Assembly (NCBI RefSeq): GCF_000328665.1
Contig: NC_019977.1
Span: 434,001-498,000, forward strand
Source of the DNA: Methanomethylovorans hollandica DSM 15978
GTDB taxonomy: Archaea; Halobacteriota; Methanosarcinia; Methanosarcinales; Methanosarcinaceae
Length of the DNA stretch: 64,000 nt
Direction of reading: 5' to 3'
Shown here piece by piece: positions 1 through 64,000 of this stretch (within the stretch, counting starts at the first letter, position 1; each line of letters starts with the position of its first letter). The notes below the pieces were generated by a model, which was not told the origin of the DNA, ran no database searches, and worked only from the letters and a program-made list of their open reading frames with translations. The position numbers and the translations under genes were made by a program.

Positions 1-750
1 GTAATCCGAGCCTCCTGTTATGATCAATCCATATGTACGGCACAGTTCCAGCATGGATTTGACCTGTTGCCAGTTGCTTTTTCCGTAGAACACTTCAAAG
101 CCATCAATTCCGCATTTTACAAAATGGTCCACTACATCGGCAAGTAAGGGTAGACTGCTGTACTGGTCCAGGGTGCGTATCATATGTGCTCCGACTGCTT
201 TGCCCCCTGCTTTGTGAATAATCTCAATGGCTTCCTCTATCTGGAACTTCTCCACATCTATAAAGTACTTCGATTTCTCCGTGAGCCACAGGTCATGGAA
301 CTCATAAGTGGACATATCTCTGTTAACAACAGCCAGTGCAATATCATGTTTGGTGATAATCCCTTTTGCCGATTCAAGGCGCGAATAATCCACAAGCCAT
401 CCATGCGAAGAAAGCAAATCCACCATTTCGTCAGCATATTTCCATGCACGTTTTTTTGTGATCTCAAGTTTCTTTTGTAGGTATGGGTCATCCTTATCAA
501 AGCCGTAGCCAAGCACATGTACTTCAATACCCTGGGGGTCAAAATTAGTTGTGAATTCTATACCAGGGATGAACTGTAACCCCATTTTCTTGCATTCGCG
601 TTCAATAGATTCAAGCCCATCCACAGTGTCATGATCAGTGACGCTGATGGCCTTTAATCCTATATCCCTTGCTTTTGTAACCAATTCAGAAGGATACAAG
701 TCCCCATCTGAATAGATCGTGTGCATGTGCATATCTGAAATGATTTGAAT
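1..750 (-). CDS. PHP-domain metal-dependent phosphoesterase, C-terminus cut by window edge
   Basis: The minus-strand frame is open from 750 to the window edge, so the C-terminus is missing. The N-terminal DMHMHT motif followed by YSDG, then a TDHDT segment and PGIEF, are the metal-binding motifs of the PHP family (histidinol-phosphatase or 3',5'-nucleotide phosphatase type). The true substrate cannot be told. The only ATG near the motif (732) would start at the metal-binding MHMH itself, losing the preceding beta strand and the conserved Asp. Upstream there is an in-frame TGA (762-760) and no ATG, GTG or TTG, but a GAGGTG ribosome binding site (761-756) sits 5 nt before an ATT at 750, which gives MQIISDMHMHT. 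I take ATT as the probable start; ATG 732 is the conservative alternative. Confidence 0.8.
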   Translation of the reverse strand, partial: MQIISDMHMHTIYSDGDLYPSELVTKARDIGLKAISVTDHDTVDGLESIERECKKMGLQFIPGIEFTTNFDPQGIEVHVLGYGFDKDDPYLQKKLEITKKRAWKYADEMVDLLSSHGWLVDYSRLESAKGIITKHDIALAVVNRDMSTYEFHDLWLTEKSKYFIDVEKFQIEEAIEIIHKAGGKAVGAHMIRTLDQYSSLPLLADVVDHFVKCGIDGFEVFYGKSNWQQVKSMLELCRTYGLIITGGSDY

Positions 751-762
751 GATAACACCTCA

Positions 763-1158
763 CCAGTCTTTCTTTTTGAAGTTTACTCGTTATGAACTTA
801 ATGTAAATAGGCTATAGGAACCTCTATAGACTATATTTGGTATGTATCCTGGACCATTGCATGTTTGATGTGCAGATTAATATCAAAATACTGCAGCCAA
901 AAGTTCAAAGCAGGAAATGTATTGTAATTCTTATGGGGTCCCAATACAGGATCAGTTTTAACAGGACTCTTTTCATTCACGTTTTTACTCTTCCACATAT
1001 ATTAAATAATATAATAAAATTATTATATAAACATCTCTATGGGTTACATGCACTTAAAGGCAACACGCTCATAGAAATATTAATCTCACATATAACATTA
1101 AACAGACTACTTATAGTATGAACTTGATTTTATAAAGATAAACGGTAAAAGAATAGAT
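763..1158. other. Intergenic region with divergent promoters
   Basis: AT-rich stretch between the divergent PHP and TPR genes. I see no convincing coding frame. TATA-like elements occur around 1005-1030 and 1105-1135; the latter could serve the TPR gene, whose ATG at 1159 has no clear ribosome binding site. Confidence 0.4.
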
Positions 1159-3789
1159 ATGTCTAGCAGAGAAAGGGATATGGCGGTAAGATACCTTAAC
1201 AAAGGGCTATCTTTGAAGGAGAAAGGCCTTCATGCAGAAGCACTTGAGAATCTCAAAAAGGCAGAAGAACATTCATGGGTGGCTTCTTCTCCTGCTCTTC
1301 TGGCTACGGTCATGCAGAATCTTGGAGAACTTTTGGAGATCATGGGTGATGATGAAAACACTTTTGAACAGTATTTTCTTGCAGTAGAGAAGTTAGAAAG
1401 ACTTGTTGAAGTAGTCCCATCATTCAATGAACAATTAGCTACCACCCTCAGCAAATTTGCTTCCATGCTTGTGGACAGGGATGAAAAGGAAGAAGGAAAA
1501 GCAAATTATGAGAAGGCCATTGCTATTTACCGAAAACTTCGTAGGGAGAATCCAAGGAATGTACAAATACGCTCCAATATGATCTCTACTTTAAACAATC
1601 TGGGTGCGCTTCTGGCAGACATGGGTCAGAAGGCTGAAGCACAATGGAAGTTCGAAAAAGCTCTGGACATGCTTGATGACAAGCAGTGTCCTGCAGAGAA
1701 TTATACTCTTTGTTTTGAGAAAAAAGCCATGGTGCTAGAAAACCTGGCCAATTTGCTTATCGAAAGTGGAGAACTTGAGCAGGCAAGAGAAAAGCTTTCA
1801 AATGTCCTTGAGCTCTACTCTTCGCTACTTGATCAGGATCATATGACAGAGTTTTATCAGGCAAGAGTAGCTTTGGTTCTTAGCAGGATGGCTCATTTGT
1901 TTGTATCCTTGGATAGAAAAGAAGAGGCATTACAAAGCTACACCTCTCTCCTTAAAATGTATGGTGAGCTTTCAAAGCTTACACCGGAAAATGAAGAGAT
2001 CATGGTGGAAAAAGCTTTAGTTTTAAGCTCCATGGCGGATCTGCTTGAAGGCATGCATGCGGAAAATGAAGCAATAAGCAAACACGAAGAAGCACTGGAC
2101 ATTCTAATAAAGATACAGTCATCAGATGAACTTTCTAACTATTCTTCGATCATTGTATCTATACAGCTGAAACTAGGAAAATTACTTGTTGCACAGGATA
2201 GAGTAGCAGAAGGTCTTACAAAGCTGGAAGAAGGCATAGGCATCATATTGTCCTTTGGGGAAAAAGATGTTGAGACCATTGATGAGGTTTACTCTTATCT
2301 GCTGCAAACATGCGAGCATTTGCTTGAACGATCAGGCAATGGCGATACGGAAGCATTTGAAAGGTTGCTTGAAATGCATGACAAGCTCAGTGAGTTGATG
2401 ACCACGCCTCAAGGTATCTCCTGCAAGGCAAGGATAATGAAAATCCTTGGCAGGGTGCAAGTGGATTTAGGGAACAAGGAGGATAATACCTCCACACTTA
2501 TAAACGCTGCAGATCTACGTACCCAACTAAAGGATGCAGCTGACCATTCATCTGAAACATCCGAAAAGTTCGATATCATAGAACCAAACATGTTTTGTAC
2601 TGCAGATGTTGAGGAGCTTGAAAGCAACTATAGTAAGATCACAGAAGGCTGCAAAGAGGAAGGCATTGGACCTGAAAATATCACACATAACGGGAGCATT
2701 ATGGATACACAGGAAAGACTAGCTGATCTGGCGCTCGATAAGGGAAGGTATGAGCAGGCATTTGATCTGTATATGGATATTTACTCTGCCGACAATTCAA
2801 GGGGAGGGGCTCTTAGTAAAGCCAGAGATGTACTGGAAAAACTCGAATCTGAGATTCATCTTAACAAGCGTTCAGGCAGTATTCTGAAAGACATGGAATT
2901 CCTTGTCAAAGGATATGCTATGCTTGCGGACATCGAGCCTTTGAACTCTGAACATAGACGCAACCTTGCAGCTACAGAAAAAGAAATGGGTAAGATGTTG
3001 CTTGACACTGGTCATGTGGATGAGGCAAGGCAGAGGTTTGGGCAGGCTCTTGATGATTATCTTTTGTTAATGGGTATGCCGGGCAACAAACATCATCTCA
3101 AAGGCATGTATGCTGTCCTGAAGGAGCTTGCAGCTCTGTTGCCGACTATCGGTGACAAGGAAAAGAAGCTGAGATGTCAGGAAAAGATCTCTAAGGGCTA
3201 TTCTTTCATGTGTGAACTTGATCCTCAGGACGCTGGTCTTGTAGAAGATCTTGCAACCTCTCTGGACCATCAGGCGTCATTGTTGGCAAGCCTGGACAGA
3301 AAAAAGGATGCTTACGAGGTTCTTGATGAAGCCCTGGGTAAGTATGAACTGCTTTATCAGCTCGAGTCTTCTGAAAAGGCTGCTGGAAAAGCTGCTGTGG
3401 CAATGAACAACATGGGTGCTATGCTTGCCAGGATGGGACGGAAAGAGGAGGCAAAACAGATGCTTGAGGATGCTTTGAGGATCTACAACTATCTGCTCGA
3501 TCAGGAACCAGATAACACAGAGCATATGGTGCATGCTGCCTTCACTCTTGATAATATGGGCACTCTCTTTGGGAACATGGACAGGCTGGATGATGCAAAA
3601 CATATGTACGAATCGGCTTTGCAGATGTATATGGATGTAGGCAGTGTAGACCCCGATGACACTTCATATAACGAGTATGCAGCTCTTACCATGGAAAATC
3701 TGGGTGCTGTGCTGGAACGCATGGGCAGGAGCGATGATGCCAAGTGGATGTACGAGAACGCGAAAAAACTGAGGATTGTTGAAGCATAA
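1159..3789 (+). CDS. Large tetratricopeptide-repeat protein (876 aa)
   Basis: The protein is almost wholly alpha-helical TPR repeats. Typical units read as AEALENLKKAEE, NNLGALLADMGQKAEAQ, AALTMENLGAVLERMGR and similar, each with the W/L-G-Y-A-P-like spacing of the family. The C-terminal third (residues ~720-870) has three very regular units and the middle (~480-540) is less repetitive and acidic. There is no signal peptide or membrane segment, so it should be cytoplasmic. TPR arrays are protein-binding scaffolds; no enzymatic domain is visible and the partner is unknown. It is a single gene with its own promoter region, and a hairpin plus T-run follows it. The ATG at 1159 is the first Met of the frame. 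Such multi-TPR proteins are common in Methanosarcinales. Confidence 0.9.
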   Translation: MSSRERDMAVRYLNKGLSLKEKGLHAEALENLKKAEEHSWVASSPALLATVMQNLGELLEIMGDDENTFEQYFLAVEKLERLVEVVPSFNEQLATTLSKFASMLVDRDEKEEGKANYEKAIAIYRKLRRENPRNVQIRSNMISTLNNLGALLADMGQKAEAQWKFEKALDMLDDKQCPAENYTLCFEKKAMVLENLANLLIESGELEQAREKLSNVLELYSSLLDQDHMTEFYQARVALVLSRMAHLFVSLDRKEEALQSYTSLLKMYGELSKLTPENEEIMVEKALVLSSMADLLEGMHAENEAISKHEEALDILIKIQSSDELSNYSSIIVSIQLKLGKLLVAQDRVAEGLTKLEEGIGIILSFGEKDVETIDEVYSYLLQTCEHLLERSGNGDTEAFERLLEMHDKLSELMTTPQGISCKARIMKILGRVQVDLGNKEDNTSTLINAADLRTQLKDAADHSSETSEKFDIIEPNMFCTADVEELESNYSKITEGCKEEGIGPENITHNGSIMDTQERLADLALDKGRYEQAFDLYMDIYSADNSRGGALSKARDVLEKLESEIHLNKRSGSILKDMEFLVKGYAMLADIEPLNSEHRRNLAATEKEMGKMLLDTGHVDEARQRFGQALDDYLLLMGMPGNKHHLKGMYAVLKELAALLPTIGDKEKKLRCQEKISKGYSFMCELDPQDAGLVEDLATSLDHQASLLASLDRKKDAYEVLDEALGKYELLYQLESSEKAAGKAAVAMNNMGAMLARMGRKEEAKQMLEDALRIYNYLLDQEPDNTEHMVHAAFTLDNMGTLFGNMDRLDDAKHMYESALQMYMDVGSVDPDDTSYNEYAALTMENLGAVLERMGRSDDAKWMYENAKKLRIVEA

Positions 3790-3800
3790 AGCTAATTGCA

Positions 3801-3836
3801 GGGTATATTGAGGTTGGAAATACCCAAAATAGTTTT
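3801..3836 (+). terminator. Terminator-like hairpin after the TPR gene
   Basis: GGGTAT (3801-3806) can pair with ATACCC (3820-3825), followed by an AT-rich run ending in TTTTT (3832-3836). It lies 12 nt after the TPR stop codon. The stem is short, so this is a modest call. Confidence 0.35.
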
Positions 3837-4206
3837 TCTTCAATTCCCTTCATTTTCTCTTTGTATACTGCCTCCTGATCTATCAGAAGAAGAAAAAAGG
3901 AGTAGAGAATTCTTATCTCTGCTAAATTCATAGCATTAACCTAATGCTACTCACAAAATTGAGAACTGTGATTCAGAAAAAAATTTTTGGGGACCAGGAT
4001 CTGGTCAAAGAGATATTGAAGTATTCTGGCTTAGGGTAACTAGGTTCTATATATCATAAAAAATAGCACTAATTCTGATCGTATAACATTTGTAAATAAG
4101 AATTGGAACTAAAATATCTTCATGTTTCAAGCATATGCATTCCTAAAATCTGAGATCGGAGAATAAGCTGCCAGATGTTCATGAGGTGTTACTCAAAAAA
4201 TCCAGA
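3837..4206. other. Intergenic region without recognisable gene
   Basis: AT-rich region between the TPR gene and tRNA-Thr. It contains a short perfect hairpin, GACCAG-GAT-CTGGTC at 3992-4006, with no assignable role. No reading frame here looks like a real protein. Confidence 0.4.
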
Positions 4207-4280
4207 AGCCTCGGGCGTGATTTGAACACGCGACCTAGTGATTACAAGTCACTCGCTCTGCCGGGCTGAGCCACCGAGGC
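4207..4280 (-). tRNA. tRNA-Thr (anticodon TGT)
   Basis: On the minus strand a full cloverleaf can be drawn: acceptor GCCTCGG pairs with CCGAGGC, the D arm is GCTC...GAGC-like, and the anticodon stem AGTGA/TCACT encloses loop CTTGTAA with anticodon TGT. The T arm is GCGTG-TTCAAAT-CACGC. The discriminator base is T at 4207 and no CCA is encoded, as is usual for archaea. A TATA-like ATAAATATAT lies just upstream on the minus strand (about 4281-4290). No intron is seen. Confidence 0.95.
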
Positions 4281-4351
4281 ATATATTTATGGATTGTATG
4301 CTCTACATAGCATAATAACAGATAAATTTTATGGTATTTTCAGGTGTGACC

Positions 4352-4903
4352 ATGTGGCAGGAGATATCCAGGATAGGTAGAAAACTGGTACAGAGCGGGC
4401 TTGTGGAGTCCCATTTTGGCAACATAAGTGTTCGTATGGGTGACAGGATGCTCATTACAAGAAGCGGAAGCGCCCTGGATGAGCTGACATCGGATAAGAT
4501 AGTGGAGGTGGAGGTGCAAGGCACCTGCGCCCTCGATGTCATCGCCTCTTCAGAGACCATAGTCCATCGCGCCATCTATAATAGCACTTCTGCATTTGCC
4601 ATCGTACATGCCCACTGTCCCTATGCTGTTACTATGTCTTTGCTGCAGGGCGAGGGCTGTATCACTCCGCTAGACAGTGAAGGCCGGTATTTTCTGGGCG
4701 ATATTCCTATAGTCCCGGGAGGTATAGGCTCTGCAGAGCTTGCTGAAAATCTCGCTAAGGCTCTGTACTGCCATAAAGCTGCAATTGTGTATGGACACGG
4801 CACATTCTCCATAGGCCGTGTGCTTGACGAGGCATATGTGCTTACAACACAGGTGGAACATTCCTGCAGGATCAGGTATCTGCACGATCTGATGCGCAAG
4901 TGA
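4352..4903 (+). CDS. Class II aldolase (L-fuculose-1-phosphate aldolase family)
   Basis: A 183-residue protein of the zinc-dependent class II aldolase/adducin head family. The substrate-binding segment GNISVR, the TRSG phosphate-binding segment, the HAHCP zinc ligands and a third His in YGHGTFSIG are all present. The methanogen homologue MJ1418 is known as a fuculose-1-phosphate aldolase that can supply lactaldehyde for coenzyme F420 synthesis; that role is plausible here but inferred. An AGGTG ribosome binding site (4342-4346) selects the ATG at 4352 over an in-frame ATG at 4331. It is followed closely by the archaetidylinositol-phosphate synthase gene in the same direction. Confidence 0.85.
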   Translation: MWQEISRIGRKLVQSGLVESHFGNISVRMGDRMLITRSGSALDELTSDKIVEVEVQGTCALDVIASSETIVHRAIYNSTSAFAIVHAHCPYAVTMSLLQGEGCITPLDSEGRYFLGDIPIVPGGIGSAELAENLAKALYCHKAAIVYGHGTFSIGRVLDEAYVLTTQVEHSCRIRYLHDLMRK

Positions 4904-4980
4904 CCGGGAAACAAAAAACGGTTCAAATGAATGTAACGAAAGAAAGACATTAATCCGAAAACGCCTTTATAGCATCACAC

Positions 4981-5589
4981 ATGACCTCTGATTCCCTACG
5001 ACCATATGCTACGCGGTTCATTTCACCTCTTGCACATAAGGCTGCAGATGCGGGTGTTTCTCCGGACCAGGTATCTGCGCTGTCACTTTTTTTCGCCATA
5101 CTTGCAGGGGTATTCTATTATTACTCTCTGACAAACCCTTTGTTAGTGCTTGCCGGTGCTTTTATGGTATCTCTTAACTCTATGCTTGATGCTATCGATG
5201 GTCTCATGGCTCGATACCTCAAGACCGCTGGCCCAAAGGGAGATTTCATCGATCACGTAATTGACCGCTACGCTGACGTCATAATCATTTGCAGTATCTT
5301 TTTCGCAGGCCATGTACAGTGGCAGATAGGTGTCATTGCCATAGTGGGCGTGCTTATCACCAGTTATCTCGGCACCCAGGCTCAGGCCTTGCAGCTTGGC
5401 AGGTACTACGGAGGCATAATGGGTAGGGCAGACAGGCTTTTGCTTATAATGGCAGCATCTGTGATGTACTTTGTATACCCGCACCAGATACTCATATTCA
5501 ATCTCCTGGGTTGGGTCATGGTGATAATTGCTATAGCAAGCCATATCACTGCTTTTCAGCGTATCTGGCATATATGGCAGCAACTTTGA
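4981..5589 (+). CDS. CDP-alcohol phosphatidyltransferase, probable archaetidylinositol-phosphate synthase
   Basis: Polytopic membrane protein of 202 aa. The complete CDP-alcohol phosphotransferase signature is visible: D70, D73-G74, A77-R78, G87, D91 and D95, in a cytoplasmic loop between hydrophobic segments. Archaeal members of this length that precede archease are usually archaetidylinositol-phosphate synthases, which join CDP-archaeol and inositol phosphate to make a polar ether lipid. The head group is inferred from family size and context. The ATG lies about 77 nt after the aldolase stop, without a strong ribosome binding site. Confidence 0.85.
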   Translation: MTSDSLRPYATRFISPLAHKAADAGVSPDQVSALSLFFAILAGVFYYYSLTNPLLVLAGAFMVSLNSMLDAIDGLMARYLKTAGPKGDFIDHVIDRYADVIIICSIFFAGHVQWQIGVIAIVGVLITSYLGTQAQALQLGRYYGGIMGRADRLLLIMAASVMYFVYPHQILIFNLLGWVMVIIAIASHITAFQRIWHIWQQL

Positions 5590-5638
5590 ACCTGAGATGT
5601 CTTTAAAACTTTAAATAGACTTATTCCTATTACTCAGC

Positions 5639-6079
5639 ATGCCTGTCGACCCAAAGAAATATGAATACCTGGACCACACTGCAGATGCCAAGTTCTTGGC
5701 GTACGGTAAAACCCTCGAGGAAGCCTTCGAGAATGCTGCTCTTGCAATGTTCAATGTCATGATAGACACAAATACTATATCTCACACCCAATCCCTGGAC
5801 ATCGAGCTTGCAGCTGAAGATATTGATGGTCTGCTCTTTGACTGGCTATCTGAATTTTTGTTCCTGATGGATGCGGAATATCTTGTATTCGGTGATTTCA
5901 GGGTGCACCGCATTGAACGGGAAGGTGATCACTTCCATCTCAGTGCTACTGTGTACGGAGAACAAATCGATTTATCTAGGCATAGGTTCGATACAGAGGT
6001 TAAGGCAGCTACATATAACGATATGCAGGTGCAGCTATCAGCAGATGGCTGGGTGCTGAGGGCTACAGTGGATACTTGA
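5639..6079 (+). CDS. Archease, RtcB-activating protein
   Basis: A 146-residue small acidic protein with the archease hallmarks: the N-terminal YEYLDHTADAKF segment with its metal-binding Asp, an internal EDIDGLLFDWLSEFLFL helix and a C-terminal VKAATYNDMQV motif. Archease speeds up guanylylation and turnover of the RNA ligase RtcB, whose gene follows about 110 nt downstream on the same strand. This conserved pairing supports a joint role in tRNA splicing and RNA repair. The length is normal for the family. Confidence 0.95.
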   Translation: MPVDPKKYEYLDHTADAKFLAYGKTLEEAFENAALAMFNVMIDTNTISHTQSLDIELAAEDIDGLLFDWLSEFLFLMDAEYLVFGDFRVHRIEREGDHFHLSATVYGEQIDLSRHRFDTEVKAATYNDMQVQLSADGWVLRATVDT

Positions 6080-6193
6080 AATCAAGTGTACATCTTGATT
6101 CTTTCATTGAACCAATACTGTTTTACATGTCGGGTATATACTTTATAATACGGGATGGGAGAATTCAATATAATTTCAAAGTAAGTGATGACT

Positions 6194-7654
6194 ATGTCTG
6201 AAGATAATGATATTTCAATTAATCTCAATAAGATCAATGATAATACCTGGGAGGTACCTCGCGGATATAAACCAGGGATGCGTGTTCCAGGACGCTTGTT
6301 CTTATCTCCTCCGCTTCTAAATATACTGGAACAGGGCACACTGGATCAAGTGGCCAATGTGGCTGCATTACCAGGTATACAAAAGTATTCCATGGCCATG
6401 CCAGATGCACATCTTGGGTATGGTTTCCCTATAGGCGGAGTTGCGGCATTTGACAGGGAGGAAGGTGTTATCAGTCCAGGTGGTGTTGGTTTTGACATCA
6501 ATTGTGGTGTAAGGCTCATCCGTTCTAACCTGAAAGAAAGTGATGTTAGGCCTGGGATAACGGACCTTCTTGAAAGATTGTTCCATGCTGTGCCTTCTGG
6601 TGTGGGCTCCAAGAGCCGTCTGCGGGTAAACGATGATCAACTGGATGATGTTTTCATCCACGGCTCCCGCTGGGCTGTGGAGAATGGCTATGGTGTACCT
6701 AACGATGTGGAAAGGTGTGAGAGCCAGGGTATGATGGAAGGTGCTCTGGTGAAGCAGGTCAGCACCAGGGCGCGCCAAAGAGGAAGACCCCAGTTGGGAA
6801 CTCTTGGAAGCGGAAATCATTTTTTGGAGATCCAGTACGTGGATGAGATCTATGACACAAAAGCCGCTGATGCCTTTGGCTTGCATGAGGGACAGATCAC
6901 ATTCATGATCCATTGCGGTTCAAGGGGTGCAGGGCATCAGATATGTACCGATCATCTGCGCACTCTTACGCAGGCAGCAGAAAAATACAAGATAGATCTC
7001 CCTGACAAGCAGCTTGCATGTGCACCTACGGATTCTTCCGAGGCTCAGAACTATTTTGGAGCCATGGTATGTGCAGCCAACTATGCATGGACCAACAGGC
7101 AGGTAATAATGCACTGGGCAAGGGAAGTGTTCCAGGATTTCTTCCGGCAGGATATGGATGAACTGGGCATGGACCTTGTGTACGACGTTGCACACAATGT
7201 TGCAAAACTCGAGACGCATAAAATCGATGGTAAAAAGCGGGAAGTCTATGTGCACAGGAAAGGTGCTACACGTGCTTTCCCTCCAGAGCATTCTGATGTC
7301 CCTGCTGCATATAAGAAAGTGGGCCAGCCTGTGCTTATCCCTGGCAGTATGGGCACTGCTTCATACGTACTGCACGGCACTCATGATGCAATGGATATAA
7401 GTTTTGGTAGTGCATGTCACGGGGCTGGCAGGGTCATGAGCAGAGCTCATGCCAAGCATGAGTTCAGAGGGGAACAGATCCAGAAAGATCTCAGTAAAAT
7501 GGGAATCTCTGTTCGTGCCACTCAACCTGCACTGATAGCTGAAGAGGCTCCGGGGGTCTACAAGTCCAGTAGTGATGTGGTGGATGTTGTGCATAATCTG
7601 GGCATAGCAAGGAAAGTTGCACGTCTGATGCCTATAGGAGTTGTAAAAGGGTGA
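6194..7654 (+). CDS. rtcB: RtcB 3'-phosphate/5'-hydroxyl tRNA-splicing ligase
   Basis: Full-length intein-free RtcB of about 486 aa. Metal ligands are visible in order: Cys in GFDINCGVRL, His in GSGNHFLEIQ, His in MIHCGSRGAGHQ, His in YDVAHNVAK, and the guanylylation His in the ACHGAGRVMSR segment. The enzyme joins 2',3'-cyclic-phosphate or 3'-phosphate ends to 5'-OH ends using GTP and Mn2+, as in tRNA exon ligation. GTGATG upstream serves as ribosome binding site for ATG 6194; a GTG (6185) and an ATG (6188) in the same frame are alternatives. Archease lies directly upstream. Confidence 0.95.
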   Translation: MSEDNDISINLNKINDNTWEVPRGYKPGMRVPGRLFLSPPLLNILEQGTLDQVANVAALPGIQKYSMAMPDAHLGYGFPIGGVAAFDREEGVISPGGVGFDINCGVRLIRSNLKESDVRPGITDLLERLFHAVPSGVGSKSRLRVNDDQLDDVFIHGSRWAVENGYGVPNDVERCESQGMMEGALVKQVSTRARQRGRPQLGTLGSGNHFLEIQYVDEIYDTKAADAFGLHEGQITFMIHCGSRGAGHQICTDHLRTLTQAAEKYKIDLPDKQLACAPTDSSEAQNYFGAMVCAANYAWTNRQVIMHWAREVFQDFFRQDMDELGMDLVYDVAHNVAKLETHKIDGKKREVYVHRKGATRAFPPEHSDVPAAYKKVGQPVLIPGSMGTASYVLHGTHDAMDISFGSACHGAGRVMSRAHAKHEFRGEQIQKDLSKMGISVRATQPALIAEEAPGVYKSSSDVVDVVHNLGIARKVARLMPIGVVKG

Positions 7655-7905
7655 GTTCCACCTCTTTCTTCTTTTTGAAAACCCAGAAGATTTATGGTTG
7701 TTAGCCATCAGAAAGATGAGGAAACGGACACATTGTTTGAGGGGATGAATGGTTTGCTTGGTTACAATTACGTTTTTCGGGTTATACAGCTTACAAGCAG
7801 TTTTCCCGTTTCCTCAAATACGAATAAGTCTTTATTATATTTAAATCTGTTTGATACTAATTATATATTACAATTGATACAAATAATATTGTTTTCTTTT
7901 TTAAC
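7655..7905. other. Intergenic region with long inverted repeat
   Basis: The region has an 11-bp perfect inverted repeat, TGAGGAAACGG at 7717-7727 and CCGTTTCCTCA at 7806-7816, that would close a ~100-nt loop if transcribed. AT-rich promoter-like sequence at 7828-7870, including TTATATATTA, precedes the PUA-domain gene. A 71-codon open frame (7694-7909) overlaps both repeats and does not look like a protein. Confidence 0.35.
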
Positions 7906-8439
7906 ATGACCGTTATCCATTTAAAAGGAACCTGTAATTTAGCTGCTATGCAAGATGCAGATAAGAATCTGAAAAAGGTTAGGAGTATAGCCGATTATCA
8001 GTTTGGAAAGGGCTGTGGAGATGCTCTTTTTCCAAATGATGTGACTTTTTTGCTGTCCCGTACCAATCGTGTCAGACAAATATTGCACCATGGGCAGCGC
8101 ATAGCTACTGTCAGGGCAAAGGATGGTATGCTCACCCTAAGTATTTCAGGAGCTATGCTACTACACGATGTTCTTCCTATTCCTTCATATAGAGTGATCG
8201 TGTGTGATGATGCTGTTCCTTTTGTATCTAAAGGCAAGACCGTTTTCGCAAAACACATTATCAGTCTGGACAAGGCGCTGCGTGCAGGTGAAGAAGTTCT
8301 TGTTGTAGATACTTCTGACAAGCTCCTCGCCACAGGTCAGCTTTTACTTTCTCCGGATGAAGCTTTATTCATAGGTAGAGGACCAGCTATTGATGTGCGT
8401 AATGGGATCGATCAGGAGAAAGACAGGCAGGATGATTAA
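7906..8439 (+). CDS. PUA-domain RNA-binding protein related to the archaeosine transglycosylase C-terminus
   Basis: About 177 aa. The segment RSIADYQFGKGCGDALFP is the pre-PUA (C2) motif found in archaeal tRNA-guanine transglycosylase and ArcS proteins, and a PUA fold follows (VFAKHIISLDKALRAGEEVLVVD, then LLATGQLLLSPDE). There is no catalytic domain, so it is probably a stand-alone RNA-binding module acting on tRNA or rRNA; the exact role is unknown. The start is uncertain: ATG 7906 fits a leaderless transcript from the TATA element near 7861, while ATG 7948 begins close to the conserved region. Neither has a good ribosome binding site. Confidence 0.8.
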   Translation: MTVIHLKGTCNLAAMQDADKNLKKVRSIADYQFGKGCGDALFPNDVTFLLSRTNRVRQILHHGQRIATVRAKDGMLTLSISGAMLLHDVLPIPSYRVIVCDDAVPFVSKGKTVFAKHIISLDKALRAGEEVLVVDTSDKLLATGQLLLSPDEALFIGRGPAIDVRNGIDQEKDRQDD

Positions 8440-8542
8440 TAATATATACATACCATTTATACTATGTGTGCTATAACTGCAGCTACAATTCACCATTCCA
8501 GGAAGTGAGATCATAGCCGAAGAAACCCTCCTTAAAACTTTC

Positions 8543-9394
8543 GTGGTCCCTGACAATACGAAGATGGAAGAGCATACTATTGTTTTGGAAGGTGATGTGA
8601 TCATCGGTAATCATTCGGACATCAAATACGGTGTTCACGCCAATTCTGCCATTTTGGGTGAACGCGTGGTCTTTGCTGGTGATCTGGTATGCAAGTCTGA
8701 TGTACGTATAGATATCTGGTCCCGGATAGGTGGCAATGTAAAGACAGATACTGACGCTTACCTGGGAGAATATGTGAACATAGATGGTAAACTCATTGTC
8801 AAAGGTGATCTTGATATAGGTAATGATGTTAAGATCAATGGCGGCTTTGAGGCAAAGGGCTGGATAGTCATACGTAATCCTGTGCCCGTCATTGTGTATC
8901 TTTTCCTTTACATAAGTGAGCTTCTGCGCCTTGGTAAGGACGAAGAGGTTGAAAATGCCCTGAATGACCTTTTTGGGAATGATGTTGAGGTCATAGGCCC
9001 CGCTGCAATGATTATTCCAAATGGTTCGAGCATATCCATTGATTCTATACGCGTGCCTTCCCATGCAGTAATAGGCAACAGCTGCAGGCTTGTAGGGAAT
9101 ATCCGGTCCACTTCATTGGAAATGGGTCACGATAATACTTTATATGGGAGTATAAGGACCATAGATGATATCTATCTTGGAAAGAACAATTCCATTCATG
9201 GGAATATTGTTTCCAGAGGCATGGTTCGGATATCTGAAGGTTCTCATGTCTTAGGTGAGATCAATGCACGCACTGTCAGGATACATGAATCAGCAAGAGT
9301 TGATGGTGTAATGAGGGCTTCAGAAGGTATTGTATTTGAAAGAGAAGAAAAGGCAGCACTAAGCGACAGTGAACTGATGCATCTTGATGTTTGA
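8543..9394 (+). CDS. Bactofilin-like polymer-forming cytoskeletal/acyltransferase-like beta-helix protein
   Basis: The protein (283 aa from GTG 8543) is built of short beta-strand repeats such as GDVIIGNHSDIKYG, GDLDIGNDVKING and GNIVSRGMVRIS, typical of bactofilins and other right-handed or left-handed beta-helix proteins. A hydrophobic stretch (PVPVIVYLFLYISELL) interrupts the helix near residues 112-128 and could anchor it to the membrane. The role is probably structural, by polymer formation; no enzymatic motif is seen. The start is uncertain: the frame stays open from 8477 to 8543 (the next upstream stop is TAA at 8474) without ATG, GTG or TTG, and a GGAAGTGA element at 8501-8508 would suit a non-standard start near 8513. 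Confidence 0.75.
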   Translation: MVPDNTKMEEHTIVLEGDVIIGNHSDIKYGVHANSAILGERVVFAGDLVCKSDVRIDIWSRIGGNVKTDTDAYLGEYVNIDGKLIVKGDLDIGNDVKINGGFEAKGWIVIRNPVPVIVYLFLYISELLRLGKDEEVENALNDLFGNDVEVIGPAAMIIPNGSSISIDSIRVPSHAVIGNSCRLVGNIRSTSLEMGHDNTLYGSIRTIDDIYLGKNNSIHGNIVSRGMVRISEGSHVLGEINARTVRIHESARVDGVMRASEGIVFEREEKAALSDSELMHLDV

Positions 9395-9457
9395 ACCGTC
9401 TTAAAGCATCAGGTATTTTTAAAGTAAGTCTAATTGGCAAAATGTGGGTGCAGTTAA

Positions 9458-9787
9458 ATGGTTTCAAATTTTTTTAATGTAGCAGATATTATTTTGCGAA
9501 GTCTTCTGTTAGTCCTTGCACTGCTGATCTGTTACGAGCTGAACAATTACAGTGCCGATGTTGTACGCTCCCGTCTCTTTGTATCCTACAATAAGCTTAA
9601 GTTCAGTTTCTATTTTTTATCTCTGAGTTTGTTGTTCCTTTTCTTTGAACCTCTGATATCTCTATTTCACGTATCCGGGGTAGCCATCTACAGTTATAGT
9701 TTTGCAATGTTTTTCTTGCAGCTCTCTCTTGTGTTCCTGCTGCACAATATCTATATAGCATTGAAACCACCGCATAAGATCCTTTGA
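9458..9787 (+). CDS. Small membrane protein of unknown function (109 aa)
   Basis: Three hydrophobic segments are visible (about residues 12-28, 48-66 and 80-102), so this should be a small integral membrane protein. I do not recognise the family. It sits between the bactofilin-like gene and argD on the same strand and its end touches the argD leader. A GGTGC element lies just upstream of the ATG. Confidence 0.6.
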   Translation: MVSNFFNVADIILRSLLLVLALLICYELNNYSADVVRSRLFVSYNKLKFSFYFLSLSLLFLFFEPLISLFHVSGVAIYSYSFAMFFLQLSLVFLLHNIYIALKPPHKIL

Positions 9788-9852
9788 CCATCGTTAGGTC
9801 TTTATATATTCTGATTCTACTTTACTGCCTTGTGATAAAAGAGGTGTGTTCC

Positions 9853-11010
9853 ATGTCTTCCATAAATTACGAAAGCATCACACAGAAGGATGCAGCACAT
9901 GTCATGCAGACATATGGGCGCCAGCCGATAGTACTTGCCAGTGGACAAGGCGCAGTTGTCCGTGATGTAAATGGTGTGGAGTACATAGACTGCGTTGCAG
10001 GCATTGCAGTCAATAATGTAGGGCACTGTCATCCAAGGGTAGTGGACGCCATAAGGTCCCAGGCAGAGAAGCTCATCCATGTTTCAAATCTTTATTATAC
10101 GGAAGTTCAGGCCAATCTTGCCGAGGAACTGGTGAAATTAACAGGTATGGAACGTGCCTTCTTCTGTAATTCCGGTGCTGAAGCTGTGGAAGCTGCAATG
10201 AAACTGGCTCGTGTTACTACAGGAAAAACGGACTTCATAGCTGCCGAAAGGTCTTTCCACGGGCGTACCATGGGTTCTCTTTCAGTAACTTATAAGGAAA
10301 TGTACAGGGCTCCATTCAAACCCCTGGTGCAGGAGGAGATCTTTGTACCATACGATAATGCTTCTGCCATGGCAGAAGCTATCACAGAAAATACTGCCGC
10401 TATCATCATTGAGCCAATTCAGGGAGAAGGGGGCATCAACGTGCCTTCCGAAGGTTATCTTCAGGAAGTACGTCGTATATGTGATGATCATGGAATATTA
10501 CTCATCTTTGATGAAGTGCAGACAGGCTTTGGCAGGACGGGTAAATGGTTCTGCAAGGACCATTTCGGTATCCAGCCAGATATAATGTGCATGGCAAAAG
10601 CCATGGGTGGCGGTTTCCCTATGGGGGGCATTGTTGCAAAAAAAGGCATAACTTTCAGTAAGGGTCAGCATGCCTCCACCTTCGGTGGGAATCCTCTTGC
10701 ATGTGCTGCTGCTCTTGGCTCTATTGCAGCCATTAAGGAAGATGGTTTGCTTAAGCGTACCACTGAGCTTGGCAAGTATTTTATGGATAAGCTCAGGCAA
10801 GCAGATATTCCTGGTTTCAAAGAGGTTCGTGGCCGAGGTCTTATGATCGGTCTGGAACTGGAGCGCAACTGCACTGAGATTGTAGATCATGCAAGGAAGC
10901 ATGGCGTGCTGCTTAACAGTACTTCTGAAACAGTCCTGCGTCTTGCTCCACCTCTTGTTATTGACAAAGGCCAGATCGACAGGGTGGTAGAGGTAATTGA
11001 GCAGGCTTGA
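9853..11010 (+). CDS. argD: Acetylornithine aminotransferase
   Basis: Class III PLP-dependent aminotransferase of 385 aa. It has the [15 protein letters not shown] substrate/PLP phosphate segment, [25 protein letters not shown] and the PLP lysine in [14 protein letters not shown]. ArgD converts N-acetylglutamate semialdehyde to acetylornithine in arginine synthesis; archaeal members can also act on N-succinyl-diaminopimelate or lysine precursors. A GAGGTG ribosome binding site at 9841-9846 fixes the ATG at 9853 rather than a frame-start 69 nt upstream. It overlaps hisC by 14 nt. Confidence 0.95.
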
Positions 11011-12079
11011 ACTCATCGACGAGAACATTCGTACAATTCCTGAATACGTGCCAGGCAGATCCATAGAGGACACAGCAAAAAAATATGGTCTTGATCCAAC
11101 TTCCATCATAAAATTGGGTTCGAACGAGAATCCCCTAGGTCCTTCTCAAAAAGCAGTTGATGCTATTTTGGAAAATGCTTCTAAGGTGCATCTATATCCT
11201 TCAGCGGATGCAGGTGAACTAGTAGACGCCCTTAGCACTTATTTGGATATTCCGGCTTCCAATATTTGTGCTGCAGGCCCGGGGATGGATGGCCTTCTGG
11301 ATAACCTGATGAGGCTTATGATCCGCGAAGGTGACGAGGTTATTATTCCAATACCAACTTTCTCCTACTACGAGATAGCTGCCCGTGCAAACGGAGCTTC
11401 CGTCGTCTATGTGCAGAGAAATCAAGATATGACTGTTGACATTGACGCTATCAAAAAAGCAGTATCTTTCAGGACCAAAGTTATTTTTCTCTGTTCTCCC
11501 AATAATCCGTCCGGTGATGTGATCTCAGAATCAGATATACGGATGTTGCTGGAATCTTTCCATGGTCTTGTGTTTGTAGATGAAGCTTACGTGGAATTTG
11601 CCGAACATAGTGTCGCAAACCTTGCAATGGAATATGATAACCTGGTTGTGGGCAGGACATTCTCTAAAATATTTGGACTCGCTGGCTTACGTTTAGGTTA
11701 TGGTATAATGCCTTCCTGGCTTAAGACAGAATATCTTAAAGTAGCGACACCTTTTAATGTAAGCCTTCTGGCATTGAAAGCCGGTATAGCTGCCATTTCT
11801 GATAAACAACATATTGAAAAGAGCATTGCAATGGTCAGAGAGGGGCGCAAATACTTGCAGGAGCAAATACCATTTAAGGTATATGGTTCCATGGCTAATT
11901 TCGTACTTGTAGATGTTTCTCCCCTCAGTGCAAGTGAGGTATGTGAAGCTCTCCTTAAAAAAGGTATAATCGTAAGGGATTGCCGTTCTTTCAGGGGCGC
12001 TGGCAGCTCCCTTATAAGGGTCACTGTAGGTACACAGGAACAAAACATGCGCGTAGTAGAAGCATTCAGATCCGCATAG
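10997..12079 (+). CDS. hisC: Histidinol-phosphate aminotransferase
   Basis: Class II (fold type I) PLP aminotransferase of 360 aa. It shows [10 protein letters not shown] near the N-terminus, [19 protein letters not shown] and the PLP lysine in [15 protein letters not shown]. The enzyme converts imidazole-acetol phosphate to histidinol phosphate. It starts with TTG at 10997 inside the end of argD, with GAGGT just before it, so the two aminotransferases are translationally coupled. Confidence 0.92.
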
Positions 12080-12094
12080 AATATCCACACCCGG

Positions 12095-12463
12095 TCATGC
12101 GATATCTGATATTTCTTCTATTCTCATAAGTGGATAGTCAAGTTCCCTGTTGAATCGGAGAGAAGCTTTTACCATTGCATTTCCATACTTCATGTTCAGG
12201 AGAACATCCAACATACGTCCTTCAAGTTCGCAGTATCCGAACTCGCTGTTCAGTCTGGTACGTATCATTTCCCTGTCGATCATAACGGTTATGTTCTCTA
12301 CAAAGGGTTGAACAGATATACTTTGAGCTATTGCTTTTTCCAGACTCTCCACTGTTTTAAGGTTCACGGGGGAACCTGTGAATTGATGGTATAATGCTCC
12401 GAGCTTTATTCCCGCTTCAAATAGTGCATTATCCCTTTCAGTTATGCTTTTTATTGTGCTCAT
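12095..12463 (-). CDS. mptD: Archaeal dihydroneopterin aldolase MptD
   Basis: A 122-residue protein with the MptD (DUF372/DHNA family) hallmarks: FEAGIKLGALYHQFTGSPV near the N-terminus and NSEFGYCELEG plus a C-terminal LDYPLMRI. The archaeal enzyme cleaves dihydroneopterin to 6-hydroxymethyl-7,8-dihydropterin, an early step to tetrahydromethanopterin/sarcinapterin. It starts inside the end of pssA (26-nt overlap), so it is the last gene of the artA-asd-pssA-mptD run although its pathway differs. Identification rests on recalled family motifs. Confidence 0.82.
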   Translation of the reverse strand: MSTIKSITERDNALFEAGIKLGALYHQFTGSPVNLKTVESLEKAIAQSISVQPFVENITVMIDREMIRTRLNSEFGYCELEGRMLDVLLNMKYGNAMVKASLRFNRELDYPLMRIEEISDIA

Positions 12464-13136
12464 GAATGTCTTTTCCCATGTTCTTTATAATAACTGGAGA
12501 GATTATGTAAAGTATCATAGCCAGCATTAAAGGAATTGTGGCTATACTTGTAAGTGCTGGGTCAAGGAAATATGATACTATAGATATGGCAAATATAAGG
12601 GTTAGTGGCAGAGTTCTCTTTTTGCTTCTGATCTTTATGTAGGGTATACTGCTTACCATCAAAGTCCCCAGTATTATGCATCCCGCTGCCATAGCAATTG
12701 ACTGGAGATATCCCTGACCTACCAATATGATTGAGGCAACTGTTATTCCGCCTGCTGTGATAGGCAAGCCTTTGAAAAAAGCACTGTCAGGTTTAGATAT
12801 GTTAAACCTTGCAAGCCGCAGAATGCCACAGATCAGATAAAAGCAAACTGCTATGAGCATAAAGTATCCGCTCATATATGAGAAGATTATACTCGCAGGG
12901 GCCACACCAAAGGATATTACGTCTGCAAGTGAATCAAGTGTTCCTCCTATCTCACTTCCTCCCATATGTCTTGCCAGGCTTCCGTCAAGTCCATCTGCGA
13001 TCGCAGCCATAAGGATCAGTATACATGACAGATGCAACATTCCATTTTGTGTTGCAATGATCGCTCCAAAACCACACAGTGCATTGAGCAGTGTGACCAC
13101 ATCAGGAAATCTAAGAGTATTAAAGATACGCCTCAC
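12438..13136 (-). CDS. pssA: Archaetidylserine synthase (CDP-archaeol-serine transferase)
   Basis: Multi-pass membrane protein of 232 aa with the PssA-type CDP-alcohol phosphotransferase motif: D48, D51-G52, A55-R56, then GGTLDSLADVISFG carrying D68 and D72. It joins serine to CDP-archaeol to make archaetidylserine. It overlaps the downstream mptD by 26 nt and the upstream decarboxylase by 4 nt. Haloarchaeal PssA and PssD are known to be needed for archaeosortase-dependent lipidation of surface proteins, which fits the artA gene upstream here. Confidence 0.92.
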   Translation of the reverse strand: MRRIFNTLRFPDVVTLLNALCGFGAIIATQNGMLHLSCILILMAAIADGLDGSLARHMGGSEIGGTLDSLADVISFGVAPASIIFSYMSGYFMLIAVCFYLICGILRLARFNISKPDSAFFKGLPITAGGITVASIILVGQGYLQSIAMAAGCIILGTLMVSSIPYIKIRSKKRTLPLTLIFAISIVSYFLDPALTSIATIPLMLAMILYIISPVIIKNMGKDIHEHNKKHN

Positions 13137-13750
13137 TCCTTCTGTTTTAATCTGGCTATGGATGTCCTGCCGGCATATACCTTGTCACCTTTATTGCATT
13201 CGATCACAAAGTTATCCGGAACTGTTACGTCTACCCTGGAACCGAAACGGATCATTCCTATACGTTGTCCTTTTTCCATAAAGTCACCTTCCTTTATGTA
13301 AGGCACTATTCTTCTGGTAATGGTGCCTGCTATCTGGACAACTTCTATTTCTCCGTGTTCTGTGTCTATGAATATATGTTGTCTTTCATTCCGGTGAGAA
13401 TCTTTGCAGAAAGCAGGTATATACCCACCTTTTTTATATTCCATGAAAGTGACCTTTCCTTGTAAAGGCGCTCTGTTAACATGAACATTCTGGAAGTTCA
13501 TAAATATACAAAGCTTCCTACCTCTTATATCCACTATTCTGCCATCTGCTGGTGAAATCATACATTCTTCCCCCTCTACAGAATAGCGTTCAGGGTCGCG
13601 AAAAAATATAAACAGAAATATCAGTACCAAAAGTCCTGTTGTGAATCCTGCTTTTGCATATGGATATTCTGTGAAATAGGCTGCTAATGCAAAGCAAGAA
13701 GTGATCCCTAAAATAGTTAGTATCCATGGAAATGAACCTTTGGCAAGCAT
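13133..13750 (-). CDS. asd: Archaetidylserine decarboxylase (PSD family)
   Basis: A 205-residue archaeal-type short phosphatidylserine decarboxylase. Two N-terminal hydrophobic segments are followed by FFRDPER, SPADGRIVDI, NVHVNRAP and the self-cleavage region RFGSRVDV, where Gly-Ser processing creates the pyruvoyl group. It makes archaetidylethanolamine from archaetidylserine. The GTG/ATG start region abuts artA (stop at 13751) and the end overlaps pssA by 4 nt, so all three should be co-transcribed. Confidence 0.92.
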   Translation of the reverse strand: MLAKGSFPWILTILGITSCFALAAYFTEYPYAKAGFTTGLLVLIFLFIFFRDPERYSVEGEECMISPADGRIVDIRGRKLCIFMNFQNVHVNRAPLQGKVTFMEYKKGGYIPAFCKDSHRNERQHIFIDTEHGEIEVVQIAGTITRRIVPYIKEGDFMEKGQRIGMIRFGSRVDVTVPDNFVIECNKGDKVYAGRTSIARLKQKE

Positions 13751-14569
13751 TTAATTATTTCCCAAAACTTTCTTCCTTATGGTGTTAATGTGTTCAGTGA
13801 TCATGTTCCAAAGACCGTCAATGAGTTCAAGTATCTCGGGTAGTATGCGCATGACCATATAGGCTATCACGAACAGGGCTACTCCTGAACCAGCCTTAGC
13901 TATCATATGGTGCGCAATCTCAAAGCTATTAGGGCCAAACCACATCTCACCATACGCAACCACTACAAATACATCTCTTAATATATTAAGTATATAGATG
14001 ACAGGAACAGATACCATAAATGCTGCTAACAGTTTCTTCATTGGTGCATTCACAGAAGCTATCAAGCCCATAAAAAGAGCAATGCTTTCAATGGCTGTAC
14101 ATCCCAGGATGATCTCTACGGTATGTCCATTATATGTTATCAGGTTACCCGTTCTATAGGCCGACATTCCTAACATGTTCATGGTCCAAATTATATTATT
14201 TGTTACTGTACCTATAAGCCATTCTTTGAGGGCCGGTATCTCCGCAAAAGGAAAATAGAACACAGATCCAATAGCAATCGCATTGGTGGCCATATATGTG
14301 ATATCGACATTACTTTCCCTAGCTGTGTATCTATTTGTATGTTGGACATACATTGTGTGTGCTATGAGCATGCAAAAAACACTCATTGCTATAGTAAGCG
14401 CTACATTCACGTAGTCGTTTATAGCAATATAATGCAAGGGTTGCTGTAACCAGTGAACAGAGAATACACCCCATCCGACAGCTCCTATTATTCTTTTAGA
14501 ACCGTTTTTTCCAGGGAGGATGGCACTGAGCAGCATTAATAAGATGGATATCCATAGTACGATAAGCAT
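13751..14569 (-). CDS. artA: Archaeosortase A family transpeptidase
   Basis: Polytopic membrane protein (272 aa, about seven or eight hydrophobic segments). The exosortase/archaeosortase catalytic set is visible: Cys157 in LGCTAIES, Arg198 in NILRDV and Arg241 in MVMRIL. ArtA cleaves the C-terminal PGF-CTERM tripartite signal of surface proteins and joins the new end to an archaeal lipid. An AGGTG site 6 nt upstream favours ATG 14569 over GTG 14578. It is the first gene of the artA-asd-pssA-mptD operon. No PGF-CTERM target is encoded in the window that I could see. Confidence 0.92.
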   Translation of the reverse strand: MLIVLWISILLMLLSAILPGKNGSKRIIGAVGWGVFSVHWLQQPLHYIAINDYVNVALTIAMSVFCMLIAHTMYVQHTNRYTARESNVDITYMATNAIAIGSVFYFPFAEIPALKEWLIGTVTNNIIWTMNMLGMSAYRTGNLITYNGHTVEIILGCTAIESIALFMGLIASVNAPMKKLLAAFMVSVPVIYILNILRDVFVVVAYGEMWFGPNSFEIAHHMIAKAGSGVALFVIAYMVMRILPEILELIDGLWNMITEHINTIRKKVLGNN

Positions 14570-14630
14570 TAATAGCACCTATAATTGTATGAACTTATAT
14601 ACCAGTCAGCCATAATAAACTTGTTGTCCT

Positions 14631-15047
14631 ATGAAACCAATAACTCCTCTTTTAACAGTTGATGCAATTATTGTTCATGATTCAATGATCGTATTTGTCA
14701 GGCGTAAAAACAACCCTTTTAAGGGTATGTTCGCGCTACCTGGAGGATTTGTAGAATTGGGAGAAACTACTGAAGAGGCAGTAATGCGCGAATCGCTGGA
14801 AGAGACGGGTTTGTCTATAGAAATAGTTAAGTTGATTGGAGTATATTCAGAACCTTCGCGTGATCCTAGGGGGCATACAGTGTCTATATGTTATCTCGCA
14901 AAGGGAAGAGGTAACCCAAAAGCAGGTTCTGATGCGGCAGAAGTCGCGCTTTTTACAATAGATGGCATACCAAAGCTGGCTTTCGATCACAATCATATAA
15001 TAGATCAGGTAAGAGTTGATATAAATGGAGTTTTGTCCCAAATGTAA
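14631..15047 (+). CDS. Nudix hydrolase, ADP-ribose pyrophosphatase-like
   Basis: A 138-residue Nudix protein. The box GGFVELGETTEEAVMRESLE continuing to ETGL matches GX5EX7REUXEEXGU completely. A DPRGHTVS segment after it resembles methanogen ADP-ribose pyrophosphatases (MJ1149 type). It would hydrolyse a nucleoside diphosphate derivative; the substrate is inferred. It overlaps the transcription factor S gene by 23 nt and is divergent from artA. Confidence 0.85.
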   Translation: MKPITPLLTVDAIIVHDSMIVFVRRKNNPFKGMFALPGGFVELGETTEEAVMRESLEETGLSIEIVKLIGVYSEPSRDPRGHTVSICYLAKGRGNPKAGSDAAEVALFTIDGIPKLAFDHNHIIDQVRVDINGVLSQM

Positions 15048-15339
15048 GTCTATGATGTTCCCGGTTCAGGGTTCTTTTGTATGCAAGAAATGCGGCCATG
15101 TTAAAGGGGCTGAAGGGGTCTCTGATGACCTCGTATCAAAATCAGAGCGTAAGGACCGTGTAGTCACTGTTCTTGAAGGGAATTTCGATCAGGGTCTTCC
15201 CACTACATCCACCAGATGTCCGGAATGCGGACATAATGTTGCATATTGGTGGCTCAGACAGCTCAGATCAGCGGATGAGTCCGAAACACGCTTCTTCAAA
15301 TGTACTAAATGCAGTGCCACATGGAGAGAGTACGACTAA
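15025..15339 (+). CDS. tfs: Transcription factor S (TFIIS-like RNA cleavage factor)
   Basis: A 104-residue two-zinc-ribbon protein. The N-terminal ribbon is CPKC...CKKCG and the C-terminal one CPECG...CTKC. The acidic hairpin (SADESE) that reaches into the RNA polymerase active site to stimulate transcript cleavage is present, so it should be functional TFS rather than an inhibitory paralogue. Its ATG lies inside the Nudix gene. It precedes PCNA, a common archaeal arrangement. Confidence 0.95.
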   Translation: MEFCPKCKSMMFPVQGSFVCKKCGHVKGAEGVSDDLVSKSERKDRVVTVLEGNFDQGLPTTSTRCPECGHNVAYWWLRQLRSADESETRFFKCTKCSATWREYD

Positions 15340-15442
15340 GAATTTTCTTTCAGTCGCGTATTTACATTTTTTTATATAGGAAACTTTTATTACTTAAAGG
15401 ATATAATGAAGTGGTTATTCAGACACCGGATGGAGAATTAAT

Positions 15443-16180
15443 ATGTTCAAGGCAACGATTGACGCGGATATTTTAAAAAGTTCCATAGAAACGCTTTCCG
15501 TACTAGTGGATGAGGCGCGATTCAGGATATCCACAGAGGGGCTCTCTGTAAGAGCTGTGGATCCGGCAAACGTGGCCATGGTGAGCTTTGAGCTCACAGC
15601 AAGTGCTTTTGATGATTTTGCCGCTGATGATTGTGAGATCGGCATGGATCTCACCAAGATCAATGATATATTAGGTGTAGCAGAAAAGAATGAAAAGGCT
15701 ACTCTGGAACTTGATGAGCTTTCCCAGAGAATGTCTATACATATCGGTGGTTTTTCCTACACTCTTTCTTTACTGGATCCTTCCACCATCCGTGCAGAGC
15801 CTCGCATTCCACAGCTTGAGTTGCCCGCTGAAGTGGTTCTTAATGGCAAGGAACTGCAGAAAGCTGTTAAAGCAGCTGAGAAGATAAGTGATCACATGTC
15901 CCTTGGTGTGGATGAAGATATCTTCTATATGGAAGCAGAAGGTGATACTGACAAAGTACGCCTTGAAATGCCCAGGGAACAGTTGATAGATCTGAAATCA
16001 GGGGAGGCACGCTCTCTTTTCTCTCTGGATTATCTATCTGATATTGTTAAGCCGGCTTCTAAATCAAATGAGGTCACCCTTGAGCTTGGAAGGGATTATC
16101 CTATCAGGATAAGTTTCACTGTTGCCGAAGGTGCTGGGAAGATCAGTTATCTGCTTGCTCCAAGGATAGAGTCAGATTGA
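15443..16180 (+). CDS. pcn: DNA polymerase sliding clamp (PCNA)
   Basis: A 245-residue archaeal PCNA with the usual two-domain repeat: start MFKATIDADILKSSIETLSV, the AVDPANVAMVSFEL segment, the interdomain loop, and the C-terminal LLAPRIESD. It forms a trimeric ring that tethers DNA polymerase and other replication factors. It starts about 100 nt after tfs, with a TATA-like element near 15370, and primase follows after 3 nt. Confidence 0.97.
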   Translation: MFKATIDADILKSSIETLSVLVDEARFRISTEGLSVRAVDPANVAMVSFELTASAFDDFAADDCEIGMDLTKINDILGVAEKNEKATLELDELSQRMSIHIGGFSYTLSLLDPSTIRAEPRIPQLELPAEVVLNGKELQKAVKAAEKISDHMSLGVDEDIFYMEAEGDTDKVRLEMPREQLIDLKSGEARSLFSLDYLSDIVKPASKSNEVTLELGRDYPIRISFTVAEGAGKISYLLAPRIESD

Positions 16181-16183
16181 TCT

Positions 16184-17242
16184 ATGGAAGAAAAGGATCT
16201 AGCTCTTTACCCATTCATTACCGAAGCTTCAGCATACGTCTCAGAGCTGGGTTTCAGCCTTGAGAGGCTGCTCGTTTCCAGGGCTATGGATTCTGCCCGC
16301 TCCAGAGGTGTCGAAAGGGTAATTCAGGCGTTGCAGGGTGAGATCCGTAAACCACAACTTTTAGGTTCTGATGAAAGTAAAATTCTTATAGAACTGCTTT
16401 CATACCCCTTTGCAAGGATACTGGTTTCATGTATCGATGATAATTTCCTTATACGCAGGTATGCGCTTGCTGAAGCCGTTTCATGTTACGATCTGCTACG
16501 TTTGGAATCATCTGAATTTATATGTTCCATTGCATCTGATTTTCAAGTGGATATCGTGATATCTAATCACGAGTTCGATATCCATTTCACTGATTATATC
16601 AGGCTTGCCAGTTCCATGAAAGCACTGGAATGGAAACTTGTGAACCGCAAGTTACGCAAAGGTCATGTTTATATTTCAAAAGAGGAGCTTGCAAGGTTGC
16701 TGCAGGAGGCTATAAGGGGTAGGATACAGGGTTCTTTGCCACTGGACATACCTGAAGATATCTGTCGGATGTCTACTCCTTATATTGATCCAATTCAGAC
16801 TGAACTGCAGCAGATGAAGGAAACCTTTGGTTCAGGGGATTTCGGCGCTGTGGAAAGCAATATGTTCCCTCCCTGCATGGTACACGCTATATCCAATGTC
16901 AGAGCTGGTGTCAACCTGGCACATTCCATGCGTTTCGCCCTTACTTCTTTCCTCCGTAATGTGGGTATGTCTGTTGATGATATCATTGCCATGTTCAATG
17001 TGTCTCCTGATTTTGATATGGATAAGACGAGGTATCAGATCGAACACATCTCAGGTTCATCGGGTACAGAATATAAACCCCCATCCTGCTCTACAATGCG
17101 TACTTATGGTAATTGCTACGGTGCAGATGAGCTATGCAGCAGAATAAAACATCCCCTTAACTATTACAGGCGCAAGACATGGTTCAAAAATAAGAACGAA
17201 AGTTCACAGCAAATTCCATTCTCAGAAAAATATCAGGAATAG
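16184..17242 (+). CDS. priL: DNA primase large subunit PriL
   Basis: A 352-residue PriL. The N-terminal helical domain begins LALYPFITEASAYV; the C-terminal domain has the four 4Fe-4S cysteines in PPCMVHAISN, PPSCSTMRTYGNC and DELC, together with HPLNYYR. With PriS it makes RNA/DNA primers for replication. The catalytic small subunit is not in the window. The ATG is 3 nt after the PCNA stop, so both are likely translated from one message. Confidence 0.93.
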   Translation: MEEKDLALYPFITEASAYVSELGFSLERLLVSRAMDSARSRGVERVIQALQGEIRKPQLLGSDESKILIELLSYPFARILVSCIDDNFLIRRYALAEAVSCYDLLRLESSEFICSIASDFQVDIVISNHEFDIHFTDYIRLASSMKALEWKLVNRKLRKGHVYISKEELARLLQEAIRGRIQGSLPLDIPEDICRMSTPYIDPIQTELQQMKETFGSGDFGAVESNMFPPCMVHAISNVRAGVNLAHSMRFALTSFLRNVGMSVDDIIAMFNVSPDFDMDKTRYQIEHISGSSGTEYKPPSCSTMRTYGNCYGADELCSRIKHPLNYYRRKTWFKNKNESSQQIPFSEKYQE

Positions 17243-17265
17243 GAAATTACAGTGAGATCATTTAC

Positions 17266-17306
17266 TAACCTTTATATGATTAAAATCTTATCATAAAGTA
17301 AGGTTA
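17266..17306. promoter_or_regulatory. Interrupted palindrome over the pspA promoter, candidate operator
   Basis: TAACCTT (17266-17272) is repeated in inverted form as AAGGTTA (17300-17306); an inner TATGAT/ATCATA pair lies at 17275-17280 and 17290-17295. A TATA-like TTATATGA lies in the left arm. The pspA ribosome binding site GGAGGGA and ATG 17339 follow. A repressor or activator of the envelope-stress genes could bind here; this is inferred from symmetry and position. Confidence 0.4.
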
Positions 17307-17338
17307 ATGTATACACATTAAACCGCAGGAGGGAGAAT

Positions 17339-18037
17339 ATGGGCTTATTCAATCGTATGAGCACAGTTATCAAAGCCAAAATGAACAAAATAGCAGATAA
17401 GATGGAGGATCCCCGGGAAACTCTTGACTACTCTTATGAAAAACAGTTAGAATTGCTCCAGAACGTAAAAAGAGGAGTGGCTGAAGTTACCACTTCTAAG
17501 AAACGTCTGGAATTACAGAAAGCCAAACTTCAGCAAAGTATAGATAAGCTGGACCAGCAGGCAAAGGATGCTATAAAGGCCGACAGGGAAGATCTGGCAA
17601 GGCTTGCCCTTGAGCGCAAGACAGCACTCGTAGCACAGGTTGAGGGGCTTGATCAGCAGATCACAGATCTGGATCAGGAGCAGCAAAAGCTCGTAGCTGC
17701 AGAAAAGCGCTTGTCTACCAAAGTGGAGATATTCAGAACAAAAAAGGAGACTATCAAAGCACAGTATTCTTCTGCAGAAGCTCAGGTCAAGATTAATGAA
17801 TCATTTTCCGGTATCAGTGAGGAAATGGCTGATGTGGGACTTGCTATGGAGAGGGCCGAGGACAAGACCGAACAGATGAAAGCACGCTCTGCAGCTCTTG
17901 ATGAACTTATTGAACAAGGCACACTCGAAGATCTGACTGGCAGCAGGGATGAGGTTGAGAGGGAGCTGTCAAAGTTAAGTTCCCAGAGCTCTGTAGATGC
18001 AGAACTTGCAAAACTCAAAAAGGAGGCAGGTAAATGA
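17339..18037 (+). CDS. pspA: PspA/IM30 (ESCRT-III-like) membrane-stress protein
   Basis: A 232-residue long-helix protein starting MGLFNRMSTVIKAKMNKIADKMEDPRETL, the amphipathic helix and first core helix of PspA/Vipp1. The rest is coiled coil rich in Glu, Lys, Gln and Ala. Members polymerise on membranes and protect them from leakage under stress. A strong GGAGGGA ribosome binding site is present. The ATGA overlap with pspAA, and the convergent htpX-pspAB pair, form the archaeal/actinobacterial Psp neighbourhood. Confidence 0.93.
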   Translation: MGLFNRMSTVIKAKMNKIADKMEDPRETLDYSYEKQLELLQNVKRGVAEVTTSKKRLELQKAKLQQSIDKLDQQAKDAIKADREDLARLALERKTALVAQVEGLDQQITDLDQEQQKLVAAEKRLSTKVEIFRTKKETIKAQYSSAEAQVKINESFSGISEEMADVGLAMERAEDKTEQMKARSAALDELIEQGTLEDLTGSRDEVERELSKLSSQSSVDAELAKLKKEAGK

Positions 18038-18312
18038 TAATAAGGATTATGGGGGAAGGACAATACAAGGTGTCAAGCAGTCTTTTTGATGAGTTGAATG
18101 CAATAGATAACCGCATAGTTGGTCATGTGGCAACAGGTGATGAAAAAGCTTACAAGAATGATCTTGCAGTCCTTATATCAAAGATAAAAGAGAATGGGCA
18201 TGTCTTGGCGGCTGAAGAGCTGGTGGAATCAGATGTCATAGTTCCTCCCGGGGATCTTACCCTGGAGGAAGCGAAGGACGTGTTCACAGATGATGGCATC
18301 TTTGAGGACTGA
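18034..18312 (+). CDS. pspAA: PspA-associated protein PspAA
   Basis: A 92-residue protein starting MIIRIMGEGQYKV, the N-terminal signature of the PspAA family, followed by helices (LFDELNAIDNRIV) and an acidic C-terminal part (PPGDLTLEEAKDVF). It overlaps pspA by 4 nt. PspAA is known only as a conserved partner of PspA in archaea and actinobacteria; its biochemical job is not established. Confidence 0.88.
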   Translation: MIIRIMGEGQYKVSSSLFDELNAIDNRIVGHVATGDEKAYKNDLAVLISKIKENGHVLAAEELVESDVIVPPGDLTLEEAKDVFTDDGIFED

Positions 18313-18328
18313 ATTTTAAAAGCAAATA

Positions 18329-18892
18329 TCAGAAAGGTATTCCCCACAAGGGATACCATTTCTCTACATTCTTTTCTATGGGCAGTTCCCTTTCCATCAG
18401 GGATTTGAGCCTGAACTCCGTGGAACTGTCTCTTTCTTTATTTCCTTTCGGTACGAACGGATAAAAACTATCCTGCTTGAAATTGTATATCCAGTATACT
18501 GTATTGTTTCCCTGGAACTTGTATATCGCACACAGCAACTGTTCACTGAAACCGTGCTCTATCATCGTCTGGCTTACAAGATGTATGTTAGTAACAATGT
18601 CCTCAAAATCCGGGTCTTCCAGGATGGCCCATAAAAAATTGTATTCATCCTTTTTGAGTCTGTATAGAGTTCCGGTTTCCTTGCAACTGTATCGTAGAAG
18701 TTCTTCTATCTCTGTGCGCGCAGTCTCATAGCGGGAAGATTCTATTGGCTTGAAACATATCCCTGCCACCTCGGATGGTTTTACTCCCAGATTTGTTTCC
18801 AGAGTGATGCTTGCTGTCGAAATGGCAAACAATCTCTCGGTCTTTGCTTTTGGGAGTTTGCTCCTGCCAAGTATCGTGTCAAGCAATCCCAT
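18329..18892 (-). CDS. pspAB: PspA-associated protein PspAB
   Basis: A 187-residue protein beginning MGLLDTILGRSKLPKA and carrying the ITLETNLGVKP and C-terminal WYPLWGIPF segments of the PspAB family. It overlaps the htpX end by 1 nt, so the two are coupled, and it converges on pspAA with a 16-nt gap. The family is tied to HtpX and PspA by gene neighbourhood; no catalytic motif is visible. Confidence 0.87.
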   Translation of the reverse strand: MGLLDTILGRSKLPKAKTERLFAISTASITLETNLGVKPSEVAGICFKPIESSRYETARTEIEELLRYSCKETGTLYRLKKDEYNFLWAILEDPDFEDIVTNIHLVSQTMIEHGFSEQLLCAIYKFQGNNTVYWIYNFKQDSFYPFVPKGNKERDSSTEFRLKSLMERELPIEKNVEKWYPLWGIPF

Positions 18893-19773
18893 CAGAACTC
18901 AAGCTCCCTTTCTAATTTCTCAAGTGCTGCTAAACGCTTTTCCGTAGAAGGATGTGTGGATAGAAGCTGCATGATGGAAGAGCCGGATATTGCAGGGATA
19001 ATGAAAAAGGCGTTCATGCCTTCAACTTTTCTTAAGTCCTCAGATGGCACTCTCTGCATCGTACCGCTTATCTTCATAAGAGCGGATGCGAGTTTTGATG
19101 GCTTCCCGGTTATAATTGCAGCACCTCTGTCAGCAGAGAATTCTCTGTATCTCGAAAGAGCACGTATTAGGAGGAAGCTTATGGCCCATACGATCAATGA
19201 CGCTATCCACACTAATACAAGTCCTCCATTTCCTTCCCGCCTATTGCCGCCTCCACCAAAGTACAGGGCGTGTCTTACAATGAAGAAAGCAACGGTGGAA
19301 AGGAAGCTGGCTATGGTCAGCACTGTCATATCCCGGTTCTTTATGTGGGTCAGTTCATGTCCCAGTACAGCTTCAAGCTCTTCGCGGTCAAGGCTTCGCA
19401 TAAGTCCTGTAGTCACAGCAACAATTGCTTTCTTTTTGTTCCTGCCGGTAGCAAAAGCGTTAGGCATCATAGTATTCATGATAGCTATTCTCGGCACCGG
19501 GATATCTGCGATAGCACACAGCCGTGTAATGATCTCGTGCAGTTCAGGTTCCTCCTGAGCAGATACAATTTTTGCCCCAGATGTCCACAACACCATCTTA
19601 TCAGAATAGTAGTATTGTACGAACATCATTAATCCTGCAAACACGAGTATGAACATGGAGTCTGCACCACTCGCAGCCAGGAATACTAGGAATGCCAGAT
19701 ATACAGCTCCCAGCAAGAACATGGTAAGCAGCATCCTGCTCTCCAATCCTATATCATGCTTCCACCTTTTCAT
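18892..19773 (-). CDS. htpX: HtpX membrane zinc metalloprotease
   Basis: A 293-residue M48 protease. Two N-terminal transmembrane segments are followed by the HELTH zinc motif (LEAVLGHELTHIKNRD), two more hydrophobic segments and the downstream glutamate in REFSADRGAA. The C-terminal LLSTHPSTEKRLAALEKL is typical of HtpX. It degrades damaged membrane proteins. A GAGGTA ribosome binding site precedes the ATG. The pairing with pspAB fits a membrane quality-control role. Confidence 0.95.
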   Translation of the reverse strand: MKRWKHDIGLESRMLLTMFLLGAVYLAFLVFLAASGADSMFILVFAGLMMFVQYYYSDKMVLWTSGAKIVSAQEEPELHEIITRLCAIADIPVPRIAIMNTMMPNAFATGRNKKKAIVAVTTGLMRSLDREELEAVLGHELTHIKNRDMTVLTIASFLSTVAFFIVRHALYFGGGGNRREGNGGLVLVWIASLIVWAISFLLIRALSRYREFSADRGAAIITGKPSKLASALMKISGTMQRVPSEDLRKVEGMNAFFIIPAISGSSIMQLLSTHPSTEKRLAALEKLERELEF

Positions 19774-19836
19774 GGAGTATACCTCTTTAAAATCATGTGT
19801 AATTCATCTCTTGGATCTTGTTGTCATCTGCATATA

Positions 19837-21150
19837 TCAACTGTGCTTATATTCCCTGCACATGTTCACAAATGCCTTTACGGGAAAGCTAACCGGATGA
19901 GCATGCTGGTAACATGCCAGAGAATTGTGCTCCACAATGCCATCCCATCCGTCTTTAATCCCTTTGCCGCGTTTCATCTCAAATGTAAGCCGGGCATCAT
20001 TGTCGCAAAACGTGGTGGAATAATGGAACTCATGTCCGCGCACTGGTCCTTTTATGAACGGTCCGTGTGCATAACCTTCTGTATATCCCAATGCCTGAAG
20101 CTTCTTGGTTAGCACTGTACGTGCCGGGAAAAGATCTGCCATTCTGTATGTGACATCATCTATCTCATATGAGGTGGAAAGATACTGCAATCCTCCGCAT
20201 TCCCCGTATATGGGCATACCATCTGCTGAAAGGTCCTTTAAGGCTTTTGTAGTTGCAGAAGCTTCAAGTTCGCACGGATACAGTTCAGGATAACCTCCTC
20301 CAAAATACATGCCGTCCACATCCGGTAATTCTCCTGCCATGGGGCTGAAGAATACAACTTCTGCACCTTTTCGCCTGAATTCATCGAACATGTCAGCATA
20401 ATAGAAGCAGAATGCCTTATCCATTGCCACTCCTATTTTCAGATCTGCCTCAGGCATTTCTTTTTCCTCGTAGACATCCGCATTAGGTTCCCTGGCCAGC
20501 CCTATAATGGTATCCAGATCAACATTCTCTTCTATGAACCCTGCAAGTTCACTGGTATCAAACTCACATTCAAAGGCCATGTGCAATCCCAGGTGCCTTG
20601 AAGGTACGCTTATATCCTTGTTACGTGGCAGTGCTCCCACAATGGGTATGTCAGGAATACAATCCCGGATCATTTTTGCATGTCTTGGACTTCCTACCTT
20701 GTTGAGGATCACGCCTGCGACTTCCACGCCCGGATCAAACTCAGAATAACCTTTGACAATAGCTGCGGCACTACGTGACATTCCATGGACATTGACTACG
20801 AGGATCACGGGCACATCAAGGGATTTAGCTACATGTGCAGAACTGGCAACCTCGGTGGAATCCATGCCGTCAAAAAGCCCCATCACACCTTCGATCACCG
20901 ATATATCTGAACCGCCGGAAGTACGGGCAACTTCTTTTTTCACACCTTCCACTTCCATCATGAACGTATCCAGGTTACGGGATGCTCTTTTACAGATAGC
21001 TGTATGGTACGAAGGGTCGATGTAGTCCGGACCGACCTTATAGGGCTGGACCTGCATGCCTCTTTTGACCAGTGCAGCCATCAGGCCCATAGAGGCTGTA
21101 GTTTTTCCGACACCGCTGTTAGTTCCCGCTATCAGTACCGCTTTTGTCAT
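19837..21150 (-). CDS. cfbB: Cobyrinate/Ni-sirohydrochlorin a,c-diamide synthase (CbiA/CfbB)
   Basis: A 437-residue enzyme with an N-terminal dethiobiotin-synthetase-like ATPase (AGTNSGVGKTTASMGL, then PYKVGPDYIDP) and a C-terminal class I glutamine amidotransferase with the nucleophile Cys in YGECGGLQYL and a late His in GHEFHYS. It amidates the a and c acetate side chains of cobyrinate (cobamide) or Ni-sirohydrochlorin (coenzyme F430); methanogens need both and the homologues are hard to tell apart by eye. The gene stands alone, divergent from moaA, with a TATA-like ATATATATA some 20 nt before the ATG, so the message may be leaderless. Confidence 0.87.
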   Translation of the reverse strand: MTKAVLIAGTNSGVGKTTASMGLMAALVKRGMQVQPYKVGPDYIDPSYHTAICKRASRNLDTFMMEVEGVKKEVARTSGGSDISVIEGVMGLFDGMDSTEVASSAHVAKSLDVPVILVVNVHGMSRSAAAIVKGYSEFDPGVEVAGVILNKVGSPRHAKMIRDCIPDIPIVGALPRNKDISVPSRHLGLHMAFECEFDTSELAGFIEENVDLDTIIGLAREPNADVYEEKEMPEADLKIGVAMDKAFCFYYADMFDEFRRKGAEVVFFSPMAGELPDVDGMYFGGGYPELYPCELEASATTKALKDLSADGMPIYGECGGLQYLSTSYEIDDVTYRMADLFPARTVLTKKLQALGYTEGYAHGPFIKGPVRGHEFHYSTTFCDNDARLTFEMKRGKGIKDGWDGIVEHNSLACYQHAHPVSFPVKAFVNMCREYKHS

Positions 21151-21233
21151 GAGTTTTACTGTGTGTGTAACGTATATATATCATTATGTCCGTTTAAACC
21201 GCTCAAAGGCTTTTAAAAAGGATCTCTGCATTT

Positions 21234-22148
21234 ATGAACGCTCCACACAAAATGGATTTCCTCACGGATGCTTATGGCCGTACCATAAAGAGCCTGAGGA
21301 TGTCTGTTACTGACCGATGCAATCTGAATTGTATCTATTGCCATAACGAAGGTAGTAAAGGTAATACAGGAGAGATGTCAGTGGAGACTATTTCCAGTAT
21401 AGTACACGTTGCTGCGGATTTTGGGATCAGCCGGCTCAAGATATCGGGTGGAGAGCCACTGTTGCGTAAAGATCTGGAAGATATACTCCTTGCATTGCCT
21501 CCTCTTAAGGATGTGTCCCTGACGACCAATGGTGTGCTGCTTCGGGAACGTGCACGCTCTCTAAAGGATGCGGGCCTTAACAGAGTGAATATAAGCCTTG
21601 ATTCGCTGGATGAAGGGAAATATAAGCATATAACCAAATGTAAGGATGGTACCTTCGGGAAGGTTATAGAAGGCATTCATGCTGCAGTTGATGCCGGCCT
21701 CACCCCGGTAAAACTGAACATGGTCCTGCTTAAAGATGTCAATGAATCTGAAGTCGAGGGCATGCTTTCCTTTGCAAGGCAGTTCCACGGGGGTGTGATA
21801 CTGCAGCTTATCCAGCTTATGGATTTCGGAGATGTCGCTTCTTATCATGCAGATGTTGATGAAGTAGAAAAGGAACTTGAGCTTAAGGCGGGTTGTGTCC
21901 AGGTCAGAGAGTTACATCACAGGAAAAAATATATCATCGATGGTGCTGAAGTTGAATTCGTCAAACCTGTAGATAATACCGAGTTCTGTGCCAATTGCAA
22001 CAGGCTGCGTGTAACGGCAGATGGCAAGCTTCGTGCTTGCCTGCTTGTAAATGATGGTCTTGTAGATGTTTCTCATGCTTCTGTGGAAGAAATGTCCGAT
22101 CTTTTCAGGCTTGCTGTAAGCAGAAGGGTTCCATTTTACAGGAAATAA
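21234..22148 (+). CDS. moaA: GTP 3',8-cyclase MoaA (radical SAM, molybdopterin synthesis)
   Basis: A 304-residue radical SAM enzyme. The N-terminal cluster motif is CNLNCIYC; GGEPLL binds SAM; the second 4Fe-4S cluster site is in CANCNRLRVTADGKLRACLL. It rearranges GTP on the way to cyclic pyranopterin phosphate, the precursor of the molybdopterin cofactor used, for example, by formylmethanofuran dehydrogenase. The length is slightly short of bacterial MoaA, as in other archaea. ATG 21252 (MDFLTDAYGR) is an alternative start. Confidence 0.92.
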   Translation: MNAPHKMDFLTDAYGRTIKSLRMSVTDRCNLNCIYCHNEGSKGNTGEMSVETISSIVHVAADFGISRLKISGGEPLLRKDLEDILLALPPLKDVSLTTNGVLLRERARSLKDAGLNRVNISLDSLDEGKYKHITKCKDGTFGKVIEGIHAAVDAGLTPVKLNMVLLKDVNESEVEGMLSFARQFHGGVILQLIQLMDFGDVASYHADVDEVEKELELKAGCVQVRELHHRKKYIIDGAEVEFVKPVDNTEFCANCNRLRVTADGKLRACLLVNDGLVDVSHASVEEMSDLFRLAVSRRVPFYRK

Positions 22149-22161
22149 AGGAGATCTGAGC

Positions 22162-22311
22162 ATGGAAGTGAAATTAACAGTTGATGGAAAGGATATAGAG
22201 ATTAATAGCTTTGTACAGAAGATCCTTGCAGGTGCCGTGACCGGTGCAGTAGGCACATTGAAAGGTGTGGACGAAGATTATGAGGAGATATTACTGAAAA
22301 TAAAAAGATAA
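22162..22311 (+). CDS. Small conserved archaeal protein (49 aa) downstream of moaA
   Basis: The frame MEVKLTVDGKDIEINSFVQK continues as ILAGAVTGAVGTLKGVDEDYEEILLKIKR and ends at TAA 22309-22311. A GGAGATC ribosome binding site lies in front of the ATG, 13 nt after the moaA stop. The pattern of a short beta hairpin, an amphipathic helix with NSFVQ, then a beta strand resembles small conserved archaeal proteins of unknown function. It is likely co-transcribed with moaA. The function is unknown. Confidence 0.8.
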   Translation: MEVKLTVDGKDIEINSFVQKILAGAVTGAVGTLKGVDEDYEEILLKIKR

Positions 22312-22317
22312 CTCTGC

Positions 22318-23103
22318 TTACAGCAGATGTTCTATTTCTGAAAAGTCAATGGGTGAAGTGGAATCCAGGGATATGGGAGTTACAGAAACATGTCCTTTCT
22401 GTGAAACGGCATGTACATCGGTACCTTTTTCCTCTTCCATTATCAGATCTCCTGCTATCCAATAATAGGGCTTGCCTCTTGGATCATGCCTTTCTTCCAC
22501 AGCTGTTCTGAATACCTTTCTGGCAAGTCGTGTAATCTCTATTTCAGTATCTTCTTCTACCCGATGGGGTATATTTACATTTAACAGATCCACATGCTCG
22601 GGTAGTCCAAATTTGATCACATTTTTTGCTATTCGGTTCACGATCTTTATCGCGACTTCAAAATCGTGGTCATATTCCCAGTTATCATCGAACTTATCCT
22701 TTTCTTCCTTTGCCTGTATCGAAGCAGCAATGGCGGGAATCCCGTAACTAGCCCCTTCCAGGGCAGCTCCTATGGTTCCAGATGTTGTGATAGTATCAGT
22801 GCTGATGTTCTCTCCGATATTGAACCCTGATAAGATAAGATCAGGCATCTCTTTCATCACAGCGAATATTCCAAGTATTACTGAATCTGTCGGGGTACCG
22901 CCGACAGCATACACGTTCATATCATTGATTTTTGCCTGGTTTATCCTTAAAGGTTCAAATATAGATATTGACCTTCCCACGCCACTCTGCTGCATGGACG
23001 GAGCACAGACTATTACTTCTCCTATATCCTGCACACTCTGGTAAGCTGCCCGGATACCTGCTGAGTAGACGCCATCATCATTTGTAAGTAATATCTTTGG
23101 CAT
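22318..23103 (-). CDS. surE: 5'/3'-nucleotidase SurE
   Basis: A 261-residue SurE. The metal-binding LLTNDDGVYSAGI at the N-terminus, APSMQQSGVGRSIS, YAVGGTPTDSV and GFNIGENIS are the conserved motifs of this survival-protein phosphatase family. It removes phosphate from nucleoside monophosphates. It converges on the 49-residue protein gene with a 6-nt gap. The start is the ATG just before PKILLTNDDG. Confidence 0.95.
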   Translation of the reverse strand: MPKILLTNDDGVYSAGIRAAYQSVQDIGEVIVCAPSMQQSGVGRSISIFEPLRINQAKINDMNVYAVGGTPTDSVILGIFAVMKEMPDLILSGFNIGENISTDTITTSGTIGAALEGASYGIPAIAASIQAKEEKDKFDDNWEYDHDFEVAIKIVNRIAKNVIKFGLPEHVDLLNVNIPHRVEEDTEIEITRLARKVFRTAVEERHDPRGKPYYWIAGDLIMEEEKGTDVHAVSQKGHVSVTPISLDSTSPIDFSEIEHLL

Positions 23104-23193
23104 AGGTTCATCTTTGTCATACCTTGCCTTAAAACTAATCCATGGAACCTCTTCAAAAAAGTTGGATGTGTGGGGAAGTGGTCAGGTGTGTTT

Positions 23194-23649
23194 TCACACA
23201 TTTGCATACATTTTTCTATGGCCCCTTTCATGTTCCTGGTTCTCTTCCTTATCCTGTATCTGGGCCATCATCTTTACTTCTTCAAGGACTTCTATCTCAT
23301 CGCGCATTTCTTCCAGCCTGTCGATGATGGCTTCAATTTCCTGGTTTTGTTCAGCAGGGATCTTAGGATTATTACTTATTACCTCCAGCAGCAGCGAGGC
23401 ATCATCAAGTACTTGGGCGATAATGGTCCTGTCCATGTATTCTTTTGCTTTCCTGTTCTCCCCGTATGTCAGGCTGCTATTAAAATCGCAAAGTTGTTCT
23501 TCAAAAAGTCCAATGTCATAATGTGCAGATTTGAACAGCTTTTTTACGTAGTCCTCTCGATAAACCTGTTTGGCGTTTTTCAGGACACGACTAAATTTTC
23601 TGTAATCCATTTTTTCACATCGGAGATCAAAAGTCACTTTCAGTGGCAT
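23194..23649 (-). CDS. Hypothetical coiled-coil protein (about 151 aa)
   Basis: An uncharacterised charged, helical protein. The C-terminal half (EIEAIIDRLEEMRDEIEVLEEVKMM) is predicted coiled coil. There is no membrane segment or recognised motif. The frame can start at TTG 23667, ATG 23649 or ATG 23610; none has a strong ribosome binding site, and I chose the middle one. It lies between surE and another small hypothetical on the same strand. Confidence 0.65.
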   Translation of the reverse strand: MPLKVTFDLRCEKMDYRKFSRVLKNAKQVYREDYVKKLFKSAHYDIGLFEEQLCDFNSSLTYGENRKAKEYMDRTIIAQVLDDASLLLEVISNNPKIPAEQNQEIEAIIDRLEEMRDEIEVLEEVKMMAQIQDKEENQEHERGHRKMYANV

Positions 23650-23714
23650 GTAAGTACCATTAATCAATGCAACTTATTCATGCAACCAATTTTGAAATCA
23701 TTTAAAAGTAAAAT

Positions 23715-23990
23715 TTATTCAGGCCAGTCTTCTTCCATTAAGTTCTTGGTTCTCATAGGCTCTATGCTTTTTGGTGTGCATACTGTTTCAACGAACTGTC
23801 CTCCATTGACCTGATAGGAAAAGTCCACTTCAGAACCATAATTCTCTTCTTCATCCGGAATTATGCAGTCACACAGGTAGATATGTAAACTTCCGTCACC
23901 ATCCATAAATACGGAGGGTCTTACGCCGGCATTGTCATATTCTTCAACTATTCCTCTAAAAACCAGTGACATGTATCTCTTCGCTTCCAT
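23715..23990 (-). CDS. Hypothetical small acidic protein (91 aa)
   Basis: A 91-residue acidic protein with no recognised family. Alternating hydrophobic strands (SLHIYLCDCIIPDEEE, DFSYQVNGGQFVETV) suggest a small beta-rich fold. It lacks a signal peptide. It precedes the coiled-coil hypothetical on the same strand and is divergent from alaS. Confidence 0.6.
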   Translation of the reverse strand: MEAKRYMSLVFRGIVEEYDNAGVRPSVFMDGDGSLHIYLCDCIIPDEEENYGSEVDFSYQVNGGQFVETVCTPKSIEPMRTKNLMEEDWPE

Positions 23991-24237
23991 CGGCCATCAC
24001 TACACTGAGATAAACGTGTTCACGCATTTAAGTATAATGGCCTTATTTTACATTTTATGTCCATGATTCTCTCTTTTATGTTCAAAAACACTCTTATGGT
24101 CACTATTTTTGCAATGATCCAACTTGTTTCACATACAATTTTTCATTCCTGCATATGGATGTCCATAAGAAACGTTTTTAAGCCTTGAAAGATAGGTGAT
24201 AAGGTAAAAACGTGTTTCAATTATCGATGGTATTATT

Positions 24238-27012
24238 ATGCTTGAAGATGAATATCAGCTTGATTTTTTCAAGGATAACGGTTTTGTCAGGAAACAGTGT
24301 CCAAAGTGTGACAAGTTCTTCTGGACCCGGGACCTTGAAAGGGCTACATGTGGTGATGCACCCTGTGATCCCTATTCTTTCATAGGCAATCCTGTGTTCA
24401 AAAAGAGTTTCGATCTCGCAGAAATGAGGGAATATTACCTCAAATTCTTCGAGGAAAGGGGTCATGCCAGGATGGCCAGATATCCTGTAGTGGCTCGCTG
24501 GAGAGATGACATATATCTTACCATAGCATCCATTGCTGATTTCCAGCCATTTGTCACATCCGGTGAGGTTGCTCCCCCACATAATCCTCTTACTATATCT
24601 CAGCCATGCATCAGGTTGTCTGATCTGGATGCTGTAGGCAGGAGCGGCCGCCATCTTACAACCTTCGAGATGATGGCTCATCATGCATTCAACAAGCCGA
24701 ATGCTGAGATCTATTGGAAAGACAGGACAGTGGGACTTTGTGATGAACTGTTAAATTCTCTGGGAGTGGATCCCATGGCGGTCACATACAAGGAAGAACC
24801 ATGGGCAGGAGGAGGAAATGCTGGGCCATGTGTTGAAACTCTGGTTGGAGGCCTGGAAGTTGCCACCCTTGTGTTCATGAACTTGGAACAGGTAAAAGAC
24901 GGTCCCATCGAAATAAAAGGTGAGATGTACCACAAGATGGATAATTATATTGTAGACACGGGTTATGGTCTCGAGCGCTTTGTATGGGCTTCTAAAGGTT
25001 CTCCCACTATTTACGATGCGATATTCCCCAATATAGTTAAAGAGCTTATGGATCTTGCTGGTATAGAACATGAGCTGGAGGACCCCGAATATGCGAATAT
25101 TCTTTCTCAGAACGCCAGGCTTGCAGGGCTCATGGATGTGAGCGAAAAGGCAAACCTGATGGAACTGCGAAGGCAAGTGGCTTCCAGTATAGGGACTACA
25201 GCTGAAAAGCTTTCATCAATAATAGAACCCGTGGAATCGGTATATGCTATCACTGACCACAGCAGATGCCTTACTTTTATGCTTGGAGATGGCATAATCC
25301 CTTCCAATGTAAAGGCAGGATATCTGGCGAGGCTGGTGCTCAGAAGAACACTCCGTATGATGAAGGATCTCAATATTTCGATCCCTCTCAGTGAGATCGT
25401 ACAAATGCATATCAAGAACCTGCCGGAGTACCCGGAATTCGCAGAAAGGTTCGAAGTGATTGAAGATATTCTCCATCATGAAGAGATAAAGTTCCAGGAA
25501 ACACTGGAACGCGGCAGGAGGATGATCAGTAAATCTGCCAAGCATTACAAGCAGGCAGGGGAAAAGATGCCTCTTGAGAAGATCATCGAGATGTATGATA
25601 CCCATGGCATCCCACCTGAAATCTCGAAAGATGCTGCTGCTGAGGAAGGGGTACAAGTCGATCTCCCGGATAATTTCTATTCCCTGGTAGCAGAAAGGCA
25701 TAGCAAAGCAGAGGAAAAAGAAGAAAAGGTATTCCCTTATGCAGACCGTATATCCCGTCTGCCCCCTACCCGGAAATTATTCTATGATGAGCCTAACAGG
25801 ATGGATTTCGAGGCTGTAGTGCTTGATCTATTCGATAATTACATTGTTTGTGACAGCACTCTTTTCTACCCGGAGGGCGGTGGGCAGCCTGCAGACCATG
25901 GCACCTTTGCCATTGAAGATGTGCTGCTTGATGTAGTGGATGTGCAGGTGGTAAAAGGTGTGGTAGTGCATCGGATAGATGCTATGGACAAAGAACTGCA
26001 TTTACGCAAGGGCGATATTGTAACGGGCAGAGTGAATAAAGAACGTCGCATGGCACATGCATCCCATCACACGGCTACTCATATTGTCAATGATGCGGCC
26101 AGGAAGGTACTTGGTGAGCACATATGGCAGGCAGGTGCTCAGAAGACGGAAACCAGGGCTCGCCTTGATATCACTCATTACAAGCGTATCACAAAGGAGC
26201 AGCTTAATCAGATCGAGCTTTTGGCCAATCAGACAGTAATGGATAACCAGAGAGTTACTGCCGAATGGATGGAACGAAATCAGGCTGAACAGAAATATGG
26301 TTTTGGCCTTTATCAGGGAGGTGTTCCCAAAGGGAATATGATCCGTGTGCTGAAAGTAGCAGATGACATAGAAGCATGTGCCGGAACCCATTGTAGTAGC
26401 ACCGGTCTTGTAGGGCCCATTAAGATCCTGAAGACAGAACGCATCCAGGATGGTGTGGAGCGTATCGAGTATGCTGCCGGCATGGCAGCTGTCAGGGCCA
26501 TACAGGAAGCAGACTACTATCTGACCACTGCCTCTGAGGCATTACGAGTACTTCCGGAACAGCTTCCTGTAACCATCGACCGCTTTTTCAATGAATGGAA
26601 AGAGTTCAAGAAAGAGAATATAAGGCTAAAAGAGGATATGGCCCAGTTGCGTGTGGCAAGGATGCTTATTCAGGCCCTCGATCTGGGAGGTGTGAGGCTA
26701 ATTGCACAGAATGTGGATCATGCCGATACCGATGAACTGGTCAAGATTGCCGGTGAGCTAACTCAGGAAGATGACGTTATAGCTCTCCTTATCAGTGATC
26801 TTGAGGGCGTGAAGATAGTTGCTGCTGCAGGTAAAAAAGCGATTGCAACGGGTGCAGATGCAGGAAAGGTCGTACGTGAAATGTCTCGGATAGTAGGAGG
26901 CGGTGGCGGAGGGAGGCCGGACATGGCTCGTGGTGGCGGTGTTGATTCCTCAAAAGCTGCAGAGGCCATGGAAAAAGGTATCTCCATGGTCAAAGCTTCT
27001 CTTAATGTTTAA
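24238..27012 (+). CDS. alaS: Alanyl-tRNA synthetase, archaeal type
   Basis: A 924-residue AlaRS with the archaeal N-terminal zinc-finger-like extension (CPKCDKFFW...CGDAPCDP), a class II catalytic core (FQPFVTSGEVAPPHNPL), the editing domain with zinc ligands HASHHTATHI and CAGTHC, and a C-terminal glycine-rich GGGGGGRPDMA segment of the DHHA1 domain. It charges tRNA-Ala and clears Ser and Gly mischarging. ATG 24238 has no clear ribosome binding site; a TATA-like GTTTTTAAGC lies near 24174. A hairpin terminator follows it. Confidence 0.97.
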   Translation: MLEDEYQLDFFKDNGFVRKQCPKCDKFFWTRDLERATCGDAPCDPYSFIGNPVFKKSFDLAEMREYYLKFFEERGHARMARYPVVARWRDDIYLTIASIADFQPFVTSGEVAPPHNPLTISQPCIRLSDLDAVGRSGRHLTTFEMMAHHAFNKPNAEIYWKDRTVGLCDELLNSLGVDPMAVTYKEEPWAGGGNAGPCVETLVGGLEVATLVFMNLEQVKDGPIEIKGEMYHKMDNYIVDTGYGLERFVWASKGSPTIYDAIFPNIVKELMDLAGIEHELEDPEYANILSQNARLAGLMDVSEKANLMELRRQVASSIGTTAEKLSSIIEPVESVYAITDHSRCLTFMLGDGIIPSNVKAGYLARLVLRRTLRMMKDLNISIPLSEIVQMHIKNLPEYPEFAERFEVIEDILHHEEIKFQETLERGRRMISKSAKHYKQAGEKMPLEKIIEMYDTHGIPPEISKDAAAEEGVQVDLPDNFYSLVAERHSKAEEKEEKVFPYADRISRLPPTRKLFYDEPNRMDFEAVVLDLFDNYIVCDSTLFYPEGGGQPADHGTFAIEDVLLDVVDVQVVKGVVVHRIDAMDKELHLRKGDIVTGRVNKERRMAHASHHTATHIVNDAARKVLGEHIWQAGAQKTETRARLDITHYKRITKEQLNQIELLANQTVMDNQRVTAEWMERNQAEQKYGFGLYQGGVPKGNMIRVLKVADDIEACAGTHCSSTGLVGPIKILKTERIQDGVERIEYAAGMAAVRAIQEADYYLTTASEALRVLPEQLPVTIDRFFNEWKEFKKENIRLKEDMAQLRVARMLIQALDLGGVRLIAQNVDHADTDELVKIAGELTQEDDVIALLISDLEGVKIVAAAGKKAIATGADAGKVVREMSRIVGGGGGGRPDMARGGGVDSSKAAEAMEKGISMVKASLNV

Positions 27013-27024
27013 CATTGAGTGACA

Positions 27025-27055
27025 AGGTGGTAGAGTTCTCCTATCACCTATTTTT
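27025..27055 (+). terminator. Hairpin terminator after alaS
   Basis: AGGTGGTAG (27025-27033) pairs with CTATCACCT (27041-27049), nine pairs including one G-U, around a 7-nt loop. ATTTTT follows directly. It lies 12 nt after the alaS stop codon and looks like an intrinsic terminator. Confidence 0.6.
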
Positions 27056-27502
27056 ACAGTAACTCGTAGCTATAGTACTATTACAATGTTCTTCTGGAAA
27101 CCCATTTAAAGTGAATAAAAAAGTACTTCCTTTGTTCTTCTCGCATTATATGGGGAAAAGAGAGTGTTCAAATTTCTTCCTATTATTTCCTCTTTCATTA
27201 AACCAGGGCGGGGTAGTTCACTTAGCTCCTCAAATCCTTATTTAAACACTTTTTTCTTTGGAAGGGAGAATATTATTCACTACTTATGGGGTCAGGATAC
27301 GCACTGCATCGCTGATCATATATCTAATGTTGTTTTGCCCGACATCCCAGCATTCACTGGAAAGCATACTTTGTATTATATTTATAGTTTATCTTTTCAA
27401 TGATAATTTTAATTTTATTTTTATATTATATGGCTGGGCAGAGTACCAAAGTTTAATATGATAACAAAACAAATAATTATTAATTTATTGTATAAGGTCA
27501 AT
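27056..27502. other. Intergenic region before the KaiC-like/receiver gene
   Basis: About 450 nt, AT-rich, with no convincing gene. TATA-like elements near 27380-27395 and 27415-27433 could drive the downstream gene with a leader of 50-100 nt. Short open frames here (for example 27164-27403) have no ribosome binding site and no protein-like pattern. Confidence 0.4.
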
Positions 27503-28561
27503 ATGATGAATGCAGGCGAAACATACGACATAGTTCATGATTTAAGGGCAGGTCTCAGATCAAAAACTGTTCTGTTTCTGGCTCCTGTAGATGTTCCTGT
27601 AGGACGTATTGTTTATTTTTACGTGTCTGATCTGTTACAAAGTGATCCTCAACAAAAAGTTGTCTGGCTTTGCCTGAAAACTCCCTCAAATAAAGTGCTA
27701 AGAATGTTCCAGGAATACAAATACGAAATAGATCCTGCACGTATCATGTTCATTGACCTGCTTCCTGCGGGGACAGAACCACATGATGATATCCTGTATT
27801 TCTCTTCACCCTCTGACCATACCAAGATAGCCTCGCATGTATCACAACTCTTTGATAAGTTCCCAGGCTCTCTTCTAGTGATCGATAGCATGACAGTGTT
27901 AGGCACTGATAACATGCAGGTCGTGGAAAGTTTTATCAATTTCATCAGCACAAAGGTTTCTGAAAAGAACGGTTCTATTACTGCGATATTAGGCAAGGAT
28001 ACTCTCAAAGTTGAATCAGAAGCTCTTATTAAGTCTTTCTTTGAGATAATCGTGGAGCTTACGAACATAGGCGAGATCCATACCGAGATTGGAATGAAAA
28101 CTCTAGATGCACGGTTCCAGGTTGAAGATGGAAAATTATCTTTTGAATATATTCAGAAAAAGTTAAAGAGAGGTCGTCTGAAGATCCTTATTGTGGACGA
28201 TGAACCAGACATATCTGATCTTCTGCGACTGTCACTTTCTAATCAGCCCTATGATTTTGTAGTGGCATATAATGGGCAGCAAGCCATCGAAGCTACATTG
28301 AGGGAGCGTCCTGATCTGATCCTCCTTGATATAATGATGCCGGATATGGACGGATATGAAGTTGTTGAACACTTAAAGCAGAGCGCAACGTCTGCTAATA
28401 TCCCGGTGATAATGATCTCTGCAAAGACCGCCATAGAGGACAAGGTGCGCGGCATGGAATTAGGCATCGATGATTACATTGCCAAACCTTTTGATAAGCG
28501 TGAGGTCAATGCCAGAATTCGGATGGTTATGCGCCGTTTTGGATGGATCGAAGAAGAGTGA
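27503..28561 (+). CDS. Degenerate KaiC/RecA-like domain fused to a response-regulator receiver
   Basis: A 352-residue fusion. Residues ~10-220 follow the KaiC/ArlH core pattern (strand, helix, Walker B-like SLLVIDSM at 123-130) but the Walker A loop is replaced by APVDVPVGRIVYF, so ATP binding is doubtful. Residues ~224-350 are a full receiver domain: acidic pair D232-D233, phosphoacceptor D276 in LLDIMMPDMDG, S306, and K328 in AKPF. No output DNA-binding domain is present. AAGGTC just upstream favours ATG 27503 or 27506 over an upstream in-frame start. It lies 1.3 kb before the archaellum operon, separated by a convergent methyltransferase gene. It could connect histidine-kinase signals to motility or another KaiC-like partner; that is inference. 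Confidence 0.85.
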   Translation: MMNAGETYDIVHDLRAGLRSKTVLFLAPVDVPVGRIVYFYVSDLLQSDPQQKVVWLCLKTPSNKVLRMFQEYKYEIDPARIMFIDLLPAGTEPHDDILYFSSPSDHTKIASHVSQLFDKFPGSLLVIDSMTVLGTDNMQVVESFINFISTKVSEKNGSITAILGKDTLKVESEALIKSFFEIIVELTNIGEIHTEIGMKTLDARFQVEDGKLSFEYIQKKLKRGRLKILIVDDEPDISDLLRLSLSNQPYDFVVAYNGQQAIEATLRERPDLILLDIMMPDMDGYEVVEHLKQSATSANIPVIMISAKTAIEDKVRGMELGIDDYIAKPFDKREVNARIRMVMRRFGWIEEE

Positions 28562-28649
28562 CCAAGGGCTGGATGACAAGCACTGATCCAAAGGTATGGT
28601 TTCTGGCAAGAACACGTGTCCTTTACCTCAAGCCAATAAGTAAGATATG

Positions 28650-29738
28650 TCAGATCTTCTCGCAGATGTACGCTATGCTTTCTCTTGCAAAGAGATTTAT
28701 TTTCTTTTCCCCATTAAGGTTCTTTTCCAGCCTGTTACGAATGTCCCAATACATAGCTGGATCTACTTCGGTCCTGAGTAATACTTTACCATATCCTCGC
28801 TTTTTAAGTTCCCTATTTATAGCTTCAGGGACGAACTCTGTATTGAACACTATTCTATAGGTATTCTTTATCAGGGGATGGTCCATGACAGTATTTGAGG
28901 TCAGCATCAACCGTTTGTTATCTATTCGGAATATTTCGGCTTTATCCTTCAACTCTTTTATAAGTTCAGGAAGTAATTTCGCTTTTATCACAGCTGGGTC
29001 TGGTTCATACAGGTAATTTCCAGGTTTGCTTACATTGATCATCTCTGTCTCTTCAGGAGGTTCTGTTTTCCTGCACATTTTTGTAGGTCCCGGCAAGCCA
29101 AGTGCAGATATGGTACAAGTTTTGAGATCTCCGAAATACAGATTCAATCGATTAAGTTCTCCGTCCAGGGACAGGTATTCGAGTTCACAGTCAAAGGATA
29201 TTCTTTCTGGGGGTAACTGCGGAGGTGCCTCAAAAGCAAAGTTTCTTGTATTTCCTGAATATGCTGCCAGTACATCAGGTATGTGAGGAGTCAGATTATC
29301 TATGTCACGCTCCTTCTCTGCCGCGGCTCTTGCGGGGTCGGAGAATACAATATCCACTGCGGGTATCTGTTCTATTACATCATCTGAGAGCGCATCCCCA
29401 CAAATGAATTCTACATTGTTCAGTCCAAAAAGCTTGCAGTTCTTTCTGGCAAGCTCAAGTTTAGCAGGATCAATTTCAATGGCGTAGACTCTTTCGCATT
29501 CTCTTGCAAAATATACTGTTTGCCCTCCTATGCCACAACTAATATCCGCAAGGCTGGAACACTTGAGCCTTTTTGCTCTATATGCGGCTACTGGCCATGG
29601 TGTTGCAAAACGCAAACCATCGTCATCAGAATATAACTGCTTTTCAAAATTCTTTCTTCTTGTCACCAGGATCAAATCACTAAATGCATCAATACATTTA
29701 AACCGATCCGTCTGAAAATCAATGAAAATGAAAAGCAC
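28650..29738 (-). CDS. Class I SAM-dependent methyltransferase with THUMP-like C-terminal domain
   Basis: A 362-residue protein. The SAM-binding site LADISCGIGGQTVYFA, the EIDPAKLELARKN strand and the catalytic-type VFSDPARA motif define a Rossmann methyltransferase; a C-terminal region (YRIVFNTEF ... GYGKVLLRTEV) resembles the THUMP-like domain of related bacterial and archaeal proteins. The target is probably RNA but not known. The only start in the expected range is GTG 29738, without an obvious ribosome binding site. It converges with the KaiC-like/receiver gene and diverges from arlCDE. Confidence 0.78.
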   Translation of the reverse strand: MLFIFIDFQTDRFKCIDAFSDLILVTRRKNFEKQLYSDDDGLRFATPWPVAAYRAKRLKCSSLADISCGIGGQTVYFARECERVYAIEIDPAKLELARKNCKLFGLNNVEFICGDALSDDVIEQIPAVDIVFSDPARAAAEKERDIDNLTPHIPDVLAAYSGNTRNFAFEAPPQLPPERISFDCELEYLSLDGELNRLNLYFGDLKTCTISALGLPGPTKMCRKTEPPEETEMINVSKPGNYLYEPDPAVIKAKLLPELIKELKDKAEIFRIDNKRLMLTSNTVMDHPLIKNTYRIVFNTEFVPEAINRELKKRGYGKVLLRTEVDPAMYWDIRNRLEKNLNGEKKINLFARESIAYICEKI

Positions 29739-29850
29739 TGAAATACAATTTACTTGGAATATAATTATATAATATTAAAAGTATACATCTTTCCACCAGA
29801 GTAGTGTGAATGTTGTACTATGGGATCCACGCAAATACTAAAGGTCTAAG
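29739..29850 (+). promoter_or_regulatory. Promoter region of the archaellum operon
   Basis: AT-rich TATA-like run at 29757-29782 (AATTATATAATATT is its core) lies about 70-90 nt before the first arl ATG. An AAAGGTCTAAG element immediately precedes ATG 29851 and is the likely ribosome binding site. Confidence 0.5.
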
Positions 29851-31143
29851 ATGTCAGGGCTTGGTGACAAGATCAAGAACATACGTTCTCTTCTGAAAAA
29901 AGGAGGAAAAAATAGATCGATCAATTCTCCTTTTAGTGGTAACTCTGATCCTTTTTCCAGTGCCCCCCCAGGTTTTGGACTGGCACCTGATATTTCAGCT
30001 GGAATGTCTTTTTCTCCGGGTGTCCCATCTCCTCCTGGTATGCCTGCAGGTCTCTCCTTTCCTCCTAAGTCTGGCCAGGTAAATCCATCAGGTATTTTCC
30101 CTCTGGGAATGCAGTCTCCGGCAGAGAAACCATCAGTTGATGCTGCAGCACTGGAGGCTAATAACAAGAAAATAAAAGAGATAGAAGGCAAAATAGCAAA
30201 ATCAGAAGTTAGCCTTTCAATGCTGCAGAAGGAAAATGAAGAAGTAGGTAAAACAGTGGCAAAGATGGATAAAAACATCCTTGAATTGCTATCTTTATAT
30301 GAGATCGTTTCAAATCAGGTGAACCCTTTTGTAGGTGATGATACTGGCAGCAGGGCAACATTAGAAAGATTCGACAAGACTGAAAAAAGGATCAATGAAG
30401 TAGGCAATATGCTTGTGATGCTAAAGAATGACCTCGATTCTTTCTCACAGCGCATAAGTTCTTCAGGGTCTACAGACTCAGTTGGTGAAAAGCTACAGGA
30501 TATGGAAACAAAGTTCGATGCTTTTGCTGATGCAATGGCTATGATGCATGAGAGCATCAATAACCTTTCTGCACGAACCGAGGAACTAAGTGACAAAAAT
30601 ATTATCGTAGATACTAGCATCCTTGAACTCTCAGAAACTATCAGCAAGATCTCCCTCAGAGTTGAAGATATAGAAAAAAATGGGGCTAAAACGCTAAAAA
30701 ATCAGGCATCTACCCCTACATGTTCAGAGCATACTCTTCCAGAAAATTCAGACATAACCGGTCAGGAGAAATTCAAAGAGATGAATTCTCTTGTAAGACT
30801 TGATGTCATACGCCAAGATCCTACAAGCGTTGTTGTGCTCCTCAACTGGATAGAATTCCTGATGGAAAGGGTGGGGCGAAATAACCTGATGGACGCCCTT
30901 GATTACTATGTTGATATTGGCTGGATCAGTGATAATGTACGGTCCGAGATCATGGCCTATGCAAGGGGGATCGACTATTACGTTGAGAAACCTACCTGGC
31001 GCCTTCTCCCAGAGGACCATACGAAATCCCTGCTGTTCATTGAGAGGCTATGTGGCCGCAAGATAGACAAGAACATGCTGAGTAGCATTGATAGGGAGAT
31101 GTCAAAGGTCAAGCATGGACTGGAGGAACTTTATGGGCTTTGA
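29851..31143 (+). CDS. arlCE: Archaellum cytosolic-ring protein ArlCDE (FlaC/D/E)
   Basis: A 430-residue protein. After a short basic N-terminus comes a Pro/Gly/Ser-rich linker (residues ~30-95), then coiled coil (~100-300) and the conserved FlaD/E domain (~315-430) with LLNWIEFLMERVGRNNL, GWIS and TWRLLPEDHTKSLLFIERL. In euryarchaea ArlC/D/E form the ring around the ArlH/ArlI motor and receive chemotaxis signals from CheF. This is the first gene of the arl operon; the following arlF ATG lies inside its end. A second, much longer paralogue lies at 60.1 kb. Confidence 0.9.
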   Translation: MSGLGDKIKNIRSLLKKGGKNRSINSPFSGNSDPFSSAPPGFGLAPDISAGMSFSPGVPSPPGMPAGLSFPPKSGQVNPSGIFPLGMQSPAEKPSVDAAALEANNKKIKEIEGKIAKSEVSLSMLQKENEEVGKTVAKMDKNILELLSLYEIVSNQVNPFVGDDTGSRATLERFDKTEKRINEVGNMLVMLKNDLDSFSQRISSSGSTDSVGEKLQDMETKFDAFADAMAMMHESINNLSARTEELSDKNIIVDTSILELSETISKISLRVEDIEKNGAKTLKNQASTPTCSEHTLPENSDITGQEKFKEMNSLVRLDVIRQDPTSVVVLLNWIEFLMERVGRNNLMDALDYYVDIGWISDNVRSEIMAYARGIDYYVEKPTWRLLPEDHTKSLLFIERLCGRKIDKNMLSSIDREMSKVKHGLEELYGL

Positions 31144-31564
31144 GATATCGGCAGTAGTGGCCATCTTTTTTGTGTCTGTCATGGTCATAGCCGCCATGTC
31201 ATATACAACTATCAGTTCTTCCAATGAGTTGCTTTCGGTTTCTACTGACGAGCACTACTCACTTGTCAATAAGAAACTACAGACAGATATACAAATTGTT
31301 GATTCAAGTGCTATAATCCACAATTCAACTTACCAGCTGTCTCTGGAGGTTCTCAATACAGGCAGTGAAACTTTGAGATCGGATGAGATAGATATACTGG
31401 TAGATGGTGTTTATATGTATCATTCAACTTCAAGTGCCACAGTCATATGGACCCCAGAAACTTCAGTGGTCTTGAACATCTACGATCTATCAGGTTTTGG
31501 CGGCCACAGATTAAAAGTGGTGACTGAGAATGGGATATGTGATTATTATTCTTATAACATTTGA
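31133..31564 (+). CDS. arlF: Archaellum stator protein ArlF
   Basis: A 143-residue protein: a single N-terminal transmembrane segment (MGFEISAVVAIFFVSVMVIAAMS) without a typical class III signal, followed by a beta-rich extracellular domain with NTGSETL and ILVDGVYM. This matches ArlF, which binds the S-layer outside the membrane and forms the stator with ArlG. ATG 31133 overlaps the ArlCDE end by 11 nt; the upstream frame extension is not expected to be translated. The FlaF-type assignment versus FlaG rests on the MGFE/VSA start. Confidence 0.85.
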   Translation: MGFEISAVVAIFFVSVMVIAAMSYTTISSSNELLSVSTDEHYSLVNKKLQTDIQIVDSSAIIHNSTYQLSLEVLNTGSETLRSDEIDILVDGVYMYHSTSSATVIWTPETSVVLNIYDLSGFGGHRLKVVTENGICDYYSYNI

Positions 31565-31617
31565 GCACCTTGTTTTAGGAATTAATATATACTAATAATT
31601 ATATATTATTTTTCAGT

Positions 31618-32151
31618 ATGGTCGATCTTCCCAAAGTTGACAGAAAAGTACTCACTACAGGGCAATTTAGCAAGTTATTTGCAGACGTTACAGGTGAAAC
31701 TGCTATTACTCATATGATATTCTTCATAGCAGCTGTTGTCATAGCCATGGGAGTTGTTGCTGTGCTTTCCGTCAACATCCAGTCGCTTACGGGAGCTACA
31801 CATTCAGAAAGTAAGGTCCTATCCGATCAGATTCGCACAGATATTACGATAATAAATGACCCGGAAATAGTACCTTACGACAGTTTCGGAAAACGTTATA
31901 CCTTTTATGCAAAGAACACAGGAAGTTCAGAGCTTAATACAGAGTTTATTACCGTCCTGGTGGATGGAATGCTCATAGAGCCTGCGGATATGCAGGTCAG
32001 CATAATAGACGGGGACGTCTTATGGCGTCCAGGGAATGTGCTGGTTGTCAATGTAACAATGTCATTGTCTCTTGGTCCCGGAGATCATCGTGTTATGATA
32101 GCTGCTGAAAATGGAAAGAGTGGCTACATGAGCTTTAAAACAAGAACGTGA
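31618..32151 (+). CDS. arlG: Archaellum stator protein ArlG
   Basis: A 177-residue protein with a transmembrane segment near residues 29-55 containing TAITHMIFFIAAVVIAMGVV, a very typical ArlG signature, followed by a beta-sandwich extracellular part (YAKNTGSSELN, ITVLVDGML). ArlF and ArlG together form the S-layer-anchored stator. It has about 35 extra residues before the membrane segment, unlike the usual short N-terminus. A TATA-like stretch lies at 31585-31607, so an internal promoter is possible. Confidence 0.88.
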   Translation: MVDLPKVDRKVLTTGQFSKLFADVTGETAITHMIFFIAAVVIAMGVVAVLSVNIQSLTGATHSESKVLSDQIRTDITIINDPEIVPYDSFGKRYTFYAKNTGSSELNTEFITVLVDGMLIEPADMQVSIIDGDVLWRPGNVLVVNVTMSLSLGPGDHRVMIAAENGKSGYMSFKTRT

Positions 32152-32160
32152 GGTGTACAT

Positions 32161-32856
32161 TTGGCAGATGTTTATTCATTCAGTATTACAAGAGACGAGT
32201 TCAATGACAAGCTGGGGGGAGGTTTTCCATCGGGTTCATTTGTCGTGATAGAAGGTGGTAGCGGAGGGGGAAAAAGTACCATTACCCAGCGTCTGACATA
32301 TGGGTTTATAGAGAACAAGACCAGTGTAACTCTGGTCTCTACACAGCTTACTACCAAAGGATTCATAAACCAGATGTATTCTCTTGATTATCCTATTGCT
32401 CCTTATCTTCTGAACGGGACCCTGCTCTACATACCCGTCATTCCTCTTGTTCAGGCTGCGAAATCCAGGCTGGACTTTGTTGAAAGACTGATGAGCGCAG
32501 AAGAACTCTTCGATAAAGATGTGATCATAATAGACACAATATCATCTCTTATCAAATACAGCGCAAATATTGAAAAAAGCCTGGACCTTATTTCCTTTTT
32601 CAAGAAACTGAATGGCATAGGCAAAGTGATCATTCTGACAATAGAACCCAGCCAGCTCAGTGAAGAAATAACTTCCATGTTCAGGTCAAGTTGTGATATA
32701 TATATCACGCTGAAGTCCAGACCCATGGCCAATGAGGTCAAGAGAACTGTAGTTGTCAATAAGTTCACTGGTGCTAAGGGGCCTGTAGGACAGATCATAG
32801 GTTTCAGGATCGAACCCAAAGTTGGTCTGGTAGTGGAGATAGCTTCTGTTTCATGA
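32161..32856 (+). CDS. arlH: Archaellum KaiC-like ATP-binding protein ArlH
   Basis: A 231-residue RecA/KaiC-fold protein. It has a Walker A loop GGSGGGKST, the QLTTKGF segment, a Walker B-like DKDVIIIDTISS and a C-terminal NKFTGAKGPVGQIIGFRIEPKVGL. ArlH is a regulatory ATP-binding hexamer that docks on ArlI inside the ArlCDE ring. It starts with TTG 32161 behind a clear GAGGTG ribosome binding site, 9 nt after arlG. Confidence 0.93.
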   Translation: MADVYSFSITRDEFNDKLGGGFPSGSFVVIEGGSGGGKSTITQRLTYGFIENKTSVTLVSTQLTTKGFINQMYSLDYPIAPYLLNGTLLYIPVIPLVQAAKSRLDFVERLMSAEELFDKDVIIIDTISSLIKYSANIEKSLDLISFFKKLNGIGKVIILTIEPSQLSEEITSMFRSSCDIYITLKSRPMANEVKRTVVVNKFTGAKGPVGQIIGFRIEPKVGLVVEIASVS

Positions 32857-32873
32857 TATAGGAGGTTATATGA

Positions 32874-34532
32874 ATGGATGCTGATTTCCAGAAAGCTATA
32901 CAAAGGAATCCTCATCTTGGTGAGTATATAGATAAATTCAAGAAAGAAAAAGGTCAGGATGCAGAGCCGCAGTTTCTTGTAAGTCTTTCAAAGGACATTG
33001 AAAGTGATAATATCAATATCATCCTTCCTGTGGGGGATCCTATATTCATCCACATTTATGGAACTCCTGAAATGGGTGAAATAAAATACTATGCCATAGA
33101 ACCCGGTCTTTCGGAGAAAGAAAAGAAGAAATATGATATTATCATGAGCCTTATCCTGGAAAAATCTGCACAGGAGCCGATACCACAATCAGAAACGGAG
33201 CTTAAAGAACTGATCACTAAACTATTGAACAGCTCAATAGAAGTGGGTGTGGGAGGCGATCTCAAAGATGGGAAGCAAGGGCCAGGTGTTATTCAAAAAC
33301 TTATTCCGGTGAAGAAAAAAGTAGCATTGAACCAACAGGAGTATAATAAAATCCTTTATTATATTGAAAGGAATATCATTGGTTCAGGTCCCATCGAACC
33401 TATTATCAGGGATCCGTATCTTGAGGATATCCACAGCATAGGTGTAAGTGGTGTTTTTATTGTTCACAAGATATTCGGTATGCTTCAGACAGATATCACT
33501 TTTGGGGATGAGGCAGGTCTTGATAGCTGGTTGCGCAGTATGAGTGAACGGATAGGCCGACCTGTAAGCGATGCTCGTCCTATTGCTGACGGTGCCCTTC
33601 CGGATGGTTCGCGTATTAACATCATCTACAGTCCGGATATCAGCCGCAGAGGCAGCAGTTTCACAATGCGTAAGTTCATGGAAGTCCCTGTGAGCGTTGT
33701 CCAGCTCATAAAATGGGGTGCTCTCAGTGCCGAGATGGCAGCTTATATGTGGATATGTCTGGAGAACGGGCAAAGTATTTTCTTCAGTGGTGAAACAGCA
33801 AGTGGTAAGACCACAATGCTGAATGCATGTCTATGTTTTGTAAATCCTAAAGCTAAGATCTACACGGCAGAAGATACGGCAGAAGTGCAGCCCCCACAGC
33901 CTGTATGGCAACAGCTGATCACACGTGAGGATGGTCCCGTGGATTCCAGGGTAGACACTTTTGTACTGCTGAAAGCTGCGCTGCGTTCAAGGCCTAACTA
34001 TATCATAGTAGGTGAGATCCGTGGGGTGGAAGGAGCAGTAGCTTTCCAGGGTATGCAGACCGGACACCCTGTGATGGCAACTTTTCATGCATCAGCAGTG
34101 AGCAAGATGATACAGCGTCTTACAGGTGATCCCATAAATGTACCTGTAACCTTCATTGATAACCTTAATGTTGCTATGATCCTTTCTGCAGTGTACAGGA
34201 AAGGTAAATTCCTTAGGCGTTGCCTTGCTATTGAGGAGCTGGAAGGATATTATAAAGAAGCTGGTGGTGTGGTCACTAGGGCTGTTTTCCAATGGGACCC
34301 CGAGACTGACAGACACAATTTCAGAGGCCTTAACAACAGCTTTATTCTGGAAAACAGAATAGCCGTCAAATTGGGTTATGATGACAAGCGCAAGATATAC
34401 CAGGATCTGTTCTTACGTGCAAGGATATTGAATGAAATGCGCTCCAGGGGCATAGAGGAATATTATGAGGTACTGGACTTGATAATCAATTTCTATAAAC
34501 ATGGCATTGAAGGATTGCCGTTCTCAGTATAA
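32874..34532 (+). CDS. arlI: Archaellum motor ATPase ArlI
   Basis: A 552-residue type IV secretion/pilus ATPase. The N-terminal domain leads to IRDPYLEDIHSIGV; the core has Walker A GETASGKTT, the Asp box, Walker B-type IIVGEIRGVEGAVAFQ with the catalytic Glu, and the His box GHPVMATFHA. It powers both assembly and rotation of the archaellum. GGAGGT precedes ATG 32874. It is followed closely by arlJ. Confidence 0.95.
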   Translation: MDADFQKAIQRNPHLGEYIDKFKKEKGQDAEPQFLVSLSKDIESDNINIILPVGDPIFIHIYGTPEMGEIKYYAIEPGLSEKEKKKYDIIMSLILEKSAQEPIPQSETELKELITKLLNSSIEVGVGGDLKDGKQGPGVIQKLIPVKKKVALNQQEYNKILYYIERNIIGSGPIEPIIRDPYLEDIHSIGVSGVFIVHKIFGMLQTDITFGDEAGLDSWLRSMSERIGRPVSDARPIADGALPDGSRINIIYSPDISRRGSSFTMRKFMEVPVSVVQLIKWGALSAEMAAYMWICLENGQSIFFSGETASGKTTMLNACLCFVNPKAKIYTAEDTAEVQPPQPVWQQLITREDGPVDSRVDTFVLLKAALRSRPNYIIVGEIRGVEGAVAFQGMQTGHPVMATFHASAVSKMIQRLTGDPINVPVTFIDNLNVAMILSAVYRKGKFLRRCLAIEELEGYYKEAGGVVTRAVFQWDPETDRHNFRGLNNSFILENRIAVKLGYDDKRKIYQDLFLRARILNEMRSRGIEEYYEVLDLIINFYKHGIEGLPFSV

Positions 34533-34543
34533 AGGTGTGTGTG

Positions 34544-36196
34544 ATGTACAGTAAGGCGTTTAATTGCATGGACACGGAACCGGCAACTTATTTAAAAAGG
34601 TTTGCCATACCGATCATTGCATTTGGTTTTATATTTTCTTTTTTACTTTATACTGCCCTTCCCAGTTTATTTCAGGGGAGTACAAAGGCTATTCCTATTC
34701 TGATCCCCGTAATTTGCATACTCTTTGCAGTGTATTATCCTCTTTCTATCTATGGGGGCCAGGCATCACGCATTGATAACAATATGCATTACTATATCAC
34801 TCAAATGGGTTCTATCGCAACCGCTGAAACTTCAAGACTTGATATAATAAGGATAGTTTCCGAAAACGAGGAGTACAAGGAGTTAGCCACGGAAACAAAA
34901 AAGATCTACAACCTTGTTACTGTGTGGAACATGAGCCTTGCGGAAGCATGCAGGTTCATCTCCAAAAGAACCCCTTCTGTAATATTCGAGGACTTTCTCG
35001 ATAGATTAGCCCACGGATTACAGTCAGGAGAAAATATAAAAACATTTCTTTTTGCAGAGCAGAATGTTGTAATGAATGAATATGAGTCCATGTACAACAG
35101 TGCTATGTACAATGTTGAAATAATCAAGGAACTCTTCGTTTCCCTTGTAATGTCTCTCATATTCCTTGCTTCTTTTGCTGTCATCATGCCCGTGATAACA
35201 GGCATGGATGCTGTACTTCTCATGTCAATGGTGGTAGCAACGTTCATAGTAACGGATGTTGTCATCCTTTTGTTTACAAAAGGCAAGGTACCAAAGGACC
35301 CTCTGTGGAGCAGTTCTCGTATCATCCCGGATTATAAGATAAAGTTATACCGCTCGATACCGATCTCGATAGGTGCTTGTATTATAATTACCATTATAGT
35401 CATAATTTACGGAAAAATTATCACACCCATTGCCATTGCACTTTGCTTAACTCCTCTAATGTACACAGGAAAGGTATGTCGTAAGATCGAAAAGAGCATC
35501 CGACGCAGGGATGAAAATTTTCCTGCTTTTATAAGGTCTCTTGGAAGCTCGGCAGGTGCCAGAGGTGGAGTGATAGATGAGGCTTTGAAAGCATTACGTA
35601 TCCATGACTTTGGTCCTCTTACCAAGGATGTGAACGAATTGTATAAGAGACTTAACACAAGGATAGATAAGTTCAAATCATGGGAATTCTTTTCAGCAAA
35701 TACGGGCAGTCATCTTATCCAGAGATTCTGCGTTATGTTCGTTGAGGCAACTAACCTTGGAGGCAAACCTGAGATAATAGGTGACATCATAGCTGCGAAT
35801 TTCCACAGGATAGTAACTCTTAGGAAAAAGAGGGTGCAGTCTGCCTCAAGCCTTGTAGGGGTCCTTTACGGTCTTACTGCTGGAATCGGTTTTACAATGT
35901 ATATCTCTTTGGGTGTGATCGACCTGATGCAGAGCATGTTCTCCAGTGTGGAAATGCCTGCAGGGATGTCCATGGGCATGATTCTCTATACAAATGTAGG
36001 GGACATAGAAGTCCTTTCAATGATGGTGCTCTTGATTATGATAGCACATTCCCTGATGTCTGCCATCCTTATCCGAGTGGTGGACGGAGGTCATATACTC
36101 AGTTCTACCATCGATTTTGTGATAATGGTGTGGATATCAGGAATCACAGCTATGGTCACCAGGACTGCGATCTGGTCTCTCCTGGGTATGGGCTGA
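34544..36196 (+). CDS. arlJ: Archaellum membrane platform protein ArlJ
   Basis: A 550-residue polytopic membrane protein of the TadC/GspF superfamily. There are two N-terminal hydrophobic segments, a cytoplasmic loop with the positively charged region, three central membrane segments (~185-290), a second cytoplasmic domain (FPAFIRSLGSSAGARGG) and further C-terminal membrane segments. It is the membrane anchor of the ArlI motor. AAGGTG at 34532-34537 selects ATG 34544 over in-frame GTGs at 34535 and 34541. It ends the operon, converging on the leuB-like gene with a 25-nt gap. Confidence 0.93.
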   Translation: MYSKAFNCMDTEPATYLKRFAIPIIAFGFIFSFLLYTALPSLFQGSTKAIPILIPVICILFAVYYPLSIYGGQASRIDNNMHYYITQMGSIATAETSRLDIIRIVSENEEYKELATETKKIYNLVTVWNMSLAEACRFISKRTPSVIFEDFLDRLAHGLQSGENIKTFLFAEQNVVMNEYESMYNSAMYNVEIIKELFVSLVMSLIFLASFAVIMPVITGMDAVLLMSMVVATFIVTDVVILLFTKGKVPKDPLWSSSRIIPDYKIKLYRSIPISIGACIIITIIVIIYGKIITPIAIALCLTPLMYTGKVCRKIEKSIRRRDENFPAFIRSLGSSAGARGGVIDEALKALRIHDFGPLTKDVNELYKRLNTRIDKFKSWEFFSANTGSHLIQRFCVMFVEATNLGGKPEIIGDIIAANFHRIVTLRKKRVQSASSLVGVLYGLTAGIGFTMYISLGVIDLMQSMFSSVEMPAGMSMGMILYTNVGDIEVLSMMVLLIMIAHSLMSAILIRVVDGGHILSSTIDFVIMVWISGITAMVTRTAIWSLLGMG

Positions 36197-36221
36197 TTAA
36201 GAGCAGTCTGAAATCTTGTCC

Positions 36222-37220
36222 TCAGCCAATAAGTTGTTTAACGCGCTCTGCTATTGTGTTTCCTACTTCTCTTGTTGTGGATATGCCTCCCAGATCAGGT
36301 GTGACTATGTTCTGGTTTATAGCAAATTCTATGGCATCCTGTACCAGTTTTGCCTGGTGGTTCAATTCATACCACTCCAGCATCATTTTCAGGCTTAGGA
36401 TAGCAGCTATGGGGTTAGCTATGCCTTTTCCGGCAATATCGGGTGCACTTCCGTGTACAGGCTCAAAGAACGCATGTCCTTTGCCAATATTCGCACTTGG
36501 TACCAGTCCAAGTCCCCCGACCAGGGCAGCAGCCATATCGCTAAGTATATCCCCGAACAGGTTAGTGGTCACTACGACATCGTACCTGTTAGGGTGTACG
36601 ATAAGGTTGTAAGCCATGGAATCTACTAGGGTGTCGTGGTGATCTATGTGATATGAAGAGGCTGTCTGACGACATACGTCCAGGAACAACCTATCAGATT
36701 TAAGCACATTGGACTTATGGGCTATTTCCAGGCGATGCTGCCTGCTTTTGGCAAGTTTGCAGGCATAATCGGCTATCCTTGCAGACCCTTTGCGGGTAAT
36801 TACCCTTTTAGTGTATGCAACGTCTTCATGGAGCTCCTCTATGCCGGAATACATGCCCTCTGTGTTCTCCCTCACGATCACCAGGTTAAAATCACTTCGC
36901 CCTGTGACACCCACAATGCCATTTATGGGCTTTATAGGACGAATGTTAGCGTACATATCAAGCTCCTTTCGTATTGTAAGGAGTACACTCTTATAAGTAG
37001 GGTCAGAAGGTGTTGTTATAGCCCCAAATAAGATGCAATCGCACTCCTTCAGGACTGCAAGGTCATCATCGGTGATAGCAGAGCCTGTCTTTTCCCATTT
37101 TGCATATCCGAGTTCCACAGGTACTTTTTCCACAGGCAGGGCGAGTACATCCAGTACTTCTATCGCTGCAGGTATGACCTCTTTGCCGATCCCATCTCCT
37201 TCCACAACTGCAATTTTCAT
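36222..37220 (-). CDS. leuB: Isopropylmalate/homoisocitrate dehydrogenase family enzyme (LeuB/AksF)
   Basis: A 332-residue NAD-dependent beta-decarboxylating dehydrogenase: EGDGIGKEVIP at the start, LRKELDMYANIRPIKP-type substrate loop (here TIRKELDMYANIRP), RENTEGMYSG, the AHKSNVLK segment, NLFGDILSDMAA and the NAD motif EPVHGSAPDIAGKGIANP. It could serve leucine synthesis (3-isopropylmalate) or coenzyme B synthesis (homoisocitrate and longer homologues). The hydrophobic residues before the RK pair look isopropylmalate-like, but the partner small subunit carries a homoaconitase motif. GGTGATGATC precedes the ATG; the start overlaps the upstream gene by 4 nt. Confidence 0.88.
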   Translation of the reverse strand: MKIAVVEGDGIGKEVIPAAIEVLDVLALPVEKVPVELGYAKWEKTGSAITDDDLAVLKECDCILFGAITTPSDPTYKSVLLTIRKELDMYANIRPIKPINGIVGVTGRSDFNLVIVRENTEGMYSGIEELHEDVAYTKRVITRKGSARIADYACKLAKSRQHRLEIAHKSNVLKSDRLFLDVCRQTASSYHIDHHDTLVDSMAYNLIVHPNRYDVVVTTNLFGDILSDMAAALVGGLGLVPSANIGKGHAFFEPVHGSAPDIAGKGIANPIAAILSLKMMLEWYELNHQAKLVQDAIEFAINQNIVTPDLGGISTTREVGNTIAERVKQLIG

Positions 37221-38083
37221 TGATCATCACCCTGTTCTTTCTTTATCTGCTGTACAAGTTCCCGTATCGCTACTGCTATCTGGAACTCCGAAGCTCCCCA
37301 GTGGACCACGGTTCCTTTTATTCCATTGATCGTAGCAAGGCCTGATCTTTCGGACAAGCAGCATCTTGTAATGAAAGGCCTCTGGGGTGTGTAAATATCA
37401 GAACGGAATGGGCAGATGTTAATGAAATCATATTGAAGTCCAGGGAATCTTGATTCGAAGAGTTTCCGGGAGATCTCACAACCTACAAGTAATGATCCAT
37501 CCCCGGTAACAATGTCAGAGTCGAGGCATTTCCCTTTAAGTCCTGATGAAGAACATGGGAAAACGGTTTTTTCTCCTTCGAACTGTCTCAGGTCCTTCAT
37601 GTTCTCGTTAAACCGTATGCTCAGGTCTCCAAAGATACCGCTTGCCTCAAGTTTTCTGATCATAAGGCTAAGCCAGGAGGGCTCAGGTGGAACCACATCT
37701 ACAATCTCAAGGTCGATTATTTCAGAGAGGTCCGGTGCGTGCACAAATGTAACATGTCTGTCGAGCCCTGTAAAGATGACTGTATTTACATCTGCCTTAC
37801 AAAGTTCTGAAGCTTTCTCTATAAGAAGCCGTCTATCTTTGATATTCAATAACGCATCATACTTGAGAACCTGTTTTCCGGAGGCTAAAAGTTCGATCTT
37901 TGTGACCTTTCTTAACAGTTCTTCTCCGGTGTGCTCAACCCGATACACTGAGTACTCTTTATCAATATCAGTGAGCTGTTCTACTATGATATACCGGCTT
38001 AGGAAATATACAGGTTCGTCATCTGCATCGTCAGGATGTATCCCGGTAACTCCCACGTACTTGTACTCTTCAGGGAATATCAT
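37217..38083 (-). CDS. Uncharacterised methanogen protein coupled to the leuB/leuD-like genes
   Basis: A 288-residue protein of no recognised function, containing a WLSLMIRKLEASGIFGDL segment, a region with several cysteines (PCSSSGLKGKCLD, GCEISR, NICPF, TRCCLSERSG) and a final VHWGASEFQIAVAIRELV. No membrane segment is present. It lies between the small-subunit gene (8-nt gap) and the dehydrogenase gene (4-nt overlap), so all three are almost certainly translated together. The cysteines could bind a metal cluster, but their spacing fits no motif I know. Context suggests a role in 2-oxoacid chain elongation. Confidence 0.8.
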   Translation of the reverse strand: MIFPEEYKYVGVTGIHPDDADDEPVYFLSRYIIVEQLTDIDKEYSVYRVEHTGEELLRKVTKIELLASGKQVLKYDALLNIKDRRLLIEKASELCKADVNTVIFTGLDRHVTFVHAPDLSEIIDLEIVDVVPPEPSWLSLMIRKLEASGIFGDLSIRFNENMKDLRQFEGEKTVFPCSSSGLKGKCLDSDIVTGDGSLLVGCEISRKLFESRFPGLQYDFINICPFRSDIYTPQRPFITRCCLSERSGLATINGIKGTVVHWGASEFQIAVAIRELVQQIKKEQGDDQ

Positions 38084-38091
38084 TACAACCT

Positions 38092-38571
38092 CTATTTTTT
38101 CCCCATCATGGATCTGCGGTGGGCTACAAGTCCTCCATCATTGAGTATTTCAAGAAGGAAATCTGGCAGTTTATTACCTGAATATTGTTTTCCATTCACG
38201 GTGGCCTTTCCGTTTTCCAGGTCAACTTCTATCTCATCTCCTTCCTGGCACTGCACATCGGCTTCCATCAGAGGGAGTCCAACGTTTATGGCATTGCGGA
38301 AGAAAATCCTCCCGAAGGATCTGGCCACAACACAGGCAACTCCTGCAAATTTGAGGGCAAGGGCAGCCTGTTCCCTTGAAGAGCCGCATCCGAAGTTATT
38401 GCCGCCTACTACTATATCCCCGGGTTTTATCTTTTTGGAAAAATCAGGGTCTATACCTTCCATTGCATGATCAGCGAACACCTGCATATCCGTAGTGCGG
38501 AGATATTTTCCAGGTATTATTACGTCTGTATCGATATCGTCTCCAAATACCCATACTTTTCCTTTAATCAT
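38092..38571 (-). CDS. Small subunit of isopropylmalate isomerase/homoaconitase (LeuD/HacB), homoaconitase-type loop
   Basis: A 159-residue swivelling subunit of the aconitase superfamily: [19 protein letters not shown], then [15 protein letters not shown] and the C-terminal [15 protein letters not shown]. The loop after PGK reads YLRT (residues 23-26). In M. jannaschii this same motif marks the homoaconitase small subunit MJ1271 of the coenzyme B pathway and separates it from the leucine enzyme. I therefore favour homoaconitase (HacB/AksE); the leucine enzyme cannot be excluded. The large subunit is not in this window. AGGAGTG precedes the ATG. Confidence 0.88.
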
Positions 38572-38573
38572 TT

Positions 38574-41090
38574 TTACACTCCTATAGTACTGCCCTTAAG
38601 GATGTCGTTTTCACTGACCCTTACTTCTTTTATCACACTGCCATAACTGATCTGGTATGGTCTTGTAGGAGCAACATCAAACTGGGTCTGGCCGGTGATC
38701 GGTCCTTCTGTCGAGTATGGAACTGTGAATGAATATGTTCCGTTTGATGTCATTGTCTGTGAATACATGAATGAACGACCCAGGCTTGTACTAATTATCG
38801 TACTTATGGTCACATTCTCACCAGCAGGGGCAGTTCCTGTGATCTTTGCTCCTTCTACATATTCGAATATCTTCACATAACCTGTGTTATCTTCTTTGAT
38901 GCTTCCACTGAGGAGCACGTTGTACACGTTCTTATATCCAGCTTCCTGACTCTGGGCGGTGCTAGGTGATTCATGAACCATACGGTAGTGCTTCAGACCA
39001 TTACCGTCAAAAATATGCAGTTTTGCTTCCATGGAATTGTAGTAACGTTCACTAGGTACGGTTACTACTCCCTGATCACTCTGTACGGGTATGTAATAAT
39101 TGTTAGTGTCCATTGTCCATGCAGTCATGGCATAGAATTTCCCAGTGGCCATTTCAATATCAGACATGATATATCTGGCTCCCGTTTTTTCAGGGTCCGG
39201 ATGTATGGCTTCAAGGACTGCAGTGGCTTCTTCTTCACTAGAAGCTGTGAAGAATGTGGATGCACCAGGCTGATTCTCTTCTCCAATGTTACTTCTGCGC
39301 CCACCGATGCCTTGCTGGAAGGGGTTGGCATTTGGCAGTCGGCGTGCAATGGCCTCTATCTCGTGACCATAGTCCCACCAGGACATCACACCATAAGCTG
39401 TATCAGGGTAATCGAATATTTCCCCTTTCTCCGGCGCATCGTATATCTTAAGGAAATCAATGCCCGGGTCAGGAGTATTGGCTTCCATCCAGAAAAGTGC
39501 TTCCAGCCAGTAGTCGTTCGCCCCGCTGGTATACTGTGACTGCTGCATGGCAAGGCTATAACTTGGATACGCTACAAGCAACAGCAGAAGGAAAATGGTT
39601 GTCAGGTGGGCAATTTTGACATTCTTGCTCAAACACCCTGGAAGTTTCCCGATGGAGTTCATCTTGTCGTGACAGGCATCTTCGATCTTCTTCCATCCCG
39701 TCATGTCAAGGACCTTTGCTGCGAAGTACCCGGCCAGCACTGCAACGTTGATCGAGTAATAATATGCAAAGCGGTTCTGTCCGTATATGGCAAGCAGCAT
39801 GATGAAGGCCCACACAAGGATGAGTAGTTCTTCCGGTTTTTTGTCTTTCCAGATGCTGAAGGCCAGCATTACCATTGCGATCAATGATAAAAAGAATCCG
39901 GTGGCGAAGTTGTACCAGACCGAACTGAGGGTGAAGACACCACCGCGGTAGAAGATGGATGAGACTTCACCGATGGTGTTAAAGCCGCCGGTCTTTGCAG
40001 AGAAGATAGTTGCAGATATGCCTGTAATTGAACCAAATATTGAAGGCGATATCACTTTGATCGCCAGAAGCCCGATTATTAGTGTAGCGATCAATGCTAT
40101 CGGGTAATATATGGGTTTAAGTCTTTTATCATTGAGAACTTTGTGGACAATGCTCATGTATAAAAAGGCAAAAATAGCTGCAAGTGCAGTTGCAACATGG
40201 AACCATGAATAGATATAGGCACTGAATCCCATATCGGGTTTTATAAATGGGATAACGGGTAGCAGTCCCGCAATAAAAGTAATGATCCCTATTATTCCCA
40301 AATATTCAGTCGATTTGTTGTTAAGGTGATCTACAGTATATTGCACTGCTGCAAATATGACAATGATCATACCGAACATCGGGGCACCCGGCCAGGTAAG
40401 TTGATAGGCTGCATACATAAGCCCCGCAAGTATTGCAAATATTATTGGCCGGGCCGCTTCTTTGCTCTTGCTCTGCAGCATCTTTAAAGAAAGTTCCCTC
40501 TTTTTTGCTTCGATTAATGCAATCAAGAAGAACAACATCAATAATGAACTGAACAAAGTTTCTGCCACATGATGATCCGTAAAGATGATAGTTGAACGGC
40601 TAAGGAATTGTCCAGGGGCGATGGCTATAAGAAAAGCTGCAATAACACCGGTTTTTCTGTCCTTCAAGTACTTACCGATGTAGTATACGGGAATAACTGT
40701 AAGGGCACCCAGCACAGTCGGGAAATAAGCACCAATGATGTTTACAAGGCCTGTATCCGGATTACCAAGCCCTAGAATCAGTGCTGTCAACGCGATCATA
40801 TGATCTAAAAGTGGTCCGAAATGTATGTAAGCTCCATTTGGGAAATTTGTTAATGGGTTGTAGAACATGCCGTGAGGGTAGTTGTGTAAGAGCACTTCTA
40901 CAATGCGCATATGGTATAAGGGGTCGTTACTGAACCTGACAAAGCCGTTTGGCAGGAACACGCTGTCACGGGGACGAATCCTTATATAAAATGCAATCAG
41001 TGCACTTATAATCACAAAAAGTGCTGCCAACCAACTGGTTTGACCTCTTTCCTTTACCGATATACTTGATATCTTTGATATCTTTGTCAT
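38574..41090 (-). CDS. aglB: Oligosaccharyltransferase AglB (STT3 family)
   Basis: An 838-residue membrane enzyme. About a dozen N-terminal transmembrane segments are followed by a large extracellular domain with the catalytic signature WWDYGHEI. The first external loop has [11 protein letters not shown] and the DHHVAET motif that binds metal and lipid-linked sugar. It transfers the glycan from dolichyl phosphate to Asn of surface proteins such as archaellins and S-layer. AGGTG 9 nt upstream favours ATG 41090 over GTG 41102. It lies next to the glycan-assembly genes and is divergent in function but co-directional with them. Confidence 0.95.
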
Positions 41091-41246
41091 ATTATGGGAC
41101 ACCTTTTGATTATGAAACTCGTTTCATGATACTTACTTATCAGAAAATATCTATCAAGATTACTTAGTATAGCACAGCTCAGATTTATATATGGGCTTAT
41201 AATATCCTACTTTATTTAATCTCTTTGTTACATGTATGTACTTTAA

Positions 41247-42386
41247 TTATAAAGGTTCTAATTCTACGGATTTTAGAACTTTCTCATACATAGTTTCAAT
41301 ATTTCTCCAATCGAATGTTTCTGCAATATCTATATATTTTTGTCTATCTGTTTCAGTTTCTAATATATTTTGGATACTTTCAACGAATGATACTTCATCA
41401 TCATAGTAATAAATATCATCACCAAGTGCGTTTTTTACGGCCTTCATCCTGCTTGAAAGAACAGGTACTCCACATGCAAGATAATTGAATATTTTTCCAC
41501 CTACAGCTACCTCGTTCTTCATGACATGTTTTAAAGGATTAAGTCCGATGTCCATCGCGGATATATATTTGTATAATTCCGAATATTCTACTCTTCCTTT
41601 GAATATCATCCTGTCAAGTACACCAAGCTCATTTGCGAGGGATTTTATTGTTTCTCCGTAGTCAGTGAATAATCCAGGGCCTATTATCAATAATTTAGCA
41701 TCCAGTTTTGGCAAAGCTTTTATGGCTGTCTCCAGGTCGACCCAATATTCAAGTGATCCGACATAACCTATGATGGTGCCTTCCAATCCTAGTTCTTTTT
41801 TTGCATATTCTCTTGGAATAATTTCAAAGACCGATGTGTCTACTCCATTTGGTATGACATGTATGCTCTTTTCACTGAGATGCTGCAAGAAATCTTTTAA
41901 TTCAGTTGTTACTGTGATCAATGAGTCTGCATTTTTTAGATTATAGTGGATTATCCGTCTTACTCCGTACTTCACAATTTTTCCAAAAAAAGAATCAGGA
42001 TAATATGTAGCTGCAGATTCTTCATAGTGATCAAGGTAATCAAATACAATGGGAGTTTTTCCTTTAACAAGGTTTACCAAAAAAGCAGGCAGAATATTAG
42101 CAGAAACAACTACATCAATTTTTTCCTTTTTAAGTATGTTCCTTATTTTGAACATGTGATATACACTGTTGACAATATAATATGCTGATGGGTCATTAAC
42201 ATTAATTGCAGTAACATCATGAAGCTTACATTTAGTTGTCCTGGGATTTTGATCTTTGAATTTTTTAAGTTTAAAATTAATGACATGAACATTATGTTTT
42301 TCTGCCATTATATCAAAGATAAAGTTCAGTCTATTTGGAACGGGATGTTTGGTCCAGTCTGTTGTAGGTATAACCAAAATATTCAT
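41247..42386 (-). CDS. Glycosyltransferase family 4 protein
   Basis: A 379-residue GT-B enzyme. The C-terminal half has the nucleotide-sugar binding region: GLEGTIIGYVGSLEYW, LLIIGPGL, ISAMDIGLNPL and NYLACGVPVLSS. The N-terminal half (MNILVIPTTDWTKHPVPNRLNF) is the variable acceptor domain. It should add a sugar to a lipid-linked or surface polysaccharide; donor and acceptor are unknown. The gene is visibly richer in A and T than aglB. Its start is the first ATG, without a strong ribosome binding site. Confidence 0.88.
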   Translation of the reverse strand: MNILVIPTTDWTKHPVPNRLNFIFDIMAEKHNVHVINFKLKKFKDQNPRTTKCKLHDVTAINVNDPSAYYIVNSVYHMFKIRNILKKEKIDVVVSANILPAFLVNLVKGKTPIVFDYLDHYEESAATYYPDSFFGKIVKYGVRRIIHYNLKNADSLITVTTELKDFLQHLSEKSIHVIPNGVDTSVFEIIPREYAKKELGLEGTIIGYVGSLEYWVDLETAIKALPKLDAKLLIIGPGLFTDYGETIKSLANELGVLDRMIFKGRVEYSELYKYISAMDIGLNPLKHVMKNEVAVGGKIFNYLACGVPVLSSRMKAVKNALGDDIYYYDDEVSFVESIQNILETETDRQKYIDIAETFDWRNIETMYEKVLKSVELEPL

Positions 42387-42770
42387 TGCAAAATCTCTTA
42401 TTTCATATAATCATATAATCTTTCTGGGTATTATTTAATTGCATCTCTCCTCTCGGAGATTCGCACAGATAGCTTCACAAAAAAGTGTTAAAGAGGCTGT
42501 CAATCATATACATGTTCTATTTCTTAGACATTTTTATTTCTTGAGAATCAAAAAACTTTAATATATCTTTTTTTATTGTGGTTGAAACATTTTTTAATCC
42601 TTTCTTTGCTTTTTGCCTCATCTTTTTATGCAGATTGCTAATAATGCAATTTAAAGGTTTTGACTGTTGATCCAACCGCATCGAGTGACATCACAAATTA
42701 AGATGGTATTCTGGCACATAACAACGTTTTTATTCCTTTGGGTTTCTCAGTAACCTAATTGGTGATTAGT
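42387..42770. other. AT-rich intergenic region in the polysaccharide locus
   Basis: The 384 nt between two divergent glycosyltransferase genes. It contains a possible small minus-strand frame (listed separately) and promoter-like AT stretches. No complete gene, insertion sequence end or long repeat is seen. Confidence 0.4.
42517..42681 (-). CDS. Possible small lysine-rich ORF (54 aa) or gene remnant
   Basis: A frame starting MRLDQQSKPLNCIISNLHKK and ending FFDSQEIKMSKK then TAG. It is lysine-rich and the ATG has a GTGATG element 7 nt upstream. I do not recognise the family. It may be a small protein or the C-terminal remnant of a decayed gene; the adjacent frame on the same strand also has a short protein-like stretch (TILICDVTRCGWINSQN), which would fit a frameshifted relic. 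Confidence 0.25.
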   Translation of the reverse strand: MRLDQQSKPLNCIISNLHKKMRQKAKKGLKNVSTTIKKDILKFFDSQEIKMSKK

Positions 42771-43904
42771 TTGAAAATATGTATGCTAACTACCGTCCAC
42801 CCTCCCTTTGATACAAGAGTATTCTATAGAGAGGCACAGTCTCTCGTAAATCATGGTCACGAAGTGACAATAATTGCCCCACATACTGAAGTAATTAATG
42901 AAATAATAGACGGAGTACATATTAAAACAATACAAAAACCCAATTCAAAAGCGCTTCATTTTCTGACAATGTTTAAAATTTTCAAAGAAGGTTTTAAGAT
43001 AAAGTGTGATGTTTTCCACTGTCATGAGCCAGGTTCATTACTCATCTGTTTTATTCTTAAAGTGTTAACAGGAAATAAAATGGTTTACGATGCTCATGAG
43101 TATTACCCGGAGCTAATCGCAGAAAATGTTTTTTTCCCAAAAGTTGTCAAAAAACCAATACATGCAATTGTAAATAAAGGCGAACTTTTTCTATGCAAAT
43201 TTTGTGACTATATAATTACCGTTAACGAGTCGCTTAGAAAAAGATTTGCACAATTTGGGAATACTGTTGTGCTATATAATGTTCCGTCTTTGGATCTTTT
43301 TCCTCTACAGAATGTGGAAATGGAACAAAATACAATTGTTTATGCCGGTTATGTAAGTAGAGAAAGAGGCTTAGATAAATTATTAAAATCCCTGTTAGAT
43401 GTAAGAAAAGCATATCCTAATCTATTCCTTTTAGTAGCAGGTTATATTCAGGATACAGATGAATTTAAAATAGAAGTAAAAAATTTTATCGATGATAACA
43501 GTCTCAATGGGAATGTCAAAATTACAGGTTGGTTACCCTACGCAGATATTGTTACAAACATACAAAAATCCATGGCAGGAATGATTCTATTCCAGCCAAT
43601 ATATTACAACAATATAATCGGATTACCAAATAAATTATTTGAATATATGGCATGTGGAAAACCTGTAATTGCAAGTGATTTTCCGGAAATAAGGGCAATT
43701 GTCAAAGAAGCCAATTGCGGTCTCCTTATAGACTCTTCAAATATTGACGATATAACAAAAGCAATTATCTGGATCATGAACAATCCAAAAGAAGCACAAG
43801 AGATGGGATCAAGAGGAAGGAAATCGGTCGAAAAAAAATATAACTGGGCAGAAATGGAAAAATTACTGTTTAACATGTATGATGATATTTCAATAGTTCA
43901 GTAA
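42771..43904 (+). CDS. Glycosyltransferase family 4 protein
   Basis: About 377 aa. The GT-B fold is evident: N-terminal CMLTTVHPPFDTRVFYREAQ, central CHEPGSL, and the C-terminal VYAGYVSRERGLDKLLKSL, the KLFEYMACGKPVIASDFPE motif with the donor-binding Glu. GGTGATT followed by TTG at 42771 fixes the start; an earlier TTG at 42759 lies before the ribosome binding site. It is the only plus-strand gene of the cluster and its stop overlaps the flippase stop by 15 nt from the opposite strand. Confidence 0.87.
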   Translation: MKICMLTTVHPPFDTRVFYREAQSLVNHGHEVTIIAPHTEVINEIIDGVHIKTIQKPNSKALHFLTMFKIFKEGFKIKCDVFHCHEPGSLLICFILKVLTGNKMVYDAHEYYPELIAENVFFPKVVKKPIHAIVNKGELFLCKFCDYIITVNESLRKRFAQFGNTVVLYNVPSLDLFPLQNVEMEQNTIVYAGYVSRERGLDKLLKSLLDVRKAYPNLFLLVAGYIQDTDEFKIEVKNFIDDNSLNGNVKITGWLPYADIVTNIQKSMAGMILFQPIYYNNIIGLPNKLFEYMACGKPVIASDFPEIRAIVKEANCGLLIDSSNIDDITKAIIWIMNNPKEAQEMGSRGRKSVEKKYNWAEMEKLLFNMYDDISIVQ

Positions 43905-45335
43905 ATTTTTTATTTCAGTACGCACACCTGTATCAATCTTCAATAAAAACATTGTATACACAATTCCTCCAAGTAAAACAGACAAAAGTGTGATCCATAT
44001 GTTCGAAAGTGGTATTAACAAACGATAAAATCCCAGGAAGACAACCATAATTGATGATGAGATTATTACATTCCTGACAGGTACATACTCTATATTAACA
44101 TTTATGAACCTGGATAAAACAAAATAGGCGAGTAAAGCGTTTAATGTCATAGTTAACAATGTAGCTAAAGCTGCTCCCTCTATGCCTAACGCCGGAATTA
44201 GGGCAAAATTCAATATAATGTTAGCTGTTGCTGCAACGATGGTAACTTTTAATGCTTTTTTGGGATGGTTAAGGCCATTAATATATGTCGTCTGAAGAAA
44301 TACAAATACATTTACCACTTGCATCACAAGAAGCAGATACAGGGTATAATTTCCATTCTCAAAATCAGAGCCATAAAAATAATATAGTAGCTTATCGCCA
44401 AGCAGAACCCCTCCCGCCAGAACAGGGACAGCAAGCATCAATGAATAAGTAAAAGCCTTTGAAAGAGAAACTGCGATTCTATCTGTATCGCCAGATACGC
44501 TCCATTTACTTATATTTGGAAACAGAACGGTACGCATTGCAGTTGTTGTAAAAGCTGCTATAGTTGTGAACTGAAATACAACACGATATATGCCCACATC
44601 CGCAGTCTCTAAAAAATATCCAACCATAATAGTGTCAGCATAAGTAAATACAAGACTGCCACTTGAAGACAAAAATATCCAGAATGAATAGGAAACAAGG
44701 CTATGTAAATGATAAGATCTGAACCGTACTAATTTCATATCAAGATAACGCATTCCTATGATACTTGCTGCAATCATGCCAAAGATAAAACCTCCTGCGA
44801 GTCCCGCAGCACCAAAACCCAGAAAAACAGCTACAACTTGAAAAAATATGCACAGTATGCTGTTTAGGAAGCCCATGGTCTGATAAATACCTGCTTTACC
44901 CATCCCATAGATGCCATAAAGAATGCTACTAAAAATAAACCCGGATACTAGTGCTACCAATAACCAGAAATACATATCATGGAGGTCTGTTAGCAATGGA
45001 TATATCAGGATTAAAACAGCAATTGAAAATACAACCAAAATCATACGACTGACAACAAATGCTGAATAAAATTCGTTCTGATCTTTACCTTCGCTTATAC
45101 GTTTTACAACAGCTCCACCAAAGCCACCATCATAAAATAGATTTAAAGTACCAACATATGCCAAAAACAGAAAATATGCACCAAGCACACTGGCACCGAT
45201 TGTATGAGCAAAATACATTGTGCTCAAAAACCCAATAAATGTTATAGCAATCTGTAAGATCAGAATAACCATGCTTTGACGTCTAATAGGCTCAATACGC
45301 ATTAATCTGTTGAAAATAGTAGACATTGTAGGCAT
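43890..45335 (-). CDS. Polysaccharide flippase (Wzx/RfbX family)
   Basis: A 481-residue protein with about 14 hydrophobic segments of the MOP/polysaccharide-biosynthesis exporter type; typical features are GASVLGAYFLFLAYVG near residues 45-60 and FGGAVVKRISEG. It moves lipid-linked oligosaccharides across the membrane, either to AglB or for a capsule-like polymer. GGAGAAATC precedes the ATG. Its 3' end overlaps the convergent glycosyltransferase gene. Confidence 0.88.
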   Translation of the reverse strand: MPTMSTIFNRLMRIEPIRRQSMVILILQIAITFIGFLSTMYFAHTIGASVLGAYFLFLAYVGTLNLFYDGGFGGAVVKRISEGKDQNEFYSAFVVSRMILVVFSIAVLILIYPLLTDLHDMYFWLLVALVSGFIFSSILYGIYGMGKAGIYQTMGFLNSILCIFFQVVAVFLGFGAAGLAGGFIFGMIAASIIGMRYLDMKLVRFRSYHLHSLVSYSFWIFLSSSGSLVFTYADTIMVGYFLETADVGIYRVVFQFTTIAAFTTTAMRTVLFPNISKWSVSGDTDRIAVSLSKAFTYSLMLAVPVLAGGVLLGDKLLYYFYGSDFENGNYTLYLLLVMQVVNVFVFLQTTYINGLNHPKKALKVTIVAATANIILNFALIPALGIEGAALATLLTMTLNALLAYFVLSRFINVNIEYVPVRNVIISSSIMVVFLGFYRLLIPLSNIWITLLSVLLGGIVYTMFLLKIDTGVRTEIKNLLNY

Positions 45336-45375
45336 GATTTCTCCGGTATATTAAAACTAAAATAAAATCTAATTG

Positions 45376-46515
45376 TCACTCATTTAAATTATTGGATAAT
45401 GACATCATAGTATGAAGAAGTTCATCAGCTCTTTTTTCCCAGGTGTGGTCCAGTCTAATGTCATATAACCCTTCTGACATATATTCGCGAAGTTTGGGAT
45501 TCTTAATCAGCAGTTCTATCTTTTTTGTAAAATCTTCGATGTTATAATCAACGTACAATATTGAATCATTTTGTCCTACATCAACTAAAGACTCACATTT
45601 TGTACATATAATAGGTTTACAGCACCCTATATACTCATAAAATTTCATAGGTGATGACTCATTGAGATATTTTACTTCTGGATTATATGGCATAACAAAG
45701 ATATCTATGTCTTTTAATGACATTGGTATATCTTTTCTTGGAATTTCTTTTCTGATAATGAAATCACTGTTTTCTATAACATCTTTTAAATCATCTGAAA
45801 TCCCTTCTCCATAGGTGCCGAATAAAAACAACTTTAAGTACGGGTATTTTTCATGCAGATTCACACAAGATTGAACTAATATGTCAATTCCTCTGTTCTT
45901 TGTTAAACCTCCCATATAACCAATGTTGACAAAATCATCTTTTTGGTTTTTATATTTTGTTGGATATAATGTAATAAAAGAATATTCAAATGCGTTTGGG
46001 ATGAAAACGATTTTTATGTTTTCGTTCAAGTTGTATACTTTTTTCAAGGAATTCCACATAGGTTTGTTAAGGATAATCACTAAAGATGATTTTTCAATAC
46101 ACTCTTTTTCAATTTTTTTAGTCAATTTAGGTTTGCCTTTTCCAAGTACATTCACTTGTTCAATGGTATCATGAATATCTAAGATAATTTTTAAATCGAG
46201 TATTTCTGAAATTTTAAAAATCATTCTATTTTGGATAGTGTGCAATGAATAGGGGTAAGCAAAAAAAACGAGTGGCTTATCTTTTATAAGGATGGTTATT
46301 GACTTCAACGCAACAATTGATTTAATTATATTGTTAAAAAATATGTTTTTTAATGTGCTTTGTGGAAATTGTTTAAATTTGATCGATTTAAGATTGATGT
46401 TTTGAGATTCATTTAACGCATTTAAAAGATAATGTATTCTAGTATAAGTTCCAGAGGTATTATCTCCCAAATCACTTAAGATATTACCATCGATCACTGC
46501 AAAAACATCAATCAT
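45376..46515 (-). CDS. Glycosyltransferase (GT-B, family 4-like)
   Basis: A 379-residue GT-B protein rich in Lys, Ile and Asn, reflecting the AT-rich DNA. The C-terminal half has NIGYMGGLTKNRGIDILVQS, LFLFGTYGEG and MKFYEYIGCCKPIICTKCES with the donor-binding Glu of EY. GTGATC precedes ATG 46515. Substrates cannot be told. It lies upstream of and co-directional with the flippase, with a 40-nt gap. Confidence 0.83.
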   Translation of the reverse strand: MIDVFAVIDGNILSDLGDNTSGTYTRIHYLLNALNESQNINLKSIKFKQFPQSTLKNIFFNNIIKSIVALKSITILIKDKPLVFFAYPYSLHTIQNRMIFKISEILDLKIILDIHDTIEQVNVLGKGKPKLTKKIEKECIEKSSLVIILNKPMWNSLKKVYNLNENIKIVFIPNAFEYSFITLYPTKYKNQKDDFVNIGYMGGLTKNRGIDILVQSCVNLHEKYPYLKLFLFGTYGEGISDDLKDVIENSDFIIRKEIPRKDIPMSLKDIDIFVMPYNPEVKYLNESSPMKFYEYIGCCKPIICTKCESLVDVGQNDSILYVDYNIEDFTKKIELLIKNPKLREYMSEGLYDIRLDHTWEKRADELLHTMMSLSNNLNE

Positions 46516-46829
46516 TTGATCACTTCACAATTCAACTAAACAATGTGTATATATCTATGCTCGTATTATTTTAACAACTTATAGAGACTTTTATCAAAAC
46601 CATTATTTTAAGTCATAGGTACTTCAAATTGCAATTAATCCCCTATCATATAGATTTACTCTCTTTCTTTTCATGTTTTTCATTTTTAAGATAGTTCTCT
46701 TTATCCATCATTATTCTTTTTATTTTTAGCGTGTTAAGCTCATAAATTAAAACAAAAGACTATCATTAATGTTTTACCTCCATTAAAAAAGTGAAAATAA
46801 AATTATAGTTTAAATATTATTCTAAAAAT
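46516..46829. other. Very AT-rich intergenic region
   Basis: The 314 nt between two minus-strand glycosyltransferase genes contain only AT-rich sequence, with no protein-like frame, hairpin or repeat that stands out. Its minus-strand TATA-like runs may include the promoter of the 45376-46515 gene. Confidence 0.4.
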
Positions 46830-47786
46830 TTAGAGTAATATGTTATACAATTCCATAATTTCTGCACAGATTTTTTCATTGTTGTGTACTTTTTCTACAT
46901 ATTTTTTTCCTTGCTCACCTAACTGTTTTCTTAGATCAGCGACCATCATCAAATTTTCGAGTTCTTGTTTTAGATTATCTTTTGTGACGTTTATTATTCC
47001 ATTCGGCTTTTCTAAATATGGTTCTACACTTGGCTTAATCCATGTGCAAGAAGGGATTCCCATCTGTTGAACTTCATTTGTGAGAATACCATACCATCCA
47101 GTCTGTCTTTTATCATAAAAGCCAACTGAATCAACTACAATGTCACATTTAGAAACTAATTCAATTGTTTCTTTATGTGGGGTGTTTTCAATTAACACAC
47201 ACTCAACATTCTGATATTGTCTTTTTAATGCATTTATTGCTTCAATAAAGTATATGGTTCCTTTATAAAATCTGTTTGTAGGCGCATGGCCGATCAGTAT
47301 TTTACCATCGTTTCTATCTATTTTAGTTAACCCATGCCATCCTATAGGATTAGGGACCCATGTTGCTTCAGGTGCGTATTCTAATAGATCCGGAGTAGAA
47401 ACTATATGCACATCTGCAAATCTCGAACCAAAACTTTTACCGTTGTTTCTCAACTTACTGCCATGCCAATGGATAACTACTTTTCCATAAAATTTGAACA
47501 GCAACGGGATGTCCAAATCCATAGGGAATATACCACCATCATGCAGATGAATGATATCAAAATTCTCTTCACGCAGTAATTTGATTAAAATTTTATAAAT
47601 TATATAAAAACGTTTTAAAAGATCCTTTTTAGGGTAATTCAAAGGAAGGTTCAAAGAAATATCTTCATAGTCATTAGTATAATTCTCTGTAATATCTAAG
47701 ATACGTACCTGATGGCCAAGACTTTTCTGTTGTAATGATAGATTGTATGCGACATTAGCAATGTTTCTTATGTGGAGAATTTTCAT
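46830..47786 (-). CDS. Glycosyltransferase (GT-B-like)
   Basis: A 318-residue protein, shorter than its neighbours. The N-terminal MKILHIRNIANVAYNLSLQQ with HLHDGG and the middle ILIGHAPTNRFYKGTIYFIEA segment look like a GT-B glycosyltransferase; GWYGILTNEVQQMGIPSC replaces the usual E-x7-E donor motif region. Function in surface polysaccharide synthesis is inferred from the locus. The first ATG is used; no clear ribosome binding site is seen. Confidence 0.78.
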   Translation of the reverse strand: MKILHIRNIANVAYNLSLQQKSLGHQVRILDITENYTNDYEDISLNLPLNYPKKDLLKRFYIIYKILIKLLREENFDIIHLHDGGIFPMDLDIPLLFKFYGKVVIHWHGSKLRNNGKSFGSRFADVHIVSTPDLLEYAPEATWVPNPIGWHGLTKIDRNDGKILIGHAPTNRFYKGTIYFIEAINALKRQYQNVECVLIENTPHKETIELVSKCDIVVDSVGFYDKRQTGWYGILTNEVQQMGIPSCTWIKPSVEPYLEKPNGIINVTKDNLKQELENLMMVADLRKQLGEQGKKYVEKVHNNEKICAEIMELYNILL

Positions 47787-47933
47787 ATGGATTTATTCCA
47801 AAAAGCTCATTAGGTAATATCTTTATCAGTTGTCGGCTGCTTTACCATCGTCTTCTATATAATTGCCAATGTTTCAATCCCTCATACAGTTTCCAATCAT
47901 TCCAATATGAGTTTTGAGGCCAGTTAAATTCCA

Positions 47934-48794
47934 TTAATTGAAATTCCTTAAATGGTCCAGTATCTCATCCCTCATTTCCTCGTTCTTTAAAGCAAAGTCC
48001 ACTATGGCTTTGATATATCCCAGTTTGTCACCGGTGTCATAACGTTTGCCTGTGAACTTATATGCATAGATCTTCTGGGATTCGCTGAGGAGTTTGATGC
48101 CATCGGTAAGCTGTATCTCTCCACCCACACCGCAAGCTGTCGCTTTTATACAATCGAATATCTCAGGAGTGAATACGTATCTTCCAATAGCACCGGTATT
48201 AGATGGAGCCTTCTCGGGGGCAGGTTTTTCCACGATGTCCTCAAGCAGGTACAGGTGTTCGTCCAGTTCGCGTCCTTTTATTATACCGTAATTGCTAACT
48301 TTTTCCCAGGGTACTTCTTCCACTGCGATGGTTGAGCGCCCGTAGGTATTGAAAACCTCGATAAGTTGTTTAGTGCATGGGGTACTGTTCATTATTATAT
48401 CATCACCTAAAAGCACAGCAAAAGGTTCCCCGCTAATATGCTTTTCTGCTGTAAGTATAGCGTCTCCCAATCCCCGTGGTTCTTTCTGTCGGATGTAGTG
48501 GATATCCACAAGGGAAGAGATGTCTCTTATCATTTTCAGCATCTCTGTTTTTCCCCTGCTCTTAAGGTGCATTTCCAGTTCAGGTGAATCGTCAAAATAA
48601 TCCTCTATAGATCTTTTGCTTCTACCTGTCACGAATATGATGTCATCTATTCCGGAGTTGACAGCTTCCTCCACTACATAATGGATCACAGGTTTATCAA
48701 TGATCGGAAGCATTTCCTTTGGCATGGATTTTGTTACCGGGAGAAACCTTGTGCCAAGCCCTGCAGCCGGTATAACTGCTTTCTTGATCGTCAT
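47934..48794 (-). CDS. galU: UTP-glucose-1-phosphate uridylyltransferase
   Basis: A 286-residue nucleotidyltransferase. It has the GalU signature AVIPAAGLGTRFLPVTKSMPKE, the VVEEAVNSGIDDIIFVTGR segment, VLLGDDI with the metal Asp, and GGEIQLTDGI. It makes UDP-glucose for glycan synthesis. GGGTGAATC precedes the ATG; the gene is 3 nt after manC, so they are co-transcribed. The base composition returns to that of the core genome here. Confidence 0.94.
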   Translation of the reverse strand: MTIKKAVIPAAGLGTRFLPVTKSMPKEMLPIIDKPVIHYVVEEAVNSGIDDIIFVTGRSKRSIEDYFDDSPELEMHLKSRGKTEMLKMIRDISSLVDIHYIRQKEPRGLGDAILTAEKHISGEPFAVLLGDDIIMNSTPCTKQLIEVFNTYGRSTIAVEEVPWEKVSNYGIIKGRELDEHLYLLEDIVEKPAPEKAPSNTGAIGRYVFTPEIFDCIKATACGVGGEIQLTDGIKLLSESQKIYAYKFTGKRYDTGDKLGYIKAIVDFALKNEEMRDEILDHLRNFN

Positions 48795-48797
48795 GAT

Positions 48798-50192
48798 TCA
48801 CCCATTATCGTGTGGAACCCGTCCATACTCATCATCAAATCGTACGATATCATCTTCGTCCACGCATTCTCCAAGTTGCACTTCTATGATCTCCAGGGGC
48901 AATTTACCCTCATTTGCAAGCCTATGCCTCATGCCGGCACTTATGAATGTGCTTTCGCCCTGCCTCAGGAAAAAGGTTTCGTCATTGATCTGCACGGTTG
49001 CCATTCCCTTGACAACTATCCAATGCTCACTGCGGTGGTAATGAAGCTGGAGGCTGAGCTTCTTTTTTGGATCCACTGTTATATTCTTTATCTTGTGCCT
49101 ACCGGATTTCTCCATCACAGTATAGAAACCCCATGGCCTGTATACTGTCTGCTGCAGATATGCCCTTTCATCATTTTTGCTGTGTAAAGCATCAGCTACT
49201 TGCTTTACTTTCTGGCTGCTCTCTCTGGGGCAGACGAGCAGGGCATCCGGTGTATCGACAACCGCCATGTTTTGCACATCTATAAGAGCCACAAGCTTAT
49301 CACATTTGGAATAGACAAGGTTGTTCTGTGAATTGATAAGAATGTTCTCGCATTCATAGATCACATTTCCATTGTCATCCTTTTCGGACTCCTCATATAT
49401 TGCATTAAAATTCCCGAGATCGCTCCATTTATGTTCCAGGCGCACCACCACGACATTCCTGGATTTTTCCATAATACCGTAATCTATGGAGATTGCCCTT
49501 ACTTTTTCATATATCTCTTCAATAGCTGCATCAGGATCTATCTCAGGGCCAAAGGCTTTATAAAATGAACTTTCGTGCTCCTTCAACTCTCCGAAAAACA
49601 CCTCAGTATCAAAAAGGAACATTCCGCTGTTCCACAGGCAACCTTCTTTCAGGTACTTCAGAGCATCTTCATGATTTGGTTTTTCCCTGAACTCGGCTAC
49701 CTTATAGCCGGCATCGATCTTTTCAGCTGGCTTTATATATCCGTATCCTGTGTGCGGTGAAGTGGGCACTATCCCAAAAGTGACAAGATGTTCCTTTGCT
49801 AGCAATTGCGCATTTTTTATTGTTTCCATTGCACGTATGTCAAGTACATGGTCCGAGGAAAAAACCCCTACAATGGATTTTCCGAATCTTTTTACTATTT
49901 CCCGCATACCGAAGCTGATAGCTGGAAGAGTGTTCTTCGCTTCAGGTTCTATCAGTACGTTTTCCGGAGGCAGGTCATATCCCAGTTCTTTAGCCTGACC
50001 TGTAACAAAGAATCGCTGTGAATCATTTGTCACAACGAAGATCTCTGATATATCAGAGACTTCCAGGCAGCGTATCAAGGTATTCTGGAAAAAAGATGTG
50101 TCTTCAAGTTTGAGGAATTGTTTTGGATTATGTTTTCTGCTAAGTGGCCATAATCTTGTTCCAGATCCACCTGCAAGGATGAGTGATCTAAT
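48798..50192 (-). CDS. manC: Bifunctional mannose-1-phosphate guanylyltransferase/mannose-6-phosphate isomerase
   Basis: A type II PMI/GMP enzyme (464 aa from 50192). The N-terminal LILAGGSGTRLWPLSRKHNP binds GTP; FSSDHVL and FREKP follow; the C-terminal cupin PWGFYTVMEKSGRHKI with QLHYHRSEHW is the isomerase. It makes GDP-mannose from fructose-6-phosphate via mannose-6-phosphate. The family normally begins just before the LILAGG segment. Here GAGGAGATG stands 5-8 nt before an in-frame ATT (50192-50190), giving MIRSLILAGG. The only standard start, ATG 50273, would add 27 residues that do not belong to the family and place the ribosome binding site inside the gene. Confidence 0.9.
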   Translation of the reverse strand: MRSLILAGGSGTRLWPLSRKHNPKQFLKLEDTSFFQNTLIRCLEVSDISEIFVVTNDSQRFFVTGQAKELGYDLPPENVLIEPEAKNTLPAISFGMREIVKRFGKSIVGVFSSDHVLDIRAMETIKNAQLLAKEHLVTFGIVPTSPHTGYGYIKPAEKIDAGYKVAEFREKPNHEDALKYLKEGCLWNSGMFLFDTEVFFGELKEHESSFYKAFGPEIDPDAAIEEIYEKVRAISIDYGIMEKSRNVVVVRLEHKWSDLGNFNAIYEESEKDDNGNVIYECENILINSQNNLVYSKCDKLVALIDVQNMAVVDTPDALLVCPRESSQKVKQVADALHSKNDERAYLQQTVYRPWGFYTVMEKSGRHKIKNITVDPKKKLSLQLHYHRSEHWIVVKGMATVQINDETFFLRQGESTFISAGMRHRLANEGKLPLEIIEVQLGECVDEDDIVRFDDEYGRVPHDNG

Positions 50193-50273
50193 GTTTTCAT
50201 CTCCTCTTTTTAAGGTATATGGATGTATATATCTAGTATTATCAGCCGGTATTCCAGGCCAGATAGATTGCAT

Positions 50274-50599
50274 TTAGATCGATCAGAGTTAATTTTTTAG
50301 TTATCTGATACAGAAATATATAGGTGAAATCCTTATTAATATATATTAGTTACCCGCATTCTCTGCATACAATAATATTATCTGTTAGGGGAACTTCTGT
50401 AGAAAGTACTGGCATTGTGAATGTCATTACCAGCATATACATATTAACTGTCAGGACATTATCTTTGCAGATAGCGACCAATTATCGACCTTTCATCAGA
50501 TATGTATAATCTGATCCACGATGTATCAACTGAATTCTTAAGTACTATTAATATTATCCTATGCACCATAATCCTCAATCCAGTTGGAAATGTGATCAA
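50274..50599. other. Divergent promoter region between manC and the Nfn-type genes
   Basis: About 325 nt with TATA-like stretches at 50335-50345 and 50545-50556. No gene is visible. GTGATC at 50592-50597 is the ribosome binding site for the next gene. Confidence 0.4.
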
Positions 50600-51442
50600 A
50601 TGTCATACAGTATAGTCGAGAAACGGGATATGGTACACCAGGTACACTTGATGAAGGTGCTTGCGCCTGATGTGGCAAGAGCTGCAAAGCCCGGGCAGTT
50701 CGTGATAATAAGGATCGATGAACAAAGTGAAAGGATCCCCCTCACAATTGCGGATTGTAATGTAACAGACGGTTCTGTGACTATTATTTTCCAGGAGATG
50801 GGCAAGACCACCAAACAGCTTGCCACGCTTAAAGGCGGGGAAGAACTACAGGATTTTGTAGGTCCTCTGGGCACTCCCTCTGAGATAGACAAACTGGGTA
50901 CTGTTGTACTGGTGGGAGGAGGCGTGGGTGTAGCTCCTTCATATCCGCAGGCGAAAGCCTACAAAGAAGCAGGTAATAAAGTGATAACCATCATAGGTGC
51001 CCGGAGTGAGAACTTGCTTATACTTGAAGAGGAGATGCGGGCTGTAAGCGATGAATTGATTGTATGTACAGATGATGGTACTAAAGGACATCACGGTTTT
51101 GTAACAGATGTCCTCCAGAAACTGCTGCAAAGCGGTGAACATGTGGATCGCGTGGTGGCCATCGGCCCTCCCATAATGATGAGGGCAGTGGCAGGTGTGA
51201 CAAAGCCTTTTGGTACCCAGACCATTGTAAGCTTAAATCCTATTATGATCGATGGCACGGGAATGTGTGGCGGATGCCGTGTCTCTGTTGACGGTAAAAC
51301 CAAATTTGCCTGTGTCGACGGGCCTGAGTTCGATGCCCACAAGGTCGATTTTAATCTGCTCATGAACCGCCTTGCAGTTTACAGGGACGAAGAGGGCATT
51401 TCCATGAAAAGGCATGAATGTACTTGCGGAGGCGAGCAGTAA
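50600..51442 (+). CDS. Ferredoxin:NADP oxidoreductase/sulfide dehydrogenase small subunit (NfnA/SudB-like)
   Basis: A 280-residue FAD/NAD(P)-binding protein of the dihydroorotate dehydrogenase electron-transfer type. It has RIPLTIAD (flavin), VLVGGGVGVAPSYPQAKAYK (NAD(P)) and a 2Fe-2S cysteine cluster in GMCGGCRVSVDGKTKFACVDGPEF. Family members pass electrons between NADPH, ferredoxin and NADH or sulfur. GTGATC selects ATG 50600 over an ATG 39 nt upstream. The stop overlaps the next gene's ATG (TAATG). A short Cys-rich tail (RHECTCGGEQ) is unusual. Confidence 0.88.
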   Translation: MSYSIVEKRDMVHQVHLMKVLAPDVARAAKPGQFVIIRIDEQSERIPLTIADCNVTDGSVTIIFQEMGKTTKQLATLKGGEELQDFVGPLGTPSEIDKLGTVVLVGGGVGVAPSYPQAKAYKEAGNKVITIIGARSENLLILEEEMRAVSDELIVCTDDGTKGHHGFVTDVLQKLLQSGEHVDRVVAIGPPIMMRAVAGVTKPFGTQTIVSLNPIMIDGTGMCGGCRVSVDGKTKFACVDGPEFDAHKVDFNLLMNRLAVYRDEEGISMKRHECTCGGEQ

Positions 51443-52815
51443 TGGCAGCAAGACAGCCCATGCCGTTACAGGAATCTGAAGTAAGGCGCAGGAACTTCAA
51501 TGAAGTAGCACTGGGTTATACAGAGGAGCAAGCTGTTGCTGAAGCTGACCGTTGCCTTCAATGCAAAGATCCAAAATGTGTGCAGGGATGTCCTGTGAAT
51601 ATCGATATTCCGGCTTTCATTGCCAGCATTGCCGAAAGGGATTTCGATGAGGCCATCAGGACGATTAAGCTCACCAATGCTCTTCCTGCAGTATGCGGGC
51701 GTGTCTGCCCTCAGGAAGTGCAGTGCGAAGAATATTGTGTGCTCGCAAAGAAAGGCCAACCCATAGCTATAGGACGTCTTGAACGTTTTGCTGCAGATCA
51801 TGAGAGTGTTAAGGGTGTGGAAGCACCTCAGAAAGTAAAGCCAACTGGCAAACACGTGGCTGTGGTGGGTTCAGGTCCTGCAGGGCTTACAGCTGCCGCA
51901 GATCTTGCAAAAGCCGGGCATTCCGTGACGATCTTTGAATCACTTCATGAACCCGGAGGTGTGCTCACCTATGGTATTCCAGAGTTCCGCCTTCCAAAGG
52001 CGATAGTACGCCAGGAGGTAGAATATATAAAGCAGCTTGGAGTGGACATAAAAGTAGACTATGTCATAGGCAGGATCAAGACGCTGGATGAACTGAGGGG
52101 AGAGTTCGATGCTGTATTCCTGGGAACTGGAGCAGGACTTCCGAATTTCATGGGTATTGAAGGAGAGAACCTCAATGGTGTCTATTCTGCCAATGAGTTC
52201 CTGACCCGTGTGAACCTCATGAAAGCTTTCCGTTTCCCTGAATATGACACACCTATCAAAAGGGGAAAAAAGGTGATCGTGGTAGGTGGAGGGAATGTGG
52301 CAATGGATGCTGCACGATGTGCTCTGAGACTGGGTGCTGACGAGGTCAGCATTGTCTACCGGCGTGGAGAAGATGAACTACCGGCACGTAGAGAAGAAGT
52401 GGAGAATGCTAAAGAAGAAGGGATCATTTTCAGACTGCTCACAAACCCAGTTCGCATTCTGGGTGATGATAAAATGAGTGCCAAGAGTGTGGAATGCATC
52501 AGGATGGAGCTTGGTGAACCTGATGCTTCAGGCCGCAGAAGACCTGTGTCTGTGAAAGGTTCAGAACACCAGATCGAAGCCGATACGGTGATAATAGCCA
52601 TCGGCACATCTCCGAACCCGATCATATTCTCAGGTTCTGGAGGTCTTGAATCCACTCCAAAAGGCACTATCGTGGTAGATGATTCAGCTATGAGCTCTCT
52701 TCCGGGTGTATGTGCAGGTGGCGATGTGGTCACAGGCGCTGCAACAGTGATAAGTGCTATGGGCGCCGGAAAGCTGGCCGCTCAAACCATCCATGATTAT
52801 CTTAGCAAACAATGA
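51442..52815 (+). CDS. gltA: NADPH-dependent glutamate synthase small-chain-like oxidoreductase (NfnB/SudA/GltA)
   Basis: About 457 aa. The N-terminal domain carries two 4Fe-4S sites (CLQCKDPKCVQGCP and CGRVCPQEVQCEEYC); FAD binding is at VVGSGPAGLTAAADLAKAGH and NADP binding at VVGGGNVAMDAARCALRLG. With the upstream subunit it forms an NfnAB/sulfide-dehydrogenase-like complex that exchanges electrons between ferredoxin and NADP(H); annotation as homotetrameric glutamate synthase is an alternative. GGAGG at 51428-51432 precedes ATG 51442; the genes overlap by 1 nt. Confidence 0.9.
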   Translation: MAARQPMPLQESEVRRRNFNEVALGYTEEQAVAEADRCLQCKDPKCVQGCPVNIDIPAFIASIAERDFDEAIRTIKLTNALPAVCGRVCPQEVQCEEYCVLAKKGQPIAIGRLERFAADHESVKGVEAPQKVKPTGKHVAVVGSGPAGLTAAADLAKAGHSVTIFESLHEPGGVLTYGIPEFRLPKAIVRQEVEYIKQLGVDIKVDYVIGRIKTLDELRGEFDAVFLGTGAGLPNFMGIEGENLNGVYSANEFLTRVNLMKAFRFPEYDTPIKRGKKVIVVGGGNVAMDAARCALRLGADEVSIVYRRGEDELPARREEVENAKEEGIIFRLLTNPVRILGDDKMSAKSVECIRMELGEPDASGRRRPVSVKGSEHQIEADTVIIAIGTSPNPIIFSGSGGLESTPKGTIVVDDSAMSSLPGVCAGGDVVTGAATVISAMGAGKLAAQTIHDYLSKQ

Positions 52816-52856
52816 CCTTATGATGATCGGTCATTCACTTTTTTAATTGGACTGCA

Positions 52857-54872
52857 ATGAAACCCGGAAATAAGAAATTTATATTATCAGGAAATTCTTC
52901 TGCCAGAAAGCCTGTTAGCTCTCACTTTAAAACCCGATCACCAAGATCCTGGAAGCAGCATGGTGCAGATCTGCAACATCATATTTTCTGGTGTCAGCAT
53001 TGTAATGTTCCTCTGTTAAGGTCTACATGTGATATTTGTCGGTCACAGGGCAGTCATGTAGGTCTGGCACCCCCGGGAGACGTCAGGTTCTGTTCACCAC
53101 CTGAGCGGGAAGTGCTCAGTGGTCTTTTGTTATCAGCTTTCGGGTGTGACCCCATAGGTCAAAGGATTGTGCTGCTTAACAAGACCACAGGTGAGGACAG
53201 GACAGATGAAATTATAGTTGACGGTTTGCATTTTGGGGTACTGCGTTTTGATATGAAGTTTCTGGATTATGTTTTAGATCTGTCCGTTGAAGGTGCAAAG
53301 GTACTGGGAGAGCATACTACTAATAAGACAATTGTTCTAAGGAAGGCTTCCAGCCATCTTAGCGGCAAGAAGGTAAAAGCTGAGCAAATTCTAAGTTATA
53401 CGGAAGATATTACAAAGGGAGATACTGTTCTGATCAGGTGTGGCAATCTTATAGGTTTTGGCGTATCCCTTTCGGATCATGCACACCTTCAAAGTTCACA
53501 GGATGCTGTATTGAGGGTGAGGAAGCTCGACGGAAACAAAGTTTCACTGAATCGGCGTATTGCTTCCATGCAGGATGTCATAAAGGCCAATGCAAGTCAC
53601 ATGGAGAAAATATCCAGGGATGCTGCCAATGTTGTCAAGGGGGTTGTAAGCCGCAAGGAATACAAGGCTCTGCCTGTCCATGTATCCTTCAGTGGGGGAA
53701 AGGATAGTCTCGTGGTGCTTGATCTGACCGTCAATACTCTCAAAAGCAGAGAAATCAGAGCTTTCTTCCTTAATACTGGTATCGAGTTCCCTGAAACAGT
53801 AGAATTTGCGCGCAATTTCTGTTCCAGTCGGGGTATCGACTTAAAGGAGTCAGCTGCGGGGGATGCTTTCTGGGAGAACCTTGAAAGGTTCGGTCCCCCG
53901 GCAAAGGATATGCGCTGGTGTTGTAAAGTATGCAAGCTGGCACCAGCCAACAGGCTCATCGATGAATCATCAAGTGAAGGGCAGGTGTGCCTTACTGTGG
54001 ATGGCAAGCGACGATACGAATCATTTACCAGGGCTTCCATTTCTGCAAGTGAGAAGAACCCATTTGTCCCCACGCAGCTCAATATTTTTCCCATCCGTGA
54101 TTGGAGGGCGATAGAAGTATGGCTGTATATATACGGAAAGAAACTTGAATACAATCCTCTTTATGACATGGGATTCGAAAGGGTGGGATGTTATCTCTGT
54201 CCTGCTTCCCTGTCTGCTGAATATCAGCTTTTTTCCCGGCTGCATCCTGATCTTCATGCACGCTGGCATTCATATCTGCTGAAATGGGCCAGCAAAAAAG
54301 GTTTTCCGGAATCATTTGTGGAACATGGTTTCTGGCGCTGGAAGGAGCTTCCACCAAAAATGCTCAAGCTTGCAGAAGAGCTCGAGATCCGATATGATGT
54401 TCCTGAAGTTAATGGAAATTTCAGGGTAGATTCTGTCAGCGGTGTTTCTCCCTGCACGAGCGGAGGTTTTACTGTTGAGGCCAACATAGGGGGCGTTTCT
54501 CTGGACGATGCAGCGGACGTACTGCACATAATAGGCATCATAAAGGCTGCCGAAAACATGGGAATGTTGCTTATAAAGGCCGATGATGCAACTATAAAGT
54601 TCTTCTCTTCAGGTAACCTGCTGGTCACTGCTGGCAGCAGAGCAAAGGCCACTGAAGTGTTCAGACAGGTCGTATTGCAGCTTATGAGAGTGTGCATGTG
54701 CACAAGGTGCGGTATCTGTCAGGGGGTTTGCCCTGTTGGCGCTATTGAGGTTGATGATATGCGCGGTCTGTACATCAGTGATGCATGTATACGATGTGGT
54801 AACTGCATTGAACCATGTGTTGTCCTTAAATATGCTTCTCGTAATTTGCCGTGGCTCAGGCAGAATGCCTGA
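52857..54872 (+). CDS. PAPS-reductase-like PP-loop protein with zinc ribbon, PUA and ferredoxin domains
   Basis: A 671-residue multidomain protein. Residues 46-61 form a zinc ribbon (C46, C49, C58, C61); residues ~170-205 are PUA-like; the PP-loop SFSGGKDS lies at ~277-284, with CCKVCKLAP further on as in PAPS/APS reductases and related ATP-using thiolases; the C-terminus has two 4Fe-4S motifs (CTRCGICQGVCP, CIRCGNCIEPC). Methanogens hold many such fusions; the exact sulfur-transfer or reductase role is not settled. PUA suggests RNA as substrate. It follows the Nfn-type pair by 41 nt in the same direction, which could supply electrons. Confidence 0.88.
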   Translation: MKPGNKKFILSGNSSARKPVSSHFKTRSPRSWKQHGADLQHHIFWCQHCNVPLLRSTCDICRSQGSHVGLAPPGDVRFCSPPEREVLSGLLLSAFGCDPIGQRIVLLNKTTGEDRTDEIIVDGLHFGVLRFDMKFLDYVLDLSVEGAKVLGEHTTNKTIVLRKASSHLSGKKVKAEQILSYTEDITKGDTVLIRCGNLIGFGVSLSDHAHLQSSQDAVLRVRKLDGNKVSLNRRIASMQDVIKANASHMEKISRDAANVVKGVVSRKEYKALPVHVSFSGGKDSLVVLDLTVNTLKSREIRAFFLNTGIEFPETVEFARNFCSSRGIDLKESAAGDAFWENLERFGPPAKDMRWCCKVCKLAPANRLIDESSSEGQVCLTVDGKRRYESFTRASISASEKNPFVPTQLNIFPIRDWRAIEVWLYIYGKKLEYNPLYDMGFERVGCYLCPASLSAEYQLFSRLHPDLHARWHSYLLKWASKKGFPESFVEHGFWRWKELPPKMLKLAEELEIRYDVPEVNGNFRVDSVSGVSPCTSGGFTVEANIGGVSLDDAADVLHIIGIIKAAENMGMLLIKADDATIKFFSSGNLLVTAGSRAKATEVFRQVVLQLMRVCMCTRCGICQGVCPVGAIEVDDMRGLYISDACIRCGNCIEPCVVLKYASRNLPWLRQNA

Positions 54873-54941
54873 TGTATGAGTGAGATTTTAATACTTTACT
54901 AGTAATTATATAACTGCTTTGAAATAAATACTGTAAGATGT

Positions 54942-56018
54942 GTGCACATGCAGATAGGTCAATTAGATGGTATTTCTGTCCTGATATTGTCCAGATTAAA
55001 GATAGCTGCTGTCCTGATCATTATACTGCTTTCACTGTTCCTTGCTTCTATTTTCCTTCCTCTTGCAGATGGTATAGTCCTGGGTCTTGTATTGGCATAC
55101 ATCGCTCGTCCCATCTATCTCAAATTACATCGGTATCAAAGGATTGGTGCGCTGGTAGCTACTTTTGCCCTCGTCATGCCAGTTGTCCTTATCATTGGCT
55201 CGGGCATATTTGAGATAGTAAGATTCATTGGCTGGATCTTCGATAATCAGGATGTGTTCATTAATTCGCTGTTCGATTTTGTCCGTTCCATAGATGTGCC
55301 CCCGGAATATAATGAGAGTATCCTACAATTCATATGGGATACTTCCACTTCTGTGCTTCCTCTTTTGAGTGGGTTTGGTTTTCTGGCATATGCAAAGACC
55401 CTTATGATGTTTGCTCTCAATTTGGTCATATCTGTATTAGTTTGTTACTTCCTTCTGGTAGATGGGCCAAAGGTCTACAATAGCGTGGTTGCTTTCATGC
55501 CAGTGGATAATAGGCCCTGGATTACGGAATATATACAGCATCTGGACCTTATACTTAAGGGCGTTTTCATTGGAAATGCCTATGCTGCCTTATTTGTCAG
55601 CATCACTTCTCTGGTGGTCTTTTATATATTTGGCTTCTCTCATATCCTGGCTCTTGCCACTCTGATTTTCATTGCTTCTATTGTCCCTTTGTTTGCCGGT
55701 TATGTCGTCCTTGTTGCTTTGGCAGTGATCCGCTATTTCCAGATGGGACTTGAGGCAGCTGTGATCTTCTTTGTAGTGGCTTCTGTGGTCATCTATGTGC
55801 CACCTGAATTTATCCTTCGTCCATATCTTGCGAGCATGCATTCACGTGTGCATCCAATGTTGATCATGCTCTCTTTCCTGGGAGGTGCTTTTGTAGGGGG
55901 TATCGCAGGTTTCTTTGTGGCACCTATAATCCTTGCTTCTTTGATAGCTGCCTATAGGGTGCATGTGGGAACACCGGTATATGGTAAAAAGGAAGAAGAA
56001 GAAGGACTTCCTGCATGA
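54942..56018 (+). CDS. AI-2E transporter (PerM) family membrane protein
   Basis: A 358-residue protein with about eight hydrophobic segments and the long central loop typical of the PerM/AI-2E family; LVLAYIARPIYLKL near the N-terminus and the C-terminal VPPEFILRPYLASMHSRVHPMLIMLSFLGGAF region are characteristic, split here for length. The family includes Na+/H+ antiporters and putative exporters; the substrate in archaea is unknown. GTG 54942 and ATG 54948 are both possible starts. A TATA-like AATTATATAAC lies at about 54904-54914. Confidence 0.87.
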   Translation: MHMQIGQLDGISVLILSRLKIAAVLIIILLSLFLASIFLPLADGIVLGLVLAYIARPIYLKLHRYQRIGALVATFALVMPVVLIIGSGIFEIVRFIGWIFDNQDVFINSLFDFVRSIDVPPEYNESILQFIWDTSTSVLPLLSGFGFLAYAKTLMMFALNLVISVLVCYFLLVDGPKVYNSVVAFMPVDNRPWITEYIQHLDLILKGVFIGNAYAALFVSITSLVVFYIFGFSHILALATLIFIASIVPLFAGYVVLVALAVIRYFQMGLEAAVIFFVVASVVIYVPPEFILRPYLASMHSRVHPMLIMLSFLGGAFVGGIAGFFVAPIILASLIAAYRVHVGTPVYGKKEEEEGLPA

Positions 56019-56124
56019 AGGTTTATCCACCAGGATCGTTCTGTAAACGTACAAGTTGTTTCCGTTAAAAAGGTTTATAAGTATTGTTAAATCTAAGTCT
56101 ACAGGTAATTTCGCAGGTGAAATC

Positions 56125-58029
56125 ATGCAATTATTGCTCATCCATTCTGATTATATCGAATATGAGGTCAAAAAAAGCACCCCAGTGGCAGAGAAGATCG
56201 AAGATCCAATGAAGTCTGGCAGGCTGGAGGATGCACTCACAGTTTTCATTGCCGTAGAGAAGGCAGATGAGGTCAATCCAGATGAGGTTGCCCAGAAAGC
56301 TGTTTCTGAGGTCGAGAAGGTTGCAGGGCAGGTAAAAACCGAAAGCATAATGCTTTATCCTTATGCTCATCTGAGTTCAGATCTCTCTTCCCCAAAAGTT
56401 GCTGTTTATGTACTAACAGCTATGGAAAAAGAACTATCAGGCAAGTACATTGTAAAAAGAGCTCCCTTTGGCTGGTACAAAGCATTCAAGATCAGCTGCA
56501 AAGGTCATCCCCTGTCCGAGCTATCCAGGTCAATATCTCCTGAAAACAAAGATGGTGTCAATGTTGTCTGTGCCCTTGAAGGAAAACCGGAGGTTGTTTC
56601 TGAAGCTTTGAAAGCCGAAAGCACCGCCAAATCATACTGGCGTATCCTTACTCCGGACGGTCAGCTTCATGAAATGGACGGATTTGATTTCAAAGGTCAT
56701 GAGAACCTTAGTAAGTTCGTTGATTATGAGATCTCCAAGAAAAGAGAGGTTGATAAGGCACCTCCACACGTGGAGCTTATGCGCAGGCTTGAGCTAGCCG
56801 ATTATGAGCCGGGTTCGGATTCAGGTAACATGCGCTATTATCCTAAAGGCCGGCTTATTAAATCCCTGTTGGAGAACTATGTGGTCGAGGAATCCATCAA
56901 AGTGGGGGCTATGGAAGTTGAAACTCCTATTATGTATGATATGAACCATCCGACCCTCAAGAAGTATCTTGACAGGTTCCCTGCAAGGCAGTATTCCATA
57001 GAATCAGATAAAAGGCAGCTTTTCCTGAGGTTTGCTGCTTGTTTTGGCCAGTTCCTTATCAACCATGACATGACCATGTCTTACAAAAGTCTCCCTCTGA
57101 AGATGATAGAGCTTACACGCTACAGTTTCCGTAAGGAACAGAGGGGAGAGCTTGTGGGCCTGCGTCGCTTGAGGGCATTCACAATGCCTGATATGCATAC
57201 ACTCTGTTATGATATGGAACAGGCTGTTTCCCAGTTCGAAGAACAGTACAACATGTGTATCCGTATTCTGGACCAGGTAGGTATCAAAGTTGACGATTTT
57301 GAGGTCGCCATCAGGTTCACAAGAGATTTCTATGAAGAGAACAAGGATTTCATCACCAATCTTGCCCGCATTGTGAACAAACCAGTACTTATAGAGATGT
57401 GGGATACACGTTTCTTCTACTTCGTGCTCAAGTTCGAGTTTAATTTTGTAGATGCCCTGGCAAAGGCAAGTGCTCTTTCCACAGTGCAGATAGATGTGGA
57501 AAATGCTGAAAGATATGACATAAAATACATAGATGTCACGGGTGAGGAGAAACGTCCGACCATTCTGCATTGCTCTCCAAGTGGTGCTATAGAACGCTGT
57601 ATCTATGGTTTACTGGAAAAAGAAGCCATGAGAACTGAAAGGGGTGAGGTCCCCATGCTTCCTGTATGGCTTTCTCCGACTCAGGTAAGGGTGCTTCCAA
57701 TATCTGAAAAGCATCTTGAGTTTGCAAAGCAGGTTTCAGAAAAGCTTAATTGCCGTGTAGATATCGATGACAGAGAAGATACTGTGGGCAAGCGTATACG
57801 TGAAGCAGGACGCGAATGGATTCCTTATGTGGTAGTCATCGGGGACAAAGAGGTTGAAACTGGCAGAATAAATGTCACCATAAGGGCGGAATCTCAGGCT
57901 AATCGCCCGAAGACCATGGAAATGTCAACAGATGAACTGGATTCCCGCATACAGGCAGAGATCGCTGGCTTGCCCTACCGGGGTCTGCCTCTTGCAAAGA
58001 TGCTCTCACAGAGGCCAAAGTTCATATAA
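56125..58029 (+). CDS. thrS: Threonyl-tRNA synthetase, archaeal type
   Basis: A 634-residue ThrRS. The N-terminal domain ([17 protein letters not shown]) is the archaeal D-Tyr-tRNA-deacylase-like editing domain; the class II core and the C-terminal anticodon-binding domain ([15 protein letters not shown]) follow. It charges tRNA-Thr, matching the tRNA-Thr gene in the window, and removes serine. CAGGTGAAATC just upstream selects ATG 56125; an ATG 69 nt earlier lies in the leader. The acylphosphatase gene starts 2 nt after its stop. Confidence 0.96.
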
Positions 58030-58030
58030 G

Positions 58031-58336
58031 ATGGTTCCTGAATACCCTTCCATGGATATGGGACACGTACTTGCCGAAGTCCATGTGTACGGAAGGGTAC
58101 AGGGAGTCTTTTTCCGTCAGTTCACAAAGAACACTGCACAGGAACTTGGCATTGCAGGTTATGCCCGTAACCTTCCCGATGGTTGCGTACAGGTCCTTGC
58201 CGAAGGACCTAAACAGTCTGTTGAAATACTCTTGCAAAGGCTAAGAGTAGGTCCTCCTATGTCCTGTGTGGATTCGCTGGGTGTTGAATGGAAACAGGCT
58301 TCAGGTGAATTTACAGGCTTTGTCATAAGACGATAA
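58031..58336 (+). CDS. acyP: Acylphosphatase
   Basis: A 101-residue protein with the acylphosphatase signature VYGRVQGVFFRQFTKNTAQE and GYARNLPDGCVQVLAEGP, which contain the phosphate-binding loop, catalytic Arg and Asn. It hydrolyses acyl phosphates such as carbamoyl or acetyl phosphate. About 15 residues precede the core; ATG 58052 or 58058 would give a more usual length. It is coupled to thrS. Confidence 0.92.
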   Translation: MVPEYPSMDMGHVLAEVHVYGRVQGVFFRQFTKNTAQELGIAGYARNLPDGCVQVLAEGPKQSVEILLQRLRVGPPMSCVDSLGVEWKQASGEFTGFVIRR

Positions 58337-58412
58337 ACATGTCCATATTCGCATTTATGTAAATTTTCTTTAGGGCTAAGTTATATAAAACATATCAGAG
58401 GACAGTGGGACG

Positions 58413-59582
58413 ATGAACAACATAGTAATTGTCAGATACGGGGAATTGGCACTGAAAAGTCCTGGTGTCAGGAACCATTATGAAAAGGTCCTTATGAGGA
58501 ATATTTCAGCTATGCTTGATCAACGCGGTGTGGAGTATTCAGGTCTGAGCCGGGAATGGGGAAGGATCTTTATCAAGACTTCCGATGAAATGGCAGCAGG
58601 CGCTGCAGCTGATGTGTTTGGTGTTGTATCTGCATCATTTGCAACTGCTGTTGATGCAGATCTTGATTCCGTATCGCAAAAATGTGCTGATATTGCTGTG
58701 GGGTTCATCGGGGAGGGTGATTCTTTTGCCATAAGGGCCCGCAGGACCGGGAATCATGATTTTTCTTCCCAGGATGTAGGACTGAAATGCGGAGATGCGG
58801 TGTGGGAGCGTTTGCTTTCAGAAGGCAAAACTCCTTTAGTGGATCTCACAAGGCCGGATAAGGAGATCTTTGTAGAGGTGCGCCAGAAGGAAGCCTATGT
58901 CTTCACGGAAAATTCCAGGGGTGTAGGCGGTCTTCCTCTGGGAACTCAGGGGAAAATGGTCGCTCTTGTATCCGGAGGTATTGATTCTCCTGTAGCTGCC
59001 TGGCTCATGATGAAAAGAGGTGTTGAGATGATTCCGGTATACTGCAGCAATGAACCTTTTGCAGATGATTCCACAAGACAGCGTGCACTGGATAGCATAA
59101 GGGTGCTGCAGCAATGGGCTCCCGGTCACCCTCTAAAAATATATGAGGTCCCGCATGGATGTTCTCTGAAGGCGTTTGTGGAACAGTGCTCCAGGAACAA
59201 AACATGCGTGCTGTGCAAAAGGACCATGTATAGGGTTGCTTATGAGATCATGAAGCGTGAAGGCGCTACCGGTGTAATCACAGGCTCTTCTTTAGGGCAG
59301 GTAGCTTCACAGACATCTGCAAATATGTACGCAGAGCTTTATGGGCTTGCCATACCTCTATACCATCCGTTGATAGCTCTTGATAAAGCAGATATTATAG
59401 ATATTGCAAGGAAAATAGGTTCTTATGATGTGTCTGTCAGGCCTGTAACATGTTGCTCGGCTGTACCGGAAAAACCCGAGACAAGAGCTGAGTATGATTC
59501 TTTGCTTGCTGAGGAGAGCAAAGTAGATATTGACGGTCTGGTGAGTTTCTCCGTTTCAGGCGCACAAGTATTCAGATTGTGA
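58413..59582 (+). CDS. thiI: tRNA 4-thiouridine synthase ThiI
   Basis: A 389-residue protein: N-terminal ferredoxin-like and THUMP domains (YGELALKSPGVRNHYEK), then a PP-loop ATPase domain with VSGGIDSPVAAWL. The rhodanese domain of bacterial ThiI is missing, as in most archaea; CSRNKTCVLCKRTMYRVA supplies cysteines that may carry sulfur. It adenylates U8 of tRNA for thiolation. A TATA element GTTATATAAA lies about 30 nt upstream. Confidence 0.94.
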   Translation: MNNIVIVRYGELALKSPGVRNHYEKVLMRNISAMLDQRGVEYSGLSREWGRIFIKTSDEMAAGAAADVFGVVSASFATAVDADLDSVSQKCADIAVGFIGEGDSFAIRARRTGNHDFSSQDVGLKCGDAVWERLLSEGKTPLVDLTRPDKEIFVEVRQKEAYVFTENSRGVGGLPLGTQGKMVALVSGGIDSPVAAWLMMKRGVEMIPVYCSNEPFADDSTRQRALDSIRVLQQWAPGHPLKIYEVPHGCSLKAFVEQCSRNKTCVLCKRTMYRVAYEIMKREGATGVITGSSLGQVASQTSANMYAELYGLAIPLYHPLIALDKADIIDIARKIGSYDVSVRPVTCCSAVPEKPETRAEYDSLLAEESKVDIDGLVSFSVSGAQVFRL

Positions 59583-59760
59583 TCTGTACAATACATTTAT
59601 GACCTCCATCTTTGCAATATGTAAGTTTAATTGAGCAGATTCACTAATATTCTATTTTTTATAAGTCTTTAATTTGCACAATTGAAATGTCATCATTATG
59701 ATGCTTATTTAATTCTAGTGTCCAGCATCTCGTATTCGCTTCCGGCACACTACAAAAACC
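59583..59760. other. Intergenic region after thiI
   Basis: AT-rich spacer between the thiI stop and the candidate RNA promoter. No gene or clear terminator is visible. Confidence 0.35.
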
Positions 59761-59770
59761 TTATATATTT
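59754..59770 (+). promoter_or_regulatory. Strong archaeal BRE/TATA promoter
   Basis: AAAAACCTTATATATTT is a near-ideal BRE plus TATA box. It lies far from the next coding start (60066) but about 25 nt before a structured segment at 59785-59890, so it probably drives a small RNA. Confidence 0.55.
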
Positions 59771-59784
59771 TGATAACATATGCA

Positions 59785-59895
59785 CAGATTAGGCGCACAG
59801 AGTAACAACAACATGAATTTCTAGCACAAATTTCATCCTTTATCTCTCGTCCATTCCCTCAAATTTCATGTGCGCCTGCTTCTAACTTTTTCTCA
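59785..59895 (+). ncRNA. Candidate small structured RNA
   Basis: A segment of about 100 nt closed by a 9-bp perfect inverted repeat, AGGCGCACA (59791-59799) with TGTGCGCCT (59869-59877), followed by a T-rich stretch (CTTTTTCTC, about 59886-59894). Inside, CATGAATTT (59812-59820) can pair with either of two identical copies of AAATTTCAT (59828-59836, 59861-59869). A strong TATA box lies at the right distance upstream and there is no reading frame of note. I do not recognise the RNA family. Confidence 0.4.
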
Positions 59896-60065
59896 CTGCA
59901 ACTGATGTTTTTATTTCTCATTCATACTTCCTGCTCGAATGGACATACTTATCTTAAATGTGGAGATAGTCTTCCAATAAGTTTTATATAAATCCATGTA
60001 TAATTCATACTAGTTATATTCATCCCAATTAATTTAAACTCAATAACATCTGAAGTTGAAACTTT
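59896..60065 (+). promoter_or_regulatory. Promoter and leader of the long ArlCDE-like gene
   Basis: A TATA-like TTTTATATA lies at 59982-59990 and another AT-rich candidate near 60012-60020. No ribosome binding site precedes ATG 60066, so translation may depend on a short or leaderless transcript. Confidence 0.4.
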
Positions 60066-62528
60066 ATGAGCACATTTCCATGGGAACAGACAGGCAAGAA
60101 GAAGGAAGAGGAACCGGACGGTGCTACAAATGCTGCACCGGGCACACCACCATTTGCTGCCGGTGCTCCGATCTCAGACCTTTTCCAGAAAGCTTTTTCG
60201 GAACCGGTCATACAGGAGACAAGTATTGCCTTTCCTGAAAAAAGCTTACCCTCCAAACTTTCTGTAGTATCTTATCCTTTGTTTTCCATGGAAATACCGG
60301 ATCTATCTTCTCTTGGGTCTAAACAGGAAGTTCCAGGGGGTCCAACGCCTCCTTTCATATTTAACGGAAAAGAGGGATCTTTACCTATCTTTTTATCTAA
60401 GAAGCCTCCAATGGCATTTCCGGGTGCTCCCGCAACTGAGGTAAAGGATACTCCAAAGGTACAGACAACCAGTAAAAGACAACTACCCGTCTTTGAAATG
60501 GTATTGCCCGAAGATGGCACCAACGTTGGTGATCCGCTACCTGCTCCTGTGAAACCTGGGATCAATGCCACAGATATTTCAATATTTCCTGTTCCAGGTC
60601 CAAATTTAAGTGGTCCAGGTCCTTTTAGTTTTACGGCATCCCCACAGCCTGCTGAAAATGATACATTTTCTCCGTCCTCGCCATTTTGCCTATTTGTGCC
60701 ACCACTTCAACCTGCTGCTATTGCAGGTTCAGATGATCCTTCTTCAGCAGATCCATTCTCTGCTTCCCATGATCCTTTCGCTCAGGGTATTCCCCCATCC
60801 GCTGCTGACCCTTTTGCAGGCCAGATCAATCTTTCTAGTGCCGTCCCCGGTCCATCGGGTCTAGCTCCTTTTCCGTTTTCCGGGCCGAACCCTTTGTTTT
60901 CAGGTGGCTCTACCCCCAGTTATATGAACACAGTACCAGGGAAAAAGCCAGGTATAGGCGGAAAGATGGTTGATGTACCCGGAAAACTGGCAACGAGTAT
61001 AAGTGAGCTGGCAAATTCCATTGTTGTCAATGTTCGGAACCTTACTAAAGGTAAAAGTCTGCTGGATAAAATGGAGAAAATAAAGGAAGGCAATATTTTC
61101 GAAGAGGACCATTCTCTACAATCGCCTGATGCTTCTGTATATGAAAGAGGGAGGCAGGCAAGAGGCAATGCATTGTCCATTGTTTCAAATAACTCTCCTT
61201 TTGGTCCGGCACCTTCAGGCTTATCGTCTTTTGCACCTTCCGCAGGTGGTACTGGCTTGTCAATGCCTGCTCCACAAATCCTCCCAGATAGCTTGCCAGA
61301 TGATCATGCTATCAGTATCTCTCCGGGTGATTTTGTAAAAGTAACTCCGGTGGAGAATCCATTGTTCGATTTTCCGGAAGCGCTTAAGATCGATAATAAT
61401 TCCCAGTCACTACTTCCTGCTTACAATGATACCGCAGAGGGTACTGCAGGTATGAAGCAGCGATCGTCAGATACCCTTCATCAGCCTGAGAAAGTGGCTG
61501 AAGGGGTACCTTTCCCTGCAGCTGTGAAGAGTTCGAACGGATGCGCTCCTGCCGGGTCCAAGGAACTTGATGATATCAGAGAAAAGCTGGAATCTTCTGC
61601 AGGCAATGTCTCTCAGGTATGTGGCATGTACGAGGAGCTTTCAGGGAATATGGCTGTTCTTGGCGATTCTGTGAGGTCTCTGCAAGGTTCTTCTGATGAC
61701 ATGATGACAGCAACGTGTATGAAATTCGATAGTCTGGACGAGCGTATAGTCCGGCTGGAATCGCACCTGTTGGGTATGGAACAACAAGTGGCTCATGTTC
61801 TGTCTGAGAATCGGGATATCATGTCAAGCCTTTCCAGTATAGAGCAGCATATCTCCGAGCTTGTGGGATCTTACACGGCTCTTGTCTCTAAAATACAGGA
61901 AAATGCGCAGGAAAATGATGATCGCTTCTCTGCTTTGTCGGCTAAAGCAGGTGCAATGGAAAACCTTGTCCCGAGATTTGCGAGCATGGAGAGGTCAGGT
62001 ACGGAAGTATCTGCAACCGTACAGGATCTTCAAGGTAATGTTGCAAAGCTCGGTACTGATATTTCAAACGTTTCAGCATCACAGCAGGAGATCAGGGATG
62101 AGATGATGGAGCTATCCAAATACGCGGAGGGAGAGCTCAAAAAAATAGGTGCCAAGGGGTATAAAGTAGCAGATCAGAGCATACAGCTTGCACACATCAT
62201 GAAAAATTCCTCGAGTATCAAATTGTGTATGGAATGGCTTGAGTTTCTTATGGAACTAGTAGGGCGTAATAATCTGCCTGATATTCTCTCTTACTATGAG
62301 GAGTTGGGCTGGATCACAGAGGAAGCACGTATGGAACTCATGAGATATGCTGAAGGCATCGATTTCTATATGGAGAAACCGGACTGGAAGCTTAATCCCG
62401 ACGACCATGTAAAATCCGTCTGGTTCATTGAGAACCTTGCAGGGATCAAAGTGGACAAGAATAAACTGTCCGTTATTGACCGGGATATTGAAAAAGTCCG
62501 CAAGGGCTCAGAGATATATAATATTTGA
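60066..62528 (+). CDS. Very long ArlCDE (FlaD/E-domain) protein with proline-rich N-terminus
   Basis: An 820-residue protein. Residues ~1-330 and ~370-520 are low-complexity, rich in Pro, Ser, Phe and Gly (DPFS, SADPF and PSGLAPFPFSG-like blocks); ~520-700 is coiled coil; the last ~120 residues are a FlaD/E domain clearly related to the ArlCDE of the arl operon, sharing WLEFLMELVGRNNLPD, LGWI, EGIDFYMEKPDWKL and a final DRDIEKVRKGSEIY. It is about twice the operon copy's length and stands apart from other arl genes, with its own promoter. It may form or decorate the cytosolic motor ring; the disordered N-terminus could bind other proteins. Confidence 0.85.
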   Translation: MSTFPWEQTGKKKEEEPDGATNAAPGTPPFAAGAPISDLFQKAFSEPVIQETSIAFPEKSLPSKLSVVSYPLFSMEIPDLSSLGSKQEVPGGPTPPFIFNGKEGSLPIFLSKKPPMAFPGAPATEVKDTPKVQTTSKRQLPVFEMVLPEDGTNVGDPLPAPVKPGINATDISIFPVPGPNLSGPGPFSFTASPQPAENDTFSPSSPFCLFVPPLQPAAIAGSDDPSSADPFSASHDPFAQGIPPSAADPFAGQINLSSAVPGPSGLAPFPFSGPNPLFSGGSTPSYMNTVPGKKPGIGGKMVDVPGKLATSISELANSIVVNVRNLTKGKSLLDKMEKIKEGNIFEEDHSLQSPDASVYERGRQARGNALSIVSNNSPFGPAPSGLSSFAPSAGGTGLSMPAPQILPDSLPDDHAISISPGDFVKVTPVENPLFDFPEALKIDNNSQSLLPAYNDTAEGTAGMKQRSSDTLHQPEKVAEGVPFPAAVKSSNGCAPAGSKELDDIREKLESSAGNVSQVCGMYEELSGNMAVLGDSVRSLQGSSDDMMTATCMKFDSLDERIVRLESHLLGMEQQVAHVLSENRDIMSSLSSIEQHISELVGSYTALVSKIQENAQENDDRFSALSAKAGAMENLVPRFASMERSGTEVSATVQDLQGNVAKLGTDISNVSASQQEIRDEMMELSKYAEGELKKIGAKGYKVADQSIQLAHIMKNSSSIKLCMEWLEFLMELVGRNNLPDILSYYEELGWITEEARMELMRYAEGIDFYMEKPDWKLNPDDHVKSVWFIENLAGIKVDKNKLSVIDRDIEKVRKGSEIYNI

Positions 62529-62544
62529 GAACTCAGTTCTCTTT
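62527..62544 (+). terminator. Terminator-like hairpin at the end of the long ArlCDE gene
   Basis: GAGAAC (62527-62532) pairs perfectly with GTTCTC (62536-62541) around a TCA loop and is followed by TTT. It overlaps the stop codon. Confidence 0.4.
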
Positions 62545-62645
62545 ATGTCCTATGTGGAGCCAGAGGCCTAGTCTTTCAAGCATGCATGCAGCAGATATGG
62601 ATAGAGAAGAGATAAAAAAATAAAATAATGTAATAAAGAAGTGAA

Positions 62646-62665
62646 CCTGTGAAAGCTTTCACAGG
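62646..62665 (-). terminator. 20-bp perfect palindrome, likely terminator of the minus-strand membrane-protein gene
   Basis: CCTGTGAAAGCTTTCACAGG is a perfect palindrome that spans the stop codon of the minus-strand gene ending at 62659. On the minus strand it is followed by T-rich sequence, so it can act as an intrinsic terminator; protein binding is the alternative. Confidence 0.5.
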
Positions 62666-63264
62666 CTAGTTTCAGCCTCTTTTCCGCTCATGTCCTGTAC
62701 TTTCATGCCTGATACCGCACCTGTCACCATGGGGAGTGCGAGGACAAGTATTAGCATTGTAAAGGGCATTGTAAGGATGGTCCCTATCCATATTGCGCTG
62801 CCAATTGCATTGAGAATCATGACCACTACTACAAGCACTATTGTGTCCTGGGGGTTGGCTTTTGCTATTTCCAGGCTTTCCTTCAGGGAATCCACTGCAC
62901 CAATATCCTTGACCACCATCAATGGCAGTGCATAGAGGAAAATTATTGCAAAAGCTATGCTGATTATTATTCCCGGGATAACCAGGAGCAAGAACCCTAT
63001 AAATATGGGTATCATAATTATCAGGAACAGTACCCAGCTCTGTATGAACTTATCAAGCTTGAATCCTGCAAAGACATCAGCTATTTCTACGATCTCTCCT
63101 CTAGCTCCCTTTGCAGCCATGTGGGCAAGGCCATAGGCTAATGGAGCGGATGTTATAAGGAAGATCGATCCGAAGATCGTTATAAGCGCACCAATGATAT
63201 AAGCAACCAGATTCTTTTGGAAGATTTCCCAGCTATCTTTTAAGAGAGTTTCTATCTCTATAAT
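62659..63264 (-). CDS. Predicted multi-pass membrane protein, paralogue of its neighbour (copy 1)
   Basis: A protein of about 201 aa with four to five hydrophobic segments, resembling the DUF4013-type membrane family; function unknown. It is a clear paralogue of the next gene: both begin EIE-x-LL-x(3)-WEIFQKN and share EIVEIADVFAGFK / ETVEIGDVFAGFK. A perfect AGGAGG (63275-63270) lies 5 nt before an ATT at 63264, exactly where the paralogue starts. The only standard start, TTG 63291, lies upstream of AGGAGG, which would then be inside the gene. ATT (or the following ATA) is therefore the probable start. Confidence 0.8.
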   Translation of the reverse strand: MIEIETLLKDSWEIFQKNLVAYIIGALITIFGSIFLITSAPLAYGLAHMAAKGARGEIVEIADVFAGFKLDKFIQSWVLFLIIMIPIFIGFLLLVIPGIIISIAFAIIFLYALPLMVVKDIGAVDSLKESLEIAKANPQDTIVLVVVVMILNAIGSAIWIGTILTMPFTMLILVLALPMVTGAVSGMKVQDMSGKEAETSL

Positions 63265-63376
63265 GTTCGCCTCCTGTGGACAATAATTCAATTAATATAT
63301 ATCTACAGTTAGGTAGTATTTATATCTATTCTAAAAAATAAAAAGTAAAAGGGTTTGGATTTAATTATAACCTGTC

Positions 63377-63943
63377 TCATCCCTCTATATAGGCTGCTGG
63401 CTGGCTGTTGCCTGCCAGGTTCTTTGCCGCAAGGGTATATCCTATCTGGCTAAGCGGGTATGTGATAAGCGCACCGATCACTATAAGGCTGCCAATGAAA
63501 TTGAGCGCAAAGAATACAAGGAATACAATCACGGTTTCTGCAGGATATTTTTGTATCAGTTCAAAATTCTCCTTAAGAGCATCTACTCCTTTGTATCCTC
63601 TCATGACCAAAAGTGGCAACGCATAGATCAGCAGTATTGCAATAATACCTCCGACTCTTCCCAGCAGCATGGAACCTGCGATCATCAATAGCAGGTAGAT
63701 GATGACTACTATCCAGCTCTGTACAAAGGCTCCGGGTACTTTGAATCCTGCAAAGACATCGCCTATTTCCACGGTCTCACCCTTTATCCCCTTAAATGCC
63801 ATATGTGTGACACCATATAAAAACGGTGCAATGGTTACAATAAGTATCGACCCGATTCCAGCTATAAGTGTACCTACAATAAATGCAACAATGTTCTTTT
63901 GGAAGATTTCCCACGTCTCTCTCAAAAGTTTTTCTATTTCCAC
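63377..63943 (-). CDS. Predicted multi-pass membrane protein, paralogue of its neighbour (copy 2)
   Basis: A 188-residue membrane protein with four to five hydrophobic segments, related to copy 1 over its full length. It starts with GTG 63943 behind AGGAGG. Tandem paralogues of this DUF4013-like type are frequent in archaea and their function is unknown; they might form a heteromeric membrane complex. The spacing between the two genes is about 110 nt, with a possible separate promoter for copy 1. Confidence 0.82.
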   Translation of the reverse strand: MEIEKLLRETWEIFQKNIVAFIVGTLIAGIGSILIVTIAPFLYGVTHMAFKGIKGETVEIGDVFAGFKVPGAFVQSWIVVIIYLLLMIAGSMLLGRVGGIIAILLIYALPLLVMRGYKGVDALKENFELIQKYPAETVIVFLVFFALNFIGSLIVIGALITYPLSQIGYTLAAKNLAGNSQPAAYIEG

Positions 63944-64000
63944 AGTATAAACCTCCTATCAATTATTCTGTGTACTAAATAGAGTTCTCTTTGTATGGTA

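Follow-up and report, generated by a model that had tools for sequence, protein, structure and literature searches.

Among archaeal KaiC-like proteins, the closest described system is the iKaiC-REC architecture, an inactivated KaiC domain followed by a C-terminal receiver. In the available part of the survey by Galperin et al. (2018) it comprises nine proteins of the Methanosarcinaceae, distributed over six genera including Methanomethylovorans, with ABE53050/Q12U26 as the reference case (PMC5847659, Table 2, section vii). DUF835 is likewise marked iKaiC in that part of the survey, the domain order there being REC-DUF835, and KaiC-like archaeal proteins are mentioned as having been proposed to act as hubs of signalling (PMC5847659, citing Makarova 2017). 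As far as the available text of the survey goes, the string "archaell" has zero occurrences, and neither gene neighbours nor a mechanism nor a link to the archaellum are given for iKaiC-REC (PMC5847659). Concerning motility, the Methanosarcina che2 system was described, in the accessible part of the report, as lacking CheF, its link to motility being left open (Schlesner et al., 2009; PMC2666748), and a 2026 paper on Haloferax CsmR, also available in part, discusses the KaiC-like CirA in the control of motility (PMC13286277). A literature search retrieved "KaiC-REC" from no paper besides Galperin et al. (2018), and no KaiC-like protein tied to a cognate kinase. The architecture is thus already known, as it is listed in that survey; the neighbourhood of ATPase, kinase and receiver genes and the comparison of lineages that lost the arl (archaellum) genes, both reported below, are new additions to it.

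The window analysed here, a stretch of 64,000 nucleotides from Methanomethylovorans hollandica DSM 15978, carries a gene whose product is very probably one of the nine proteins counted by Galperin et al. (2018). The open reading frame is real, its existence beyond chance being supported by the 65 genomes that hold close homologs of its N-terminal domain. Its parts are as follows.

27503..28561, + strand: iKaiC-REC protein, 352 aa (ORF translation, Pfam, orthologue alignments)
27503..28156, + strand: N-terminal domain of KaiC/RecA fold spanning residues 1-218, Walker A absent (AlphaFold2 model, Foldseek/VIA, residue counts)
27584-27607, + strand: expected Walker A loop, residues 28-35 (alignment)
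28178..28540, + strand: receiver, residues 226-346, PhoB/OmpR class (Pfam, receiver comparisons, residue counts)
28328-28330, + strand: phospho-acceptor D276 (alignment)

The longest frame (27458-28561, 367 aa) offers an alternative upstream ATG at 27458; the start codon at 27503 (ATGATG) matches the start of most orthologues in the alignments. Pfam places Response_reg in the 352-aa protein at residues 228-339 (E 1.3e-30); over residues 1-200 it reports only DUF7090 and DUF835, both weak and sub-threshold. DUF835 also appears as a weak match in 10 of the 28 relatives of the N-terminal domain that were scanned, all matches of the window domain lying below the cut-offs. A stand-alone DUF7504/DUF7090 KaiC-like protein encoded elsewhere in the window genome (L066, 1722-2429) is a distant paralogue of this domain. 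The full-length AlphaFold2 model, computed with 21 orthologues, reached a mean pLDDT of 83.8 and a pTM of 0.59, so that the relative position of the two domains in it is not reliable.

The N-terminal domain was modelled alone because the full-length fold comparison was filled by receivers; with 28 relatives, this model attained a pLDDT of 92.4 and a pTM of 0.90. Its top solved match in Foldseek is FlaH/ArlH of Sulfolobus (4yds, E 9.5e-10), followed by PH0284 and KaiC, and these matches make the term "KaiC/ArlH-like" of the preliminary description correct at the level of the fold. In VIA-align the model was superimposed on PH0284 (Z 19.7, rmsd 2.9, 207 aligned), KaiC (Z 18.6, rmsd 2.9, 195 aligned), SSO2452 (Z 18.5, rmsd 2.7, 194 aligned), Elp456 (Z 18.1, rmsd 2.5, 191 aligned) and FlaH (Z 17.8, rmsd 3.2, 196 aligned), scores that mostly lie close together and thus leave the domain without one outstanding structural relative. 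Profile searches against solved structures gave weak sequence matches to SSO2452 (E 0.0016), FlaH (0.019) and KaiC (0.039). The loss of Walker A, previously noticed in the window protein, extends to all 21 orthologues in the alignment, where position 28 is occupied by P (20) or Q (1) and the lysine expected at position 34 is replaced by E (17), G (2), S (1) or R (1). The Walker B aspartate, Asp128, is conserved in 20 of the 21. The domain is, as judged from these residues and the model, an ATPase-dead KaiC fold, and the retention of the fold without Walker A suggests that, like other pseudo-subunits in rings of the RecA fold, it serves for structure or docking.

The receiver retains all the catalytic residues, in agreement with the preliminary description: D232, D233, D276 and K328 are invariant in 21 of 21 orthologues and position 306 holds S (19) or T (2). 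Its nearest solved relatives are OmpR/PhoB-class receivers (E 7e-34), the top NCBIfam match is PhoB, over the receiver part only, and identity amounts to 41-46% with the PhoB, VicR and PhoP matches vs 21-24% with E. coli CheY; by its sequence the domain belongs to the PhoB/OmpR class. Receivers of the PhoB class dimerise via the alpha4-beta5-alpha5 face. Five further residues, K314, D323, D324, E334 and R338, which we take to form this dimer face, are invariant in the 21 orthologues, and a PhoB-like dimer face is therefore a putative feature of iKaiC-REC, judged from residue conservation and from other receivers of the class. The winged-helix DNA-binding output was not found by Pfam or in the AlphaFold2 model, the N-terminal domain being KaiC-like and no domain following the receiver. 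Pfam, the fold model, the structure matches and the residue counts thus bear out the reading of the protein as a dead KaiC/ArlH-like domain fused to a receiver.

The N-terminal domain was searched in 185 genomes of the Methanosarcinales. Matches at E <= 0.001 occur in 109 of them and strong matches (E <= 1e-40) in 65, every one of which belongs to the 111 Methanosarcinaceae genomes of the set; a contig profile scan retrieved 24 loci, each named as Methanosarcinaceae. Forty-six of the 111 lack the protein, and no match of any grade was detected in the putative Methanosarcina genomes (g13) within the set searched. Estimates of dN/dS were 0.03-0.14 in 12 of 13 orthologue pairs with defined dS (dS was saturated in one pair) and 0.05-0.09 across 10 further pairs of the window species and its sisters, values that indicate a gene under purifying selection. 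Outside this family architecture, stand-alone dead-KaiC relatives (L085-L096) adjoin genes for a ParA/MinD-like ATPase and a winged-helix protein at 12 of 12 loci, 11 of them from other families of the order, and at two loci (L103, L104) such a relative is followed by a P-loop-bearing KaiC. In one genome a dead KaiC relative is located after a CheA-CheW-REC hybrid, CheB and a REC-PAS gene (L093, 1176-6978), and in L094 one comes after kinase and receiver genes. In the window genome the only match to ParA is distant (E 8e-10), hence the ParA/MinD island does not explain the window.

The genes surrounding iKaiC-REC differ among genera on its upstream side, where the window contains the following.

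24238..27012, + strand: alaS, the conserved upstream neighbour
27084..27276 (approximate), - strand: collapsed remnant (~190 bp) of a divergent histidine kinase (co-linear blocks vs L039, translated remnants with a stop)

alaS lies upstream of iKaiC-REC at all 39 loci having sequence there. In 27 of 27 Methanolobus genomes (g11) a gene for a GvpD/KaiC-like ATPase of 446 aa, with matches to the GvpD P-loop and KaiC domains, ends about 0.1 kb upstream of iKaiC-REC on the same strand. This ATPase was found in 33 of the 111 family genomes and all 33 also carry iKaiC-REC; it is absent from 32 of the 65 protein-bearing genomes, including M. hollandica and its five congeners, and cannot therefore be a universal partner. 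A histidine kinase gene (HisKA and HATPase) is divergent to iKaiC-REC at three loci of the Methanomethylovorans group (L039, L040 and L042; g1), and at two others (L054, L076) a related kinase together with a phosphonate-type binding protein fills the same divergent place; among the loci read, kinase adjacency is confined to g1, g2 and g14. A stand-alone receiver gene directly follows iKaiC-REC at 19 of the 24 loci L039-L062; counted by genome, it does so in 16 of the 52 examined, and most of the g7 and g10 genomes examined have a copy 50-66% identical located elsewhere.

Based on this evidence, a mechanism can be proposed that has about an even chance of being correct, namely that iKaiC-REC is a response regulator of the PhoB class in which the dead KaiC domain serves as the output, relaying the signal of a kinase to a KaiC-family ATPase. 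A sensor histidine kinase would phosphorylate D276, either without an intermediate or with a relay or sink provided by the second receiver, and the phosphorylated receiver would dimerise via its alpha4-beta5-alpha5 face, as in PhoB-class receivers; the pseudo-KaiC domains thus paired would dock on, cap or join the ring of a KaiC-family ATPase and alter its output. In Methanolobus the GvpD/KaiC-like ATPase encoded upstream would be the obvious target. In the window species the phosphate would come from another kinase and the protein would act on another KaiC-family protein. The most specific form of the proposal, in which a two-component system speaks directly to a KaiC ATPase through a phosphorylated pseudo-KaiC dimer that caps or joins a GvpD/KaiC-type ring, is put forward only tentatively. 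The co-location of ATPase, kinase and receiver genes with iKaiC-REC may be incidental, as is argued below for the arl genes.

The first competing explanation is that iKaiC-REC regulates the archaellum, the phosphorylated protein binding ArlH (or ArlCDE) and controlling assembly, rotation or switching. The preliminary description had placed the gene close to the archaellum operon, and this is indeed the case: iKaiC-REC is located two genes upstream of arl, which begins about 1.3 kb downstream, with one opposite-strand methyltransferase gene intervening.

28650..29738, - strand: methyltransferase gene between iKaiC-REC and arl, a conserved neighbour (Pfam)
29851..36196, + strand: arl operon, linked in many loci yet separable (Pfam)
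29851-31143, + strand: ArlCDE-like (Pfam)
31130-31564 and 31618-32151, + strand: archaellin-family F/G, presumably (domain and order)
32161-32856, + strand: ArlH, intact, a separate gene (Pfam)
32874-34532, + strand: ArlI, presumably (domain and order)
34535-36196, + strand: ArlJ, presumably (domain and order)
36222..37220, - strand: leuB, bounding arl on its distal side and adjoined by the ArlJ stubs found in relatives without arl (Pfam, locus comparison)

Arl genes occur within the downstream flank at 25 of 41 loci (23 of 24 in L039-L062, two of 17 in L067-L082 and L084). When the protein (E <= 1e-40) and the ArlDE domain (E <= 1e-8) were tallied over the 111 family genomes without regard to phylogeny, five weaker ArlDE rows (4.6e-5 to 5.5e-4) being scored as lacking a type-1 operon, the protein was present in 65 and type-1 ArlDE in 61: both in 59, the protein only in six, arl only in two and neither in 44. 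This correlation is inherited by descent, which confounds it as an argument for the archaellum and gives more weight to the exceptions. The top Foldseek match, FlaH/ArlH, also favours an archaellum role, as does the fact that most genomes with both arl and the protein have no CheF match, which calls for some different connection to the motor. In the same window, a second ArlDE domain (E 1.7e-27) stands at the C-terminus of an 820-aa protein (60066-62528, + strand) with a long Pro/Ser-rich, apparently disordered N-terminus and a coiled coil; such long second ArlDE proteins recur in many family genomes, and the product may serve in anchoring or as a second protein of the switch complex.

The exceptions argue against the archaellum as the sole purpose of the protein. 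The six genomes with the protein only (G075, G096, G105, G108, G112 and G179) represent four genera, and iKaiC-REC is intact in all of them; the G108 assembly is a single contig and G075 is 76% complete. A search for ArlH gave no match at E <= 1e-6 in five of the six and one distant match (9.8e-7) in G075. In G105, G108 and G096 a 3' ArlJ stub beside leuB is the sole arl remnant, at the place where the relatives G106 and G109 have intact arl; in G179 and G075 leuB adjoins the iKaiC-REC region with no arl between, and in G112 no arl scar was located. The stubs of G105 and G108 have one common junction and so count for at most one event, and as the G105 gene is nearer to that of arl-bearing G109 than to that of G108, a single loss, an exchange and a regain are indistinguishable in these genomes. 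The reverse case is provided by G145 (98% complete), in which alaS, the methyltransferase gene and arlF to arlJ follow in order and the iKaiC-REC gene is missing. The second genome with arl only, G146 (g12), which has no strong protein match, carries no weight, being only 72% complete with an alaS match spanning 630 of 924 aa. In pairs that include an arl-less genome dN/dS was 0.10 for G105-G108 (54 synonymous, 23 non-synonymous changes) and 0.03 for G096-G091 (34 and four), although some of this divergence may be older than the arl loss; four arl-bearing g10 pairs gave 0.09-0.14.

Further, the arl genes were not in the flank of the g7 and g10 genomes examined, the profile of the local ArlH family aligned with that of the N-terminal domain at a negligible probability (hhalign 2.2, E 0.022, 91 columns), and KaiC and PH0284 fit its model as well as FlaH does. 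Regulation of the archaellum is thus unlikely, although it is the alternative that survives best. An archaellum-only function is unlikely, since arl was lost with the protein kept and G145 keeps arl without the gene. On the same grounds, ArlH as an obligate partner was rejected as the main reading; the arl genes are probably old chromosomal neighbours. The preliminary description had envisaged phosphorylation-dependent binding to ArlH or to another KaiC hexamer and had regarded presence in many arl-less genomes as contrary evidence. Of the 65 protein-bearing genomes 59 have arl, and the six without it, not "many" but spread over several lineages, supply that contrary evidence in part; the archaellum-specific half of the idea is weakened by the losses, and the half that invoked another KaiC gains support from the ATPase upstream in Methanolobus.

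Next in order, and improbable, comes the explanation that in the window species the protein is an orphan or relaxing remnant, on its way out or a mere phosphate sink. The upstream region contains a scar of the kinase: three co-linear blocks at 27022-27276, 83-87% identical to L039, run from the intergenic stretch behind alaS into the kinase, and a fourth block (80% identical) extends over the beginning of the kinase gene and the sequence between it and iKaiC-REC, the kinase itself being disrupted by large deletions and a stop codon. Searches of the window genome found neither an orthologue of the GvpD/KaiC-like ATPase nor a close orthologue of the stand-alone second receiver. The ratio dN/dS, 0.09 between the window gene and L039, is slightly higher in pairs that include the window species (0.07-0.09) than among sister pairs (0.05-0.07). 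Against decay stand the open frame, the complete set of catalytic residues and dN/dS below 0.1. With the adjacent kinase, the ATPase and the second receiver missing, the window protein would need another kinase and another KaiC-family target, for which ArlH is a possible candidate.

A stand-in for CheY and CheF, receiving its phosphate from CheA and touching the archaellum switch directly through the fused domain, is very unlikely. In the window genome CheA and neighbouring receiver genes are present (C2, ~1424694-1427312), as is CheW, and no match to CheF (PF04283) was obtained genome-wide; of the 29 genomes that do have a CheF match, 21 are without iKaiC-REC. Nevertheless, the receiver is of the PhoB class and far from E. 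coli CheY, many genomes with the protein and arl have no CheW match, and the protein persists in genomes without arl. The Methanosarcina che2 system lacks CheF according to the accessible part of its description (PMC2666748), yet the putative Methanosarcina genomes are without iKaiC-REC. The PF04283 search could overlook a more divergent CheF. Partial matches were obtained in Methanolobus (E 2e-6 to 4e-6), and the one that was read (L123, 2844-6513) is no plain CheF: the protein, 401 aa long, begins like CheF and has a winged-helix-like match, and its gene is grouped with a PAS-PAS-DUF835 gene and one for a KaiC ATPase. Finally, a partnership with alanyl-tRNA synthetase or translation, suggested by the constant alaS linkage and a gap of just about 0.1 kb at the Methanohalobium and putative Methanohalophilus loci, is hardly credible, as other genes intervene at the g1, g2, g11 and g14 loci and the protein is missing from 46 of the 111 family genomes, alaS being present in all eight of the genomes in which it was sought, the majority of which have no iKaiC-REC.

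Compared with an archaellum-only function, a module of kinase, pseudo-KaiC-receiver and KaiC ATPase is better supported, and iKaiC-REC more probably serves in signalling than in the motor. If the module is as proposed, a phosphorylation-gated pseudo-subunit would connect bacterial-type signalling with the archaeal KaiC hub. Concrete candidate partners emerge from the neighbourhoods in Methanolobus and in further genera, including several isolates. Since arl and the gene itself have each been lost in nature, the archaellum is unlikely to be the only purpose of the protein.

Regarding known systems, the window protein shares domain order and family with the iKaiC-REC proteins of Galperin et al. 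(2018), and their restriction to the Methanosarcinaceae is matched by the confinement of all 65 strong hits to this family. Other archaeal inactive KaiC-like domains (DUF835, DUF7090 and DUF7504) resemble its N-terminal domain through weak Pfam matches below the cut-offs; in the case of DUF835 the domain order given in the available part of the survey, REC-DUF835, is reversed in iKaiC-REC (PMC5847659). ArlH (FlaH) has the KaiC fold in common and is the top Foldseek match; in contrast to iKaiC-REC, which is encoded outside the arl operon and has no P-loop, ArlH lies within the operon and keeps the P-loop, its Walker A residues being invariant in nine ArlH sequences. Active KaiC/RecA ATPases have the Walker B aspartate D128 in common with iKaiC-REC and differ in possessing Walker A. 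The PhoB/OmpR-class regulators are similar in receiver sequence and in the conserved alpha4-beta5-alpha5 residues, whereas iKaiC-REC has no DNA-binding domain and its pseudo-KaiC output precedes the receiver. The Elongator subunits Elp4/5/6 form a RecA-like ring that can be used as a mechanistic analogue: the ring is built of RecA-fold subunits on which the N-terminal model superimposes well, but it belongs to a eukaryotic tRNA-modification complex and has no receiver.

Follow-up and report, generated by a model that had tools for sequence, protein, structure and literature searches.

A gene for an RNA of about 100 bases lies between thiI and an archaellum-type gene in Methanomethylovorans hollandica, at approximately 59751-59890 of the window (the whole 64,000-nucleotide stretch of DNA analyzed here). 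Its long unpaired loop is near letter-for-letter identical in 30 species, which, as far as comparative sequence can tell, identifies the element as a genuine small regulatory RNA that has not yet been named. The conserved features are a closing stem, a small hairpin on the 5' side, and a 25-nt unpaired, pyrimidine-rich core; the near-identity of this core in both genera points to strong constraint.

Distribution, conservation, and gene context

An initial DNA search covering 60 relatives detected the thiI-linked RNA in all five congeners and in three Methanolobus (g5) genomes. A covariance model was then run against 186 genomes of the order, and it matched 6/6 Methanomethylovorans and 24/27 Methanolobus genomes with bit scores of 97-137, always in one copy per genome. 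The exact 19-mer of the core, ATCTCTCGTCCATTCCCTC, occurs once in each of these 30 carriers (the host genome comprises 2.71 Mb in two contigs), while the remaining 208 of 238 genomes of the class contain no match with up to one mismatch. A search of viral contigs for the RNA was likewise negative. Two of the three Methanolobus genomes without the RNA reflect assembly problems: in one (G139) thiI itself was also not found, and in the other (G137) the site is covered by a run of N. The third (G143) is a true absence, with thiI followed directly by the arlD/E gene. Weak covariance-model matches outside the carriers (Methanosarcina G160 and genera g2, g3, and g11) were rejected; the G160 site, L086, resembled the RNA, but its relatives are without the closing stem, so we attribute the resemblance to chance, and another weak match, L126, aligned poorly.

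Among the loci compared, the order thrS, acyP (acylphosphatase), thiI, RNA, arlD/E-like gene is common to Methanomethylovorans and Methanolobus. One Methanolobus locus (L089) carries two near-identical transposase-like genes (438 aa; 296-1609 and 5329-6642) on either side of the arlD/E gene and the RNA; the second lies between thiI and the RNA, which retains its own promoter there.

Conservation of the RNA is far above chance. In an alignment of the 30 carrier species, mean column identity was 0.99 for the core, 1.00 for the AGCAC loop, and 0.99-1.00 for the stem, against 0.62 in the upstream and 0.45 in the downstream flank, values that serve as a measure of the divergence that was possible. 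The BRE/TATA box averaged 0.81, compared with 0.68 for the 10 nt that follow it. Coordinates of all features are collected in Table 1.

Table 1. Features of the thiI-linked RNA, its surroundings, and other elements downstream of thiI (window coordinates unless a locus is named)
Feature	Position	Strand	Remarks
BRE and TATA box, AAAAACC TTATATAT	59753-59768	+	read directly; TATA retained in 30/30 species
ATGCACA heptamer	59780-59786	+	nearly invariant, column identity averaging 0.99 across the 30 species; preceding bases variable
P1 closing stem, 5' arm AGGCGCACA	59791-59799	+	likely RNA 5' end
P2, 5' arm CATGAATTT	59812-59820	+	pairs with 59828-59836; 5.8 bp in ensemble
AGCAC loop of P2	59823-59827	+	5/5 columns invariant in 30 species
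P2, 3' arm, first AAATTTCAT	59828-59836	+	ensemble pairing and 30-species alignment
Unpaired pyrimidine-rich core CCTTTATCTCTCGTCCATTCCCTCA	59837-59861	+	22/25 columns invariant in 30 species; presumed interaction surface
Second AAATTTCAT, proposed switch arm	59861-59869	+	unconserved; AATTATTCCC in its place in Methanolobus
P1 closing stem, 3' arm TGTGCGCCT	59869-59877	+	9 perfect pairs with 59791-59799
U-rich 3' end	59878-59895	+	presumed archaeal U-tract terminator; CTCTTTTT right behind stem in most Methanolobus
Separate TATA promoter of arlD/E-like gene	59979-59991	+	reads AAGTTTTATATAA in the window; Methanolobus has a conserved (C)TTATATAAATA
Methanosarcina-type thiI-linked element	L024:6334-6428		also L022, L025, L026, L030, L160-L172, L232
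g4 element	L015:1972-2064		also L017, L019, L211-L214

Promoter, fold, and the proposed switch

Direct reading bore out the BRE/TATA box, the closing stem, the two copies of AAATTTCAT, and the T-rich end that a preliminary description had reported. Methanolobus promoters are reported to lie about 19-22 nt upstream of transcription start sites (PMC5378194); on that spacing the RNA is predicted to start at approximately 59788-59791, which is the base of the stem. The ATGCACA heptamer just 5' of this predicted start may be an element close to the promoter, or it may already belong to the 5' end of the RNA. Downstream of the stem the sequence is unconserved apart from the U-tract, in which the RNA should end, judging from its sequence, past position 59878.

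The next gene (60066-62528; Pfam Arch_fla_DE) encodes an 820-aa product with a C-terminal archaellum ArlD/E domain and a long, proline-rich N-terminal half; none of the neighboring genes that were read, thiI on the upstream side and two genes for membrane proteins on the downstream side, is an archaellum gene. The RNA always lies about 165-235 nt upstream of this gene in the loci read from both genera, as a cis-acting leader (an attenuator or riboswitch) would. However, the conserved TATA box of the arlD/E-like gene sits between the RNA and the start codon, the Methanolobus genome that has dropped the RNA retains this promoter (L156/L023), and no alternative folds were predicted. We therefore consider it improbable that the RNA is a leader, and the arlD/E gene having its own TATA box, present also where the RNA is missing, makes the RNA most likely its own unit. 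Conservation, synteny, and the separate promoter of the following gene lend strong support to the earlier proposal that the element is a small RNA with a promoter of its own; the conserved BRE/TATA signature and the synteny also agree with the own promoter and the intergenic position, apart from neighboring genes, that are expected of an intergenic trans-acting sRNA.

The predicted fold of the element is better than that of all shuffled sequences (z = -3.2; 0/200 shuffles as good). P1 pairs at about 8/8 bp in the ensemble in nearly all carriers and is weaker in two species, each with a single mismatch in the stem. The preliminary description had also looked to covariation among the relatives' intergenic regions; the RNA is conserved in sequence there, but 6/9 P1 pairs are invariant and none of the nine has changed on both sides, so covariation is uninformative for P1, neither for nor against it. 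P2, a hairpin of its 5' arm and the first AAATTTCAT, forms in most carriers, with only about 1.8-2 bp in the GTGAA group. Two loci lend modest support to P2 from their sequence changes: L082 alters both arms (GATGCTTTT / AAAAATCATC) with the fold retained, and in L075 a U-U mismatch becomes a G-U pair.

It had further been proposed that both copies of AAATTTCAT pair with the same CATGAATTT, and that pairing of the second copy competes with the closing stem, giving an RNA that switches between two helices. The sequence CATGAATTT and both copies do occur in the window, and CATGAATTT, although an imperfect complement of AAATTTCAT (the perfect one being ATGAAATTT), pairs with the first copy through 5 bp, a bulge, and 3 bp. 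The second copy behaves otherwise: its expected pairing is 0.03 bp while the stem stays nearly fully formed, and it peaks at 0.51 bp among the 30 species. It is also variable: two congeners have AAATATCAT or AAAATTCAT instead, and Methanolobus lacks the copy, on which grounds we regard the duplication as a local coincidence. A switching RNA or riboswitch is defined by two mutually exclusive conserved helices, and here the second is neither conserved nor populated. Because its second arm is neither conserved nor used in the ensemble, the two-helix switch is unsupported, and we give it next to no credence.

Noncoding character and possible mode of action

The preliminary statement that no protein frame explains the element agrees with the alignment, in which the reading frame is lost at indels of the 5' arm and the core shows almost no silent variation. 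Parts of the core do have an open frame, and some species contain short open stretches, such as that from ATGAATTTTAGC in the short Methanolobus forms, as might be expected of an unrecognized short peptide on either strand. Against a peptide, single-base indels in the 5' arm shift the frame between species, no consistent start is present, and the few core substitutions (L078, L080, and L084) are mostly not silent. Such a peptide, or an element acting at the level of DNA, is thus very improbable, and noncoding is the best reading of the element.

Few archaeal sRNAs have a known function. We considered known classes, taking a score above a family's gathering threshold as Rfam membership. No family of Rfam 15 matches the RNA, for which the best local matches (E 3.4 and 9.4) fall far short of the cut-off; the sole Rfam match in the window is a tRNA located elsewhere. 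Both the C box (RTGATGA) and the D box (CTGA) of a C/D box sRNA are absent from 59791-59890.

We favor, as somewhat better than an even proposition, a free-standing sRNA of about 90-110 nt, encoded between genes, with its own BRE/TATA promoter and a U-tract end, whose core is presumed to be antisense to mRNAs; most likely, the element is an independent, trans-acting antisense-type sRNA. It would be transcribed from its own promoter, with transcription ending at the U-tract; the GC-rich closing stem would join both ends of the RNA and, together with P2 on the 5' side, display the open core CCUUUAUCUCUCGUCCAUUCCCUCA; and the core would pair with purine-rich stretches of several mRNAs, as reported for the loops of sRNA154 and for sRNA41 (discussed later). 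Several targets are suggested by the freezing of the entire core, as opposed to one short seed.

Searches for such targets gave no support to any particular one. Sites complementary to the core, sought in eight genomes with G-U wobble and up to three mismatches, were only slightly more frequent than in a reversed-pattern control and included no conserved noncoding targets; the recurrent ones resemble conserved coding sequence, for example GACGGCATGGATGAGATAT. Across 240 start regions (about 300 kb, 304 kb sampled, of the host genome), the core bound no better than dinucleotide-shuffled cores, and the best single site, L255 (-24.6 kcal/mol; a protein of unknown function), is unsupported. Pairing of the core with the rRNA operon, with thiI, and with the start region of arlD/E was either no better than that of shuffles or unconserved.

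The main rival to an antisense sRNA is a protein-binding RNA, a scaffold or decoy whose core would serve as the site for an RNA-binding protein or ribonucleoprotein without pairing to mRNA. The absence of a target signal in the searches run is consistent with this possibility, as is the freezing of the whole 25-nt core and the AGCAC loop, which goes beyond what one short seed would need. On the other hand, no partner genes are linked to the RNA, and the core is unstructured and pyrimidine-rich, as is typical of antisense surfaces. Protein binding is, in our estimate, the less probable explanation, at a level that still merits serious attention. Its frozen core makes the thiI-linked RNA a well-defined object for experiments in methylotrophic methanogens that can be cultured.

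Other elements downstream of thiI and comparison with known sRNAs

Methanosarcina (g8), genus g12, and one g2 genome carry a different element downstream of thiI, with a TATA box, a closing stem of 8 bp (GGGCGTTA/TAACGCCC), a hairpin (TGGAG/CTCCA), an anti-Shine-Dalgarno CCTCC, and GTTCAATCCACAG repeated in tandem two to four times. In one locus, L167, the stem is kept despite three G-U-compatible changes (GGGTGTTA/TAGCGTCC). A sequence resembling ATTACCCTCAAATTTTCAATACCCCTCATTTTT also recurs in Methanosarcina (L190-L198), at times in tandem (L198). Genus g4, another member of the Methanosarcinaceae, has a third element (stem TGACACAAC/GTTGTGTCA) about 400-590 nt beyond thiI, from which it is parted by a few hundred bases that probably hold a short gene on the opposite strand; it is kept in four genomes and in matching public contigs, and its loop contains ACCCTCAAACCC and ACCCATCCTTA. 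Each of the two elements is conserved in several genomes, and no Rfam family matches either of them. Both are like the thiI-linked RNA in lying on the same side of thiI and on the same strand, with a TATA box about 25-30 nt before a GC-containing stem and a long loop; unlike these shared traits, the loop and stem sequences are unrelated to it. Downstream of thiI in g3, g6, g7, g9, g11, and the others tested, no convincing element was found.

The background of this TATA/stem/loop architecture is about 0.028 per kb of strand in the 304 kb sampled, or about 0.02 per 700 nt. Two independent lineages of about ten, at approximately 0.02 expected each (a post hoc estimate, giving roughly p = 0.02), are therefore suggestive of a shared origin. 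The pattern suggests, though short of proof, a single old sRNA locus beyond thiI with lineage-specific loops. More speculatively, and in our judgment less likely than not, the locus may be an ancient Methanosarcinaceae cassette in which the promoter and the closed-stem, open-loop scaffold were kept while the entire loop was replaced from lineage to lineage and afterwards stayed fixed inside a lineage. If so, loop exchange would let an archaeal sRNA cassette alter its target set, with at least three forms seen; and if the Methanosarcina RNAs are relatives, a genetically tractable host would be available for functional work, and the way an sRNA shifts its targets over evolution could be traced.

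Two intergenic sRNAs of the same archaeal family offer a comparison by description, not by sequence. In Methanosarcina mazei, the loops of sRNA154 pair with mRNAs, ribosome-binding sites included, and sRNA41 masks ribosome-binding sites (PMC5867862); in contrast, the sequences we searched gave no target for the thiI-linked RNA, which is itself absent from Methanosarcina by sequence. Another point of reference is Methanolobus psychrophilus, which belongs to the genus of 24 of the 30 carriers. Differential RNA-seq of this species yielded 195 unnamed sRNAs, nine of which make up a cold-induced and highly conserved group with a "cold box" upstream of the promoter (PMC5378194). Whereas those cold-box sRNAs are a set of nine, the thiI-linked RNA is present in exactly one copy per genome, and it may be among the 195 sRNAs recorded in that species.
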